NCBI GenBank assembly: GCA_024690665.1
Contig: JAILOU010000015.1
Coordinates: 1-64,000, forward strand
Direction: 5' to 3'
DNA: 64,000 nt
From: Eubacterium sp.
Lineage (GTDB): Bacteria > Bacillota > Clostridia > Lachnospirales > Lachnospiraceae
Shown: positions 1 to 64,000 of the stretch, piece by piece
How the letters are laid out: every line of letters starts with the position of its first letter
Position numbering within the stretch: position 1 is the stretch's first letter
Made by a program: the position numbers and the translations under genes
Notes under the pieces: model-generated
Seen by the model: the letters and a program-made list of their open reading frames with translations, nothing else
Told to the model about the DNA's origin: nothing
Database searches by the model: none

Positions 1-1
1 T

Positions 2-433
2 GGCATTTATGTCAGGGTTCATCCAAAGTCATGGAAGAAGTTCAAGTCAAAACTGAAAGATTTATCTTCCCGTAAGTCTGTGCAGTCCATCAAGCCTAGT
101 CTTGAGAAAATCAAGGTATATGCGAGAGGATGGCTTAACTACTACGGCATAGCAAGCATGAAGAACAACATCGACGTTATCAATGGGTGGCTCTATCACA
201 GAATACGTATGTGTATATGGAAACAGTGGAAGAAGCCCAAGACAAAGGTGCGAAATCTGATTAAGATGGGCGTGCCCGAAGACTTGGCGTACATGGCTGG
301 TAACAGTCGGCGCGGTCATTGGTTTACCACGCATACAGTCGCAGTAAATATGGCAATGACAAAAGAAAGACTGATAAACGGTGGCTTCTATGATTTAGCC
401 ACAGCCTATCAGTCTGTGCACGTCAACTATTGA
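2..433 (+). CDS. Group II intron reverse transcriptase/maturase, C-terminal part (5' truncated by window); ends after maturase domain with no HNH motif
   Basis: Open frame from base 2 (GIYVRVHPKSWKKFKSKLKDLSSRKSVQSIKPSLEKIKVYARGWLNYYGIA...GHWFTTHTVAVNMAMTKERLINGGFYDLATAYQSVHVNY*); maturase-X style GWLNYYG / RIRMCIWKQWKKPKTK motifs. Confidence 0.9.
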   Translation, partial: GIYVRVHPKSWKKFKSKLKDLSSRKSVQSIKPSLEKIKVYARGWLNYYGIASMKNNIDVINGWLYHRIRMCIWKQWKKPKTKVRNLIKMGVPEDLAYMAGNSRRGHWFTTHTVAVNMAMTKERLINGGFYDLATAYQSVHVNY

Positions 434-504
434 AAGCGCCGTATACCGAACGGTACGTACGGTGCTGTGAGAGGACGGGAGCTAATCACTCCCTCCTACT
501 CGAT
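434..504 (+). mobile_element. Group II intron 3' end, domains V and VI
   Basis: AGCGCCGTATACCGAACGGTACGTACGGTGCT folds as a DV-type hairpin with a GAAC loop; GGGAGCTAATCACTCCC followed by TCCTACTCGAT resembles DVI plus the 3' splice site. Confidence 0.8.
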
Positions 505-511
505 CTCCATC

Positions 512-841
512 TTAATCTTTCAACTCTTTGATGATCTGTCTGACTCTTCGTTCGGTCAGATTAAGCAAAGTTGCCATCTCACGAGGCTTCATGGTATCAA
601 GATTCTCAGCGATAAAGTCACGGGTATATTCTTTTGAGTAGAGTCTTTGCGGAAATTGAATAGACATTCCGCGATACTCCTGCCATATTTTCCGCGCATT
701 TTGTTCGCCGATCAGATCGGTCAGTTCCTTGTAGATGGCACAATAGTGCTCTGGATTTGCACTCAATTTCATCACCTCTTTGTTTGATTTTAATGGAGCT
801 GTGTCGAAATTGGTATTTGCATTTTTCTCTGTAAATTTCAT
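512..841 (-). CDS. Mor transcription activator family-like HTH protein
   Basis: ELTDLIGEQNARKIWQEYRGMSIQFPQRLYSKEY...MATLLNLTERRVRQIIKEL, Mor/C-like layout with C-terminal HTH; start codon uncertain. Confidence 0.7.
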   Translation of the reverse strand: MKFTEKNANTNFDTAPLKSNKEVMKLSANPEHYCAIYKELTDLIGEQNARKIWQEYRGMSIQFPQRLYSKEYTRDFIAENLDTMKPREMATLLNLTERRVRQIIKELKD

Positions 842-1035
842 GGAAATATTCCAAGCGTATTTCGCTTGTTCCTCCTTTCTGAAGCGAATGGATGATTTGT
901 GCTTCTATAAAAGGCGGTGTTTTTTCCGCGAAATGAATTTTCCGGTTCTCAAAAAAACTTGCAATTTTTGAGAGAGATAGTATAATGGTACTACTAACAA
1001 ATGAATATTTAGTAATAAGAAATGGAGGTAACAAG

Positions 1036-1434
1036 ATGTCAGATATCATGAATGTGGCAGGTTCGAATATATCTCCGAGTCCTGCAGTGAATACTACGAC
1101 GCAGGCCGACGAGGCTAAAATACCAGCAAGGAATTCGCAAGAGACGACTTCTGAAGATATTAAGAAAAAGACATTAGATCCTCAGAATGTGGTATCGATT
1201 TCTTCGAATGGAGATACGGTGCAGGTTAGCCAGGAAGGTAATGAAAGATCAGATGTTAGATTAGTGAGCACAGGAAGTCAGCAGAGTTTGAATAAGCCAT
1301 CTCTCGAAGAGGCATCGAGTGCTAGCATAGCCACGGCAGGGGATTATGCCGCTAATGGATTGACTGATGAGACGATGGAACAGATGATAGGCGAACAGAT
1401 AAGAACGCAGGAAATGCAAAATTATAATACCTAG
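1036..1434 (+). CDS. Hypothetical low-complexity protein (132 aa), paralogue of 1634-2218
   Basis: AATGGAGGTAACAAG RBS before ATGTCAGATATCATG; shared MSDIMN N-terminus, NVVSxSxxGDTVQVSxEGNE core and xNYNT C-terminus. Confidence 0.75.
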   Translation: MSDIMNVAGSNISPSPAVNTTTQADEAKIPARNSQETTSEDIKKKTLDPQNVVSISSNGDTVQVSQEGNERSDVRLVSTGSQQSLNKPSLEEASSASIATAGDYAANGLTDETMEQMIGEQIRTQEMQNYNT

Positions 1435-1448
1435 TAAGTAATAAGATA

Positions 1449-1494
1449 AAAGGGTTTTCCGGGATGCAATTTGTATAACGGAAAGCCCTTTTTT
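1449..1494 (+). terminator. Rho-independent terminator
   Basis: AAGGGTTTTCCG...CGGAAAGCCCTT + T run. Confidence 0.85.
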
Positions 1495-1633
1495 GTAATG
1501 GATTTCTGAAAATTAGGTAAAAAAAGATGCAAGATTCCGTCACCACTCATTGCAAAACTTGCATTTTCTGAAAAAACTAGTATAATAGTACTGTTAGTAA
1601 ATATATTTGATACTAAGAAACGGAGGTAAGACG

Positions 1634-2218
1634 ATGTCGGATATTATGAATGCGGCAATGACGAATACATCTCCGATTCCTGCAACGAATACTACGACAC
1701 CAACTAGCGCTCCTAAGACATCGGAGGGACATGAGCAGGTTACTGCACCCGAAGAAGCTAAGAAAAGAGAGGATGAACTTGAAAACGTAGTATCGGTTTC
1801 TGAGGATGGAGATACGGTTCAGGTAAGTCCGGAAGGAAATGAAAAATTAGATGTGAAGGTAGTACGCGCAGAAACTGAGACAGATGATGAGCCGGTTAAT
1901 AATGAGGAGTCTGGAGTGCAAGATTTCCATATTGTTTCTTACGCCGGAATGTCAAATCAGCAGCTAGAACAGCTCTATCAGCAGGGAAAGATATCAAGAC
2001 ATGATTATGAAACTCAGATGGAAGTAAGAGAAGAGCGCGTAGAAAGTCAGCAGAGTGAGAACAGTCAGGAAACGGAAGAGATGGCGGGCTATAGCGCGCT
2101 TTCTGAAGAAGCGGACAGAATGGGAGAGGCCATTAAGGAAGCATATGAAGAAACGGCCAATGATACCATTGATGCACAGATCAGAATGCAGGCAGTTGAA
2201 AATTATAATACGCAATAA
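1634..2218 (+). CDS. Hypothetical low-complexity protein (194 aa), paralogue of 1036-1434
   Basis: CGGAGGTAAGACG RBS before ATGTCGGATATTATG; same core motif; MQAVENYNTQ C-terminus. Confidence 0.75.
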   Translation: MSDIMNAAMTNTSPIPATNTTTPTSAPKTSEGHEQVTAPEEAKKREDELENVVSVSEDGDTVQVSPEGNEKLDVKVVRAETETDDEPVNNEESGVQDFHIVSYAGMSNQQLEQLYQQGKISRHDYETQMEVREERVESQQSENSQETEEMAGYSALSEEADRMGEAIKEAYEETANDTIDAQIRMQAVENYNTQ

Positions 2219-2231
2219 TGAGATATAAGAT

Positions 2232-2275
2232 AAGGGTTTTCTGTGATACAATTTGTATGACAGAAAACCTTTTTT
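2232..2275 (+). terminator. Rho-independent terminator
   Basis: AAGGGTTTTCTGT...ACAGAAAACCTT + T run. Confidence 0.8.
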
Positions 2276-2296
2276 ATGTAGTGGGGGAATTAACAT

Positions 2297-3121
2297 ATGA
2301 AACAAATCAACAGAATCAAAGCCGTCTATTTTAGTCCGGCAGGATCGACAAAAGCAGTCGCGACCTATGCGGCAGAAAAACTTGGAGAACTTCTTAAGGT
2401 GCCGGTAGAGATGATTTCGTATACGCTGCCAAAAGAGCGTGAAGGGGCGTATGCATTTGCAGAAGATGAACTTGTCATCTGGGCAACGCCGGTTTATGCC
2501 GGTCGCATTCCGAATAAGACACTGGACTATGTAAAGGGTGCGCTTCATGGTAATCACACGATGATGATTCCGATTGTGGTATATGGGAACCGCAATTATG
2601 ATAATGCACTCGCGGAGCTTGCAGCGATTATGACAGAGCAGGGTGGCATTGTGATCGGTGCGGCAGCGATGGTGGCCAGACATGTATTTTCTAAACAGGT
2701 GGCAGCCGGAAGACCGAATGAGGATGACTATAAAAAGCTGGGAACATTTTGTGAGCAGATGGCACAGCGCGTAACAGATGAAGAGAAAATTAATACGGAT
2801 GAGATTCCGGGGCAGGCGCATCCGGATGCATATTATGTGCCGAAGAAGGTGGACGGAGAAGCAGCAAAGTTTTTGAAAGTAAAACCGAGATTGCATGAGA
2901 ATCTGTGTGATTCCTGCAAGGCCTGCGAACAGGTCTGTCCGATGGGGAGTATTGACTGGGATGGAAAGCATCCTGAATTTGCCCGAATCTGCATCAAATG
3001 TCAGGCGTGCGTACTTGCCTGTCATAAGGATGCCATCTACTTTGATGATGGAGATTTTGGTTCGCATGTAAGAAAGGTAGAGATGATCTGCAAGGAGACG
3101 CGTGAAGCAGAATTTTTCTAA
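2297..3121 (+). CDS. EFR1-type ferrodoxin (flavodoxin-like domain plus 2x[4Fe-4S])
   Basis: FSPAGSTKAVATYAAEKL; CDSCKACEQVCP and CIKCQACVLACHKDA. Confidence 0.85.
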   Translation: MKQINRIKAVYFSPAGSTKAVATYAAEKLGELLKVPVEMISYTLPKEREGAYAFAEDELVIWATPVYAGRIPNKTLDYVKGALHGNHTMMIPIVVYGNRNYDNALAELAAIMTEQGGIVIGAAAMVARHVFSKQVAAGRPNEDDYKKLGTFCEQMAQRVTDEEKINTDEIPGQAHPDAYYVPKKVDGEAAKFLKVKPRLHENLCDSCKACEQVCPMGSIDWDGKHPEFARICIKCQACVLACHKDAIYFDDGDFGSHVRKVEMICKETREAEFF

Positions 3122-3125
3122 ATAA

Positions 3126-3165
3126 AAAATGACCGAAACCAAGTAGCGTGGTTTCGGTCATTTGC
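3126..3165. terminator. Bidirectional terminator between convergent genes
   Basis: ATGACCGAAACCA-agtagcg-TGGTTTCGGTCAT hairpin, A/T-rich on both sides. Confidence 0.85.
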
Positions 3166-3170
3166 AATTT

Positions 3171-3347
3171 CTAGTATTCTACTGCAGGCAGATGATAATC
3201 ACGAGCTGTGTCATCAATGCAATCCTTAACGGTTAAAGTGCTTCTGATTTCACGCATGCTGTTTTCAAAGTCCTGTACTTTCTTTTCGTCCTTAACAGCT
3301 GCTTCATAGCTCTTGAATCTTTCCATTCCGATTTCGTTCATTGTCAT
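3171..3347 (-). CDS. Small protein of unknown function, 58 aa (copy A), absent from supplied ORF track
   Basis: MTMNEIGMERFKSYEAAVKDEKKVQDFENSMREIRSTLTVKDCIDDTARDYHLPAVEY*; AGGAGG RBS 9 nt upstream; 29/58 identical to copy B with no gaps. Confidence 0.9.
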   Translation of the reverse strand: MTMNEIGMERFKSYEAAVKDEKKVQDFENSMREIRSTLTVKDCIDDTARDYHLPAVEY

Positions 3348-3466
3348 CTCGATTGTCCTCCTAAATCAAACTCTTCATATACACATCGAGGTTTATTCTA
3401 GTACCATTTTACAATTAAGTAAAACGCGAAATCATAAACGTATCCATAAGGAATACTTAACCATTG

Positions 3467-3510
3467 AAAAAAAAAGAAGCCACACACGGTGCGGGCCGCG
3501 GTGGCTTCAT
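3467..3510 (-). terminator. Rho-independent terminator on minus strand
   Basis: GAAGCCACCGCGGCCCGCACCGTGTGTGGCTTC followed by T9. Confidence 0.75.
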
Positions 3511-3529
3511 ACAATCTCATAGAGTGAGG

Positions 3530-3598
3530 AATAAGGTTTACATATAGTGGAATGAAATTATTTGTTTTTGATTGTTTTGTTTGTGGACAAACCTTATT
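3530..3598. repeat. Perfect 10-bp inverted repeat (AATAAGGTTT/AAACCTTATT) separated by 49 nt
   Basis: Direct reading of both arms, 3530-3539 and 3589-3598. Confidence 0.8.
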
Positions 3599-3783
3599 CA
3601 AGGGGATGAGATGTATATAATAATCTGGGAAATATAAGACATTTGCTACAGTCTGGGGGGGAGTATGGTAGAATGCAGCAAGTTTGTCTCATATGATTCA
3701 CACTCTTTTTGTGTTCCCATCAATAAGTAAATGCATGGAGATTGCATTTTATTGCAAAAAAATTATTTTTTTTTATTTTTTTT

Positions 3784-3832
3784 AAAAAAGAAGTACCGAG
3801 CCTCCTATATTAAGGAAGTTCGGTACTTTCTA
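3784..3832 (-). terminator. Terminator of sigma/anti-sigma operon
   Basis: Minus strand AAGTACCGAACTTCCTTAATATAGGAGGCTCGGTACTTCTTTTTT, overlapping the stop codon. Confidence 0.85.
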
Positions 3833-5315
3833 TATCGTCGTCCGGCTCCGATTCGACGGTGGAATCGGAGTCGGTTGTTGATTGCGTGGCTTGCTTTGGT
3901 GAAGTGTTTTCAGGTGCCTGCTCTAAGGTAAAAGTAGAACTTAAACGCTCGGCCTTTTCCTGGGTATCACTTTTGATTCCATAGAGCACAACCGTGTAAG
4001 TTGTATCGTCCTCTAATGAGTCAGCATTTAGAACAAGCCGGTGCTTTGTTTTTTTGACAATTGTGGTATCAACGGTATTGCCTTCGTCGTCCTTAACAAT
4101 CGCTTTATAATGCTTGCCATAAGTGGCAGAAGTAGAAAAGCGAATACTGATATTGCCATTGGCTCTTGCAATGGTGTTTGTAATGGCAAGGGTCGTAGTG
4201 CTTTCTTGATTTGAATTAGTAGTTGATTCGGAATTTTGTTCAGAATTTGTATTGTTGCCGGAATCAGAACTTGTATTCGAATCTTTATTCGCAGAAGATG
4301 TTGGATTATCAGATGACGCTGAATTCTTTGGAGGGTTGGCAATCGAATTGCTTTCCTCGTGATCGGATTCTAGGTTATCTGATTCCGTGGTATCATCTGC
4401 AACCTTATCTGCTTTATCAGAAGACTTGCTAGAGGTAGTATCTTCTGGTTTAGAGTCAGAATTGTCAGGATTGTCAGAATTACTTGTAGTGTCATCGCCT
4501 TCGGATGTTTCATCTGACGCTTCCTCACTTGGCGTGACATGCATAACGGTAATGGAATCATCCTGCGTTAAATCAATCTGTGCATCTGCCAGATAGGCGT
4601 ATATGTTTTTTACGCTTTCATCTTTAAGGCCGGTTACATCGACGCCGGTATTCTCGGTGACATGCTGCAAGAAATAGTATTTTCCAACGGAGACTTGTTC
4701 TTCCTTGGCGGCGGTGGTCAGGTCTTCATCTTCTTCAAAAGACTGGCTGACCCATGTCGCATCAAGGGAATTGGCCTTGGCATAGTCGGTGATGGTCTCA
4801 TTAATCGTTTCGTCAATCGAGGTATCGTCGTCAGATTCTTTTGGACAATTTGAAACGATCAGGTCTGCAGTAGAATCTTCAAAGTATCCGTCTGAGTTAA
4901 GCTGCGTTAAAACCATGTTGACGGAATCGGATAGCTGCGTATCTTTATATTGGTGAACATCAATATCTTCTAGCAGATCGGCACCGTCTTCATTCTCGGC
5001 TAAGATGTCATTTACCATTCCATCTTTGTCATAAGTGATGCTGATACTTGGATTGACATCAATATATATCGTGCCTATGCTGTCGTCTGCAGAGGCATTT
5101 AGACCAAACGCCACCGCACACACAGCCGCTGCAGCAGCCGGTGGAAGCGTATATCGAAAGATTCGATAGGAATGCTTCTTTGGTGTTTCTTCTATAATAT
5201 AGTCATCGCTAAGCGTTGCTTCGTCGGCATCAATACGAGCCATGATTTCATCGAAGCAATCCGGTGCGAGTTCTTCAAATGCTGTCATTAAGTTGTCTTC
5301 TATGTGCTTGCTCAT
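3810..5315 (-). CDS. RsgI-like membrane anti-sigma factor with long S/T/N/D-rich linker and Fn3-like C-terminal domain
   Basis: Single TM (LPPAAAAAVCAVAFGL) followed by TIYIDVNPSISITYDKDGMVNDILAENEDG; ATGA overlap with sigma gene. Confidence 0.8.
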   Translation of the reverse strand: MSKHIEDNLMTAFEELAPDCFDEIMARIDADEATLSDDYIIEETPKKHSYRIFRYTLPPAAAAAVCAVAFGLNASADDSIGTIYIDVNPSISITYDKDGMVNDILAENEDGADLLEDIDVHQYKDTQLSDSVNMVLTQLNSDGYFEDSTADLIVSNCPKESDDDTSIDETINETITDYAKANSLDATWVSQSFEEDEDLTTAAKEEQVSVGKYYFLQHVTENTGVDVTGLKDESVKNIYAYLADAQIDLTQDDSITVMHVTPSEEASDETSEGDDTTSNSDNPDNSDSKPEDTTSSKSSDKADKVADDTTESDNLESDHEESNSIANPPKNSASSDNPTSSANKDSNTSSDSGNNTNSEQNSESTTNSNQESTTTLAITNTIARANGNISIRFSTSATYGKHYKAIVKDDEGNTVDTTIVKKTKHRLVLNADSLEDDTTYTVVLYGIKSDTQEKAERLSSTFTLEQAPENTSPKQATQSTTDSDSTVESEPDDDIESTELP

Positions 5316-5863
5316 ACTGTGCCTCCCTTCTTCGTTTTTTGAACTGCTTCTTTTAATTTCTTTAGCGCCCGATTGTACTTGGATAATACCGTGCCGACCG
5401 GCATGTTAAGCTCGTCGGCAATCTCGCGATGCTTTAATCCCGTAATTAAATGCATAACGACGATGGTTCGTTCTTCCTCGCCTAGATGACGAAACAGCTG
5501 ATCAATCAAGATGCGATTGTCAGCATCTGAGATCTGGTTGACACTGATATCGTAGTCTTTAAGCTCATAAGCTCCGTCAACAAGATCTGTCTTTTCACTT
5601 CTGACTTTCATAAGAAATAGATTACGACTAATCTTAATAATCCAGGCCATCGGATTCCCGCGTTCCTTATATAAATGACTGGACTTATATATCTTTACAT
5701 AGGTATCTTGCAAGATATCTTTGGCATCCTCCTGACTTTTTGTCCAGGAAAGGATGACCGCAAACAGCGGTTTATAGGTTAGTCGATATAATTCTTCAAA
5801 AGCATTTTTGTCACCCTTGGCGATCTTATCAAATATACCGGGCGGAATACTTACTCGTTGCAT
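5312..5863 (-). CDS. ECF-type RNA polymerase sigma factor
   Basis: EELYRLTYKPLFAVILSWTKSQEDAKDILQDTYVKIYK (region 2) and GLKHREIADELNMPVGTVLSKYNRALKKL (region 4); GGAGGGAG RBS before the ATG at 5863. Confidence 0.9.
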   Translation of the reverse strand: MQRVSIPPGIFDKIAKGDKNAFEELYRLTYKPLFAVILSWTKSQEDAKDILQDTYVKIYKSSHLYKERGNPMAWIIKISRNLFLMKVRSEKTDLVDGAYELKDYDISVNQISDADNRILIDQLFRHLGEEERTIVVMHLITGLKHREIADELNMPVGTVLSKYNRALKKLKEAVQKTKKGGTV

Positions 5864-5992
5864 AAGTGTAATACTCCCTCCATAAAAGGTTAATGCATAA
5901 TATCTTAAAATTATTGCATCATATTGAAAATAATGCAAATAAAAATGACGAATGCTCCGCAGGAGAAGCATCCGCCATGAGAGGGGTACTAA

Positions 5993-6169
5993 TTAGTATT
6001 CTACAGCCGGAATGTGATAGATACGGTCCGGTTCTTTGTAGCATTTTGATACGGTTAAGCTGCTTTTGATTTCACGAAGGCTTTCTTCGAATTCCATTCT
6101 TTTGCGTTCCTGTGCAGCTGCATTTACATAGTTGTTAAATCTTTCCATTGCTAATTTTTTCATCATCAT
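5993..6169 (-). CDS. Small protein of unknown function, 58 aa (copy B), absent from supplied ORF track
   Basis: MMMKKLAMERFNNYVNAAAQERKRMEFEESLREIKSSLTVSKCYKEPDRIYHIPAVEY*; GGAGGC RBS; gapless homologue of copy A. Confidence 0.9.
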   Translation of the reverse strand: MMMKKLAMERFNNYVNAAAQERKRMEFEESLREIKSSLTVSKCYKEPDRIYHIPAVEY

Positions 6170-6306
6170 ATTAAGCCTCCTTTTTTGAATTAAGTATTTC
6201 TTCTTTGTTCACTATCATCATAAAGCAGAAATTAAGTTAAGTAAATCGAATGTTTCTTTACACATACTTAAGTAAAAGTGCGCATAAGGAGAAAACGGTA
6301 TTGAAA

Positions 6307-6390
6307 CAATGTAAAAAATGACATAAAATGCGAAATATAAGGAAAAAATTAGCATTAAAAATATAAAATAATTTACTGCAATGTAAAAAA
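6307..6390. repeat. 12-bp direct repeat CAATGTAAAAAA (6307-6318 and 6379-6390) upstream of the 6470 operon
   Basis: Direct reading. Confidence 0.7.
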
Positions 6391-6469
6391 AATACAAAAC
6401 AAAGGCATATAAAATGTTAGAATGTGTATAGAATAGTGAAATACAATAATGCTGTGGGGAGCTTGAACT

Positions 6470-7948
6470 ATGATGAGGGTAAAAAATGTATGCGCAAAAC
6501 TATATAAAGGCGTAGCAATGATCGTGTTGTGCATGGTCTTATTATGTGCGTTTACTTTTGTTCCGGTGAGTGCGGCATCTACGCAGTCACAGGTGACTTC
6601 GGCTATTTCAAAATGCCGGTCTTATGTTCAAAATAAATATTCTACTCCGGATTACGGTTCGGAATTCTTGGTTATTGCGCAGGCTCGAAGTGGGCTTAGT
6701 CTGTCAAATTCTTATTTTTCAACTTATTACAATAATGTAGCCAACTATCTGGCTTATACGGACGGAGTGCTGTCAACCGGTGCGACCAGGTCTGAGTATT
6801 CTAGAACGATTCTTGCACTTACAAGCATTGGCGTTGATGCAACAGACGTGGCCGGCTATAACCTGTTTGATCATCTAAGTAGCTTATCTGAGATTACGAA
6901 GCAGGGAATGAACGGAGCGGTCTGGGCACTTCTTGCAATCAATTGTCATACCTCTTATCAGACAACGGATCGAGTTGCGCTGGCAGAGGAACTGATCACT
7001 TATCTTCTTGGTAAGGAAATCAGCGGCGGCGGCTGGGCATACTCAGGTTCTACGCCGGATGGTGATATGACGGCCATGACGATTCAGGCGCTTGCTCCTT
7101 ATTATGAAGAGGATGGGTATGAGGAAGTGACGCAGGCGATAGACAGGGGACTTGTAATCTTATCTGAAAGTCAGCAGGATAACGGCGGTTACATCAGCTG
7201 TGGAGCGGAAAATGCAGAAAGTGCCAGTCAGGTAATTACAGCGCTTAGTGCTCTTAGTATTGATGCAGATACGGACAGTCGTTTTATAAAAAATAACAAA
7301 AGCGTGGTGGATAACCTCTTGACGTATCAAAAAAGCAGTGGAGGGTTCTTGCATGTAAAGAGTAATTCACTGGTTAATCAGCTTGCAACCACGCAGGCGT
7401 ACTATGCGCTTGTTTCTTATAACAGAAATGTGAACAGTCAAAGCTTCTTATACGATATGTCCGAGATGACATTGGCAGCCGGGGCAGCCGGAGATGGCAA
7501 GACGCATACAGGAGAAGAAGAAGATTCTGACAGCGATGACGATGATGATAGTGATTCATCGGATAAAAAGAAGTCAAAGACCAAGAAGAAAAAAACTTCT
7601 GATTCGGACAGTGATAGTGAAAAATCATCTTCTGACAGCTCAAGTTCAAGCAGCAGTTCTTCAACAAGTAGTACATCAGTAAGCTCTAAGAAAAGCACGG
7701 ATTCTTCTAAAGAAGAGGAAGAAGATATAGACGACGAGGAAGAAGATGACTGGGGCTTTGAGCCACAAGAATATGTGGAAAGTGACAGCGAAGTAGTGGC
7801 AGTGGCAGATGCGAATGAAACAGATGCCAAGGAGACCTCGCAGACAAGTGAAATAAACCGGACGCCATGGGTGATTGGCGGATGCGTAGTGGCAGCAGCA
7901 GTCGTGGCATTTAGTCTGGTTTCGATATTAAAGGGGAAGAGGAAGTAA
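6470..7948 (+). CDS. Surface-anchored alpha/alpha-toroid (prenyltransferase/squalene-oxidase-repeat) protein, candidate corrinoid-binding alpha domain
   Basis: Signal peptide; repeats such as GGGWAYSGSTPDGDMTAMTIQAL, NGGYISCGAENAESASQVITAL, SGGFLHVKSNSLVNQLATTQAYYAL; S/D-rich linker; C-terminal TM and KGKRK. Confidence 0.8.
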   Translation: MMRVKNVCAKLYKGVAMIVLCMVLLCAFTFVPVSAASTQSQVTSAISKCRSYVQNKYSTPDYGSEFLVIAQARSGLSLSNSYFSTYYNNVANYLAYTDGVLSTGATRSEYSRTILALTSIGVDATDVAGYNLFDHLSSLSEITKQGMNGAVWALLAINCHTSYQTTDRVALAEELITYLLGKEISGGGWAYSGSTPDGDMTAMTIQALAPYYEEDGYEEVTQAIDRGLVILSESQQDNGGYISCGAENAESASQVITALSALSIDADTDSRFIKNNKSVVDNLLTYQKSSGGFLHVKSNSLVNQLATTQAYYALVSYNRNVNSQSFLYDMSEMTLAAGAAGDGKTHTGEEEDSDSDDDDDSDSSDKKKSKTKKKKTSDSDSDSEKSSSDSSSSSSSSSTSSTSVSSKKSTDSSKEEEEDIDDEEEDDWGFEPQEYVESDSEVVAVADANETDAKETSQTSEINRTPWVIGGCVVAAAVVAFSLVSILKGKRK

Positions 7949-7951
7949 ATC

Positions 7952-9118
7952 ATGTTAAGAGAAGTACAAAAGAATATGAAAAAGTATGTTGCGCTGTTTC
8001 TTGTAATGGCAGTTGCTATTATGGCGCTTGCCGGATGCGGTAAGGCATCCGATAGTGGCAGCAGCAGTGATGGCGGCGGAACACTTGAAGAATATACACA
8101 GATTCCGGAAGATGGCATTATTACAGAAGAACAGATGTCATCGATTGCCGGCAAGGATGGAACCTGGTACTTTACCGGAAGCACAGAAGATGGAATCGAA
8201 TATAACTGGGCCTATGATGGCACCATGGTTCAAAATCCGGCAGATCAGAATCTAAAATTAGAACTAACAGAAGATGGAACAGATGAGGTTAAAAAGGCAG
8301 CGAAGGATGCGCCGTATTGTCTGGCAGTCACAATTGCAGATATGTATCTTGCAGCAGCGCCGACGCTTACGATCACACTTCCATCTGTTTGGGAAGCAGA
8401 TCGCGTTGTCTATTGTATCTATGAAGATGAGCAGCTCTATGAACTTTCTGATTCGTCAATTGAGGTTGATGAGGATGCGAAGACAACAACTCTTACATTA
8501 ACCATTAATAAGGCCGGCGGAACATTTTATGTACTGGGAGGCGGCTCAGTAGCAAGCGCAGATGATGCTGAAGAAGAAGAAAGTGACAGTGATTCAAAGG
8601 ATAGTTCCTCTAAGGATGATAGCAGTTCATCGGATACGAGCAAGGATGACGCTTCGGACGAAAGCGGTGATAGTTCATCATCAAGCGACTCAGACAAGTC
8701 TGATTCTAAGACGTCATCTGAGGATGATAGCAACACTTGTACGATTACGATTCGTTGCGATACCATCCTTGAGAATATAGATAAATTGGATTCTTCTAAG
8801 AAAGAATTCGTCCCTTCAAGTGGCGTGATTTTAGCTAAAACCACAGTAGAGTTTGAAGACGGCGATACGGTATTTGATATCTTAAAAGCGGTCTGCAAAG
8901 AGAAGGGAATCCAGATGTCTTCACAATACACACCGGGTCACGGTAGTTATTATGTAGAGGGCATTAACCAGTTGTATGAATTTGATTGCGGTGAAAACTC
9001 CGGATGGATCTATTCGGTAAATGGATGGACGCCTAACTATGGAGCTTCGGAGTATTCCGTAGAGAATGGGGATTCAATTAAATGGGAATACACCTGCAAT
9101 CTTGGTTCAGATTTATAA
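7952..9118 (+). CDS. Lipoprotein with C-terminal DUF4430 (transcobalamin-like beta) domain
   Basis: Lipobox MALAGCG; DTVFDILKAVCKEKGIQMSSQYTPGHGSYYVEGINQLYEFDCGENSGWIYSVNGWTPNYGASEYSVENGDSIKWEYT. Confidence 0.8.
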   Translation: MLREVQKNMKKYVALFLVMAVAIMALAGCGKASDSGSSSDGGGTLEEYTQIPEDGIITEEQMSSIAGKDGTWYFTGSTEDGIEYNWAYDGTMVQNPADQNLKLELTEDGTDEVKKAAKDAPYCLAVTIADMYLAAAPTLTITLPSVWEADRVVYCIYEDEQLYELSDSSIEVDEDAKTTTLTLTINKAGGTFYVLGGGSVASADDAEEEESDSDSKDSSSKDDSSSSDTSKDDASDESGDSSSSSDSDKSDSKTSSEDDSNTCTITIRCDTILENIDKLDSSKKEFVPSSGVILAKTTVEFEDGDTVFDILKAVCKEKGIQMSSQYTPGHGSYYVEGINQLYEFDCGENSGWIYSVNGWTPNYGASEYSVENGDSIKWEYTCNLGSDL

Positions 9119-9148
9119 AAATTCACTAGTACAAGGAGGAGAACAATA

Positions 9149-10183
9149 ATGGTGAAAAACAAGTTAACAAAGTTAATGGCCGGAGTTCTTTCGGCAGCAG
9201 TTGTTTTATCAGGCTCTGCACTGATGGGAACTGCAACAACAGCAAAGGCTGCTAGTACAAAAACGGTAGATGTGACATTTTCTTTATATGATGCCGGATA
9301 TGTTATGGAACCAACGACCTTAACGGTATCTGCAGATCTTGATGATACTTATGCATCTCAGGTTGGTTGTACAGATGATACGGATACGCCAACCGTATTA
9401 GACGCTGTAATAGCAGCGCATATAAAACTTTACGGAGAAAAGTTTTATAATACAAACCCATTTACAGCACCGAGCGGATGGGTTTCAGCTGCGTTTGGAA
9501 AAACAACTTCTGCATTAGGATATTATGTAAATAGTGCATCTGTAGATGCAATGAATACAGTTGAACTTTCAGATAGTGATAAATTGGAGTTCTTCTTTTA
9601 TCAGGACACTAATTATAAGGATGTGTATACGACATTTGATAAAAGTACAGTAAGTACAACCGTAGGAGCTTCAACAACATTAAATATGAAGGCTGTTAGT
9701 GGATATGATAGTGACTACAATCTAGTTTTTGAAAATGCTTCTGGAGTAGCAGTGACAAGTAACGGAACAAAGGTTGGAACAACTGACTCATCAGGTAATG
9801 TTAAGCTTACATTCTCAAAAGCAGGTACATATGTAATATCTGTGGCATCAACGACGACATATAATAGTTGTCCAATCGTGGCACCATACTGCAAGGTTAC
9901 TGTTAAGAAGAACGCACAGACAATTGCAAAGAAATCTCCAAAGAAAGTTAAGAAGTATAAATACTCTAAGAAAAAGAAACGTACTTTCAAGATTAAAGTA
10001 AAGAACGCTAAGACAAAACTTGTATATAAGTCAAGCAGCAAGAAGATCAAAGTTAACAGCAAGGGTAAGGTAACCATTAAGAAGGGAACCAAGAAGGGAA
10101 CTTACAAGATTAAAGTTTATGCTAAGAAAACAACTAAGTATAAAAAGTCTAATGTGTTAACATTTAAGATTAAGATCAAATAA
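9149..10183 (+). CDS. Secreted DUF4430-like protein with Lys-rich C-terminal tail
   Basis: Signal peptide; TVLDAVIAAHIKLYG...GWVSAAFGKTTSALGYYVNSASVDAMNTVELSDSDKLEFFFYQD; tail KKSPKKVKKYKYSKKKKRTFKIKVK... Confidence 0.7.
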   Translation: MVKNKLTKLMAGVLSAAVVLSGSALMGTATTAKAASTKTVDVTFSLYDAGYVMEPTTLTVSADLDDTYASQVGCTDDTDTPTVLDAVIAAHIKLYGEKFYNTNPFTAPSGWVSAAFGKTTSALGYYVNSASVDAMNTVELSDSDKLEFFFYQDTNYKDVYTTFDKSTVSTTVGASTTLNMKAVSGYDSDYNLVFENASGVAVTSNGTKVGTTDSSGNVKLTFSKAGTYVISVASTTTYNSCPIVAPYCKVTVKKNAQTIAKKSPKKVKKYKYSKKKKRTFKIKVKNAKTKLVYKSSSKKIKVNSKGKVTIKKGTKKGTYKIKVYAKKTTKYKKSNVLTFKIKIK

Positions 10184-10199
10184 GAATTAGGGAATACGT

Positions 10200-11207
10200 A
10201 TGATGGATACATTTTCAAGATGTCATCCGATTATCAACATGTATTATTTTATAGTAGTACTGGGCTGCACGATGTTCGTGCAGCATCCGGTACTACTTAT
10301 TCTATCTTTTGCGGGAGCAACTTCTTACGCAATCTATCTAAAAGGTTCGAAAAGTGTAATCAAAAGGAATCTGATCTTCACATTACCGCTGCTGATTATT
10401 GTGGCGTGTCTGAATCCGTGTTTTAATCATTACGGAGTGACGCAGCTCATCTACATGGAAGAGAGCGGAAACTGGATTACACTCGAAGCAACCGTATATG
10501 GAGTTGTGCTTGGGGCAATATTATTTGTGGTAATCGAATGGTTTGGGTGTTTTAACAAAGTTATGACGACCGATAAGTTTGTATACTTATTCGGAAAGTT
10601 GTTACCGGCAATTTCGCTGTTGTTGTCGATGACACTTCGCTTTGTGCCGAGATTTTTACGGCAGTTAAAGCGAATCAGAAATGCACAAAAATGCGTAGGC
10701 ATGGATGTGACAAATGGCGGATTTATAAAAAGAGTGAAGCATGGGTTGGGAATCTTATCGATTCTGATTACCTGGGCATTGGAAAATGCGATTGACACCG
10801 CAGATTCCATGAAAAACAGAGGATATGGACTTCCGGGAAGAAGTGCCTTTTCTATCTATCGATTTGATCGAAGAGATCTTATGTTGACAGGTATCTTTAG
10901 CGGATTGTTCCTTGTGATTATATATGGATTGATGCATGGGGCGGCATTTGCCCAATACGACCCGCGCATTATATTGGCAGGATTTACGATTCAGGGATAT
11001 GCAGCAGATGTGACATGTTCTGAGGCAATGGCAAGAATAACATTTGTCGCATTCGCGGTATTTTGTTTTGTTCCGCTTCTAATGAATCTTGCGGAAGATG
11101 TAAGAATGAAAGCAAGTTTAGGTCAGATGGGTAAGAGAATAGATCTGACATATCGGGCAATCTATGAGGGAATTGATGAAGAATCAAGCAGTAAAACAGA
11201 TATATAA
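10200..11207 (+). CDS. ecfT: ECF transporter transmembrane component (EcfT)
   Basis: Multi-TM; LRFVPRFLRQLKRIRNAQKCVG and AIDTADSMKNRGYGLPGRSAFSIYRF. Confidence 0.85.
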   Translation: MMDTFSRCHPIINMYYFIVVLGCTMFVQHPVLLILSFAGATSYAIYLKGSKSVIKRNLIFTLPLLIIVACLNPCFNHYGVTQLIYMEESGNWITLEATVYGVVLGAILFVVIEWFGCFNKVMTTDKFVYLFGKLLPAISLLLSMTLRFVPRFLRQLKRIRNAQKCVGMDVTNGGFIKRVKHGLGILSILITWALENAIDTADSMKNRGYGLPGRSAFSIYRFDRRDLMLTGIFSGLFLVIIYGLMHGAAFAQYDPRIILAGFTIQGYAADVTCSEAMARITFVAFAVFCFVPLLMNLAEDVRMKASLGQMGKRIDLTYRAIYEGIDEESSSKTDI

Positions 11208-12882
11208 AATTGAAGATTTTAGTTTCTGCTATCCGGAGTGCGAGACGCCGGCGATAGCGGAGCTTTCGATGGATATAAAAGAAGGCGCATTTCATGTGCT
11301 GTGTGGTCCGAGTGGTTGCGGTAAGAGTACATTGCTTCGGCATTTAAAGCCGACGCTTAAGCCGCATGGAACTACGAAGGGAACCATCCGGTATGCAGGT
11401 GCGCCGATCGGGGAACTTGAGCACAGAAGAGAAAGCAGCGAGATTGGTTATGTCCTTCAAAATCCGGACAACCAGATTGTGACAGATAAGGTCTGGCATG
11501 AATTGGCATTTGGACTCGAAAGTCTGGGATATGATACGGAGACGATTCGTCTTCGAGTAGCAGAGATGGCAAGTTACTTTGGAATCCAATCTTGGTTTCG
11601 AAAGGATGTGGCAGACTTGTCCGGAGGACAAAAGCAGCTTCTTAATCTGGCATCGATTATGGCGATGCATCCGAAGGTGCTGATACTGGATGAGCCGACA
11701 GCGCAGCTTGACCCGATTGCGGCCAGTGATTTTTTAGAGACGGTGCGTAAGATTAATCGCGACATTGGAACAACGGTCATTATTACTGAGCACAGATTGC
11801 AGGATATTATTCCATATGCGGATACAGTCTTTGTGATGGAAGGCGGCAAGCTGGTAAGTCAGGGAGAGCCAAGCAAAGTGGGGACGCAGCTAAAACAGCA
11901 GGGTAGTGCCAACTTTTTGGCAATGCCGATTCCGATGCAGATTTATAGTGAAGTGGACAATGATTTAACCTGTCCGCTCACGGTTAACCAGGGAAGAGCC
12001 TGGATGGATGAACTTCTTGCAGGGCGCGAGGTTGTGCAACCGGACATGCAAGGAGAAGAGACAGACAAGAAGGCAGAACCTGTGATTGAAGTGAAGGATG
12101 TCTGGTTTCGGTATGAAAAGAACAGTCCGGATGTGGTAAAGGATCTTAATCTTACGGTCAATCGCGGAGAGTTCTATGCGATTCTCGGCGGTAATGGAAC
12201 CGGCAAAAGTACTTCTTTGTCCCTAATCAGTCATCTTCGTACGCCGTATCGCGGTAAGATTCTAATTGAAGGAAGAGACATAAGAAAGTATTCGGATATG
12301 GAATTATACAGGGGGCTGATGGGTGTACTGCCGCAGTCTCCGCAGGCAATGTTCCTGAAAAAGACGGTGAAGGAAGACCTCTATGCCATGATTGGAGGAC
12401 GCCGTGAAAATGCGATAGAATATGACCTTCCGATGGAGAAAAGTAAAGCGATTGAAGGCATTGCGTCGTTAACAAGACTGACGGAGTTATATGATCGCCA
12501 TCCGTATGATTTAAGTGGTGGTGAGCAGCAGAGATTGGCGCTTGCCAAGGTGCTGCTTCTTCGGCCGAAGATACTGCTACTTGATGAGCCGACGAAGGGA
12601 TTGGATGCAGAATACAAAAAGTTTTTGGGAGAAATCTTAGTCAAGCTGGTTTCGAAAGGAATTACTATCCTGATGGTTTCTCATGATATGGAATTTGTTG
12701 CAGAATATGCAGACCGTGTTGGTCTGTTCTTTGAAGGAAATCTCGTAACGGAAAGAAAGACGGCGCAGTTTTTTGCCGGAAATAATTTCTATACTACCGC
12801 GGCAAACAGAATGGCGCGTCATGTCTTTCCAGAGGCTGTTACCGGAAAGGATGTGATTGCATGCTTGAAGAAAAACAGTTAG
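11164..12882 (+). CDS. ECF transporter fused double ATPase (EcfA-A')
   Basis: Two ABC domains: GPSGCGKST/LSGGQKQLLNLA/LILDEPTAQLDP and GGNGTGKST/LSGGEQQRLALA/LLLDEPTKGLD. Confidence 0.95.
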   Translation: MRELMKNQAVKQIYKIEDFSFCYPECETPAIAELSMDIKEGAFHVLCGPSGCGKSTLLRHLKPTLKPHGTTKGTIRYAGAPIGELEHRRESSEIGYVLQNPDNQIVTDKVWHELAFGLESLGYDTETIRLRVAEMASYFGIQSWFRKDVADLSGGQKQLLNLASIMAMHPKVLILDEPTAQLDPIAASDFLETVRKINRDIGTTVIITEHRLQDIIPYADTVFVMEGGKLVSQGEPSKVGTQLKQQGSANFLAMPIPMQIYSEVDNDLTCPLTVNQGRAWMDELLAGREVVQPDMQGEETDKKAEPVIEVKDVWFRYEKNSPDVVKDLNLTVNRGEFYAILGGNGTGKSTSLSLISHLRTPYRGKILIEGRDIRKYSDMELYRGLMGVLPQSPQAMFLKKTVKEDLYAMIGGRRENAIEYDLPMEKSKAIEGIASLTRLTELYDRHPYDLSGGEQQRLALAKVLLLRPKILLLDEPTKGLDAEYKKFLGEILVKLVSKGITILMVSHDMEFVAEYADRVGLFFEGNLVTERKTAQFFAGNNFYTTAANRMARHVFPEAVTGKDVIACLKKNS

Positions 12883-13718
12883 ATCGGTTCTTAGATGAAT
12901 TCTGGGGCGACACTTCCGAAAAAAGAGTGGCAGTAAAAGAAGAGGATGAACCGCTTCCGGCGGCAGAAGAAGCCTGGGAAAAAGAATCCTTGAGACTGAT
13001 TATTCAGCCAAGTCACGACCATAAAGTAGGTAAGAGAACCTGGGTGGCATTTATCCTGATGATTATTATTTGCCCGATTTTGTTATATCTGTCCGTTAGA
13101 ATCTTCCATGGACACAACTATTTGCTTAGTAGTTTGATTATCGTGTTTTTTGCGATGGTGCCATTTTTCTTAATGTTTGAAGGCAGAAAGCCGCATCCTA
13201 GAGAACTCATTGTAATTGCGGTGCTTGCAGCGATTGGCGTTGCCGGTCGTGGGGCATTTTTTATGGTGCCGAATATCAAGTGTGTTACGGCAATCGTGAT
13301 TATTGCCGGGGTATCACTTGGCGGTGAGGCCGGATTTTTGGTGGGTGTTCTTACGATGTTCGTATCGAATATGTTTATGGGACAAGGGCCATGGACACCG
13401 TGGCAGATGTTCACCTATGGAATTATTGGATTTTTGGCCGGCATCTTATTTAAAAAAGGACTTTTAAAAGCGAAACGATTAAGCTTGTGCGTGTTCGGAT
13501 TTTTATGCTCCATCTTTATCTTTGGAGGTATTATGAATCCGGCTGCAATACTGATGACGTATGGGCGCATCACGAAGGAAAGTCTGATTGCATTCTACAT
13601 ATCGGGGCTTCCGGTTGATTTGGTGCACGGTGTAAGTACGGTTATATTTATCATATTGTTTGCGAAACCGCTACTTGAAAAATTAGAGCGTGTAAAAACA
13701 AAGTATGGATTATTATAG
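12861..13718 (+). CDS. ECF transporter S component (CbrT-like, putative corrinoid)
   Basis: ELIVIAVLAAIGVAGRGAFFMVPNIKCVTAIVIIAGVSLGGEAGFLVGVLTMFVSNMFMGQGPWTPWQMFTYGIIGF. Confidence 0.85.
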   Translation: MLEEKQLDRFLDEFWGDTSEKRVAVKEEDEPLPAAEEAWEKESLRLIIQPSHDHKVGKRTWVAFILMIIICPILLYLSVRIFHGHNYLLSSLIIVFFAMVPFFLMFEGRKPHPRELIVIAVLAAIGVAGRGAFFMVPNIKCVTAIVIIAGVSLGGEAGFLVGVLTMFVSNMFMGQGPWTPWQMFTYGIIGFLAGILFKKGLLKAKRLSLCVFGFLCSIFIFGGIMNPAAILMTYGRITKESLIAFYISGLPVDLVHGVSTVIFIILFAKPLLEKLERVKTKYGLL

Positions 13719-13730
13719 AAAGAGTTTGGT

Positions 13731-14504
13731 ATGAATGATACAATTTACCTGGATAACAAAGATTCTGTAACGAGAACGATGCAGGATGTTACGATGACAT
13801 TTGCCGGTAAGCGCAAGGTGCTTAGTACCTCGATTCTAAATGGTGGCATCAGGACGGACCTTAAAGGAGCATTTAACCACTGCGACAAGGACAGGGAAAG
13901 CGGACGCTGTGATATGCACGGGGATACTTACCGGGAACATCTGTCTTATGCGGCAACGCAGCTGGGCTATGATGCAAAGACGGTGACCGGTTTATCTACG
14001 GCTGCGATGATGGAATATGCGGACTTTCGAAAGGCATCCTTTGGCGGCTATACGGTAACGGTTGTTGTAACGGGCGGTGTCTATTCCAACGGAAGACGCG
14101 CCGGTGAGACGGCAACCATGTGGGAGCAGGACGAAGTCTATCATGTCATCGAAGGCGAGGGCAGAACCTCCGGAACCGTGAATCTGATGGTGCATATTAA
14201 TGCGCATCTAAGCGACGGGGCCTTAGCTACGGTTATGATGGTGGCAACGGAAGCGAAGACAGCGACGATTCGGGATCTGCAGATTAAGAGTTGTTATTCT
14301 GAGGAGTTATCGAGTGGTTCGGGAACGGACGGAATTATAGTGGTGTCAGATGAAGAATCCGATATCTATCTGACGGCAGCCGGCACAGACACGAAACTTG
14401 GAGAATGTGTTGCAAGAGCAGTGACAGAGGCACTTAGAGAGCAGCTGGTGATGCAAAAGCAATACATCAGAGGAGAACTTGACATCAAGGAAATCAGTTG
14501 GTGA
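13731..14504 (+). CDS. cbiZ: Adenosylcobinamide amidohydrolase
   Basis: VLSTSILNGGIRTDLKGAFNHCD...GLSTAAMMEYADF...TVVVTGGVYSNGRRAGE...GTVNLMVHINAHLSDGALATVMMVATEAKTATIRDLQI. Confidence 0.85.
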   Translation: MNDTIYLDNKDSVTRTMQDVTMTFAGKRKVLSTSILNGGIRTDLKGAFNHCDKDRESGRCDMHGDTYREHLSYAATQLGYDAKTVTGLSTAAMMEYADFRKASFGGYTVTVVVTGGVYSNGRRAGETATMWEQDEVYHVIEGEGRTSGTVNLMVHINAHLSDGALATVMMVATEAKTATIRDLQIKSCYSEELSSGSGTDGIIVVSDEESDIYLTAAGTDTKLGECVARAVTEALREQLVMQKQYIRGELDIKEISW

Positions 14505-14510
14505 TAGTGA

Positions 14511-15044
14511 ATGGGACACATACAAGAATTAATCTATGTAATGCCAATGAGTCGTATGGTACTAATTATTGTGCTGATGGTGGTTGTGATGGCCGCAGTG
14601 AATCTGCTGATTGGTGTAATCGCGAAGGAGAAGCGTAGGAGCGCAGAAAAGTGTCTTGGAGTTGTGGTTACAACGATGGGACTGCTTGGCGTTATTGCGT
14701 TTACGCTGTTTCGGGAAGCCGGCGTTAGAGAAGTCATCTGGATACCATTTACCACGATGATGACGGTAGGAGAAGAATTTCGAATGCCGCTTATGAATGC
14801 GGCGCTGTTCGTGCCGTTTGGAATGGGAATCTCGCAGATCTATCATATAAAGCATAAGATGGGCGCTTGTATTCTAAGGACAATCCTGACAGGGCTTTTG
14901 CTTAGCGTGGTGATTGAAGCATTGCAGTTTGCATTTGCACTTGGAACAGCAGAGACGGATGATGTGATCTTTAATACGCTGGGAGCTGCGATTGGTTCTA
15001 TGCAGGTGGTGCTAAGTCGCCTTTTGTTGATTTGGAAAAAATAA
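14511..15044 (+). CDS. VanZ-like membrane protein
   Basis: NAALFVPFGMGISQIY...GLLLSVVIEALQFAFALGTAETDDVIFNTLGAAIG. Confidence 0.8.
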   Translation: MGHIQELIYVMPMSRMVLIIVLMVVVMAAVNLLIGVIAKEKRRSAEKCLGVVVTTMGLLGVIAFTLFREAGVREVIWIPFTTMMTVGEEFRMPLMNAALFVPFGMGISQIYHIKHKMGACILRTILTGLLLSVVIEALQFAFALGTAETDDVIFNTLGAAIGSMQVVLSRLLLIWKK

Positions 15045-15090
15045 AAGCATCTTGGTAGTTTAGTCGGCTAAACTTCCAAGATGCTTTTTT
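15045..15090. terminator. Bidirectional terminator
   Basis: AAAAGCATCTTGG...CCAAGATGCTTTTTT long stem. Confidence 0.9.
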
Positions 15091-15091
15091 C

Positions 15092-16429
15092 TTAGTTGGA
15101 TGATAACTCAATATTGCCGGTATCGGTATTCGCCTTAATGGTACAATCTCCACTGCCGGATTGTTTATAAGTCCGGTCACAGTCTTTACTGTCGAGTGTA
15201 ATATCGCCCAGATCACAGGATAAATCCATACTGTAAGAATCAAGATTTCCAAGCCCGCTGAGGGTGATGTTTCCGATGTCACTTTCGACATCCATTGATG
15301 TGAACTTCGCAGAGTCAAGAACAATGTTTCCGGTATCGCATTCAATGGTGGTTTCTCCAAGGTCGGCATCGGCTTCAAACTTCAGATCGCCGGCATCCAG
15401 ATTAAAAGAGGTTTTGACACTTTTAAGGGATTCAATCGTGATATCGCCATAATCACCGTCAACGGATAACTTTTCTAAGGTGATATCGGCAGGTATTGTG
15501 ATGGTTGTACCGCTACCTGTCTGCTCGTCTTCCCCGAAATTAATTCCGAAGGATAAGGAATCATCCTTTGGCTCAACTTTTAGAACGCCACCTTCAATGG
15601 TGTAGGTTGGCTGGTATTGCTCCGGGCCTTCATAGGCTATGAAGGCTTTTTCATCGGTTACAAATGTGATATCGCCAATATTATCTGATACCTCTACTCG
15701 GGTAAAGGAATCTTTTAATGTCTGTCCGAAACTGACAGACTTGGAATCAAGAGTTATGGAGCCGAGCGGGGTACATCTAAAAAGGCTTGTCATTACGATG
15801 ATAATAACGGTAACAGCAGTTAAGATACCGGTATATACCTTTACAGTGCGGCTTCTTGGCAGGCGTTCAATGCGGCTGTATTCGTCCTGGTCCATGTCGA
15901 TGGAGCAGACATGTTCAATGAGTGCGCAGACGATTGCGCCGATGACCCAAACAACCCAGGTGATGTGCCAGTCAAAGGTGATAAAACTCCAGATTAGGTA
16001 GATGCACAAGACGATAGACCAATAGCCGGACATAAAATGCGCCAGTGGTTTATTGTAGTAGTACTTAATGTCTTTTTCTTTTTTCTCTTTTACAAAATAT
16101 GCAATCGGTCCGTTTGGCGTGCCGGTTTGATCGGTTGATTGTTTCGTATAATCAGACTGTGCTTCTTCTTGTTCTTTGTATTCTTCCGACGTTTGAGAAT
16201 TCGCTTCTTCTTCACCAAGATGGATGCCAAGGCTTTCTGCCAGTTCATCCAGATTACCAAAGTCTGCGATAACAGCACCGACGGCTTCATTTTCCGTATG
16301 TCCTTCTTCTAGCATTTCGGTATATTTATCTTCCATCATCTGCGCAAGTTCTTCCTTTGCGGCACGCACTTGTTCGGTGTCCGGAAGCCGGGCGAACATA
16401 TTGTCAAGATAATTTTTGATCGTATCCAT
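15092..16429 (-). CDS. HAAS/DUF1700 N-terminus plus DUF4097-type adhesin-like beta-repeat protein
   Basis: N-terminal MDTIKNYLDNMFARLPDTEQVRAAKEELAQMMEDKYTEMLEEGHTENEAVGAVIADFGNLDEL; repeats of GDITIES/GDLKFEA/GNIVLDS/GDITLDS. Confidence 0.8.
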   Translation of the reverse strand: MDTIKNYLDNMFARLPDTEQVRAAKEELAQMMEDKYTEMLEEGHTENEAVGAVIADFGNLDELAESLGIHLGEEEANSQTSEEYKEQEEAQSDYTKQSTDQTGTPNGPIAYFVKEKKEKDIKYYYNKPLAHFMSGYWSIVLCIYLIWSFITFDWHITWVVWVIGAIVCALIEHVCSIDMDQDEYSRIERLPRSRTVKVYTGILTAVTVIIIVMTSLFRCTPLGSITLDSKSVSFGQTLKDSFTRVEVSDNIGDITFVTDEKAFIAYEGPEQYQPTYTIEGGVLKVEPKDDSLSFGINFGEDEQTGSGTTITIPADITLEKLSVDGDYGDITIESLKSVKTSFNLDAGDLKFEADADLGETTIECDTGNIVLDSAKFTSMDVESDIGNITLSGLGNLDSYSMDLSCDLGDITLDSKDCDRTYKQSGSGDCTIKANTDTGNIELSSN

Positions 16430-16450
16430 TTTTCATAATTCTCCTTTAGT

Positions 16451-16783
16451 TTACTCTTCGGTGATGAAACGTTCGATGACGTCTTTTGTTAATACCCATT
16501 CCTCGCATTTGTCGCGGTAATGCCTGCGACCTTCGTCGGTAATGGTGTAATAAGTTCTTTTTTTGCCATTTTCCGCCTGCCCGGCATAAGACTGGATATA
16601 ACCGTTCTTTTGCATACGGGAAAATGCGGAATATAAAGTGGTTTCTTTGATTACATACTTGCCATCTGACTTTTCCTTGATTTCTTTTGAAATGGCATAG
16701 CCGTATGAGGGTCCATTCAGCAAGAGAAATAAGATGATGGTGTCGATGTAACCACGAATCACATCGCTGCTAATTGTATTCAC
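16451..16783 (-). CDS. PadR family transcriptional regulator
   Basis: GYIDTIILFLLLNGPSYGYAISKEIKEKSDGKYVIKETTLYSAFSRMQKNGYIQSY. Confidence 0.9.
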   Translation of the reverse strand: MNTISSDVIRGYIDTIILFLLLNGPSYGYAISKEIKEKSDGKYVIKETTLYSAFSRMQKNGYIQSYAGQAENGKKRTYYTITDEGRRHYRDKCEEWVLTKDVIERFITEE

Positions 16784-16823
16784 AAGCTCCTCCTTTACAT
16801 TGACTATCGTTGCAATGTCTGGC

Positions 16824-16885
16824 GTACTATGTCACGCGTAGTATGTCTGACAAGGTAAATATACTACGCCTGTCGTACTATGTCA
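16824..16885. promoter_or_regulatory. Putative operator array upstream of padR
   Basis: Direct repeat GTACTATGTCA (16824-16834, 16875-16885) enclosing perfect inverted repeat GCGTAGTAT/ATACTACGC (16836-16844, 16861-16869). Confidence 0.65.
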
Positions 16886-16904
16886 ACAGGGTAATTAAAA
16901 AAAA

Positions 16905-17792
16905 TTAAAAAGACTGAAGATATTGATGCAGCGCCGGATTGTGGTTGTCTGTTCTCCACAAGGCATCGATGCGTTCGTATTCATGTTCGCCTTTTAGCGG
17001 GATGAAGATCAGGTTGTCTGCATTGTCGAGTTTCTTCGTGCAGTAATCCGGCAGGATGGAGATGCCCTGTTCGGAGGCAACCATGATGAAGATGCTTTCC
17101 GCATTTGTTGACCGGAATACAATCCGAGGCTTAAAACCGGCTTCTTCATAGAGCGTCATAAAGTGGGCGTCGCCATAAGAGTTGGTAGCCTCAGAAGGAG
17201 ACATATATAAGAACTGTTCGCCGATTAGATCCTTACGGGTGAGCTGTTTTCTGCCGGCGAGGCGGTGCGAAGGATACAGCGCTACCATAAGCGGAACTTC
17301 TTCTACTGCGCGGTATCCAATTTCTGCATTTTGCTGCAGATTCGTGCTGTCCCAGGTGTAGATCAAATCAAGCTGTCCTCCAACGAGACGGGAAGCTAAC
17401 AGGTCGGTCGTCATGCGGTAGCAGCTGACGAAGATATTGGGATAGTGTTGTTTGAATTCGCGTATCCAGTTGGACAGGTTACTTCTTTCGTAACCTTTGG
17501 TATATCCGATTTTAAGAGTGCCGCTTTGACCGCTTGCGGCATTTTGCGCAATCGTAACGGCGCTTTCCATCTGCCGAACCATCAATTCGGCTTCCGTTAA
17601 GAAGACACTGCCGGCCGGTGTTAAGACAATCGGTCTTTTGTTGCGGTCAATTAAGGTGGTGCCGACAATCTGCTCGAGTGCTTTGATCTGCTGAGTGATG
17701 GCGGTCTGTGAGATATAGAATTGCTGCGCGGCCTTTGTGAAGCTGTGAGACTGTGCAACCGCGATAAAATATTTAAGCTGGTTTAGTGTCAT
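16905..17792 (-). CDS. LysR family transcriptional regulator
   Basis: MTLNQLKYFIAVAQSHSFTKAAQQFYISQTAITQQIKALEQIVG. Confidence 0.95.
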   Translation of the reverse strand: MTLNQLKYFIAVAQSHSFTKAAQQFYISQTAITQQIKALEQIVGTTLIDRNKRPIVLTPAGSVFLTEAELMVRQMESAVTIAQNAASGQSGTLKIGYTKGYERSNLSNWIREFKQHYPNIFVSCYRMTTDLLASRLVGGQLDLIYTWDSTNLQQNAEIGYRAVEEVPLMVALYPSHRLAGRKQLTRKDLIGEQFLYMSPSEATNSYGDAHFMTLYEEAGFKPRIVFRSTNAESIFIMVASEQGISILPDYCTKKLDNADNLIFIPLKGEHEYERIDALWRTDNHNPALHQYLQSF

Positions 17793-17971
17793 AAGAACCT
17801 CCTATTATAATTGATTGGAATACTAACAAGCGAAAATGAAAATGAAAAAGGATAATAATCTTCGATAGTATAACTTTTTCTTATTATAGCATTGCGAATA
17901 TAGAGTTGTAATCTTATTTGTGCACAATTACAATTTCTAGTATATGAAGTAAAACATTTTGGAGGAAAACT

Positions 17972-18994
17972 ATGAAAAAGAAAGTATTATCAGCAATCTT
18001 ATGTGCCGGTCTTGCCGGTGCACTGCTTGCAGGATGTGGTTCATCTTCATCCACAGCAACATCGGATGCATCATCAGCAGGGGAGGGGGCATCATCCGGC
18101 GAAACATATCGCATCGGAATCTGCCAGCTTGTACAGCATGAGGCGCTCGATGCGGCAACCGAAGGATTCCAGGCAGCTCTTACAGAAAAGCTTGGAGAAG
18201 GCAATGTAGAATTCGACGTGCAAAATGCGTCCGGTGATTCTGCAACCTGTTCCACTATTACGAACCAGTTTGTAGCAGATGGCGATGATCTGATTATGGC
18301 GAATGCAACGGCAGCCCTTCAGGCAGCAGCATCTTCTACCGGCGATATTCCGATTCTAGGAACATCGGTAACGGATTATGCGACAGCGCTTGATATCTCT
18401 GATTGGACCGGAACGGTAGGAAGTAACATCTCCGGAACGAGCGATCTGCCACCGCTGGATCAGCAGGCAGACCTTGTAAAGGAACTGTTCCCGGATGCAA
18501 CTACGGTTGGAATCTTATACTGCTCGGCTGAGCCAAATTCGGTTTATCAGGCAGACAATATGACGACTTACTTAGAAGAACTTGGATATAAAGTAGAGAC
18601 CTATACATTCTCCGATACGAATGATGTATCTTCAGTAACGCAGTCAGCGTGTGACGGAAGCGATGTGCTCTACATTCCAACCGACAATACTGCAGCTTCT
18701 TGCATGGAAACCATCTCCAATGTGGCAACACCTGCTTCTACACCGGCAATCGTTGGATGGGAGGAAGGCTTAAACAGCACCTGCGCAGTTGCAACTCTTG
18801 CCATCAGCTATTATGACCTTGGTTATCAGACCGGTGAGATGGCCTATGAAATTCTGGTAAATGGAGCCGACATCAGCCAGATGGCGGTGGAAACTTCACC
18901 GAACGTATCGAAGAAATATAATGCAGATAACTGTAAGACATTTGGAGTAACGGTAAGTGATGAATTCGAAGCTTACGAACCATCAGCTGAATAA
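17972..18994 (+). CDS. ABC transporter substrate-binding lipoprotein (TrpX/ABC_sub_bind-like)
   Basis: Lipobox ALLAGCG; YRIGICQLVQHEALDAATEGFQAAL...SGTSDLPPLDQQADLVKELFPDATTVGILYCSAEPNS. Confidence 0.85.
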   Translation: MKKKVLSAILCAGLAGALLAGCGSSSSTATSDASSAGEGASSGETYRIGICQLVQHEALDAATEGFQAALTEKLGEGNVEFDVQNASGDSATCSTITNQFVADGDDLIMANATAALQAAASSTGDIPILGTSVTDYATALDISDWTGTVGSNISGTSDLPPLDQQADLVKELFPDATTVGILYCSAEPNSVYQADNMTTYLEELGYKVETYTFSDTNDVSSVTQSACDGSDVLYIPTDNTAASCMETISNVATPASTPAIVGWEEGLNSTCAVATLAISYYDLGYQTGEMAYEILVNGADISQMAVETSPNVSKKYNADNCKTFGVTVSDEFEAYEPSAE

Positions 18995-19009
18995 AGAATG
19001 CTTAAGAAA

Positions 19010-19048
19010 CAAAACCCGCTTTGGTTGTACGGCCAGGGCGGGTTTTAA
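19010..19048 (+). terminator. Rho-independent terminator
   Basis: AAAACCCGC...GCGGGTTTT. Confidence 0.8.
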
Positions 19049-19097
19049 ATTTCTTTTGAAAATGGTAAAATCTAGTTACATGTAAAGGAGGATGGAA

Positions 19098-20345
19098 ATG
19101 GCGGAAAAAGTGACAGAGATTAAGCGCAGACAGGAAAAACTGGCGCTGCTTTTGCAGCGTATCGAAGCCGGTGAAGATGAGAAGCTGATTCAGGATACTT
19201 ATATGGAGCAGATGAGTAATCTTACGCTTCACGAGATTGCTGTTGCTGAGCAGGGGCTTTTAAGTGAGGGCATATCATCTGAGCAGGTAGAGCAGCTAAA
19301 AAAATTGCATCCTCTGATCTTAGACGGAAGAGAAGAAGAAGCTGTCTGGCAGCAGGAAAATGAACAGATTGAGGCTGACAGAGCCCGCGCGTTTGAACTG
19401 GCAGATGTAGCTTTTTCGACGCCGGGGCATCCTTTATCTGTGCTTCGCGCAGAGAACGAAGCACTGCTTAAAGTGACAAAACAGACACGCCAATTATTAG
19501 AAGAGCAGGCTTCATTTTCTTTATTTATGGAATGTTTTAATAGATTAGAAGCGTTAAAGTCACATTATGGCAAGAAGGACGAGCTGATTATGCCACTGCT
19601 TGAGGAGTACGGCGTATTTGGTCCGACGCAGGTGATGTGGACAAGAGAAGATGAAATTCGTCATGGGCTTGGCATCTTAAGAAGAAAACTAAAGGAAGAG
19701 ACATATGCCGGGGCAAGGGATGATATTGAGAAACTGCTCGGCCAGGTAGAGATGATGGCGACAACGGAAGAGAAAGTACTTCTTCCAACATCGATGCAGT
19801 ACTTTACCGAGGGTGAGTGGTATGAAATCTATTGCGACTTAGACAGCTTTGGTCTGTGTCTGATTGAGACATATCCGAAGTGGGATGAGGGCGAAAGCTA
19901 TCGTGAGCAAAAGCAAAAAAAGCAGGCAGAGAAGATGGACAATCTTAAAGAAGGCGTTGTGTATTTTGAAGGTGGGCAGCTGACGATTCAGCAGCTTAAG
20001 GCTGTGATGAAGAGGATGCCATTTGAAATTACATTTGTCGATGAGAACGATATAAACCGGCTGTTTTTAAATGCGTCTTCGCAGTTCGCAAGACCTATGA
20101 GCGCGCTGGACAGAGAAGTATACGTGTGCCATCCGCCAAGACTGGTACAACTTGTGCGGGATATGATTGCAGATTTTAAGGCGCACAAAAAAGACCATGT
20201 GGAGCGCTGGATTCCCAATAAGGAAGATCCGGTTCGCATCTTGTATCTGGCGGTGTATGATGAGGATGGAACCTATATGGGCGTATTGGAATTGATTCAG
20301 CATTTTGGAGAATATGCGGATAAACTAAGAAACATTTTGTCATAA
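19098..20345 (+). CDS. DUF438 / hemerythrin-like / PAS domain protein
   Basis: TEIKRRQEKLALLLQRIEAGEDEKLIQDTYMEQMSNLTLHEIAVAEQGLLSEGI; HPLSVLRAENEALLK; C-terminal PAS-like FVDENDINRLFLNASSQFARPMSALDREVYVCHPPRL. Confidence 0.8.
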   Translation: MAEKVTEIKRRQEKLALLLQRIEAGEDEKLIQDTYMEQMSNLTLHEIAVAEQGLLSEGISSEQVEQLKKLHPLILDGREEEAVWQQENEQIEADRARAFELADVAFSTPGHPLSVLRAENEALLKVTKQTRQLLEEQASFSLFMECFNRLEALKSHYGKKDELIMPLLEEYGVFGPTQVMWTREDEIRHGLGILRRKLKEETYAGARDDIEKLLGQVEMMATTEEKVLLPTSMQYFTEGEWYEIYCDLDSFGLCLIETYPKWDEGESYREQKQKKQAEKMDNLKEGVVYFEGGQLTIQQLKAVMKRMPFEITFVDENDINRLFLNASSQFARPMSALDREVYVCHPPRLVQLVRDMIADFKAHKKDHVERWIPNKEDPVRILYLAVYDEDGTYMGVLELIQHFGEYADKLRNILS

Positions 20346-20359
20346 GGGGAGTAAATGCT

Positions 20360-21247
20360 ATGAATATGACGCAGATAAAGTATTTTTTGATGGCGGCAAA
20401 ATGCAAGAATTTTACAAAGGCGGCGGATAAGCTGTTTATTACGCAGCCGGCTTTAAGCAGGCAGATTTCATCGATGGAGGCAGAGCTCAATGTGCAGCTG
20501 TTTGTGCGAAATAACAGATCGGTTCAGCTGACACCGGCGGCGGTTGTGCTTGAGGAAGAGTTTGAGAAGATTCTGAATATGTATAACGTTGCGGTAGCGA
20601 AGGCGGTTAACAGCTTTGCCGGGATGCGGGGCGAACTGAACATCGGTGTGCTAGAAGGCACCTATGTGGGAGATCTGTTTCCGAATGTGTTGCAGTATCT
20701 GGCAGAATTCTATCCGCAGGTGAAAATCAACCTTCGAAACTATAGTTTTAACAACCTGGTTGAGAAGCTCTACAGCAATGAACTAGACCTTATCATTACA
20801 CTGAAATTCGACGTGGAAAACCGCGAGAAGATTGACTATCAGGTGATTGCTGCAGGACATGATTATGTGGTGGTACATCGAAATCACAGGCTGGCAGATG
20901 CGAAGTATGTGAAACTGTCAGACTTTAAGGATGATACCTTTATCATGGTATCACCGGATGATTCGGAGATGTCGCCAAAACTGATTATCCAGGCTTGTGA
21001 AAGCCATGGATTCTATCCTAAGGTGAAATTCGCAACCTCACTGGCAGAGGAAATGCTGTGGGTAGAAGCGGGAGTCGGCGTGTGTATCTTAGATTCTCGT
21101 AACATTCTTCATAACAATGAAACCGTGCGATTCCTGCAGGTAGAGGGGCTTAGCGACCCTAGTTTGACACTGGCCTGGAACACGGATCATTACAACCCGA
21201 TGAAGGAAACATTTAAGAGCGTTTTTTTTGAAAAAACAGAGTCATAA
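20360..21247 (+). CDS. LysR family transcriptional regulator
   Basis: MNMTQIKYFLMAAKCKNFTKAADKLFITQPALSRQISSMEAEL. Confidence 0.95.
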   Translation: MNMTQIKYFLMAAKCKNFTKAADKLFITQPALSRQISSMEAELNVQLFVRNNRSVQLTPAAVVLEEEFEKILNMYNVAVAKAVNSFAGMRGELNIGVLEGTYVGDLFPNVLQYLAEFYPQVKINLRNYSFNNLVEKLYSNELDLIITLKFDVENREKIDYQVIAAGHDYVVVHRNHRLADAKYVKLSDFKDDTFIMVSPDDSEMSPKLIIQACESHGFYPKVKFATSLAEEMLWVEAGVGVCILDSRNILHNNETVRFLQVEGLSDPSLTLAWNTDHYNPMKETFKSVFFEKTES

Positions 21248-21474
21248 CAAAAGCGTATGGCATAATAACGGCTACGCAGACAAAGGCGCAATAAATCGGA
21301 AATATTGCCTTTAAAATTAGAAAAAAATTCCATATATTACGAAAAAAACATTGTCATAACCAAATTGCATGGTGGCAATGTTTTTTTTAATTTTATTTCT
21401 AAAAAAGCCCCGAATATACTGAAGATGAACAACCAATACACGGCGGCAAAACGTGGGGTTGAGCCGCCTTATGA

Positions 21475-22971
21475 ATGGATAGGGAAGGAGAGAAGTGTAT
21501 GAATTGGGGTGTTTTAGCGTTCGTAATTATCTACGAACTCGTAACAATTATTGGTGTAGGTATGGTGATTGCAAGGAAGAATAAAAAGTCTGCCGAAGCA
21601 GAAGGCGGATTCGCACTTGCAGGAAAAGGATTGCCGACCGCACAAGTTGGTGTCACACTGGCACTTACGATGCTTGGTTCAGCGCATATCTGGGGAACAA
21701 CGGAGAATGCATATACGTTTGGATCGATTGCGGTGTGGTTTGGAATTGCCTGTACGGTAATGATGATTGTCATTACACAGATTACAGGACCATGGGTACG
21801 CAAGATTGGTACGAATACGGTGCCGGATCTGTTTGGTAAATTATACGGACCGAAATGCAGAATTTTAATTGCATGCGTTATGGCAGGGTGTGTGTTTGCC
21901 TGCTTGTGTCTGGAGACACAGTGTATCGCAGTTACGTTCGTGGCATGTACGGGATGGCCATATCAGGTTGGAGCACTTGTCGGCGGAATCTTTGGTTTAC
22001 TTTATGTATTAATGGCAGGTATGAAAGAGGTATCATGGCTGAACATGATCAATGCAGTGTTTATGTACTTTGCTTTAATCGTGGCACTCATTGCAATGTT
22101 CGTATATCTTCCGGGCAATGGTTGGGATGATGTTGCAACAAACCTGACCAACCAGGGCAATGGCTGGATGCTTGATATCTTTGGTAACAAGAACATGATC
22201 ATCGGTTTCGCGATTCCATCTATCTTTACTTGCAGTATGTTTCAGGGTGTATCCCAGATGGGATTACAGACTTGTATCGCTGCAAAGGACGTAAAATCCA
22301 TCAAAAAGTCAATCTGGCTTGCAGGACCTGTTAACGGACTGTTTTGTATCATTCCTGCGCTTCTTGGAATGGCAGCATTGGCACTTGGATTTTTCGAAAA
22401 AGCAGGAAACAGTGCAATGTTTATGACACCGGCTATGATGGAGGCCATCTTACCTCACTGGGTAATTGCACTGATTTGCGCATCATTTTTAGGGGCACTC
22501 TTATCCACATTTGCGATGACATCACTGTGTCCGGCAACGATATTTGCCTATGATTTGTTCGGCGGTATCTTAAAGCCAAACGCAACGGATAAAGAAAAAA
22601 CAAGAGTTATGAGAATTGTAATTGTAATTGTTGGTGCGCTTGCCATCTTGCTTAGTACGCTACAGCCTCAGGTTGTTACAACCATTAACTGGAACTTCAC
22701 CTGGGCAGTTCCGATGTTTATCTCATTGATTGTCGGACTTTGCTGGAAGAGAAACTCGAAAGCATTTGTGATTACTTGTGTAGTATCATGGATCGCCAAT
22801 GTCGTATGGATTACCTGTGGCTTGCAGGAACATCTGGGTATGATGAATTTCCATCAGGCATATCTGTGTTCCATCATTTCCGTAGTATTGGCACTGATAT
22901 TACCACTGGTATTGCCGGGAACCAAACCGGGATACTTCAGACTATCTAAGGAAGAACGTAAAGCGTTGTAG
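21475..22971 (+). CDS. Sodium:solute symporter family protein
   Basis: About 12-13 TM segments; GGFALAGKGLPTAQVGVTLALTMLGSAHIWGTTENAYTFG... Confidence 0.85.
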   Translation: MDREGEKCMNWGVLAFVIIYELVTIIGVGMVIARKNKKSAEAEGGFALAGKGLPTAQVGVTLALTMLGSAHIWGTTENAYTFGSIAVWFGIACTVMMIVITQITGPWVRKIGTNTVPDLFGKLYGPKCRILIACVMAGCVFACLCLETQCIAVTFVACTGWPYQVGALVGGIFGLLYVLMAGMKEVSWLNMINAVFMYFALIVALIAMFVYLPGNGWDDVATNLTNQGNGWMLDIFGNKNMIIGFAIPSIFTCSMFQGVSQMGLQTCIAAKDVKSIKKSIWLAGPVNGLFCIIPALLGMAALALGFFEKAGNSAMFMTPAMMEAILPHWVIALICASFLGALLSTFAMTSLCPATIFAYDLFGGILKPNATDKEKTRVMRIVIVIVGALAILLSTLQPQVVTTINWNFTWAVPMFISLIVGLCWKRNSKAFVITCVVSWIANVVWITCGLQEHLGMMNFHQAYLCSIISVVLALILPLVLPGTKPGYFRLSKEERKAL

Positions 22972-22986
22972 AAACGGAGGTACATT

Positions 22987-23091
22987 ATGGTAGCACATAT
23001 TATTTTGGAAAGTGCCGCAATGGTTATGGCAATTACGGTGGCTGGATACTTTATTGGTAAATTATTTAAAGAAGCGGAAAAGGATGACTAG
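22987..23091 (+). CDS. 34-aa single-TM micro-protein, absent from ORF track
   Basis: ACGGAGGTACATT RBS; MVAHIILESAAMVMAITVAGYFIGKLFKEAEKDD*. Confidence 0.75.
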   Translation: MVAHIILESAAMVMAITVAGYFIGKLFKEAEKDD

Positions 23092-23104
23092 GAGGTGACG
23101 GGAT

Positions 23105-23221
23105 ATGATGACGATGACACAAGGTTGGATGATTGGAATTATCTGTGTAATGTGCGGATTTGGAATCTGTGCCGGAATCTTTTCGGCCATTGCGAAAAAA
23201 CGAGAGAATAAGGAGGAATAA
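23105..23221 (+). CDS. 38-aa single-TM micro-protein, absent from ORF track
   Basis: AGGAGGTGACGGGAT RBS; MMTMTQGWMIGIICVMCGFGICAGIFSAIAKKRENKEE*. Confidence 0.75.
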   Translation: MMTMTQGWMIGIICVMCGFGICAGIFSAIAKKRENKEE

Positions 23222-23224
23222 GTT

Positions 23225-24331
23225 ATGGGAAAGTTAGAAGATAACTTAGAAAGAATTAAAAAAGCGATGCGCTGCGAACCGGTTGATCGTATTCCGGTTG
23301 CTCCTTGTGGAAATGCATACTTTGCCAAGAGCGAAGGTGTACCGCTGAAGGATTATTGTGAGAATTTTGAGCTGGCTTGTGATACGAACCTTAAGCAGCT
23401 TGCACCGCTCGATGTAGATGCGACTCAAAGTGTTATCTTTAGCCCTTGGCTTCTTGGTGCACAGTGGCTGTCTAAAACAGCAGTACCGGGTTATGGCCTT
23501 GGTGATGATGAGATGTGGCAGATGAAAGAGTGCGAGAACATGCAGCACGAAGAATATGAGGACATCTTAAAGATGGGCTGGAAGGCATGGCAGGCAAAAT
23601 TCGTGAAGGAAAAATGCGATGATAACTTTGCAAAGTTACAGCCATTTTTTGAAGCAACTGGACCTGCATATGAGAAGTTCCACAAAGCAGGAATTCCTTG
23701 TATCTGTGACTTTCTGATGATTGTGCCGTTCGAGTATTTCTGCGGCGGACGTTCTTTGGAAGCGTTTTTCATTGATGATATTATGGAAGATCCGGATCTG
23801 ATGCACGAAGTATTCGATATGGTACTGAAAGAGGAGTTAGAGGTATATCGTCAGCAGATGATTGATACTCATGCAACCGGTGTATGGATTGGTGGATGGA
23901 GAACCGGCCCTGGCCTTATCTCTCCGCCAATGTTTGAAGAATTTGTATGGCCTTCCTTCAAGGCATACTATGACTTATGCGTGGAGATGGATGTCATCCC
24001 AATGTTCCATCTTGATGCTGACTGGGGACTCTTCCTTCCGAAGTTCAAGGAGGAATTAGAAGATAAGACTTATATCGTATGTCTTGATTCTACAACCGAT
24101 ATTCGTAAGGCTAGAGAAACCTTAGGACCTGATGTATGTATTCTCGGCGATGTTCCTTGCGGACTGTTGACATTTGGTAAGCCGGAAGAAGTGGAAGAAT
24201 ATGTTACGAACCTGATTCATGATATTGGACCTCAGGGTGTTATCATTGCATCCGGATGTGATATCCCATCGGATGCTAAGAAGGAAAATGTGGCAGCTAT
24301 GGTTAGAGCCGCACACAACTATCCGGTTTAA
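23225..24331 (+). CDS. Uroporphyrinogen decarboxylase-family (MtaA/corrinoid methyltransferase-like) protein
   Basis: RIKKAMRCEPVDRIPVAPCG; PMFHLDADWGLFLPKFKEE; GPQGVIIASGCDIPSDAKKENVAAMV. Confidence 0.85.
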   Translation: MGKLEDNLERIKKAMRCEPVDRIPVAPCGNAYFAKSEGVPLKDYCENFELACDTNLKQLAPLDVDATQSVIFSPWLLGAQWLSKTAVPGYGLGDDEMWQMKECENMQHEEYEDILKMGWKAWQAKFVKEKCDDNFAKLQPFFEATGPAYEKFHKAGIPCICDFLMIVPFEYFCGGRSLEAFFIDDIMEDPDLMHEVFDMVLKEELEVYRQQMIDTHATGVWIGGWRTGPGLISPPMFEEFVWPSFKAYYDLCVEMDVIPMFHLDADWGLFLPKFKEELEDKTYIVCLDSTTDIRKARETLGPDVCILGDVPCGLLTFGKPEEVEEYVTNLIHDIGPQGVIIASGCDIPSDAKKENVAAMVRAAHNYPV

Positions 24332-24485
24332 CTCAGTCGGAGAAATCCCCCACCTCTAAGCGTTAGCGTAGGTGGGGGTTATGACAAACTATACTCAGTC
24401 GGGGTACCCTAAAGGACTAGGAATGCTACGCATTCCGTCGCAAGCTCCGCGAGCGAGTCTTGACTATTTGATAAAAACAACCGAG
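24331..24485 (-). mobile_element. IS200/IS605-type right-end / omegaRNA-like remnant (no tnpA/tnpB)
   Basis: 9-bp stem CCCCCACCT/AGGTGGGGG with inner CTAA-GCG-TTAG hairpin, duplicated ACTCAGTCGG (24331-24340, 24393-24402), second hairpin GGAATGC-TAC-GCATTCC. Confidence 0.6.
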
Positions 24486-24497
24486 TTATGAAAAATT

Positions 24498-24537
24498 AAA
24501 AAATGCTGCGGACTGATGATTGTCCGCAGCATTTATT
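24498..24537 (-). terminator. Rho-independent terminator of aquaporin gene
   Basis: AAATGCTGCGGAC...GTCCGCAGCATTT. Confidence 0.85.
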
Positions 24538-24547
24538 TTCTTAAAAG

Positions 24548-25204
24548 TTATTCTTGTTCTTTATCAAGTCCTTTGTAGACAACGGCTGCAAGTGCGCCTC
24601 CGATTAACGGAGCTAAAATAAATACCCAGACATATCGAAGTGCGTCTCCGCCGGCAAACAGAGCAGGTCCGAGAGAACGAGCCGGATTCACGCTGGTTCC
24701 GGTAAAGTAGATACCAAGGATGTGAACAAAGGTAAGGGTAAGACCGATGACAAGTCCCGTTACGGCAGCATTGAGATTTCTGGAGGTAACACCAAGAATC
24801 ACCAGTACGAAGATAAAGGTCAAGATAATCTCGATAATCAGTGATTTTGCAACGTCACCATCGTACAATCCATTAGCACCAAATCCGCTGTCGAATCCAA
24901 ACAGATAGCCAAGCAGCGCTGCTGCTACAATTGCGCCTAATACCTGGGCGATGACGTATCCGACAAAATCTTTTGCGCTCATCTTCTTGCTGATCAGCAT
25001 CGCAATTGATACGGCCGGATTGATGTGGCAACCGGATACATTTCCGATGGAATACGCCATGGCAACGATGGATAAGCCAAATGCAATTGCCGTTGTGAGA
25101 TAGGCAGCAATATTATCGGTACTACAACCCACCGCTATGGCTGTTCCGCAGCCAAATAAAACCAAAACAAAAGTTCCAATAAATTCTGCAACATATTTCC
25201 TCAT
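24548..25204 (-). CDS. MIP family aquaporin (AqpZ-like)
   Basis: Two NPA motifs (HINPAVSIAM, SVNPARSLGPALF); MRKYVAEFIGTFVLVLFGCG; start preferred at 25204 over the longer ORF. Confidence 0.95.
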   Translation of the reverse strand: MRKYVAEFIGTFVLVLFGCGTAIAVGCSTDNIAAYLTTAIAFGLSIVAMAYSIGNVSGCHINPAVSIAMLISKKMSAKDFVGYVIAQVLGAIVAAALLGYLFGFDSGFGANGLYDGDVAKSLIIEIILTFIFVLVILGVTSRNLNAAVTGLVIGLTLTFVHILGIYFTGTSVNPARSLGPALFAGGDALRYVWVFILAPLIGGALAAVVYKGLDKEQE

Positions 25205-25400
25205 ATATAGCTCTCCCTTCTTTTCTTTGATATCTTGATTATAGCACTTTGGTACACTACATTGGAACATTCTTACTGGAATAATTCGTCGAAAAAAACA
25301 AAAATGCGACAAATCCTAGCCACATGGCTAGGGTGGAAAAAATCCTTTCCTGATAAAATGAAAGTGACAAAAAACGTGTTTTTTTGACAGGAGGGATTTT

Positions 25401-26657
25401 ATGAAAAAAGCTATGAAGAGGATTGTAGCTGTGGTGGTAACAGCTATGATGGTAGTTGGCTTTGCACAAGCGATGGGGCCGCTTGAAGCAAGGGCAGACA
25501 CGTGGGCGGCACCGGATTTTGACATTACGAGTTCGTCGAGTACGTATGATGGGTTTACCTTTAAATTCACAAATGAAAATAATAATTCCACGAATTCTAT
25601 CTTGATCACAAATAATTTATCATCAACGGTAGGAATCAAGGTGACGGCAGGATATGGATATTGTGACAGTTATACGACAGTTGATCCGGCATATAGTAAG
25701 TTTAAAGGTGGATTTAGTGATTCGTCACATACCGAACTATCTGCTTCGGATTGGAATTATTGGTCTACAACTATCGAAGAAGGGGAAAGTGTCAGTTTCG
25801 AAATGGTAGTTGGATATCTGAATAGTTCTGCATATGCAAACTGCACATTCTACATCGAGATGGTTTCCCAAGATACCTGCTCCCATACCTGGGAAGATGG
25901 TGTATGTACAACTTGCGGTAAAGAATGCTCACATGTGAAAGATACGAGTACCGGCTATAGAAAATCATTTACGTCAACAACACATGTAATGGTTTACGAT
26001 TGTAAAATCTGTGGAATGAGCAATGCCGTAACCGAGTCAGGCACGCATTCCGGATTTAGTTCAACCGGAGAATCTTATGGTTCAACGCAGCATATGGTTG
26101 CCTGCGAAACCTGCGGCTATGAAAAAGCAGTAGATTGTACCTTCACCAAGACAACTTATACCAAGATTAACGGAAACTGCCACTATAAGAACAAACAATG
26201 TACCGGTTGTTCCAATATCAAGTCTAAAAAAGTACAGTCACATACGGTTAAGGGTAAGAAGTGCAAATACTGTAAGGCCAAAGTGATTAAGCCGGGTGCA
26301 ACGAAAATTAAGAGTGTGAAAAAAGGAAAATCAACGAAGACTAAAACCCATGTGGATGGACACTGGGCAGGAACATCCTGGATTTCAGCAACCACTTCGA
26401 CGGCTTATCATTATCCGATAACCGTTAAGATAAAAAAAGCAAAGAATGCAAAGAAATATATTATAAGCCTGAAAAAACCAAGTAAGAAACTGACAAGTCT
26501 GTCAGGACTTAAGACCTCGAAGAAGACAACGATTAAGTGGAAGAACCCGACGATGGGTGTGAAGTTTAAGAAGTTAACCTTGTATGTAACGCCGGTAAGT
26601 AAGACCGGTACATACGGTAAGACCGTGAAGAAAGTAGTAAAGGTAAAGCAGCCATAG
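25401..26657 (+). CDS. Secreted protein with repeated Cys/His (CxxC) motifs and Lys-rich C-terminus
   Basis: Signal peptide; CSHTWEDGVCTTCGKECSH, CKICG, CETCGYEK, CTGCSN, KKCKYCKAK; basic tail. Confidence 0.75.
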   Translation: MKKAMKRIVAVVVTAMMVVGFAQAMGPLEARADTWAAPDFDITSSSSTYDGFTFKFTNENNNSTNSILITNNLSSTVGIKVTAGYGYCDSYTTVDPAYSKFKGGFSDSSHTELSASDWNYWSTTIEEGESVSFEMVVGYLNSSAYANCTFYIEMVSQDTCSHTWEDGVCTTCGKECSHVKDTSTGYRKSFTSTTHVMVYDCKICGMSNAVTESGTHSGFSSTGESYGSTQHMVACETCGYEKAVDCTFTKTTYTKINGNCHYKNKQCTGCSNIKSKKVQSHTVKGKKCKYCKAKVIKPGATKIKSVKKGKSTKTKTHVDGHWAGTSWISATTSTAYHYPITVKIKKAKNAKKYIISLKKPSKKLTSLSGLKTSKKTTIKWKNPTMGVKFKKLTLYVTPVSKTGTYGKTVKKVVKVKQP

Positions 26658-26694
26658 TGGCGAATTAGAGTGAGTTTTTGATGATATATCGTAT

Positions 26695-26755
26695 AAAATC
26701 CCTCATAGGTGGAGGCGGATTCCCCAATCCAAGTCCACCTATGAGGGATTTTTTG
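26695..26755 (+). terminator. Strong terminator with long perfect stem
   Basis: AAATCCCTCATAGGTGGA...TCCACCTATGAGGGATTTTTT. Confidence 0.9.
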
Positions 26756-26809
26756 TGTTACAATGGTTTAGAATGTGAATACAGGAATGGGGAAGGAAAG
26801 GATTAGACA

Positions 26810-27607
26810 ATGGAAGAAAAGACAATTGCGATATTGATTGACGGAGATAACATCTCACCGCAATACGCAGAATATATAAAGAGCGAGGCGCAGCATTTAG
26901 GACGAATTAAGATTTCAAGACTCTATGGTTCTATCAGTTCGCCGACGGTAAAAGCCTGGTATCGGGTGATGCCGGAGCAGGGAATTACGCCGATGTTGCA
27001 AATTAGTTATGCCAATGGAAAGAGTATCGCCGATCAGGCGCTGACCATTGATGCGATGGATATTCTGCATTCGGGAGATGTAGATACCATCTGCCTGGCA
27101 AGTTCGGACAGCGATTTTACCAAGCTGGTATATCGAATCAAGGAAGATGGCGTTACCGTCATTGGTATGGGAGAGAAAAAGACAAGTCAGTCACTGGTTA
27201 ATGCCTGCGACGAATTTCGTTTGCTCGACTTAATCTATGATAATGATCTTAAGTCGCAAAATCAAAATAAGCAGGATAATACGCAGCAGTCTGAGAAAAA
27301 TGAGACCGTGGAAGTGGCGGAAGATACGCCAATTAATGTCCCGAAGTTAGAGGCGGTATTAAAGGCAATCAAGGGATATCTCGATACCGATTGGGAGAAT
27401 CTGGCAGGAGTTGGAACGTATCTGTCTAAGAGACTTCCGGGATTCGACTCTCGTATCTATGGATATCGTAATATCTCAGAACTGATTCGAGAGCACGAGA
27501 ATCTATTTGACCTTAAGACAGAACTTGCAGAAGATAAGGTGCACCAGGTTGTTTATGTGAAAAACAGGCGAAAGAACAATTCGAATAAGAAGAAAAAATC
27601 ATCTTAA
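26810..27607 (+). CDS. NYN (PIN-like) domain protein with LOTUS/OST-HTH-like C-terminus
   Basis: IAILIDGDNISPQYAEYI...DIDHSGDVDT-type DAMDILHSGDVDTICLASSDSDFTKLVYRIKEDGVTVIGMGEKKTSQSLVNACDEFRLLD; C-terminal GVGTYLSKRLPGFDSRIYGYRNISELIREHENLFDLK. Confidence 0.9.
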   Translation: MEEKTIAILIDGDNISPQYAEYIKSEAQHLGRIKISRLYGSISSPTVKAWYRVMPEQGITPMLQISYANGKSIADQALTIDAMDILHSGDVDTICLASSDSDFTKLVYRIKEDGVTVIGMGEKKTSQSLVNACDEFRLLDLIYDNDLKSQNQNKQDNTQQSEKNETVEVAEDTPINVPKLEAVLKAIKGYLDTDWENLAGVGTYLSKRLPGFDSRIYGYRNISELIREHENLFDLKTELAEDKVHQVVYVKNRRKNNSNKKKKSS

Positions 27608-27619
27608 AGATGGCAGAAC

Positions 27620-27658
27620 GTAATAAGGGGCAGTCGATAAAAGACTACCCCTTTATGT
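27620..27658. terminator. Bidirectional terminator
   Basis: AAGGGGCAGTC-gataaaa-GACTACCCCTT. Confidence 0.8.
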
Positions 27659-27661
27659 TCG

Positions 27662-28813
27662 TTATTTTGTCACGCGCTTATGAAGACGTTTTTGTTCATA
27701 CATGTTAAGATCCATTTCGCGTAAGAATGCATCCATGCTACCGTTTCTGGCATCGTAGAAGCTGTGTCCGTGCGAACAGGACAGGCGATAAGGCTTGTCC
27801 GTTTGCTCGTTGAAGTGTGTGAGGTGAAGGTCTAAAGCGCACTCGTAGGCGAGGATGTCTTCTCGCCTTGTAGTTGGAATTAAGATGATGAATTCATCGC
27901 CGGCGAATCTGATAGCGGTGGCCTTAGGCGGTAGTGAGTCGCTGATGATCAGCCCCATTGTGCGAAGGGCGTCGTCACCGATTTCGTGTCCGAAATTATC
28001 GTTAATGGATTTAAAATCATCCATGTCAATCATAATGCCATAGTAATCAAGGTTCTGACGCTTGGCAATGCGTCTTAAGATAAAGTCGAGATGCGCACGG
28101 TTATGCAGACCGGTAAGCGGATCGGTAAAGGTGCGTCGATTTTGCAACTGGATGTAGACAAAGCACAGGGAAACTGCAACGGCAAGCCACCCAAAGACCA
28201 TACCATAAAAAAGACCTTGTAAGATGGTTCCAACCATGCAAGGCACAACAAATGTCGTAACCGGGAAAAACTGCCGCTCTATCTTTTGAACTCTTGCATA
28301 GATTACAATGCTGATTGAATAGATAAAGTAAAAGAGTAAAATGATGTAACTTAAGATAACAAGAGGTCCTCTTTCGTAGACATTTTGTTCGGTGATGGTG
28401 AATACAACATTTACTCCGCACGCATTAACGATTAGCAGGATTATCTCTGCGATGAGAGGAAGAATTAGGAATCTGGCACGAAGACGCAAGGTGTGGATAT
28501 TTTTTAAGATTCTAAAATCGACGTACAACACCCACAAGAATCCGACGATTCCGGTTGCGATAAATAAAAAGGAGTTGTCCAGATAACTAATAAACCGTAC
28601 TCCGGGAAAATTCTTTCCATCATGGAGAAAGGTGAGTATTTCTATCAGACAGCTTGCAAACGTAATCCAAAGCATGACATTAAAAAAATGTTCGCCAATC
28701 CATCTGTTTTCTTTGATTTCGCGGCGGGTGATGACAAGAAATGCCACTAATAAAGCGCCGATACAATTGGCCACAATAATTTCAGATAAACATATATTCA
28801 TAAGTTTTTTCAT
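27662..28813 (-). CDS. Membrane diguanylate cyclase (GGDEF-family)
   Basis: DPLTGLHNRAHLDFIL...GIMIDMDDFKSINDNFGHEIGDDALRTMG...AIRFAGDEFIIL. Confidence 0.9.
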   Translation of the reverse strand: MKKLMNICLSEIIVANCIGALLVAFLVITRREIKENRWIGEHFFNVMLWITFASCLIEILTFLHDGKNFPGVRFISYLDNSFLFIATGIVGFLWVLYVDFRILKNIHTLRLRARFLILPLIAEIILLIVNACGVNVVFTITEQNVYERGPLVILSYIILLFYFIYSISIVIYARVQKIERQFFPVTTFVVPCMVGTILQGLFYGMVFGWLAVAVSLCFVYIQLQNRRTFTDPLTGLHNRAHLDFILRRIAKRQNLDYYGIMIDMDDFKSINDNFGHEIGDDALRTMGLIISDSLPPKATAIRFAGDEFIILIPTTRREDILAYECALDLHLTHFNEQTDKPYRLSCSHGHSFYDARNGSMDAFLREMDLNMYEQKRLHKRVTK

Positions 28814-28924
28814 CCTAACTTTTGATTTCTACACACAATATATCATAGAATAAAAAATGAGACAAATGTCCTATGTGAAAAAATCGAATTTACAAGCATG
28901 ATAATAAAGTAAGATGAAAAAAGG

Positions 28925-30049
28925 ATGAAACAGATGAGAAACAGATTATCATATTGGAAATGGATGATGCTTTTGGGAATCGTTATTGCGCTGTTAAACC
29001 TTCTGGCGCTGAGCAACCGGTTTGTAGAAGCGCATCACCTCCATATCTATAGCGGGATTGCCGGTTGTTATGGGAAGCTGACAGAATTCATACCGGTAAA
29101 TGTTGGGGAAATTATGATGTATGCGGCAGCAGGATTTGTCATTTTGCATGTGGCACTTTTGGTGGCACTGATTTTCCTGCGCTCTAAAGAAAGATACCGG
29201 ACATTTGTAAAGCGGTATTCAAAAGGGATGCTTCTTGGGACGGCAGTCGTGCTTTTGGTTTATACCATCACCTGGTCAGTCCCATTTCATTACAGCATTG
29301 ACTTAAGCGGCGATGCTGTGGCAGAATATACTCTCGGAGACCTGGAAGAGCTTCGCACTTATATAGTAGAAACCTTGAATGAGGCGGCGGACGAAATTGA
29401 CCGCGATGAGGATGGCAATATCATCTATGATGAGGACATGGAAGAACTTGTAACCGGTGCCATGCAGGAAATCAGTGATGAATTTCCTTATCTGAAGGGG
29501 GAGTATCCTTCGTGGAAGGCGGCGTACTGCTCAGACTTTTTGGAGTGGATGAACATTGCCGGTTATACTTATCCTTATACGATGGAAGTAACTTATAACA
29601 AGTACACCATGAGTTTGTATGTGCCGGTTTTAATGGCACATGAGATGAGTCATCATAAGGGATACTATAAAGAAGATGATGCGAATTTTTTAAGTGAGAT
29701 TGCCTGCATAAAAAGCGGCGAACCGTATCTTGTGTATTCAGGTTGTCTTGATGCTTATTATTATGTGGATAAAGCTTATAAACAAGCGCTTTATTCGTCG
29801 CTTGATGAGGAAACGGCGGATGCATTATGGCAGGAGAGACAGCTTGCGAGTGCACAGGTTGGAGAAGACCTTGCGGCGAATCGTGAGGCTAAGCAAAAAG
29901 CATACGATGCGGAAGAACATGCTGCAGAAAGTTTTTCGCAGGCAGCGCAAAGCGTCTCGGAAGTTGGCTGGGACGTGCAGTCGGATATTTTGGAAGAAGA
30001 CTGCTATGACGGAGTAGTGGGATTGCTGCTTCAATATGATATGAAATGA
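28925..30049 (+). CDS. DUF3810-like membrane zinc-peptidase-like protein
   Basis: Three TM N-terminus; VLMAHEMSHHKGYYKEDDANFLSEIACIKSGEPYLVYSGCLDAYYYV (HExxH-like). Confidence 0.75.
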   Translation: MKQMRNRLSYWKWMMLLGIVIALLNLLALSNRFVEAHHLHIYSGIAGCYGKLTEFIPVNVGEIMMYAAAGFVILHVALLVALIFLRSKERYRTFVKRYSKGMLLGTAVVLLVYTITWSVPFHYSIDLSGDAVAEYTLGDLEELRTYIVETLNEAADEIDRDEDGNIIYDEDMEELVTGAMQEISDEFPYLKGEYPSWKAAYCSDFLEWMNIAGYTYPYTMEVTYNKYTMSLYVPVLMAHEMSHHKGYYKEDDANFLSEIACIKSGEPYLVYSGCLDAYYYVDKAYKQALYSSLDEETADALWQERQLASAQVGEDLAANREAKQKAYDAEEHAAESFSQAAQSVSEVGWDVQSDILEEDCYDGVVGLLLQYDMK

Positions 30050-31290
30050 GAGTATATATGAATGTTTTAAAACGAGAATTAGGGCAATGGAGGTTCAACC
30101 TGAAAGGAGATGCTCTTGCCGGAATCGTATCAGCATTTTCGGTAATTCCGGAAGTGATTGGGTTCACGATTGTGGCAGGGGTGCCGCCAATCTATGGGTT
30201 ATACACTTCGGTTGCATTTTTGATTTTGTTATCCTTTTTGGGAGGTCGACCGGCAATGGTGTCTGCAGGTGCCGGTTCGATGGCCGTTGTGGTCGTGACA
30301 CTGATTGCAGAGCATGGGACAGCGTACCTGTTCTGGGCGGTTTTGCTTGCCGGCATCTTTCAGATTGTGCTCGGGCTGTGCCGCGTCGGGAATCTGATGC
30401 GTTATGTGCCGGTGCCTGTGATGGCCGGATTCGTGGATGCACTTGCTATTATTATATTCAAATCGCAGATTACCTCGATGCTGGACAATATTGTTGTGAC
30501 ACCGGGCGGAATTGCGAAGATGCTAATCTATATTGGCCTGGGCCTTTTGATAATCTATCTGTTTCCCAAGGTGACGGATAAGGTTCCATCGACACTGGTG
30601 GCACTGATTGTGGTAAGTGCGGTGAGCCTTGTGATTGCACTCATCTGTGGTGGAAATTCAGATGTAAAGATGATTAGTGATCTTGGCAATCTTAAGGGAA
30701 GCTGGCCGGGCTTACATCTGCCGGGTGCGCCGCTTAATGGAGAAACGCTTGGAATTATTCTTCCTTATTCGATTTCGCTTGCATTTGTCGGATTGTTAGA
30801 GACAATGCTGACCAATCAGGTTATCGATGAGATGACAGAGTCAGAGAGTAATAAAAACCGCGAGTGCGTCGGACAGGGAGTTGCGAATATATTTTGTGGA
30901 ATGCTTGGAGCGATGCCGGGATGCGCGATGATTGGACAGGCAATTACCAATGTAAAAAGTGGCGGACGCGGAAGGCTTTCGACCTTCGTGGCTGGAGCAA
31001 TCCTGACGTTCCTTTTGGCGTTTGGCTCTGTGATTTTGGGAATCATTCCCCTGGCAGCGCTGATTGGCGTGATGATTTTTGTGTCGATAACGACATTTAA
31101 CTGGAAGAACCTAAGGGGAATGTTTCAAAACAGAAGTTTAAAAGGGGTGTTTGAAACAATTGTAACGGTTGTAACCGTAGTGGTAACGGTGGCGACGAAC
31201 AATCTGGCATATGGTGTCGGGATCGGAATTGGATTATTTGTCATCTTCCATTTCCTGCACAGATATATACAGTTAAAAAGAATGCGATAA
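30046..31290 (+). CDS. SulP family inorganic anion transporter (short, no STAS domain)
   Basis: GDALAGIVSAFSVIPEVIGFTIVAGVPPIYGLYTS; ends right after last TM. Confidence 0.85.
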   Translation: MRVYMNVLKRELGQWRFNLKGDALAGIVSAFSVIPEVIGFTIVAGVPPIYGLYTSVAFLILLSFLGGRPAMVSAGAGSMAVVVVTLIAEHGTAYLFWAVLLAGIFQIVLGLCRVGNLMRYVPVPVMAGFVDALAIIIFKSQITSMLDNIVVTPGGIAKMLIYIGLGLLIIYLFPKVTDKVPSTLVALIVVSAVSLVIALICGGNSDVKMISDLGNLKGSWPGLHLPGAPLNGETLGIILPYSISLAFVGLLETMLTNQVIDEMTESESNKNRECVGQGVANIFCGMLGAMPGCAMIGQAITNVKSGGRGRLSTFVAGAILTFLLAFGSVILGIIPLAALIGVMIFVSITTFNWKNLRGMFQNRSLKGVFETIVTVVTVVVTVATNNLAYGVGIGIGLFVIFHFLHRYIQLKRMR

Positions 31291-31326
31291 AAAAAGCCGG
31301 AAGCGAAAAGCTTCCGGTTTTTGCTT
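31288..31326. terminator. Bidirectional terminator
   Basis: AAAAAGCCGGAAGC-gaaaa-GCTTCCGGTTTTT. Confidence 0.85.
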
Positions 31327-31328
31327 GT

Positions 31329-32147
31329 CTATGGAATTAATGTGATGTCACTTAAGTCGGCGCTGATGTGAAAGACATCTCGGCATAACTCGTGAGCTCT
31401 TGCATCGTCAATGGTTTCGCGCGTGGTTTTCTCTCCAACGCGAAGCGTAAAGACATCATCTTCAATGGATGCGTGTCCGTCGGCTGTTCGGATATTGAGT
31501 ACCAGGTGGTCGGTAAAGCGATTGTGATGTCTTGTGTTGTGGTCATAGCAGATCATATTCATACTAAGATAATCGACCGGATCAAATGGTTCCGTGTTCA
31601 CAAGCAGCATGGATACCGGTTCTACCTTAGAGTTAATGCGCACAAGTTCCCACCAGGAGTTTTCGCATTTGATAAATTGATAGCGGTTTGGACCAATGCT
31701 TTGCAGCGTACTGTTTTCAAATTTTAATGGTCCGGGAGGAACCGGGCCGCCAAATCCGATATCGCAGTAGTACTTGCTGCCATTCATATGAACGATGGTG
31801 CCACGATGGGAGGCAATGTAATGCGGTCCTTCTTCTTCTAATACCTTGCACATACACGGCGTAACCGTGAAGCCGAGAGCTTTTAACAAGGAATAAAACA
31901 GACAATTTAGTTCAAAGCAGTAGCCTCCGCGTCCGCCGACAATAATCTTGTTGAAAAGGTCTTTGACAGCCAGGGAAACCGGTATCTTTCGGCAGCGAAC
32001 ATCAATATCCTCAAATGTAATTGCCATCTGATGCAGGCGTATCAAATCCTCTAGATCTTTCAGGTTTATACCGGGGGTACGGTCGAAGCCGATGCGCTTA
32101 AGATATAAGTCCACATCAGGGATCGGCTCATATAATTCTTCAAACAT
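31329..32147 (-). CDS. Arylamine N-acetyltransferase
   Basis: GRGGYCFELNCLFYSLLKALGF; HRGTIVHMNGSKYYCDIGFGGPVPPGPL. Confidence 0.9.
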   Translation of the reverse strand: MFEELYEPIPDVDLYLKRIGFDRTPGINLKDLEDLIRLHQMAITFEDIDVRCRKIPVSLAVKDLFNKIIVGGRGGYCFELNCLFYSLLKALGFTVTPCMCKVLEEEGPHYIASHRGTIVHMNGSKYYCDIGFGGPVPPGPLKFENSTLQSIGPNRYQFIKCENSWWELVRINSKVEPVSMLLVNTEPFDPVDYLSMNMICYDHNTRHHNRFTDHLVLNIRTADGHASIEDDVFTLRVGEKTTRETIDDARAHELCRDVFHISADLSDITLIP

Positions 32148-32311
32148 AAAAACTCCTTCCAATACTGTTCATTTGGTTATTTATAGTATATTGGAAAAAT
32201 GGGTGGCATACCAGCAAAAAAAGGCAGAAATTGGGAAAAATTTGACGTGGCTTTTTATGAAATATATGATATTATAGTACTATAATTAAAATGTAGAAGG
32301 GGGGATGTGCG

Positions 32312-33544
32312 ATGCTAGCTACACTTATCCCATTGTTTGATGCAGATTTGGCGGTAAAAGCTTACTCCATATTTGCACAAAAGGAAAACTATTTTTTACA
32401 TCCAAAGTATTCGGGTTTTAGTAAATTGGATGGTGCCAATCGTGTGACAGGATTAGACCTTATTGATGTTATGGGAATGGAGACGATATCAGGCGAACTG
32501 GATATCTTCGTGCCGGTAACAGAAGTCTCACTGTATGCAGAACTTGATGAGCAGTGCGGAGCACCGCATGACAAACTGGTTCTGTTAATCGACAGGGCAG
32601 TTACTCCGAATGAGAATAATATCAGTCGTATCAAAGAGCTGAAGGCGCAAGGTTATCGATTTGCGATGCGTAAGCTGATGGGTGCGGATTTTGAGAATTA
32701 TAAGGTAATCATATCTGAGATGGATTATATCTTTATTAATCCGAAGAAGATGCAGATTAGCAGAGCGGATGAATTCTTCCGAAAAGCATATCCGGACATC
32801 AAAATCTGCGTAGTGGGAATTAAAGATTTTGATGAATACGAAGACATTACCGCGCAGGGGCGTTATGATTTGTACGAGGGCTCCTTTTTCAGACTTCCGT
32901 TAACCAAAGGAAATAATGCTGAGATGGCGCCACTTAAGACGACTTACATTGAGATGCTCAATGTTGTAAATGAAAAAGATTATGATCTTACCAAGGCGGC
33001 AGAAGTGCTCGAAAGAGATCCGGCACTTGTGGTGTCACTTCTTAATATCGTCAATCGTATGACGGTGGTATCGGGAATTAATTCGGTACAGCATGCGGTT
33101 GCAATGCTTGGACAGAAGGAATTAAAGCGTTGGATTGTAACAGCGGTTACGAGAGAACTTTGTACAGACAGACCAAGTGAGGTGATGCGTCTGTCGCTTC
33201 TTAGAGCGAAGTTTGCAGATAATCTTGCGGAACTGTTTGGACTGAAACATATGAAAGGGGAATTGTTCCTGATGGGACTGTTCTCGGTGCTTGATAAGAT
33301 TTTAGACAGAACGATAGATGAGGCACTTAAGGAAGTTAAGGTTTCCAAGGAAATTTATCAGTGTCTGGTGGATGGAGAAGGCCCACTTGCCGAGGTTTAT
33401 GAATTCATGAAGGATTATGAAGAGGCTTATTGGCCTGAAGTGTCACGTATCATGCTGTTAAAACAGATTGAAGTGGCAGATGTCTATGATGCATACAAGG
33501 GTTCTTTGAACTGGTATCGTCTGTTGTTACCGACAAAACCCTAA
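32312..33544 (+). CDS. Degenerate EAL plus HDOD domain protein (YuxH-like)
   Basis: FVPVTEVSLYAELDEQ...EGSFFRLPLTKGNNAEMAPLKTTYIEMLNVVNEKDYDLTKAAEVLERDPALVVSLLNIVN. Confidence 0.8.
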   Translation: MLATLIPLFDADLAVKAYSIFAQKENYFLHPKYSGFSKLDGANRVTGLDLIDVMGMETISGELDIFVPVTEVSLYAELDEQCGAPHDKLVLLIDRAVTPNENNISRIKELKAQGYRFAMRKLMGADFENYKVIISEMDYIFINPKKMQISRADEFFRKAYPDIKICVVGIKDFDEYEDITAQGRYDLYEGSFFRLPLTKGNNAEMAPLKTTYIEMLNVVNEKDYDLTKAAEVLERDPALVVSLLNIVNRMTVVSGINSVQHAVAMLGQKELKRWIVTAVTRELCTDRPSEVMRLSLLRAKFADNLAELFGLKHMKGELFLMGLFSVLDKILDRTIDEALKEVKVSKEIYQCLVDGEGPLAEVYEFMKDYEEAYWPEVSRIMLLKQIEVADVYDAYKGSLNWYRLLLPTKP

Positions 33545-33552
33545 GAAGATAA

Positions 33553-33596
33553 AAAGGACTGTGATGATTGAATTATCACAGTCCTCATTTTTTGCC
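33553..33596. terminator. Bidirectional terminator
   Basis: AGGACTGTGATgattgaATTATCACAGTCCT. Confidence 0.8.
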
Positions 33597-33599
33597 ATT

Positions 33600-34664
33600 T
33601 TACGGATTGAGAGTGACTTCCAAAGTGGTCGGATTATGATCGGACCAGCGAAAGTCAAGGTCATCAGTCTTGCAGCTTTTAATTGTTACGTTGTCAGAGA
33701 CGATAAAGCCGTCAATGACATAGAACTGAAAGTCTTCGCTGCCATCATACGCGTATTCTAAGGAACGACAGCTTGGAACGTCGGTATCCATAATGGCGGT
33801 GAAGTTTTCGCCAAAATCTTCCACGTCAAGAATGCCGGCCTCCCAGGCAGTGTCACTTTGGAGTGGGTAATTGCTTGTGTCGGCATTGGAAAATGTCTGG
33901 TTAAAGTCACCACAGGCAATGACATAATTGCCTTTGTCGTATTCGCTTTGCATAAGCTCCAGAAGCTGTTTGGTCTGTTTAGCCTGTCCGTCGCCCTCAG
34001 AGTAGGCTTCCAGATGCAGGTTGATAAAGACAAGTTCCTGATCGGTGCCTTCGATTGGAATGCGTGAGGATAACAGGCAGCGCTTCATATAAAACAGTCG
34101 CCACAGACTAGAAGAAGCGTTGTTAAGAGAAGTTCTTAATGTGTCTGTAATCTCATATTGGGAATACGAACTAAGTCCTGCGTGAACGGAGCCGACCGTC
34201 GGAACCGGATATGGGACATAAAAGACTTTGTAGTTAGTGGCAAATGTATTTTGATAACCACTTAAAGTGTCTGCGATGGCAGCGTTTTCATCAATGTGAT
34301 AACTTCGCTTGCTGTCGACATCAACTTCCTGCAGTGCGACAAGGTCAGCGCCGGAAGAGGCGATGTAGTCGCTGATGGAAGAGAGGTTTTCTTGTACCCC
34401 ATCTTTGGTCACCGGTCGTACGCTTTCGCCGCCGTCTAAGAAAAAGTCGGCTTCAGAGCTGAGTCCGCAGTAGCCAAGGTTCCAGGATAAAACCTGCAGA
34501 CTCTCGCCTGTTTTCAGCGTGGAAGAGGCTGTTCCCGTAATGTCCGTTGTCTCGGTGTCTGCCGGTTTGTATTCTGTTGCAATTAGCGTAATCAGCAAGG
34601 CTGCAACTGCTGCAACGATGATAATAATGATAAATAGAATGATTTTAAAAATTTTTTTTCTCAT
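33600..34664 (-). CDS. Endonuclease/exonuclease/phosphatase family protein
   Basis: LQVLSWNLGYCGL...LVALQEVDVDS...VIACGDFNQTFS...WSDHNPTTLEV. Confidence 0.9.
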   Translation of the reverse strand: MRKKIFKIILFIIIIIVAAVAALLITLIATEYKPADTETTDITGTASSTLKTGESLQVLSWNLGYCGLSSEADFFLDGGESVRPVTKDGVQENLSSISDYIASSGADLVALQEVDVDSKRSYHIDENAAIADTLSGYQNTFATNYKVFYVPYPVPTVGSVHAGLSSYSQYEITDTLRTSLNNASSSLWRLFYMKRCLLSSRIPIEGTDQELVFINLHLEAYSEGDGQAKQTKQLLELMQSEYDKGNYVIACGDFNQTFSNADTSNYPLQSDTAWEAGILDVEDFGENFTAIMDTDVPSCRSLEYAYDGSEDFQFYVIDGFIVSDNVTIKSCKTDDLDFRWSDHNPTTLEVTLNP

Positions 34665-34762
34665 ATGTGCCCTCTTTCAATGTCAAAAAATTTCTTTTAT
34701 GGTATCATAGAACTAGATAAATTCATACAAAAAAATGAAAAAAGAAGCAGGAGGTCCACGAT

Positions 34763-35356
34763 ATGAGCAGAAGAGTTATTACAATCAGCAGGGAGTATGC
34801 ATCCGGTGGGCATACCATTGCAAAAGTCCTTTCCGAGGAACTTGGAATTCCATTTTATGACACACAGATTATTGATGAAGTCGTAAAGAAGACTGGTCTC
34901 GAAAAAGAAGTGGTTGAGAATGCAGAAAAGCAGGTGACGAGCAGTTTCTTGTTCAACCTGGTTATGGGAATGGGCGCACAAAACAATTATTATGAGAAAA
35001 TCTACAAGGCGCAAAAGGACTTTGTATATTCGAAACTTAACGAAGGTCCATGTATCTTCGTAGGAAGAGCAGCGAACTTTATCTTAGGGCAGGATATCGA
35101 GCAGCTTCGTGTGTTCGTATATTCAACGCTGGATAAGAGAATTGAATATGCAATTAAAAATTACAAGCTGACGAAGGAACAGGCACAAGAAACCATTATT
35201 CGTTCAGACAGAGACAGAGCGCTTCAAAGTAAGAATTATTACGACAAGGTCTGGGGAGCCAGAGCGAATTATGATGTGATGTTAAATGCCGGAGAACTGG
35301 GCGTAGACGGTTGCGTGAAGATCCTGGCCAGAATCTTTAGAGATGGAGAGATCTAA
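34763..35356 (+). CDS. Cytidylate kinase-like family protein
   Basis: VITISREYASGGHTIAKVLSEELGIPFYD. Confidence 0.9.
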   Translation: MSRRVITISREYASGGHTIAKVLSEELGIPFYDTQIIDEVVKKTGLEKEVVENAEKQVTSSFLFNLVMGMGAQNNYYEKIYKAQKDFVYSKLNEGPCIFVGRAANFILGQDIEQLRVFVYSTLDKRIEYAIKNYKLTKEQAQETIIRSDRDRALQSKNYYDKVWGARANYDVMLNAGELGVDGCVKILARIFRDGEI

Positions 35357-35482
35357 AAAGATACATTGAATCTTAGATGGGAATCATGTACGAAACATAA
35401 AAGCGTGCATGGTTCCTATTTTACTACTATATATAATTGGATTTTTTAGGTATAATGGGGATAGTCAAAAAAGGAGAGTTTC

Positions 35483-36985
35483 ATGAAGAAATATATGATG
35501 GCGCTCGATCAGGGAACGACGAGCTCAAGATGCATTGTGTTTGACAAACAGGGAAATATTATCAGCATGGCGCAAAAAGAATTTAAGCAGCATTATCCAA
35601 AGCCCGGCTGGGTGGAGCATGATGCGATGGAGATCTGGTCTTCACAGCTTGCGGTTGCAGTGGAAGCCGTGGAGAAGGTGGGATTGTCCGGAACGGATAT
35701 TGCGTCAATTGGAATCACGAACCAGCGCGAGACGACCGTTGTTTGGGATAAGAATACCGGTCTTCCGGTTTATCATGCCATCGTCTGGCAGTGCCGAAGA
35801 ACGGCGGATGTGATCGACCGGTTAAAAGCAGATGGTTTAGAGCAGTATGTGCAGGATAAGACGGGGCTGCTTGCAGATGCATACTTTTCGGCATCGAAGG
35901 TTCAGTGGATATTGGAGCATGTTCCCGGAGCAAAACAAAAAGCGAAGGATGGACAACTCCTGTTTGGCACGATTGACACCTGGCTGATCTGGAAGCTGAC
36001 AGATGGAAAGTCGCATGTAACAGATTATACGAATGCTTCTAGAACCATGATGTTTGATATTCATACGCTGGACTGGGATCAAAAGATCTTGGATTATTTT
36101 GACATTCCGCGCAGTATGCTTCCGAAGGTGCTGCCATCCAGCAGTGATTTTGGACATACGAGTGTAAGCGCATTCGGGGATACGATACCGATTACAGGCG
36201 TAGCCGGAGACCAGCAAAGCGCACTGTTTGGACAACTGTGTGTACAGCCCGGAGATGTGAAGAATACATATGGAACAGGCTGCTTTTTACTGATGAATAC
36301 GGGTGAGCAGATTGTACAGTCGAGCAATGGCCTTTTGACTACGATTGCAGCGGGGCTTGAGGCAAAACCGCAGTATGCACTTGAGGGAAGTATCTTTGTT
36401 GGAGGCGCTTCTATCCAATGGCTCAGAGATGAGATGCGGATGGTTAAGACTTCTGCACAATCGGAAGAATATGCAATGGAAGTAGAAGATACCGGCGGCG
36501 TGTATATCGTTCCGGCATTTACCGGACTTGGTGCGCCGTATTGGGATCCGTATGCAAGAGGAACGGCGTTTGGAATTACAAGGGGCTGTAAGAAAGAACA
36601 TTTTATCAGAGCAACGCTCGAATCGATTGCATACCAGGTGCATGACATATTAAAGGTGATGGAAGAAGAATCGCAGGCGAAGATTCGGACGCTGAAGGTA
36701 GATGGCGGAGCATCAAAGAATAATTTCTTGATGCAGTTTCAGTCGGACATCTTAGATGCCAAGGTCGTAAGACCAAGCTGCGTGGAGACAACGGCGCTTG
36801 GAGCAGCTTATCTTGCGGGAATTAAGGTTGGATATTGGAAAGACATTCAGGATATACAGGATAATTGGAAGTTAGACCGGGAGTTTACCCCGGCCATGGA
36901 ACCGGACAAGCGAAACAAGCTGTTAAAGGGATGGAAAAATGCGGTTCATATGGCGCTTGAATGGTCGAAACTAAGTAGGGAATAG
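35483..36985 (+). CDS. glpK: Glycerol kinase
   Basis: [20 protein letters not shown]...[30 protein letters not shown]. Confidence 0.97.
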
Positions 36986-37010
36986 CGGTTAAAGGAGGAC
37001 TACAAATACC

Positions 37011-38243
37011 ATGGATTACAAGGAGCTAGCAAGAGAAGTAAAGAGTGCAAGTATTATGCTGGGAAGCGCGACAGAAGAACTTCGAAACAAAGCGTTAGAA
37101 GCAATTGCCGATGCACTTGAGGATAAGAAAGAAGCAATCTTTGCAGAGAATAAAAAGGATTTGGAAGCCGGCAGTAATCTGGCAAAGCCAATCTTGGGAC
37201 GACTGAAGTTTGATGAGCATAAGCTTTCAGATGTTACAGCGGGAATCCGAGGACTTATCGGCTTAGAAGATCCAACAGGCAAGATCTTAATGCAAAGAGA
37301 TCTGGATGAGGGACTGCATCTTACCCGCGTAAGCTGTCCAATCGGGGTGATCGGGGTAATCTTTGAGTCGAGACCGGATGCCCTGGTACAGATTTCGTCT
37401 TTATGCATCAAGAGTGGAAATGGTGCCATCTTAAAGGGTGGCTCAGAAGCAAAACATACGAATAAGATTTTATTTGACACGATCTACGAGGCAGGCGTAA
37501 AGGCCGGACTTGCGGAGCATTTTGCAGCTTTGATAGAGGACAGAACAGCAATCGATGAACTGATTAAATGTTCGGAGTCGATTGATTTGCTGATTCCGAG
37601 AGGATCAAATGCATTTGTAAAGCATATCATGGACAATTCAGAGATTCCGGTGATGGGACATGCAGATGGCATCTGCCATATCTATGTAGATAAGGAGGCT
37701 GATCTTGAGAAGGCAATTCCTCTAATCGTAGATTCGAAGACGCAGTATGTGGCAGCCTGCAACACGGCAGAGACGCTGCTTCTTCACAAGGACATTGCAG
37801 ATGAAGTGATGAAGAGACTGCCGGGCGCCGGAGAGATTGAGGTGGAATATATTCCGGCCAAAAGCGAGGCGGATTACAGAGAATACCTGGATTACAAGAT
37901 GACGGTAAAGGTTGTGGAAGATGAGATGGAGGCAATTCGTCACATCAATCGTTATGGTTCGCATCATACAGATGCCATTATCACAGAAGATGAGAAGGCT
38001 GCAGAAGTATTCCAGACACTGGTGGATTCTGCGGGCGTCTACCACAACGCGTCTACAAGATTCGCAGACGGATTCCGCTATGGCTTCGGTGCGGAGGTTG
38101 GAATCAGTACCGGAAAGATGCCACCAAGAGGTCCGGTCGGACTCGACGGACTTGTCACATATAAATATAAGTTAAAGGGAAATGGACATATCGTGGCAGA
38201 TTATGCTTCGGGAAAGAAGAGTTTTCATTTTAAAGATAAGTAG
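37011..38243 (+). CDS. proA: Glutamate-5-semialdehyde dehydrogenase
   Basis: CPIGVIGVIFESRPDALVQISSLCIKSGNGAILKGGSEA...GSHHTDAIITED. Confidence 0.97.
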   Translation: MDYKELAREVKSASIMLGSATEELRNKALEAIADALEDKKEAIFAENKKDLEAGSNLAKPILGRLKFDEHKLSDVTAGIRGLIGLEDPTGKILMQRDLDEGLHLTRVSCPIGVIGVIFESRPDALVQISSLCIKSGNGAILKGGSEAKHTNKILFDTIYEAGVKAGLAEHFAALIEDRTAIDELIKCSESIDLLIPRGSNAFVKHIMDNSEIPVMGHADGICHIYVDKEADLEKAIPLIVDSKTQYVAACNTAETLLLHKDIADEVMKRLPGAGEIEVEYIPAKSEADYREYLDYKMTVKVVEDEMEAIRHINRYGSHHTDAIITEDEKAAEVFQTLVDSAGVYHNASTRFADGFRYGFGAEVGISTGKMPPRGPVGLDGLVTYKYKLKGNGHIVADYASGKKSFHFKDK

Positions 38244-38251
38244 GTGAAGCG

Positions 38252-39418
38252 ATGCAGTACAGGGTGAATCCGAAAAATGGCGACCGTCTCTCGCAGCTCG
38301 GCGTTGGGTGTATGAGATTTCCAAAGTCAGAGGAAGAGACAAGAAAGATTATATTAAAAGCGGTAGAAGAGGGGATTAATTACTTTGATACCGCATACAT
38401 CTATTCCGGATCGGAAGAGATGCTTGGTAAGATTGTAAAGGAAGAACATCTTCGTGATAAGATCTATATTGCGACAAAGCTTCCGCCGTATCTTGTAAAA
38501 AAGACGGAAGATTTAGATAAGATATTCAGAACGCAGCTTGAGCGTCTTCAGACCGATTATATTGACTATTATTTCATGCACATGCTGACCGATGAGCTGA
38601 CCTGGGAGAGATTAAAGAAGCTTGGCGTTCTTGAATGGATCAAGGAGAAGAAGGCTTCCGGTCAGATTCGGAACATCGGTTTTTCGTATCATGGCGGAAA
38701 AGAAGAATTTATCAAAATTATGGATGCTTACGACTGGGAATTTTGCATGATTCAGTACAATTATTTTGATGAACATAAACAGGCCGGAAGAAGCGGGCTT
38801 GAGTATGCCCATGCCAAGGGGCTTCCGGTGATGATTATGGAACCGCTCCGAGGAGGCAAACTGGTGACGAAGCTTCCGGCTGAGGTGTATCGTACATTTA
38901 AAGAAGGCGATGAGAAGAAAACACCGGCAGAGTGGGCACTTCGCTGGGTGTGGAACCATGAAGAAGTAACGGTTGTATTATCCGGGATGAACAGCCTTGA
39001 GATGCTCGAGGAGAATATTCGAACGGCATCTGATGCCGAGGCGCATCAGTTAAGTGATACGGAGCTTGCACTGTTTAAACGGGTCAGCGATGTGCTCGAC
39101 AAGACAATTAAGGTGCCTTGCACGGCCTGCGGGTATTGTATGCCCTGTCCAAAGGGTGTCGATATTCCAACCTGCTTTGCGGTCTATAATGACATGGCAG
39201 TGGAAGGAAAGTGGGCATCCGTTAAAAACTATCTGATGCAGACGAGTCTGAAAAAGGAACCGCACAATGCTTCCTTGTGCATCGAATGCGGAAAATGTGA
39301 GCAGCATTGCCCACAAAACATCGAGATTCGAAAAGAACTTAAGAATGTGAAGAAGTCTCTGGAAGGTTTTTATTACAAACCGGCGAGAGTTTTGATTAAG
39401 AAGTTTTTTAAATTTTAG
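38252..39418 (+). CDS. Aldo/keto reductase with C-terminal 4Fe-4S ferredoxin domain
   Basis: GVGCMRFP...INYFDTAYIYSGSEEMLGKI...CTACGYCMPCPKGVDIP; CIECGKCEQHCPQNI. Confidence 0.93.
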   Translation: MQYRVNPKNGDRLSQLGVGCMRFPKSEEETRKIILKAVEEGINYFDTAYIYSGSEEMLGKIVKEEHLRDKIYIATKLPPYLVKKTEDLDKIFRTQLERLQTDYIDYYFMHMLTDELTWERLKKLGVLEWIKEKKASGQIRNIGFSYHGGKEEFIKIMDAYDWEFCMIQYNYFDEHKQAGRSGLEYAHAKGLPVMIMEPLRGGKLVTKLPAEVYRTFKEGDEKKTPAEWALRWVWNHEEVTVVLSGMNSLEMLEENIRTASDAEAHQLSDTELALFKRVSDVLDKTIKVPCTACGYCMPCPKGVDIPTCFAVYNDMAVEGKWASVKNYLMQTSLKKEPHNASLCIECGKCEQHCPQNIEIRKELKNVKKSLEGFYYKPARVLIKKFFKF

Positions 39419-39427
39419 GAGAAATCC

Positions 39428-41131
39428 ATGAAGGTAAAAGGAGTCGGCGCTTCAGCCGGCATTGGAATCGGAAAAGCATTAAAATATCATACCCTTACGC
39501 CCGATTTGTCTTCGATTGTAACAGAGACTCCTGAGCAGGAACTGGCCAGATTTGAGAAAGGATCTGTTAAGTTTGTCGAGGAGATGCGCAGACTATATGC
39601 GAAGACGGAGAAAAAACTGGGTAAGGAACATGCGGCAATCTTTGATTCCCAGATTATGTTGCTTCGCGATGTGGAATTGCAAGAGAAGATTCGAGATGCG
39701 ATTGCAGCAGGCAGCAGTGCTTCGCAGGCCGTTTATGACGTGACGCAGTATTATGTGCAGACGTTAGGGCAGGTGGAAAATCCTTTGATTCGGCAAAGGG
39801 CGGCAGATGCACTGGACTTACAAAATCGAATGATTAAGATCTTGTTTGGGATGCAGGATACTTTAAACTTACAACTGACGCAACCTACAATCTTGATTTT
39901 GGATGAGCTGACACCTTCGGTGGCGGCGAATCTGGATACGACATGGATTCGTGGAATTGTGGCGGAAAAAGGCGGGTTCCATGGACATGCGCTTATCCTG
40001 GCAAGACAGATGGCAATGCCGGTTATCTTAGGCCTGGAAGATGCGATGATGGTGCTGACGGAAGGAAGTCTTGTGGCCATCGACGGTATCAGCGGGGAAT
40101 TAGAAGATGATCCGCAGGAGGAGTCGTATCAAGAGTGGAAGGAAAAGGAGCGGGACTGGATTCGACATCAGCAGCTTCTTGCTTCTTTTAAAACGAAAAA
40201 ATCTGTCGGAAAAGACGGAAGAGCCTATAAGATAATGGCGAACATTAATAACGTGGAGGAAGCCGGGATGGCTGCAGAGATCGGAGCAGACGGTGTCGGT
40301 TTGTTTCGTACGGAATTTTTGTTTTTGGGAAAGAGTAAGATACCGACGGAAGAAGAACAGTTTCAGGCTTATCGGCAGGTATCAGAGCTTATGAAGGGAA
40401 AACCGGTGACAATCAGAACCCTTGATGTGGGTGGGGACAAGCCGATTTCCTATCTGCATCTTCCAAATGAAGCGAATCCGTATCTGGGATACCGGGCGAT
40501 TCGCTATGGGCTTGAGCATCCGGGAGAATTTAAGATTCAGCTTCGCGCAATCTTAAGAGCCGGGGCAGAGCATCAGAATCTGTCAATTATGATTCCGTTT
40601 ATCACAAGCGTTGAAGAGGTAATGCGGACGAAGCAGCTTCTTGAGGAATGCAAGTGCGAACTGGATCAGCAGGGCATTCCTTATGAGAAAGACTACAGGT
40701 TCGGCATTATGATTGAGACGCCGGCAGCGGCACTGATGGCAAAAGAGCTGGCTAAGGAGGTAGACTTTTTTAGTATCGGAACCAATGATCTGACGCAGTA
40801 TGTGCTATCTTGTGATCGCTCGAATACCAATGTGGCCGGAATCTATTCGGTGTTTCAGCCGGCGGTGCTTCGTGCCATTAAGATGACCATTGAGGCAGCC
40901 ATTCAGGAAGGGATAGAAATCTCGATGTGCGGAGAGGCGGCAGCCAGTGCGCCGATGATTGCCGTGCTTGCCGGATGGAATCTTACGAATCTGAGCGTGG
41001 GTCTTAACAGTGTGTGGTATGTCAGAGAGCGTGTAACCAATGTCTCGAAAGAAGAAGGCATAGCACTTGCCGACAAGGTGATGCAAGCGGTTACTCGAGA
41101 AGAAGTTATGAAGATTGTCAAGCAAAAATAA
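39428..41131 (+). CDS. ptsI: Phosphoenolpyruvate-protein phosphotransferase (PTS enzyme I)
   Basis: GGFHGHALILARQMAMPVILG; GADGVGLFRTEFLFLG; CGEAAASAPMIAVL. Confidence 0.95.
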   Translation: MKVKGVGASAGIGIGKALKYHTLTPDLSSIVTETPEQELARFEKGSVKFVEEMRRLYAKTEKKLGKEHAAIFDSQIMLLRDVELQEKIRDAIAAGSSASQAVYDVTQYYVQTLGQVENPLIRQRAADALDLQNRMIKILFGMQDTLNLQLTQPTILILDELTPSVAANLDTTWIRGIVAEKGGFHGHALILARQMAMPVILGLEDAMMVLTEGSLVAIDGISGELEDDPQEESYQEWKEKERDWIRHQQLLASFKTKKSVGKDGRAYKIMANINNVEEAGMAAEIGADGVGLFRTEFLFLGKSKIPTEEEQFQAYRQVSELMKGKPVTIRTLDVGGDKPISYLHLPNEANPYLGYRAIRYGLEHPGEFKIQLRAILRAGAEHQNLSIMIPFITSVEEVMRTKQLLEECKCELDQQGIPYEKDYRFGIMIETPAAALMAKELAKEVDFFSIGTNDLTQYVLSCDRSNTNVAGIYSVFQPAVLRAIKMTIEAAIQEGIEISMCGEAAASAPMIAVLAGWNLTNLSVGLNSVWYVRERVTNVSKEEGIALADKVMQAVTREEVMKIVKQK

Positions 41132-41193
41132 TTTGTCTGTGCTAATATAGAAAAGATAACAATACAAAACAAAACTAATAGGAGAGACTGATT

Positions 41194-41973
41194 ATGTGGA
41201 AGATTTATGACGAACTGATAGAGGGAATTGAAGAAGGAATTGTAGTAGAAGATTATGTGTATGGTGGACATTTTTCCATGCTTCGCGCAGGTGAATTCAA
41301 CGGTGTGGCGCATTCATTTGGAACACCGACAAGACCATGGCTGTATGATTCTGAGTTAAAAGGGCGTACACTTAAGGATGTGGCAAGAGGTGTCAAGAGC
41401 TGGAACTTAGAAGAAGCTACAATGGGAATGTGTGCAATTAATGCATTTTACAACTCGCCAAAGCATGTGACCAAACTTGGACTTGATTATTTTACAAATG
41501 GAGAAAGCTGCAAGGAAGCGCGTGAGAAAAACGATCCGTTTAATAATCCGGAAGAGGATATGAAAGGAAAGTATGTTGTGGTTGTGGGACATTTTCCACA
41601 TATCGAAGAGCAACTTAAATCTATCTGTGATCTGCATGTGCTTGAATTGTCCCCAAGAGCCGGAGATTATCCTTCGAGTGCCTGCGAGGATCTGGTGCCA
41701 AAGGCGGATTATGTGTTCGCAACCGGTATGACATTTGGCAATAAAACGATTCCGAGACTTCTTGAACTTAAGAAAAAGGATGCGAAGTTTTCAATCGTAG
41801 GACCGTCCGGTCCGATTAATCCGATCTTGTTTGACCACGGTGTGACAAGAATCTCAAGTTACGTGGTAACAGATCCGGAATTTGTGTTTGATGTGATTAA
41901 GAATAATAAACGCGGCATGTTTAGCGGCGGTAAGATGATAGAATATGATATTACGGAAAGGAACGATAAGTAA
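41194..41973 (+). CDS. DUF364-type (DUF4213/DUF364) Rossmann-like protein
   Basis: VVVVGHFPHIEEQLKSICDLHVLELSPRAGDYPSSACEDLVPKADYVFATGMTFGNKTIPRLLEL. Confidence 0.8.
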   Translation: MWKIYDELIEGIEEGIVVEDYVYGGHFSMLRAGEFNGVAHSFGTPTRPWLYDSELKGRTLKDVARGVKSWNLEEATMGMCAINAFYNSPKHVTKLGLDYFTNGESCKEAREKNDPFNNPEEDMKGKYVVVVGHFPHIEEQLKSICDLHVLELSPRAGDYPSSACEDLVPKADYVFATGMTFGNKTIPRLLELKKKDAKFSIVGPSGPINPILFDHGVTRISSYVVTDPEFVFDVIKNNKRGMFSGGKMIEYDITERNDK

Positions 41974-42512
41974 TGGAGTTTAATCAGGTGGTAGAAACAA
42001 GAAGAAGTATCCGAAAGTATGACGCAGCAAAGAAGGTGTCAAAAGAGCAGATTGAGCAGATGATTCAGTCCGCAATCTATGCACCGTCCTGGAAGAATGC
42101 GCAGACGGCCCGTTATTATGTGGCGATGTCTGAAAAAGCAATCGAGGATGTAAAGGCAGCGCTGCCGGACTTTAATGTCAATAGTATTGAAGGTGCGAGT
42201 GCGATTATCGTGGCAACATTTGTGAAGGATCGCTCCGGCTATGAAAGAGATGGCTCGCCGACTACGGAGTTTGATCACAATGAGTGGGGCGTGTACGATC
42301 TTGGAATGCACAATGAAAACCTTGTGCTAAAAGCCACAGAACTTGGTCTTGGAACGCTTGTTATGGGAATTCGCGATGGCGAGAAACTTCACGAAGTACT
42401 GTCTATTCCGGAAGATGAAATCATTATGAGTGTTATTTCTGTGGGGTATGCAGCAGTTAATCCGCAGATGCCAAAGCGTAAGAGTGTGGAGGAAATCGCA
42501 AAGTTTTATTAA
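41973..42512 (+). CDS. Nitroreductase family protein
   Basis: MEFNQVVETRRSIRKYDAAKKVSKEQIEQMIQSAIYAPSWKNAQTARYYV. Confidence 0.95.
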   Translation: MEFNQVVETRRSIRKYDAAKKVSKEQIEQMIQSAIYAPSWKNAQTARYYVAMSEKAIEDVKAALPDFNVNSIEGASAIIVATFVKDRSGYERDGSPTTEFDHNEWGVYDLGMHNENLVLKATELGLGTLVMGIRDGEKLHEVLSIPEDEIIMSVISVGYAAVNPQMPKRKSVEEIAKFY

Positions 42513-42524
42513 GGAGCGTGGCTT

Positions 42525-43691
42525 ATGAATAATTTTAATTATACGATCCCAACGAAGGTACATTTTGGAAAGGGACAGATTGCGCATCTGTCTGAGATGA
42601 AAGAATATGGCAGCAAGGTGTTGCTTGTCTATGGCGGTGGAAGCATCAAAAAGTCAGGACTTTATGACACCGTGCTTTCTCTTATGAAGGAATGTGGCAT
42701 TGAAGTGTTTGAATTGTCCGGGGTAGAACCGAATCCGCATATTGATACGGTAAGACGAGGTACCGACACCTGCAAGAAGGAAGGAATTGATATGGTGCTG
42801 GCTGTCGGCGGAGGTTCTACGATTGACTGTGCCAAGGTTGTGGCAGCGGCAGCCTGCTATGCGGGCGATGCCTGGGAACTGGTTACCGATGCTGCTAAGA
42901 TTGATAAGACACTTCCAATCTTCACCGTACTGACGCTTTCTGCAACAGGCTCTGAGATGGACCGCGTTGCCGTGATTTCCGACCCTTTCATTCCGGATAA
43001 GGTTGGAACGCATGCCGATGGGCTGTTCCCGACGATGTCAGTTCTGGATCCGACCTATACGTATTCGGTACCGCCTCGTCAGACGGCGGCAGGAACGGCG
43101 GATATGATGAGCCATACCATGGAAAATTATTTTACCAATGCCACGGGCACGGATGTGCAGGCGGGATTTTGCGAATCTATCTTAAAGACTTGTATCAAGT
43201 ATGGCCCGATTGCACTGGCACATCCGGATGATTATGATGCCAGAGCGAATCTGATGTGGTGTGGTTCTCTTGCCATCAATGGAATCTTAAGCTATGGCGC
43301 TGAGGTAAAGTGGTGCGTGCATCCAATCGAGCATGAACTGTCGGCATATTATGATGTTACACATGGTGAAGGTCTGGCAGTTTTAACCCCGGTATGGATG
43401 GAATATGTACTCGAGCATTATGCACCGGCCAGGGAAAAACTGGCACAGTTTGGCCGTAATGTCTGGGGCATACCGGGTCAGGATGATGAGCAGACGGCGA
43501 AGATGGCGATTGAAAAATTAAAAGAATTCTTCTTTGATACGCTGAAGATGCCAAAGAATCTGCGTGAACTTGGCATTGATGATAAGAGCAAGTTAGATGC
43601 GATGGCAGAGCACGCGGCAAAGGGCTGCAATTATGCCTATATGGATCTGACAAAAGAAGATGTGAAGGTCATCTTAGAGAGGGCTTTCTAG
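42525..43691 (+). CDS. Iron-containing alcohol dehydrogenase (BDH/YqhD-like)
   Basis: FNYTIPTKVHFGKGQIAHL...VGGGSTIDCAKVVAAAA...HPIEHELSAYYDVTHGEGLAVL. Confidence 0.95.
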   Translation: MNNFNYTIPTKVHFGKGQIAHLSEMKEYGSKVLLVYGGGSIKKSGLYDTVLSLMKECGIEVFELSGVEPNPHIDTVRRGTDTCKKEGIDMVLAVGGGSTIDCAKVVAAAACYAGDAWELVTDAAKIDKTLPIFTVLTLSATGSEMDRVAVISDPFIPDKVGTHADGLFPTMSVLDPTYTYSVPPRQTAAGTADMMSHTMENYFTNATGTDVQAGFCESILKTCIKYGPIALAHPDDYDARANLMWCGSLAINGILSYGAEVKWCVHPIEHELSAYYDVTHGEGLAVLTPVWMEYVLEHYAPAREKLAQFGRNVWGIPGQDDEQTAKMAIEKLKEFFFDTLKMPKNLRELGIDDKSKLDAMAEHAAKGCNYAYMDLTKEDVKVILERAF

Positions 43692-43694
43692 ACG

Positions 43695-44309
43695 ATGAAA
43701 TATTATATAGCCGATACGCATTTCTTCCCAAGAAGGCGCACCATGGATAAGGATGGGCGTGCGTTTGAATCTGTCGAGGAGATGCATGCGTATATGATAA
43801 AAAAGTGGAACGACAAGGTTTCGCAGGACGATGAAGTGTATATCATCGGGGATTTTTCGATGGGAAGTGCGAAGGAGACCTGCACTCTTGCGAGGCAGCT
43901 TCACGGAAAAAAGACTCTTTTGATCGGAAATCATGACCGCTATATCGAGGATAGCGATTTTGATGCGGACTGCTTTGAAGAAATCTGTTCCTACAAGGAG
44001 ATTCAAGATGGTGAATGCAAGGTTATATTGTGTCACTATCCGGTACTGTTCTATCACGGACAGTACAAGGTCGACCGGGATGGAAATTATACGACCTATA
44101 TGTTATATGGGCATGTGCACAATACGCCGGATTCGAAACTGATGGATCATTTTCAGGAAGAGATTCGAAGCGAGGTTAAGTTTATCAAATATACGAAGAA
44201 GTATCAGCATACGCCGTGTCAGATGATAAACTGTTTTTGCATGTTTAGCGACTATGAGCCGCTGACACTGAAAGAATGGAGAAAATTAGAAGATGCGAAG
44301 CATGAGTAA
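43695..44309 (+). CDS. Metallophosphoesterase family protein
   Basis: YYIADTHFFPRRRTMDKDGR...YIIGDFSMGS...LLIGNHDRYIED...LYGHVHNT. Confidence 0.9.
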   Translation: MKYYIADTHFFPRRRTMDKDGRAFESVEEMHAYMIKKWNDKVSQDDEVYIIGDFSMGSAKETCTLARQLHGKKTLLIGNHDRYIEDSDFDADCFEEICSYKEIQDGECKVILCHYPVLFYHGQYKVDRDGNYTTYMLYGHVHNTPDSKLMDHFQEEIRSEVKFIKYTKKYQHTPCQMINCFCMFSDYEPLTLKEWRKLEDAKHE

Positions 44310-44392
44310 TATCATGTTCGCATCTTCTTTTGGTCATACAGCGGGGGCTATACCGCCGTTAAAACAATATATAGAAAGAATAATAGAAGTCC

Positions 44393-45340
44393 TTAGATTG
44401 CAGGGAACTGAAGTTCCTTATACTTTTTATACTTTTCTTTTACCACATCCTGCTGCTTCATAAAGTCAATTCTGGTTGAAACAATTTCCTTTAAGTGTTC
44501 AGCTCTTGCTTCGTTGTTGTTACGATCGCGAATCAAACCGTTAGGGGCGAGTACGAATTTGTACTTGCCGTTTTCATCTTTCACAAGATCTCCGCCGGAA
44601 CCGCATACTGCGCATTCAAATGGGAATTCAATGCCATCCCAGTGTGGCTCGCCCGGATAGATTAAAGAAGAATGACATCTTGGACAGACACCAAAGTCTT
44701 CATCGCCAAGCCAGGTACGTTCTTCAACAGGAGTCTGGATTGCCTTTGCAACATTTTCACCCATCTTGTGAGCACGTTCAATCTGTTCATCACGAAGCAG
44801 TACGTTACCCGGACGGCCGTTTCTGGTAGCCATCATCTGGTCGACACACTGGATGGACTGAGTGAATAAACTTGCGCCGAGTACTTCAAGTGAAAGTGAC
44901 TGCCAATCGTGGCAGGAACCACCAACGGCGATTAAGCCGGCAACAAGATGCGGGTCTTTCTTTAATTCGCCAATAGCGAGGCGGAATGCTACTTCATAGG
45001 CCAAAGCGCGGTGGGCGTATCTAAGATATAAGGCACTTGGAGCTAAATCATAAGATGGAACGGCGATAATCAGACCGTCGGAAGACTGCACTTCATTGAC
45101 AATCTTGTCCATATCATCTTTGTCTTTTAGTACGCATCCCTTATACGTACCCTTGCCCTGTGCAACATCGCCCATCTGCATCGTACAGCTTTCGCAACCT
45201 GTACACATCTCGATGTGATAGTCAAATAAATTGATGAGTTTGCACTCTGCTCCTGCTTCCTGACAGGCGAGAAGTGCTTCCTTTGCTAAAATTTCGCTGT
45301 TACCGTTGTGTCTTCCGGCAACAATAGCCAATACCTTCAT
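44393..45340 (-). CDS. Flavodoxin/NADPH-dependent FMN reductase family protein with internal zinc-ribbon-like Cys
   Basis: VLAIVAGRHNGNSEILAKEALLACQEAGAECKLINL...CPRCHSSLIYPGEP...CAVCGSGGD. Confidence 0.85.
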   Translation of the reverse strand: MKVLAIVAGRHNGNSEILAKEALLACQEAGAECKLINLFDYHIEMCTGCESCTMQMGDVAQGKGTYKGCVLKDKDDMDKIVNEVQSSDGLIIAVPSYDLAPSALYLRYAHRALAYEVAFRLAIGELKKDPHLVAGLIAVGGSCHDWQSLSLEVLGASLFTQSIQCVDQMMATRNGRPGNVLLRDEQIERAHKMGENVAKAIQTPVEERTWLGDEDFGVCPRCHSSLIYPGEPHWDGIEFPFECAVCGSGGDLVKDENGKYKFVLAPNGLIRDRNNNEARAEHLKEIVSTRIDFMKQQDVVKEKYKKYKELQFPAI

Positions 45341-45499
45341 AAAAACCTCCTTGATATGAAAATAGGATACTGCATGGAAAATACAGTATACAAAAATTAT
45401 TTCTATTGATATAATATCATTTATAAATGAGCATTAAAAATCGAAAAAAATTATCTGATTGATAAAATTATGACATAAATTAGGAATGGGGGACTAATT

Positions 45500-46405
45500 G
45501 TGAACAGTGATCAGTTAAATTATTTTCTGGCGGTTGCAAAACATCTGAATTTTACTGAGGCAGCAAAGGAGTTTTACATTACACAGCCGGCGATTTCAAG
45601 GCAGATTACAGAACTGGAGAAAGAACTTGGAACGCAGCTGTTTGTCAGAAATACCAGGAATGTATATCTGACAAAGGCAGGAGAACTGTTTTTGGAAGAT
45701 GCGAAGAAGATGCTGTCAATTGAGGCAGCGAGCAGAGAGAGGATTCGGCTTGCAGATTCGTATCACGAGATGACACTTAGCATTGAGTATCTGCTTAGCC
45801 CGTGCGAACATTTTCTTCCGGAGGTTATTAACCGGTTTCGGCAGATTTATCCGCAGGTAGAGATTAAATTAATTCGAAACGATGCCAGGGGAGTAGCAGA
45901 GGCAATCGGAGCAGATGAGGCAGATGTCTACTTTTCTCTTACGACCGATCTTCGGCAGCTTCCAAATTACGCCTGTCAGCAGATTTATGAGGACAGCTAT
46001 TGCCTGGTGGCAAGACCGGATCATCCGTGCTTAGAAGAGACGCCGATTGATTATGCGAAGGTGGCGACGGAACCATTTGTCATGTATGACCCGGAGCGGG
46101 CGCCGCTCTTATCGCACCAGGTATTTCAGGTGTTAAAGCATTTGGAGATTTCACCTCGCGTTGTACAGTACTGTAGTTCCTTAGAGGAAATTGTTCTTTG
46201 TGTAAAGTCGGGGCTTGGAGTGTCAATTCTTCCTAAGAGAACACAGTATGGTGAAGTTGGGAAACTGATATTTGTTCCTTTGAAGGTTCGCTCATCTACG
46301 ACCGGATTTGGTATGGCGTGGAAGCAAAACACCGGTAATAAGGCGGTCGAATGGTTTGTGAATACGATGAATGAACTGACGCAGGAAAGACCGGAATTAT
46401 TCTAG
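45500..46405 (+). CDS. LysR family transcriptional regulator
   Basis: MNSDQLNYFLAVAKHLNFTEAAKEFYITQPAISRQITELEKELG. Confidence 0.95.
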   Translation: MNSDQLNYFLAVAKHLNFTEAAKEFYITQPAISRQITELEKELGTQLFVRNTRNVYLTKAGELFLEDAKKMLSIEAASRERIRLADSYHEMTLSIEYLLSPCEHFLPEVINRFRQIYPQVEIKLIRNDARGVAEAIGADEADVYFSLTTDLRQLPNYACQQIYEDSYCLVARPDHPCLEETPIDYAKVATEPFVMYDPERAPLLSHQVFQVLKHLEISPRVVQYCSSLEEIVLCVKSGLGVSILPKRTQYGEVGKLIFVPLKVRSSTTGFGMAWKQNTGNKAVEWFVNTMNELTQERPELF

Positions 46406-46486
46406 ATAAACGCCGGAGCGAATTTCACAATCGGTGGATTTGTGGTATAGTTAGCATAGAGTAATTTTGGAGAGGAAGAATCATAG

Positions 46487-47095
46487 TTGAAAGAAGAAAG
46501 TTATAATTTTTTTGCGGCGATTGCCCGCATGAAATATATTGACCGCTGGGCGCTGATGCGTAACTCGCGGGAAGAAAACCTGTGCGAGCATTCTATGGAA
46601 GTAGCAATGCTTGCACATGCACTTTGTAAGATTGGGAATCTGTATCTGGATAAGAAGTTGAATGCGGATAAGGCAGCCGTCATTGGCTTGTATCATGATG
46701 CTTCGGAGATTATTACCGGAGATATGCCGACGCCGGTAAAGTACTATTCGGAAACCATTCGAAGTGCATATAAAGAAGTGGAGAAGGTGGCAGAGCAAAA
46801 GCTGATTGATAAGCTTCCAGAGAAGATGCAAAAGGAGTTTTCCGAAATCTTCTGGGAAGAGGAGCCGACGGAGGATGACTTGTATGTGCGCCGCCTTGTC
46901 AAAGCTGCCGATAAATTATCTGCACTGATTAAATGTATTAATGAAGGCAAGGCCGGTAATGGAGAGTTTCGTACCGCAAAAGATACGATTGCAAAAGCAG
47001 TAGATGAGATGTGCGAGGAGTTGCCGGAGGTGGCAATTTTTTGTGAGAAATTCCTGCCGGCATATGGTCAGACGCTTGATGAACTGTCGCGTTAG
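46487..47095 (+). CDS. YfbR-like 5'-deoxynucleotidase (HD domain), TTG start
   Basis: FFAAIARMKYIDRWALMRNSREENLCEHSMEVAMLAHAL...YHDASEIITGDMPTPVKYY. Confidence 0.9.
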   Translation: MKEESYNFFAAIARMKYIDRWALMRNSREENLCEHSMEVAMLAHALCKIGNLYLDKKLNADKAAVIGLYHDASEIITGDMPTPVKYYSETIRSAYKEVEKVAEQKLIDKLPEKMQKEFSEIFWEEEPTEDDLYVRRLVKAADKLSALIKCINEGKAGNGEFRTAKDTIAKAVDEMCEELPEVAIFCEKFLPAYGQTLDELSR

Positions 47096-47124
47096 AATAA
47101 GAAATTGTTAGGAGTATATCTATT

Positions 47125-47673
47125 ATGGAATATACGATGGAACCGAAGGATGAATATGTTGTAGAGCTTTCTCAGGCTTTGTTTGGAAAGCTGTCGCAGG
47201 CGGAAATCAACCGCCAGGTTCGTTATTATGAAAACTTTATATTAGAAGAGACGGCGAAGGGAAAGTCGCAAGAAGAAGTGATTCAGGAACTCGGACCGGC
47301 AAGCGTGCTTGCAACCACAATTGCGAAGACGGCAGAAAAACCGGCTGAGGAGCCGGGTGTTCAGATCGTTGATGAGCCTCCGGTTCAAAAAAAGAAGGTG
47401 CAGCGGGAGAATCGATTTGCACAGGCTGCGCAAAGCCACGGTTATGATCTTAAGGATGCGGATGCAACTGAGGAAGTGGAAGTAGAAGAGAGAACTTATA
47501 CGGAAGCGGATCAGTACCTGAAGAATTATCATGGCATCAAGGCAGAATATTCTGAAGAAAAAGGCTGGGAAGTAAAGGCCGGTCCATTTCGCCTTAATAA
47601 ATGGTATGGTACCGGACTGATTGCCGGAATTATACTGATTATCTGGGGCCTGGTTGAAAAATTTATGAATTAG
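47125..47673 (+). CDS. HAAS/DUF1700-like membrane protein
   Basis: ELSQALFGKLSQAEINRQVRYYENFILEETAKGKSQEEVIQELGPASVLATTI; C-terminal TM. Confidence 0.65.
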   Translation: MEYTMEPKDEYVVELSQALFGKLSQAEINRQVRYYENFILEETAKGKSQEEVIQELGPASVLATTIAKTAEKPAEEPGVQIVDEPPVQKKKVQRENRFAQAAQSHGYDLKDADATEEVEVEERTYTEADQYLKNYHGIKAEYSEEKGWEVKAGPFRLNKWYGTGLIAGIILIIWGLVEKFMN

Positions 47674-47688
47674 AGTTAGGAAATACAC

Positions 47689-48837
47689 ATGGAATTATTT
47701 ACACTGGTAGCACCTTGTCATTTTGGACTTGAGGCAGTATTGAAAAGAGAAATCTACGACCTTGGATATGAGATTACACAGGTGGAAGACGGCAGGGTGA
47801 CTTTCGAAGGAGATGCAGAGGCAATCTGTCGCGCCAATATCAATCTTAGAACGGCTGAGCGGGTGCTTCTTAGCATCGGCAAGTTCAAGGCGACAACATT
47901 TGAAGAATTATTTGACCGTGTCAAAGAACTGCCTTGGGAGAACTATCTTCCAAAGGATGGGAAGTTCTGGGTGAAGAAAGCTTCTTCGATTAAAAGTAAG
48001 CTTTTTAGTTCTTCCGATATCCAGTCGATTGTAAAAAAAGCAATCGTTGAAAGGATGAAAAAGACATATCAGGTATCCTGGTTTGAGGAAGATGGAGCAG
48101 CTTATCCAATTCGTGTCTTTTTACTTAAGGATGAGGTGCTTGTTACACTTGATACCTCAGGCGCTTCACTTCATAAGAGAGGTTATCGTCCGGTTGCCGG
48201 CAAGGCGCCGATCTCGGAGACGCTTGCTGCAGCACTGATTCAGCTGACGCCGTGGAGAGGAGACCGTATCCTGGTAGATCCGTTTTGTGGAAGCGGGACA
48301 TTTGCCATTGAAGCAGCAATGATGGCTGCACATATTGCACCGGGGTTGAATCGGGAATTTACCGCAGAGTCCTGGACGAACCTGATTGACAGGCAGTTGT
48401 GGTACGATGCGGCAGAGGAAGCAAGAGAAGAGATTGATACTGAGGTTAAGACGGATATTCAGGCGTATGATATCGATGGAGAAGTGCTCAAAGCGGCGCG
48501 CGAGAATGCTAAAAGAGCCGGCGTTGAACACATGATTCATTTTCAGCAGCGTGATGTGCGCGACCTGAATCATCCGAAGAAATATGGATTCGTTATTACG
48601 AATCCGCCATATGGCGAACGACTGGAAGAAAAAGAGAATCTTGCACCGATCTATGGTGCGGTTGGGGACGCGATGAAGCGCCTTAATACCTGGTCTTTCT
48701 ATCTGATCACCTCTTATGAGGATGCGGAGCGTGATATCGGTAAGAAGGCCGGTAAAAATCGTAAGATCTACAATGGGATGCTTAAAACTTATTTCTATCA
48801 GTATCCCGGACCAAAACCACCGAAGAGAAAGAAGTAG
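47689..48837 (+). CDS. THUMP-domain class I SAM-dependent RNA methyltransferase (RlmL/YpsC-like)
   Basis: VDPFCGSGTFAIEAAMMA...FVITNPPYGERLEE. Confidence 0.93.
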   Translation: MELFTLVAPCHFGLEAVLKREIYDLGYEITQVEDGRVTFEGDAEAICRANINLRTAERVLLSIGKFKATTFEELFDRVKELPWENYLPKDGKFWVKKASSIKSKLFSSSDIQSIVKKAIVERMKKTYQVSWFEEDGAAYPIRVFLLKDEVLVTLDTSGASLHKRGYRPVAGKAPISETLAAALIQLTPWRGDRILVDPFCGSGTFAIEAAMMAAHIAPGLNREFTAESWTNLIDRQLWYDAAEEAREEIDTEVKTDIQAYDIDGEVLKAARENAKRAGVEHMIHFQQRDVRDLNHPKKYGFVITNPPYGERLEEKENLAPIYGAVGDAMKRLNTWSFYLITSYEDAERDIGKKAGKNRKIYNGMLKTYFYQYPGPKPPKRKK

Positions 48838-48839
48838 AA

Positions 48840-50540
48840 ATGAAAAAAACAGTTCGATTCATTGTGCTGGCGGTTGTTGCGCTGGCCATTGTGTACGTAC
48901 AATATAATCATCTCTATGAAAGAGCATTTAAGCTCCAGACAGATGAGGGGGCGGTGGCAGAATCAGCAACCTATTGGAATTCCGTCATGGCAGCGTATGC
49001 CAACGAGAAAAGCGTTACGCTGAAGATTGATGATGACACTTATGGAACGTCAGACGGAATCTATGTGAATGATTCGCTGGAGATTATGCTGCCGGTAGAT
49101 ATGTTAAGAGAGTGTTTTTCGTGCTCGGCACATGTCTATGATAAGAAAAAGCTTGTTGTTGATAAGGGGACGATAAAGTTCACGGTAAAACTGCAGGCTG
49201 ATTCGTATACCGTCAATGGCGAGGAAAAAGAAGGGACAGATGTATTCGTTCAAAAAGACGATACCTTCTATGTGTCATCTGCAGTGCTGGCACAAGAACT
49301 TGGTTACTCGTACAAGTGGAATGCAAAGAAGAATATCGGTTCCATATCTTCTTCTGATGAAGAATTAGAACTTCCTGCGTCATACGATCTTCGAGAAGAA
49401 GGAAGAACGGGAGAAATCTTAAATCAGGGCTCTTATGGTACCTGCTGGGCATTTGCCTCATTATCATCGATTGAATCTATCTTACTTCCGGAGAGCTCAA
49501 GGCAATTCTCGGTTGACCACATGAGTATCAGTAACAGCTTTTCATCGAGCCAGTACGATGGCGGGGACTATACGATGGGAATGGCGTATCTGACTTCGTG
49601 GCAAGGGCCTGTGTTAGAAGAAGACGATCCATACGGAGATGGCAAGAGTGATGACAGCCTAGATCCGGTTCTTCATGTTCAGGAGATTCAGCTGATTACA
49701 GATAAAAAGTATGAGGAAATTAAAGAGGCGGTTATGCTCTATGGCGGGGTACAGACCTCTATCTATAACTCGATGCGTAATGGATACAGTTCCAACGCGC
49801 AGTATAGCTACTATAATAAATCTTACTATTACAGTGGCACACAAAGACCGAATCACGATATTGTAATTGTTGGTTGGGATGATGATTATGCAAAGGAAAA
49901 CTTTGTCACCACTCCGGAGGGAGACGGTGCGTTCATCTGTCAAAACAGCTGGGGAGAATCCTTTGGCGACGATGGCTTTTTCTATATCTCTTATTATGAT
50001 ACGAACATTGGTAATAACAATGTAGTATATACCGGAATCGAGTCTTCTGATAATTATGATTCCATCTACCAGGCAGATTTGTGTGGATGGGTTGGTCAGA
50101 TTGGATATGGTTCGGATTCTGTATACGGAGCCAATATCTATACAGCACAAGAAGATGAGAAACTAAGCGCAGTTGGATTTTATATTACGTCGGAAGATAC
50201 CGACTACGAAGTCTATGCAGTTACGGATTATGAAGATACCGACTCCTTTGAGGATATGACGCTCTTAGCTTCCGGAAATAAGGAGCGAAGCGGCTATTAT
50301 ACCGTGGATGTGAGCGAAAAACTTGATCTTAAGAAAGGGCAAAAATTCGCTGTCATACTGAAGCTGAAAACAGAGGATAACGACCATCCGCTGGCAATTG
50401 AATATCGGGCGGATGAATTCTCAGAAGATGCAGATATTACGGATGGTGAGGGTTATATCTCGGTATCCGGAGACGAGTGGATCAGCGTGGAAGAAACATA
50501 TTCATGCAATCTGTGTCTGAAAGCATATACACAGCAATAG
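48840..50540 (+). CDS. Secreted papain-like (C1) cysteine protease with copper-amine-oxidase-N-like and C-terminal lectin-like regions
   Basis: NQGSYGTCWAFASLSSIES (Cys), NHDIVIVGWDDDY (His), CQNSWGESFGDDGFFYISY (Asn). Confidence 0.9.
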   Translation: MKKTVRFIVLAVVALAIVYVQYNHLYERAFKLQTDEGAVAESATYWNSVMAAYANEKSVTLKIDDDTYGTSDGIYVNDSLEIMLPVDMLRECFSCSAHVYDKKKLVVDKGTIKFTVKLQADSYTVNGEEKEGTDVFVQKDDTFYVSSAVLAQELGYSYKWNAKKNIGSISSSDEELELPASYDLREEGRTGEILNQGSYGTCWAFASLSSIESILLPESSRQFSVDHMSISNSFSSSQYDGGDYTMGMAYLTSWQGPVLEEDDPYGDGKSDDSLDPVLHVQEIQLITDKKYEEIKEAVMLYGGVQTSIYNSMRNGYSSNAQYSYYNKSYYYSGTQRPNHDIVIVGWDDDYAKENFVTTPEGDGAFICQNSWGESFGDDGFFYISYYDTNIGNNNVVYTGIESSDNYDSIYQADLCGWVGQIGYGSDSVYGANIYTAQEDEKLSAVGFYITSEDTDYEVYAVTDYEDTDSFEDMTLLASGNKERSGYYTVDVSEKLDLKKGQKFAVILKLKTEDNDHPLAIEYRADEFSEDADITDGEGYISVSGDEWISVEETYSCNLCLKAYTQQ

Positions 50541-50549
50541 GATGGGCAT

Positions 50550-51623
50550 ATGGAACCAAATAAGTTAAAAAGGCTGCTGGCTCTTGCACTGATTGTGGCA
50601 ATCGGGGGCGTGACTTCGATGTGCGTGATGGGACGCACGCATGATTCCCTTGTGGCAATCCGACAGGAAAAGGAAAATCTCGAAGAGATGGACGGCCTCG
50701 AATTATTGCAGTATTACACAAATGAAATTAAAAAGAATAAAGAAGTCTCAGAGTTTGACCAGCAACTTCGTATGGAACTTCCAAAGGGCGTAAGCAGCGA
50801 TGATGTAACCTGCGAATGCGATTATATGAACCGGGTGGTGGAGATTAAGATTCCGACAACGGACAAGGATTATTTCTATCATTATCCGATGCTTGGCAAA
50901 TGTGATTACATCGAAGATATGAACTTATCTGTTGAGGATGGATATGCTGAACTTACGGTGTCTTTAAACAGCGTTTATGAGGTGGAGACGGATGTAAAAG
51001 AGGGCCATGAGGAATATATTTACATAGATTTTGTGAAACCGAGCGAGATTTATGATAAAATAGTTGTGGTTGATGCCGGACATGGTGGGAGCGATTCCGG
51101 AGCCGAACGGTCCGGAGTTAATGAGAAGGACATTAACCTTGGCATTGTAAAGCAGCTGAAGAAATTGGCGGATGACCAGGATGATATTAAGTTTTACTAC
51201 ACGCGTACAACGGATGAGAATCTTGGACTTGATGAGCGGGTAGACCTTGCAAATGGTGTGGAAGCGGATTATTTTATAAGCGTACACAACAATGCATACA
51301 GTTATGCATCTGCGGAAAGCGTCAACGGAACAGAGGTGCTTTATAACGATCAATATGATGAGGATGGTGTCAATACATCTAAGAAGCTTGCACAGCTTTG
51401 CCTGGATGAGCTGACGTCAAAACTCGGAAGCCAAAATCAGGGACTGGAAGAAGGAAGCAATATTTATATTGTAAAAAACAGCGACTGTCCCGTCGCCTTG
51501 GTAGAAGTTGGCTATATGTCAAATGACTCAGAACTGAATCATCTGCAGGATGAGAGTTATCAAAAGAAAGCTGCTTCGGCGATTTTCAATGCAATTCAAG
51601 AGGCATATGAAAAAGAGCTGTAA
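50550..51623 (+). CDS. N-acetylmuramoyl-L-alanine amidase (Amidase_3)
   Basis: VVVDAGHGGSDSGAERSGVNEKDINLGIVKQL...SVHNNAY...VALVEVGYMSNDSELNHL. Confidence 0.93.
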   Translation: MEPNKLKRLLALALIVAIGGVTSMCVMGRTHDSLVAIRQEKENLEEMDGLELLQYYTNEIKKNKEVSEFDQQLRMELPKGVSSDDVTCECDYMNRVVEIKIPTTDKDYFYHYPMLGKCDYIEDMNLSVEDGYAELTVSLNSVYEVETDVKEGHEEYIYIDFVKPSEIYDKIVVVDAGHGGSDSGAERSGVNEKDINLGIVKQLKKLADDQDDIKFYYTRTTDENLGLDERVDLANGVEADYFISVHNNAYSYASAESVNGTEVLYNDQYDEDGVNTSKKLAQLCLDELTSKLGSQNQGLEEGSNIYIVKNSDCPVALVEVGYMSNDSELNHLQDESYQKKAASAIFNAIQEAYEKEL

Positions 51624-51641
51624 AAAGGAGCATAAAAACAG

Positions 51642-52238
51642 ATGGAACATAAAATTATATTTGCAACCGGCAATGAAGGTAAGATGAAGGAAATAAGGGA
51701 AATCCTTGGTGACCTTAAGGTTCCGGTAGAGTCGATGAAAGAAGCAAATATAGACATCGATATTGAAGAGAACGGAACGACATTTGAGGAGAATTCCCTC
51801 ATTAAGGCAACCGAGGTTGCCAAGCACACAGAAGCGATTGTCCTGGCGGATGATTCGGGACTTGAAATCGATGCTCTCGATAAAGAGCCGGGTGTGCATT
51901 CAGCAAGATATCTTGGCGAGGATACGCCATATGATATAAAAAACAAAGAGATATTGATTCGCATGGATGATGTCTCATGGACGAAGAGAACGGCCAGGTT
52001 TGTCTGCGCTATAACCGCAGTATTTCCGGATGGCCTGCATAAGACGGTAAGAGCAACGATGGAAGGACTGATTGGATATGAGGCCGCCGGTGAAAATGGA
52101 TTTGGATACGATCCAATCTTCTATGTGCCGGAATTCGACTGCACAAGTGCACAGCTTACCATGGAACAGAAAAACAAGATTTCACATCGCGGAAAAGCGC
52201 TTGAGATGATTAAGGAAGAGATTAAGAAACACCTATAG
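51642..52238 (+). CDS. rdgB: XTP/dITP diphosphatase (RdgB/HAM1)
   Basis: IIFATGNEGKMKEIREIL...VLADDSGLEIDALDKEPGVHSARYLGE...GFGYDPIFYVPE. Confidence 0.95.
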   Translation: MEHKIIFATGNEGKMKEIREILGDLKVPVESMKEANIDIDIEENGTTFEENSLIKATEVAKHTEAIVLADDSGLEIDALDKEPGVHSARYLGEDTPYDIKNKEILIRMDDVSWTKRTARFVCAITAVFPDGLHKTVRATMEGLIGYEAAGENGFGYDPIFYVPEFDCTSAQLTMEQKNKISHRGKALEMIKEEIKKHL

Positions 52239-52282
52239 ATGTGTGCAGAAGGACTTAATCGCATACGGGAGTACAAAACTTG

Positions 52283-52762
52283 ATGAGAATCATGATTGTG
52301 AGTGATACACACGGAAAACATAAATATCTCGAGCGTGCCTTAGAACGGGTTAAGTTTATCGACAGGATGATTCATCTTGGCGACGTTGAAGGCTGCGAAG
52401 ACTATATTGAAGCAATTGCCGGCTGCGAAGTAGAATTCGTGGCGGGCAATAATGATTTTTACAGCGATCTTCCGCATGAAATCATAACGGAGATTGGTCC
52501 TTATCGGGCGCTGCTTACGCACGGGCATTACTATTATGTGAATTCGGGAATGAGCGACTTAATCTGTGCCGGAAGAGAAAAGGGCGTCGATCTTGTGATG
52601 TACGGTCATACGCATCGGCCGACGATTGACTATGAAGAGAATCTGATTTTAGTAAATCCCGGAAGCCTGACTTATCCGAGACAGGAAGGGCATCGTCCTT
52701 CGTATATTATGCTGGAATTAGATGATGCCGACCGGATGCATTTTGATACGTTTTTTTTGTAA
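52283..52762 (+). CDS. YfcE-family metallophosphoesterase
   Basis: RIMIVSDTHGKHKYLERAL...HLGDVEGCEDYIE...VAGNNDFYSDLP...YGHTHRPTIDY...VNPGSLTYPR. Confidence 0.93.
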   Translation: MRIMIVSDTHGKHKYLERALERVKFIDRMIHLGDVEGCEDYIEAIAGCEVEFVAGNNDFYSDLPHEIITEIGPYRALLTHGHYYYVNSGMSDLICAGREKGVDLVMYGHTHRPTIDYEENLILVNPGSLTYPRQEGHRPSYIMLELDDADRMHFDTFFL

Positions 52763-52839
52763 AAAAGCAGAGAAAAAAAGCCAAAAATACGCGGTATTTT
52801 CATGGTTTTGAACGAAATGAAAAAAAATAAAAAAAGTAA

Positions 52840-52868
52840 TTGACAGATACATATCTCTATAATATAAT
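52840..52868 (+). promoter_or_regulatory. Consensus sigma-70/A promoter of tRNA operon
   Basis: TTGACA - 17 nt - TATAAT. Confidence 0.95.
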
Positions 52869-52921
52869 ACTAATTGCGTCACGCGAGGGACAACAATCGA
52901 AGACGAAAAAATTCACACTTA

Positions 52922-52996
52922 CGGGGTGTGGCTCAGCTTGGCTAGAGCGCCTGGTTTGGGACCAGGAGGCCGCAGGTTCGAATCCTGTCACCCCGA
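52922..52996 (+). tRNA. tRNA-Pro(TGG)
   Basis: CGGGGTG/CACCCCG acceptor stem; anticodon loop TTTGGGA. Confidence 0.96.
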
Positions 52997-53003
52997 TTTA
53001 TCT

Positions 53004-53074
53004 GCGGGTGTAGTTCAATGGTAGAACACTAGCCTTCCAAGCTAGATACGTGGGTTCGATTCCCATCACCCGCT
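53004..53074 (+). tRNA. tRNA-Gly(TCC)
   Basis: GCGGGTG/CACCCGC; CTAGC-CTTCCAA-GCTAG. Confidence 0.96.
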
Positions 53075-53102
53075 TATTTTTTACAATATATGTAAAAAAT
53101 AT

Positions 53103-53176
<74 letters not shown>

Positions 53177-53180
53177 TTAT

Positions 53181-53255
53181 GGTGGGTATGGCGCAGTTGG
53201 TTAGCGCGCCAGATTGTGGCTCTGGAGGCCGAGGGTTCGAATCCCTCTATCCACC
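53181..53255 (+). tRNA. tRNA-His(GTG)
   Basis: G-1 plus GTGGGTA/TATCCAC; CCAGA-TTGTGGC-TCTGG. Confidence 0.95.
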
Positions 53256-53284
53256 TTTACTGGTAAAGCAGTAGGACAAGTTAA

Positions 53285-53356
53285 TGGGCTATCGCCAAGC
53301 GGTAAGGCACAGGACTTTGACTCCTGCATGCGCCGGTTCGAATCCGGCTAGCCCAG
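53285..53356 (+). tRNA. tRNA-Gln(TTG)
   Basis: TGGGCTA/TAGCCCA; CTTTGAC anticodon loop. Confidence 0.95.
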
Positions 53357-53367
53357 TTTAGATATAT

Positions 53368-53440
53368 GGGATATTAGCTCAGGTGGTAGAGCACTTGACT
53401 TTTAATCAAGTTGTCCGGGGTTCGAGTCCCCGATGTCTCA
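53368..53440 (+). tRNA. tRNA-Lys(TTT)
   Basis: GGGATAT/ATGTCTC; CTTTTAA anticodon loop. Confidence 0.95.
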
Positions 53441-53452
53441 TTATCACATAAC

Positions 53453-53487
53453 AAACGGAAAGTTGACTGACTTTCCGTTTTTTTTAT
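53453..53487 (+). terminator. Terminator of tRNA operon
   Basis: AAACGGAAAGTtgaCTGACTTTCCGTTTTTTTT. Confidence 0.85.
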
Positions 53488-53535
53488 CGCTTAGGCATAG
53501 TATAATAAGTAATAGTAATTTGTAAGGAGACAATT

Positions 53536-54063
53536 ATGAGTGAGAATGTAAAGGATTATGTACGTTCGATTGAGGATTTCCCGGAAGAGGGCGTATTATT
53601 TCGAGATATTACAACCGTGATTCAAGATCCCGATGGATTTCGCCTGGCGCTTGACAAGATGCAAGAGCTCATTGGCGATACGCAGTTTGACGTTGTGATT
53701 GCGGCTGAGTCAAGAGGATTCATCTTCGGAGCGCCGCTTGCAGATCGTTTTCACAAGGGCATGTCTCTTCTTCGCAAAAAGGGCAAGCTTCCATTTAAAA
53801 CGGTATCGCAAAGCTATGAGCTTGAGTATGGTACGGCAGAGGTGGAACTTCACATCGATGCGATTAAACCGGGACAAAAGGTTATCATCGTTGACGATTT
53901 GATTGCAACCGGTGGCACGGTAGATGCTGCGATCAAGCTTGTGGAAAAACTTGGTGGCGAAGTTGTGATGTGTGTATTTTTAATGGAACTGACAGATCTA
54001 AAGGGCAGAGAACGGTTACACGGATACGAGGTGAAATCAGTAATTTCTTATGAAGGTAAGTAA
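53536..54063 (+). CDS. apt: Adenine phosphoribosyltransferase
   Basis: VRSIEDFPEEGVLFRDITTVIQDPDGF...AAESRGFIFGAPLA...VIIVDDLIATGGT. Confidence 0.97.
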   Translation: MSENVKDYVRSIEDFPEEGVLFRDITTVIQDPDGFRLALDKMQELIGDTQFDVVIAAESRGFIFGAPLADRFHKGMSLLRKKGKLPFKTVSQSYELEYGTAEVELHIDAIKPGQKVIIVDDLIATGGTVDAAIKLVEKLGGEVVMCVFLMELTDLKGRERLHGYEVKSVISYEGK

Positions 54064-55615
54064 GCTTAAGGACTTTAATGCAAAAGAGTTTTGGCATAAC
54101 CATGGTAAGAGCGCAATTGCGCCTACCTGTGTCGTTACCGCCATTTTCATAATTACATACTTTTTCTTTGGAATGGAGAATACCATGATAGGGCCATTTG
54201 CGACCCTTTCTTTTCTGCGTTTTAAAGACCTTAAGCGCCATTACAGCTGTATGGCGAAGACATTTATCATCTACTGCATTATGGCGGGGGCTGCCTATGT
54301 GGCACTTCTTAACCTTCCACTGTGCATCATTGTGAATGCCGTCGCACTGTTTTGGCTCTGCGCACTTTTGATTGATGAGTATCAGATGAACAACTACTTT
54401 CCTGCCGGAATGGCGCTGATCTTCTTTCAGATTGCGCCGGTGCATACGGTATCCGCGCTTGGCAATCGTATGCTCGCCCTTGCGGCCAGCTTTGTCATTA
54501 TCTTTATCTTCTTGTTTTTCTTTGGACTTCGTAAGAAGGAAGATGTGCTGGTGACGCTTGCAAGAGAGGGGCAGAGAAACTGCTATCTTTTGTACAAAGC
54601 GGTCGAGCAAATGGATGCGGAGGAAGCGGCAAGGCTTCGAAAGGAAATCTGCAAGAACAATCGTCGTATGAGCGAGATTGTCTATGGTGCAAACAGAGCA
54701 AGCTTTGTAATGTATGAATCGGTGAATATCTACAGCCGGTATATTGGTCTGTTTGAGACTTTTGTTTACGAGTCCAAAGAGGAAGGCGACCGAGACAAAT
54801 GTCTTCACTCGATGGAACAGGTGTTGCAAAGAATTGCGTATCTTAAGTCCAATGAGATTCCGGACAATAAGCGCCTTAAGTTTCGCAGCGCGAAGTTTGA
54901 CATCCGCCTTAATCGTTATCGGTTTGGGCTTCGCCAGGTCTGCATTACGATGCCAACGCTGGTATTTGCCTATGTTACCGGCTGGCAGAATGCCTACTGG
55001 CTTACGATTTCCGTGTTTTTCATGCTGATTCCATTCGCTGACTATACGACGGATCGTGTGAAGCAAAGGGTTCTCGGTACGATTCGCGGCATTGTGTTTT
55101 GCCTGATTTTGTTTTATATCTTCCAGGGACTTGAGCAAAGAGTTGTCATCATGACGATCTTTAACTTTCTGATTTATTCAGCAAATGGATACCAGTCGAT
55201 GGTTTCTTACATCACCTGCTCAGCGCTCGCGCTAAACGACTTAGAGGCAAGCGTAACGCTGATGCTGCTTCAAAGAGTGATTTACACATTCGCCGGAGCC
55301 GGCATTACAATGCTGGCCAATCGCTATGTATTCCCACTTAATAAGAAGGTGGCAGCGGAAGTGGTGCGTAGCAAATTAGAAGAGCTTAAGTACAGGATTC
55401 ACGAGGAAATTCCGTTCGTGGAAGATGTGACAGAGCGAATGCATCGTACCAATGAATGTATGATAAAAGCGTATATGCTGGGCAATTCTTTAACACAGTA
55501 TACATCCCAGGAAGAAGCCGGCACATACCTGCATCCCTATATGATGGAGATGACGGAAACAATCAAAACAAAGATTGATCCGGAAAGCCGGGTGAAAGAA
55601 GCGAAATCTTCTTGA
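54050..55615 (+). CDS. FUSC-like aromatic acid exporter family membrane protein
   Basis: Two blocks of TM helices around a cytoplasmic helical region; LTISVFFMLIPFADYTTDRVKQRVLGTIRGIVF. Confidence 0.75.
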   Translation: MKVSKLKDFNAKEFWHNHGKSAIAPTCVVTAIFIITYFFFGMENTMIGPFATLSFLRFKDLKRHYSCMAKTFIIYCIMAGAAYVALLNLPLCIIVNAVALFWLCALLIDEYQMNNYFPAGMALIFFQIAPVHTVSALGNRMLALAASFVIIFIFLFFFGLRKKEDVLVTLAREGQRNCYLLYKAVEQMDAEEAARLRKEICKNNRRMSEIVYGANRASFVMYESVNIYSRYIGLFETFVYESKEEGDRDKCLHSMEQVLQRIAYLKSNEIPDNKRLKFRSAKFDIRLNRYRFGLRQVCITMPTLVFAYVTGWQNAYWLTISVFFMLIPFADYTTDRVKQRVLGTIRGIVFCLILFYIFQGLEQRVVIMTIFNFLIYSANGYQSMVSYITCSALALNDLEASVTLMLLQRVIYTFAGAGITMLANRYVFPLNKKVAAEVVRSKLEELKYRIHEEIPFVEDVTERMHRTNECMIKAYMLGNSLTQYTSQEEAGTYLHPYMMEMTETIKTKIDPESRVKEAKSS

Positions 55616-55679
55616 CAATTACAGCCAAATCAAATACAATTTAGCGTGTTGTCAGGAAGAGAGGCAGCAATATAGATGA

Positions 55680-55760
55680 GCGGACGTGGCGGAATTGGCA
55701 GACGCGCTAGATTTAGGTTCTAGTGTCCACGACGTGAGGGTTCAAGTCCCTCCGTCCGCA
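55680..55760 (+). tRNA. tRNA-Leu(TAG)
   Basis: GCGGACG/CGTCCGC acceptor; CTAGA-TTTAGGT-TCTAG; variable arm. Confidence 0.96.
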
Positions 55761-55765
55761 TGAGA

Positions 55766-55798
55766 AAACGGGTAGCAAATAAGCTACCCGTTTTTTTC
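55766..55798 (+). terminator. Terminator after tRNA-Leu
   Basis: AACGGGTAGCaaataaGCTACCCGTTTTTTT. Confidence 0.9.
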
Positions 55799-55811
55799 TT
55801 GATATTACACT

Positions 55812-56330
55812 TTAATTACGAAACACTCTACTTCTGACAAATTTCCCCCTCCTCTTTATAAAGCTGTTTCGCTTTGGGAACACCCAGCGCCTGATGAGGG
55901 ATACATTTCGACAGCGCACATCGAGAGCCGCCAAAATCTTGCGAGTATCAAATGCACGCCAAACCGAACCGGGGCTGCCTCGGATGTGGTAAAAGAAAAT
56001 AGACCGTCTGCGAAGCAGACAAGGCATGGGAAAAGTGAAGAGCGCAAGCTTGCTTGCAGTCTCTTCGCTTTTTTTATGACTGGTGTTGTGTTGTAAACAC
56101 AACGGGCTATTTTCTGGGATTAGTCCGCAACCATCCTAGCAGAACACGGGCGGTGGCGGGCAAATCAAAAGATACGCAGAAAAATATTGATAAGCGGCGG
56201 GTCGGTGCGGGGAGAAATAGTATCCGAAGAAAGGCGCGTCCCACAAAAAAAGAGAAACACTTTATCTTGATTTTTGCTCCTCCTCGGGTTATTATAAGTT
56301 CGATTTATATAACTACACAGGAGGATAACT
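55812..56330. other. Gene-free hairpin-rich island, possible remnant of an integrated element
   Basis: Hairpins GTCTGC-gaa-GCAGAC (56006-56020), GAAGAG..CTCTTC with T7 (56036-56075), GTTGTGTT-gta-AACACAAC (56085-56103); no convincing CDS. Confidence 0.45.
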
Positions 56331-56333
56331 ACA

Positions 56334-57314
56334 ATGAAAATTGGAATTTTGGGATATGGAAACCTTGGAAAAGGTGTAGAAAGTGCCGTCAGACAAAACG
56401 ACGACATGGAACTTACTGCAATCTTAACAAGAAGAGACCCGGCAAGTGTTAAGCCGGCAACAGAGGGAGTAAAAGTATACTCTGTAAATGACGTCGAAAA
56501 ATTAAAAGACGAAATCGATGTACTCGTAATCTGCGGCGGATCAGCAACAGATCTTCCAAAGCAGACACCGGAATACGCAAAGTATTTCAATGTTATCGAT
56601 AGTTTTGATACACATGCCAACATTCCAACACATTTTGATAATGTAGATAAGGCAGCAAAAGAAAATGGACATATCGCACTCATCTCTTGCGGATGGGATC
56701 CGGGAATGTTCTCACTGATGAGACTTTATGGCACAATTGCACTTCCGGAAGGAAATGATTATACATTCTGGGGCAAAGGTGTCAGCCAGGGACATTCCGA
56801 TGCAATCAGAAGAGTGAACGGTGTTAAGGATGCACGTCAGTACACAATTCCTGTAGATTCTGCACTTGAATCTGTAAGAAAAGGAGAGAATCCGGAACTT
56901 ACAACAAGACAAAAGCATACAAGAGAATGTTTTGTCGTAGCAGAAGAAGGTGCTGACTTAAAGCAGATCGAAGAAGATATCAAGACAATGCCAAACTACT
57001 TCTCTGATTATGACACAACCGTACATTTCATCAGCGAAGAAGAGTTGCAAAGAGACCATGCGGGAATTCCGCACGGAGGATTCGTATTCCGTACAGGAGT
57101 AACAGGTCTTAACAAAGAGCATAAGCATGTAATCGAATATAGCTTAAAGCTTGACTCTAATCCGGAATTTACATCTTCCGTCATTCTGGCATTTGCAAGA
57201 GCTATCAATAGACTTGCAGGAGAAGGTGCAACAGGCTGTAAGACCGTATTTGATATCGCACCGGCATATCTTAGCCCGTTATCAGGCGAGGAATTAAGAG
57301 CACATATGCTGTAA
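56334..57314 (+). CDS. ddh: meso-Diaminopimelate dehydrogenase
   Basis: MKIGILGYGNLGKGVESAVRQNDDMELTAILTRRDP...VIDSFDTHANIPTHF...ISCGWDPGMFSLMR...FWGKGVSQGHSDAIRRV. Confidence 0.95.
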   Translation: MKIGILGYGNLGKGVESAVRQNDDMELTAILTRRDPASVKPATEGVKVYSVNDVEKLKDEIDVLVICGGSATDLPKQTPEYAKYFNVIDSFDTHANIPTHFDNVDKAAKENGHIALISCGWDPGMFSLMRLYGTIALPEGNDYTFWGKGVSQGHSDAIRRVNGVKDARQYTIPVDSALESVRKGENPELTTRQKHTRECFVVAEEGADLKQIEEDIKTMPNYFSDYDTTVHFISEEELQRDHAGIPHGGFVFRTGVTGLNKEHKHVIEYSLKLDSNPEFTSSVILAFARAINRLAGEGATGCKTVFDIAPAYLSPLSGEELRAHML

Positions 57315-57328
57315 GATAAGCTAATTAT

Positions 57329-57366
57329 AGAAGGCTTTACATCCAATGGGTGTAAGGCCTTTTTAA
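57329..57366 (+). terminator. Terminator after ddh
   Basis: AAGGCTTTACATCCAATGGGTGTAAGGCCTTTTT. Confidence 0.8.
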
Positions 57367-57461
57367 TTGCCTAAATAAGTTTGTCGTGATAAAATTTAAA
57401 TAACTATGAGATTGGGAAATTAGGACGATACAGAGGAATAACGTATAGAGGGGCATGAAAG

Positions 57462-60308
57462 ATGAAAAACTTTCCAGTGGACAGATTTCAGGAACTGAAA
57501 CAGCGATATGAATCGAATCATGAGATGGAATACGAAGAACTTGCAGAATTTATAAGATATTTGAAGCAAGAGTACGAATATATCAGCATGGGAGTTGATA
57601 AGAATCCGGCCGGTTTAGCGACAGTTGTCTGGGATGAGGACGAAGTAGAGATGACGCATTGCAATGAGGCAGGAAGAAATGTGCTTGGTATTACAGGTGG
57701 ACATCATAAAGTTGCTGATTTGTTAGAGTATGTGCATCCGGAATATCGGGAACAGGCCAGGAAGTTTGTAAAAAGAATTCCATGTATGGAAGGACATAAA
57801 AAGCGGACGATACGATTCTTCAATAAAAAGACCGATAGCTATATCTGGCTGGGTCTTGAGGCGAATTTTGTGCATATGGACACCGGAGCAGTGGAAGTGT
57901 ATATGGTGATGCATGATGTAACCAGAAAGCGTAATATGGATGATCGTATCCGATTTTCAAAAGAAAGATACGAACAGGTTATTGACCTGGCACATCTGTG
58001 TTACTGGGATTACGATCTTAAGAAAAAACGCGTTGTGAATACCAGTGAAGCGTTCTTTGGAATTGATGAGTTTGACTTTATGTTCGACGGTGATCCGGAA
58101 CTGATTGTGGAACAGGGAATCGTCTGCGAGGACAGTATTGTAGAATTTTTGGGGATATACAATGAACTGTATAGCGGGAAGAAAGAAGTGTCCGGCCGGT
58201 TCTGGTGTATGAAAGACGAGTGGACAAGACGGCGCTGCTTTAATGTACAGTACCTGGTAGAATTTGATGATGATGGGCTGCCAAACGTTGCGCACGGAGT
58301 TGGAAGTGAAGTGACAGATCAGATGGAGGCAATTGAAATCTATCGAAATCACTTGAATTCGCTGGTGAAATTAAATCCGAATACCATTGCAAGTTTTCGT
58401 CTGAATCTGACCAACAACTGGTGCGGAATGGGAATCAGTCGTTATCCGGTGCTTATGCAGCTTCAAAAGTCAGGTACGGCAGATGGTTTTTTTGAGGATG
58501 CATTGGAACTGGTAGAAGGAGAAGAAGAAAGAGCGCGGTTTGTGACAATCTTCAATCGCAATCACCTTACAGCGGTCTATCAACAAGGACAGCCTCGTAT
58601 TACCTACGAATTTAAGAGTCGCTGGATGATGACGAATGTCAGATGGTACCGGGTGTGGGTAGAGATGATTCAAAATCCAATCAATCATGATCTCGAAGCG
58701 GTTTTGTATTGCTCGGATATTGAGCATGAAAAGGCTGTGGATCGTCTTATGAAGACGACGGTGGAGAATGATTATGTGGCGGTTGCTATTGTGAAGCGTG
58801 AGAATCGTAACTGCTATTATTATTCGAAGATTGATAACAGTCACGGCGCGTTTAAAGCAGACTTTATGGATCTGTTCTATTATTATGCGGTGAATTATGA
58901 GCAGCGTAATCTCGAACATGTCAAAGAGATGTTCACCTGGGAAAAGGTGTTGGACATTTTAGACAAAGAAAAGACGATGTCGGTTACTTATTCACTAAAA
59001 GAAGATGGCAGGATGACGAATGTCCGGCAGGCAACATTTCGCGTAGTGGATGAAAATCCTGATATCTTATTGTTTACCGTTCGTGATATTACGGAGGCGT
59101 GGCTGGCAGAGCGGGAGAAACAAGATGTGCTGAAAAAAGCACTTGAGGCAGAAAAGCAGGCAGGACAGGCGAGGAATGTTTTCTTGTCAAATGTATCGCA
59201 TGATATGCGTACGCCGCTTAATTCCATTATGGGATTTTTACCGATGGTGAAAGAAGAACAAGATCCGGAAAAAAGACAGGAGCTGCTTGAGAATATCGAG
59301 GACTCTTCTGAGTATCTGTTAGGGCTTGTGAATGATACGCTTAACCTTCATAAATTAGAAACCGGCAATATGACACTGATTAAAAAACCGGTAAAGGCGA
59401 CTGATGTTCTTAGGAAACTGATGGCAACACTTGCGCAGGACATTCGAAAAAAAGAGATAGAACTGCATGTGGAGCAGCACAAAGCTATGGACAAATGGAT
59501 TTTGATTGATCCCGTGCGTATGCAGGAAATCCTGGTCAATATCTTATCGAATGCCATTAAGTTTGTGGACCAGAAGGGCCGGATTGAATGCACATTTGAC
59601 GTGGTGGCAGAGACAGAGCAAGACATTACCATCCGGGTGTCAATTGTGGATAATGGAATCGGGATGAGCAAGGAGTTTATGAAGACCATTTTTGAACCGT
59701 TTACACAGGAGAATCCACACGAAACCAATAATACCAGTGGCAGCGGTATTGGTATGGCGATTACGAAGAAACTGGTGGATCTTATGGGCGGAACCATTGA
59801 AGTGGAGTCTGAACTCGGCGTCGGAAGTAAATTCACGGTGGAATTTACAGTGGAATTTACCGAACCTCAGGAAGAAACAGTGGAAAGTGAGGAAGAAGAG
59901 ATCTCGCTTAGTGGAAAGCATATTCTGGTAGTGGAAGATCATCCTCTTAATATCGAGGTGCTAAGGCATCTCCTTGAGAAAGAAGAACTTGTGCTTACAA
60001 TTGCACAAAATGGGCAGGAAGCCGTGGATGCATATAAGGAGTCAGAAGAAGGCTTCTTTGATGCGGTAATCATGGATCTTATGATGCCGGTTATGGACGG
60101 ATATGAGGCGACGAGGCAGATTCGGCAACTGAACCGAAGTGATGCTAAGGTTCCGATTATTGCAATGACGGCCAATGTCAATGAAGAAGATAAGGAGCGA
60201 ACCAGGCAGGCGGGTATGGATGCACATCTGGGGAAACCGATTCAGCCAAAGGAAATGTTTGCTACGTTAAATGAAAAAATAAAGCACTACCGCGAGGGTA
60301 TATCTTGA
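57462..60308 (+). CDS. PAS-containing hybrid histidine kinase with C-terminal receiver domain
   Basis: FLSNVSHDMRTPLNSIMGFL (H box), EILVNILSNAIKFV, GSGIGMAITKKLVDLMGGTIEVES, HILVVEDHPLNIEVLRHLL...VIMDLMMPVMDGYEATRQIR. Confidence 0.95.
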   Translation: MKNFPVDRFQELKQRYESNHEMEYEELAEFIRYLKQEYEYISMGVDKNPAGLATVVWDEDEVEMTHCNEAGRNVLGITGGHHKVADLLEYVHPEYREQARKFVKRIPCMEGHKKRTIRFFNKKTDSYIWLGLEANFVHMDTGAVEVYMVMHDVTRKRNMDDRIRFSKERYEQVIDLAHLCYWDYDLKKKRVVNTSEAFFGIDEFDFMFDGDPELIVEQGIVCEDSIVEFLGIYNELYSGKKEVSGRFWCMKDEWTRRRCFNVQYLVEFDDDGLPNVAHGVGSEVTDQMEAIEIYRNHLNSLVKLNPNTIASFRLNLTNNWCGMGISRYPVLMQLQKSGTADGFFEDALELVEGEEERARFVTIFNRNHLTAVYQQGQPRITYEFKSRWMMTNVRWYRVWVEMIQNPINHDLEAVLYCSDIEHEKAVDRLMKTTVENDYVAVAIVKRENRNCYYYSKIDNSHGAFKADFMDLFYYYAVNYEQRNLEHVKEMFTWEKVLDILDKEKTMSVTYSLKEDGRMTNVRQATFRVVDENPDILLFTVRDITEAWLAEREKQDVLKKALEAEKQAGQARNVFLSNVSHDMRTPLNSIMGFLPMVKEEQDPEKRQELLENIEDSSEYLLGLVNDTLNLHKLETGNMTLIKKPVKATDVLRKLMATLAQDIRKKEIELHVEQHKAMDKWILIDPVRMQEILVNILSNAIKFVDQKGRIECTFDVVAETEQDITIRVSIVDNGIGMSKEFMKTIFEPFTQENPHETNNTSGSGIGMAITKKLVDLMGGTIEVESELGVGSKFTVEFTVEFTEPQEETVESEEEEISLSGKHILVVEDHPLNIEVLRHLLEKEELVLTIAQNGQEAVDAYKESEEGFFDAVIMDLMMPVMDGYEATRQIRQLNRSDAKVPIIAMTANVNEEDKERTRQAGMDAHLGKPIQPKEMFATLNEKIKHYREGIS

Positions 60309-60344
60309 CAAGATTGTCGCATTTTCATATACTCTCTAGGTAGG

Positions 60345-60378
60345 TTAAGGTGCAACGAAACCCGTTGTGCCTTTTTTT
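60345..60378 (+). terminator. Rho-independent terminator
   Basis: AAGGTGCAACGaaaCCCGTTGTGCCTTTTTTT. Confidence 0.85.
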
Positions 60379-60434
60379 CGGACGTAATAAATTAGTGTGA
60401 AAGAGATGGGATTAACAGAGAGGAGAAGTTTTTT

Positions 60435-61313
60435 ATGAAAAAGAAAATTGCGTTATTATTGACTTTATCGCTGACAACAGCAGCATTTGGAATGACTGCA
60501 ACAGGATGTGAATCTTCAAGTGATGATGCAGCAGATCAGGCAACATCAACAGAAGCTGTAAGCTCACAGGAAGAGCAGACATCTACCATTGATGTATCAG
60601 ATGTAAAATTCATCAGTGACGGTGTTATCACAATGGGTTGTGATGCGAACTATCCGCCATTTGAAACAATTGCAGAAGATGGTACAACACCAATCGGATT
60701 TGACGTTGATGTTATGACAGAAGTTGCAAATCGTCTTGGTCTGGAACTGAATGTCGTAAATACAGGATGGGATGGTATCTTTGAAGGTATCGACGTGAAC
60801 TATGACGTAGTATGCTCAGGTGTAACCATTACAGAAGAAAGAAAAGAATCTATGCTGTTTTCTGATTCTTATATCACAAACTATCAGACAGTAGTCGTTC
60901 CGACTGGTTCTGATCTTACATTTGAAAGTTTAAATGATCTTGATGGTAAGACAATTGCAGTACAAAAAGAGACGACTTCAGACCTTGTAATGTCTGATAT
61001 GAAATCCACCAAGACAATCGATGTTAATATTGTGCAGAATGAAAAAGTAACTGCTTGCTTTACACAGCTTACCAACGGTGAGATTGATGCTGTTGTATGT
61101 GACAGTTCTGTTGCAGACAGCTACGTAGCAAGCCAGGGTGACAAGTATCAGATTGCATATGAAGATAAAGAAGAGCCGGAAGTATTCGGTATTGCCATGG
61201 GTATGGACAATACAAAGCTTCAGGCAGCAATCAATCAGGCGCTTGCCGATATGGAAGCTGACGGATGGCTCGAAGAAACAAGAAACTACTGGTTCGGCAG
61301 CGATGCAGAATAA
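60435..61313 (+). CDS. Amino-acid ABC transporter substrate-binding lipoprotein
   Basis: TMGCDANYPPFETIAEDGTTPIGFDVDVMTEVANRLGLELNVVNTGWDGIFEGID. Confidence 0.93.
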   Translation: MKKKIALLLTLSLTTAAFGMTATGCESSSDDAADQATSTEAVSSQEEQTSTIDVSDVKFISDGVITMGCDANYPPFETIAEDGTTPIGFDVDVMTEVANRLGLELNVVNTGWDGIFEGIDVNYDVVCSGVTITEERKESMLFSDSYITNYQTVVVPTGSDLTFESLNDLDGKTIAVQKETTSDLVMSDMKSTKTIDVNIVQNEKVTACFTQLTNGEIDAVVCDSSVADSYVASQGDKYQIAYEDKEEPEVFGIAMGMDNTKLQAAINQALADMEADGWLEETRNYWFGSDAE

Positions 61314-61335
61314 GAATCGGTATTAAAGGAGTATT

Positions 61336-62370
61336 ATGAACGAACAAGAAAAGCAGACACCTGCATGGAAGAAGACTCTTGTCAAGGTTTTATGCGTTGT
61401 GGCAATTGTCATCGTGGTAGCAGGCGTATTATGCGCAGTAAAACCAACAAAAGAGACGATGATTTCTCAGGCATCCGAAGAGATGCAGGAAATGATCAAA
61501 GAGGATGAGACAAGTACCCGTAAGAGAGTTACGACAACGTATAACTCTCTGATTGTCATTAACTATTGTTCCTTTACCAGTTCCGGACAGGTAACGCTTA
61601 ATGAGAAGTATGTAGGCTTCGCGGGCAAGGTATATAAAGCCGATGAAGGGGCAGCCAAGGTTGCCGGTCAGATGGTAAACTATACTTATCGTATGCTCGG
61701 ATGTGGGGAAAATGTTCTTCACGGAGCTAAGCTGACCATTCTTTTAACGGTGCTTTCCACAATCTTTGGAGTGGTGCTTGGAACACTTCTGGCACTTGGT
61801 AAGATGAGCAAGAATGTCATTTTGTCGAAGTTTTGCCAGGCTTATATCTTCTTCTTTCGAGGAACACCGCTGCTGATTCAGCTGTTCGTGATTTACTTTA
61901 CAGTGCCCGGAATCTGCGGATTTGCATGGCGTGATTTATTTGCGGCGGCCGATACGGAAGCTGTATATAAAGGTGCGTTTTTGGCGGCACTGATTGCATT
62001 TGCCTTAAACTCCGGCGCGTACTGTGCCGAGATTGTGCGTGCAGCCATTCAGTCCATTGATAAGGGACAGATGGAAGCATCTAAGGCACTGGGACTTAAC
62101 TACAGACAGGCAATGACCAAGGTTATTATTCCACAGTCTGTACGACGCATGATCCCGCCGGTATGTAACGAATTCATTATGATTTTAAAGGATGCTTCTT
62201 TGGTATTCGCGATTTCACTTATGGACATTACCACGATTTCGAAGAATATCATGACAAGCGAAGGCTCATATCTGGTATTTATTCCGGCTCTGGTAATCTA
62301 TCTGATTATCACGGGAGTCTTCACCTTTGTATTTAATAAAATCGAGAAGAAATTCTCGGTATATGAATAG
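61336..62370 (+). CDS. Amino-acid ABC transporter permease
   Basis: [25 protein letters not shown]...[16 protein letters not shown]...[33 protein letters not shown]. Confidence 0.95.
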
Positions 62371-62381
62371 GAGGCTGCGAT

Positions 62382-63158
62382 ATGAGTGAGTCTTATGAAT
62401 ATATATTAGAGACGGAGCATGTCAGCAAAAGCTTTGGCAGCCTTGAAGTCTTAAAAGATATTAATCTGAAAGTGAAAAAAGGCGAGGTAATCTGTATTAT
62501 CGGACCTTCCGGTGCCGGTAAGTCAACATATCTTCGTTCCTTAAACCAACTCGAAACCATTACCAGTGGTAAGATCTTAATTAAGGGGGATTTGTTCTTA
62601 CACCGTGAAAAGGATCATACGATAGCGGATGTCAGCAAGGAACAAAGAAAGGCACTTCTTTTGGAGATGGGTATGTGTTTCCAGAGATTTAACCTGTTCC
62701 CTCACAAGACCGTACTTGACAATGTAATGCTTGCACCGGTGACGGTTAAGAAAGAAAATGCGCAGCAGGTGAAGGCGGAAGCTCTTGAGTTGTTAGAAAG
62801 CGTTGGCCTTGCGGATAAAGCGGATGAGTATCCTTCTCGTCTGTCCGGTGGTCAGCAGCAGCGTGTGGCGATTGCAAGAGCACTTGCCATGAAGCCGGAG
62901 ATTATGCTTTTTGATGAACCGACTTCCGCGCTAGATCCGGAACTTGTAGGAGACGTACTGCAGGTAATGAAAGATCTTGCGGCAAAGGGAATGACGATGC
63001 TGTGTGTAACCCACGAGATGGGATTTGCACGTGATGTGGCAGACCGTGTGCTATTTATGGCAGATGGAATTATTGCGGAAGAGGGGCGCCCGGAGGAATT
63101 ATTTACAAATCCAAAGAACCCAAGAACGCAGGCGTTTTTAAAATCTGTTTTAGAATAA
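62382..63158 (+). CDS. Amino-acid ABC transporter ATP-binding protein
   Basis: [60 protein letters not shown]. Confidence 0.97.
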
Positions 63159-63165
63159 AGATGAT

Positions 63166-63202
63166 ACATCCCGTAGGAGCAATTAGCTTCTGCGGGATTT
63201 TT
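63166..63202 (+). terminator. Rho-independent terminator
   Basis: ATCCCGTAGGAGC-aatta-GCTTCTGCGGGATTTTTTTT. Confidence 0.9.
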
Positions 63203-63385
63203 TTTATTTCCGGGTAAATATATAAAAATTCAATAATTGTATAAATCGCATAGAATACATAAATAAATATGTTAAATCTGCGAATGGCATCACGGCCGGA
63301 TTCCGACTAGAATAGAATTGTTTAAATTATCTATATATAAGATAGAGTAAGACAATAATTAGGGAAAATAAGGAGGAACCTGATA

Positions 63386-64000
63386 ATGATCAAACTAATC
63401 ATGGATGGTCAGGCTGTGACTGCCGAGGAAGGCAGCACCATTCTTAAGGTGGCAAAGGAAAACAATATTAAGATACCGACGCTGTGCTATCTGGAAGATG
63501 TAAGCGCAGTCGGGTCATGTCGTATCTGCGTGGTGGAAGTAGAAGGACGCACAGAACTTGTGACAGCATGTAATACCAAAGCTGCAGATGGCATGGTGAT
63601 TTTAACTAACAGTGACAGAGTTCGGGAAAACAGAAAGACAATGCTCAATCTGATTTTGGCGAATCACAATAAGGACTGCTTTAACTGTCCAAAGAACGGC
63701 GAATGTGAATTAGAAGCACTTTGTCGTGAGTATGAAGTGGAAGAGTCAACTTACGAACCGGTTAAAAAGGAAGAATGTAAGGATTACAAAGACCAAAATC
63801 CATTCCTGGTATATGACGAGTCAAAGTGTATTCAGTGTCAGCGCTGCGTAAATACCTGTGAACATGTAACGGGACGTAAGGCAATTAACGTGAAGCGAGA
63901 CGGCACGCATATGTTGATTGATCTTCCATTTGGAGAGGACTGGAAGTCAACACTTTGTGAGTCGTGCGGAAACTGCTCGCAGGCCTGTCCGACCGGTGCA
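63386..64000 (+). CDS. 2Fe-2S/4Fe-4S iron-sulfur protein, N-terminal part ([FeFe]-hydrogenase HndD/NuoG/FdhA-like), truncated by window end
   Basis: TLCYLEDVSAVGSCRICVVEVEG; HNKDCFNCPKNGECELEALC; CIQCQRCVNTCEHVTG; CESCGNCSQACPTGA; no stop before window end, so absent from ORF track. Confidence 0.9.
   Translation, partial: MIKLIMDGQAVTAEEGSTILKVAKENNIKIPTLCYLEDVSAVGSCRICVVEVEGRTELVTACNTKAADGMVILTNSDRVRENRKTMLNLILANHNKDCFNCPKNGECELEALCREYEVEESTYEPVKKEECKDYKDQNPFLVYDESKCIQCQRCVNTCEHVTGRKAINVKRDGTHMLIDLPFGEDWKSTLCESCGNCSQACPTGA

Follow-up and report, generated by a model that had tools for sequence, protein, structure and literature searches.

Two small open reading frames flank a sigma/anti-sigma operon

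The window analysed here is the 64,000-nucleotide stretch at positions 1 to 64,000 of Eubacterium sp. contig JAILOU010000015.1. Its minus strand carries two open reading frames of 58 amino acids each, which we call gene 1 and gene 2, lying on either side of an operon that encodes an ECF sigma factor and an RsgI-like anti-sigma factor (Table 1), a module of the kind known from Clostridia as ECF sigma/RsgI-like (RsgI_M, PF23750) transmembrane anti-sigma modules. The two products align without gaps at 29 of 58 identical positions (50%) and have in common the motifs MERFxxY, REIxSxLTVxxC and YHxPAVEY, and each frame is preceded by a Shine-Dalgarno (SD) sequence, AGGAGG at a spacing of 9 nt for gene 1 and GGAGG at 6 nt for gene 2. 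A BLAST search of gene 1 against its own genome (a gut-type Clostridia assembly of 2.58 Mb in 57 contigs, 87% complete) matched itself and gene 2 only, the latter at E = 6e-14, far past chance. The two are thus the only copies in the genome and lie less than 3 kb apart on the same strand; their identical length is only further evidence that they are paralogues. An earlier note on this DNA had described the positions and lengths of both frames, their ungapped alignment, strong ribosome-binding sites, shared motifs and arrangement around the sigma/anti-sigma pair, all of which we confirmed. It had also seen no leader peptide or transmembrane segment and, by eye, neither a signal peptide nor such a segment is apparent in either protein, nor is a secreted-peptide or bacteriocin leader, the N-terminus being charged and free of hydrophobic stretches and the helix predicted by AF2 being polar.

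Table 1. Features on the minus strand around the two 58-aa genes (window coordinates).
Feature	Position	Strand	Description
Gene 1 intrinsic terminator	3127..3163	-	15-bp stem, 8 nt past stop
Gene 1, 58-aa ORF	3171..3347	-	protein MTMNEIGMERFKSYEAAVKDEKKVQDFENSMREIRSTLTVKDCIDDTARDYHLPAVEY
Gene 1 predicted promoter and 5' leader	3348..3423	-	-35 TTTACTTAA, 17-nt spacer, -10 TAGAAT (3423-3395), SD AGGAGG
Structured noncoding RNA	3466..3760	-	between anti-sigma gene and gene 1; conserved; L013 2395-2710 in G103
RsgI-like anti-sigma factor	3810..5315	-	RsgI_M domain
ECF sigma factor	5312..5863	-	183 aa from ATG with SD (likely start 5863); longest ORF starts 5971
Gene 2 intrinsic terminator	5945..5978	-	14-bp stem, 15 nt past stop; separates gene 2 from sigma operon
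Gene 2, 58-aa ORF	5993..6169	-	protein MMMKKLAMERFNNYVNAAAQERKRMEFEESLREIKSSLTVSKCYKEPDRIYHIPAVEY
Gene 2 predicted promoter and leader	6170..6276	-	TTTACTTAA at 6276-6268 and 6245-6237; -10 TATGAT (ends 6217); SD GGAGG

The noncoding RNA folds with a z score of -6.8 and ends in a terminator-like 3' hairpin; it is present in only 2 of 394 family genomes, this one and that of the sister species G103, where it is well conserved. It has no Rfam match, and a 6S identity was rejected, since the RF00013 model does not match here and 6S sits elsewhere in three members of the genus.

Several other features of the window were recorded. A divergent operon (6470-12882, plus strand) encodes a prenyltransferase/squalene-cyclase-like surface protein, a DUF4430 lipoprotein, a further secreted protein, a CbiQ-type transporter and a double ABC ATPase, and resembles a system for intrinsic-factor-like capture of cobalamin with ECF uptake. 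Tandem paralogous proteins (985-1434 and 1607-2218, plus strand; MSDIMN...NTTT...GDTVQVSxEGNE...YNT) have no Pfam match and an apparent orthologue in G103, located after the noncoding RNA (L013 about 2790-3390, minus strand). At the start of the window, an ORF resembling a reverse transcriptase/maturase lies beside the 3' end of a group II intron (RF00029; 434-504, plus strand).

Divergence between the two genes looks coding

At the DNA level gene 1 and gene 2 are 65% identical, with 61 nucleotide and 29 amino acid differences, and the differences are distributed over the three codon positions as 17/16/29, that is, with an excess at the third position. When the same substitutions were placed at random in 20,000 trials, they gave a mean of 37.4 +/- 2.4 amino acid changes against the 29 observed, with values as low as 29 arising in 0.05% of placements (the observed number being lower than 99.95% of them), and 89% of placements created a stop. 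The NG86 estimates for the pair are dN of about 0.40 and dS of about 0.97. Other reading frames of the two genes contain 1-8 stops, and comparison of the flanks revealed no likeness outside the coding region except in short AT-rich stretches, so that the two genes are alike only within the reading frame. As far as two paralogues forming one pair can tell, the substitution pattern looks like protein-level selection, and we take it as good evidence, from that single pair, that these are two protein-coding paralogues; both are probably real genes. The proposal of two small paralogous and putatively translated genes is in this way upheld by substitution pattern, SD sequences, promoters and terminators, the coding-like pattern that the earlier note had named beforehand as a test being present in the comparison of gene 1 with gene 2 itself.

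Each gene appears to be its own transcription unit

Upstream of both genes we identified the same sigma-A-type promoter layout, TTTACTTAA-N14-TANNAT, with TAGAAT as the -10 element of gene 1 and TATGAT as that of gene 2. Across the 2.58-Mb genome this pattern has exactly two sites, which are the promoters of gene 1 and gene 2; because it was built from those same two sites, its uniqueness indicates that there is no wider regulon and is not proof of shared control. On its own, TTTACTTAA occurs four times in the window, where 0.57 copies are expected, three of them in the leaders of the two genes and the fourth within a methyltransferase-like gene. The two copies in the gene 2 leader are 31 bp apart, and both are kept at the same spacing in G103. 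Together with the intrinsic terminators, both of them strong, these signals suggest that each 58-aa gene is a monocistronic transcription unit, and the common promoter layout suggests that the two may be co-regulated.

The 58-aa genes and the sigma factor have neither operon nor promoter in common: the former have promoters and terminators of their own, and TTTACTTAA is missing from the sigma operon leader, where a different repeat, ATGCAAT...TGCATTAAC, is shared with the leader of the noncoding RNA. Since promoters and terminators are separate, the 58-aa genes bracket the sigma operon in position only and are predicted to be units separate from it. As to the repeat, the sigma leader (5919-5889, minus strand) and the noncoding RNA leader (3747-3727, minus strand) both read ATGCAAT-N14/N4-ATGCATTWAC, with spacings that differ by 10 bp; in G103 the noncoding RNA copy is present and the sigma leader holds a near copy.

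No relatives were found outside the locus

Homologues of the 58-aa genes were sought at increasing taxonomic range. A profile search of 397 family genomes gave no relative and one weak unrelated match, and a scan of the family for the C-terminal motif gave none, its one extra match, in G282, ending in TGG and not in a stop. No relative turned up in a search of the genus, in a peptide-pattern search of 85,462 species, or among viral contigs, phages and plasmids, and the C-terminal motif returned 8 matches from the 85,462 species, all with stop-riddled frames upstream and hence attributed to chance. Among 383 genomes of the order there was no convincing relative, the matches being weak and nearly all within long ORFs, with the proviso that a two-sequence profile could miss very short or highly divergent relatives. 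Neither protein matched Pfam, NCBIfam or PADLOC, PHROGs gave no convincing match, and a PDB profile search returned nothing significant. The earlier note had called the proteins conserved and had named a failure to find homologues outside this locus as the refuting outcome; with none in family, genus, order, the 85k species or the viral, phage and plasmid collections, the claim of conservation fails this test.

The sister species retains the gene 2 promoter

Contig C5 of G103 carries the sigma factor (76% identical) and the anti-sigma factor (66%) at its start, and contig C10 likewise begins with the divergent neighbour (window 6470). The anti-sigma gene is still followed by the noncoding RNA, but gene 1 is missing and a different gene comes next. 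On C10 the gene 2 promoter and SD are both preserved (AAAGGAGGCTTA). Where the start codon should follow directly on the SD, the end of an element that bears a transposase-like coding remnant is found instead; the boundary falls exactly between SD and start, and the element recurs at the end of contig C15. The site expected for gene 2 in G103 lies in a gap of the assembly, flanked by a transposable element and a repeat, which puts the coding part beyond comparison. Since promoter and SD survive there, the gene 2 transcription unit predates the species split, and gene 1 is either a local duplicate or a gene lost in the sister species. G103 also carries a dispersed, hairpin-rich repeat of 90 bp on both sides of its sigma operon (L013 1-92 and 2300-2395) and, at L013 about 3490-4230, a tandem array built on CTTGGGG...GCTCCCCAAG.

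A dedicated link to the sigma module is unlikely

The position of the genes invites the reading that the 58-aa proteins serve specifically to regulate the ECF sigma/RsgI-like module, acting for example by competing for the sigma factor or by binding the cytosolic segment of the anti-sigma factor. The genome's only two copies do lie within 3 kb of each other, on one strand and on either side of the sigma operon, and the genes for sigma factor, anti-sigma factor and 58-aa proteins are all narrowly distributed, the sigma/anti-sigma module itself having clear orthologues in only 2 of 397 family genomes. We nevertheless consider this reading unlikely, given the separate promoters and terminators, a sigma operon leader that does without TTTACTTAA and shares its repeat with the noncoding RNA, and the persistence in G103 of sigma operon, anti-sigma gene and noncoding RNA in the absence of gene 1. 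Five remote RsgI-like (ECF/RsgI) loci were also searched, and no such 58-aa ORF was found alongside any of them; these modules differ in that respect from the one described here. The earlier note had pictured conserved signalling proteins linked to this sigma module. That picture is not supported, the promoters being separate and gene 1 missing beside the orthologous G103 module, and the co-occurrence with ECF/RsgI operons that it had suggested checking was seen neither in the 397 family genomes nor beside the five remote loci.

Predicted fold and a borderline resemblance to flotillins

AF2 predicts a single helix over residues 2-37, with pLDDT of about 80-95 (gene 2), followed by an extended or unstructured C-terminal tail of low confidence (pLDDT 55-66). 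The tail is strongly conserved between gene 1 and gene 2 (LTVxxC, RxYHxPAVEY), and its conservation in a part that is not predicted to fold suggests a docking motif. A fold search with the AF2 model found no match in the PDB.

A second alternative is that the proteins are SPFH-derived or SPFH-mimicking micropeptides, that is, a stand-alone helical flotillin segment of the type LRxIxxxLTVEEIY that could bind or modulate a flotillin-like scaffold. The best two profile matches outside the genome are flotillins from other families of the order, at per-genome E values of 4e-5 and 8e-5, which become only about 0.02-0.03 once corrected for the number of genomes searched; five of the seven matches outside the own genome in the order-level search are flotillin-like, and the two of these that we checked both carry Band_7. 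Against independently chosen plasmid flotillins, hhalign gave a gapless alignment of 44 columns (AMERF...SLREIKSSLTVSKCY against AAEQF...HLRSILGSMTVEEIY; E-F, E, R, I and L/M-T-V positions in common) with a score of 27.9, compared with 10.0 +/- 1.8 and at most 17.3 for column-shuffled controls, but the profile similarity to the helical segment is borderline after correction. Under a 12-sequence flotillin HMM spanning the flanks both genes outrank 10,000 shuffles, but an HMM restricted to the core ranks one shuffle above gene 2. The PDB search lists flotillin-2 (1win), aligned in the same register, at E = 1.4, yet Pfam Band_7 (PF01145) gives no match at E up to 10, and pairwise identity with three flotillins is only 7-13/45. 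Unlike flotillins, the 58-aa proteins span about a quarter of the SPFH domain, with neither its beta-strands (AF2 giving helix plus tail) nor a membrane anchor, and have YHxPAVEY where the third SPFH helix would be; no flotillin was seen within the window. At one remote RsgI locus (L044) a flotillin-like SPFH gene lies two genes away; its product is stomatin/QmcA-like, and its presence there was judged coincidental.

Because three quarters of the SPFH domain are missing, we treat this resemblance of borderline significance as a lead and not as family membership. An SPFH origin or mimicry strikes us as improbable, and we place slightly less belief in the bolder form of the idea, in which each protein would be a flotillin helix cut short and fitted with a new tail at the C-terminus, the pair acting on a flotillin-like scaffold as the first natural mini-SPFH modulators.

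Discussion

The account that we favour, and hold to be likely, is that gene 1 and gene 2 are real paralogues encoding small proteins, an orphan pair restricted to this lineage, monocistronic and with products of the small regulatory or adaptor type. Each would be expressed from its own sigma-A-type promoter and presumably translated into a small cytosolic protein that, on the model, has an amphipathic helix (about residues 2-37) and a conserved extended tail (LTVxxC...RxYHxPAVEY). Tail and helix would most likely dock on a protein partner, the protein serving as a small adaptor or modulator, and the sigma/anti-sigma pair is a candidate partner by position only. It is highly improbable that the ORFs are instead untranslated and alike because of a conserved element (RNA or DNA) or a recent duplication of noncoding DNA. 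Although no collection searched held homologues to confirm coding, the similarity ends at the ORF, third codon positions are in excess, amino acid changes are fewer than random, and an intact frame with matching start and stop and an SD is found in both, where other frames have 1-8 stops.

As an orphan pair, the genes resemble other orphan bacterial small-protein genes in being short, SD-preceded, restricted in their homologues to a narrow clade, and missed by family libraries. They differ from a single orphan ORF in that one genome holds two diverged paralogues whose divergence looks coding and whose promoters have the same layout, which makes them better supported. On present evidence they reveal no new mechanism of sigma control. 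If translated, they would offer a clear-cut example of a small-protein family that is very young, with two diverged copies evolving under protein-level selection, a promoter layout in common and a history that can be dated, as the promoter is older than the divergence from a sister species in which one copy is missing. They also illustrate how such genes escape gene finders and family libraries.
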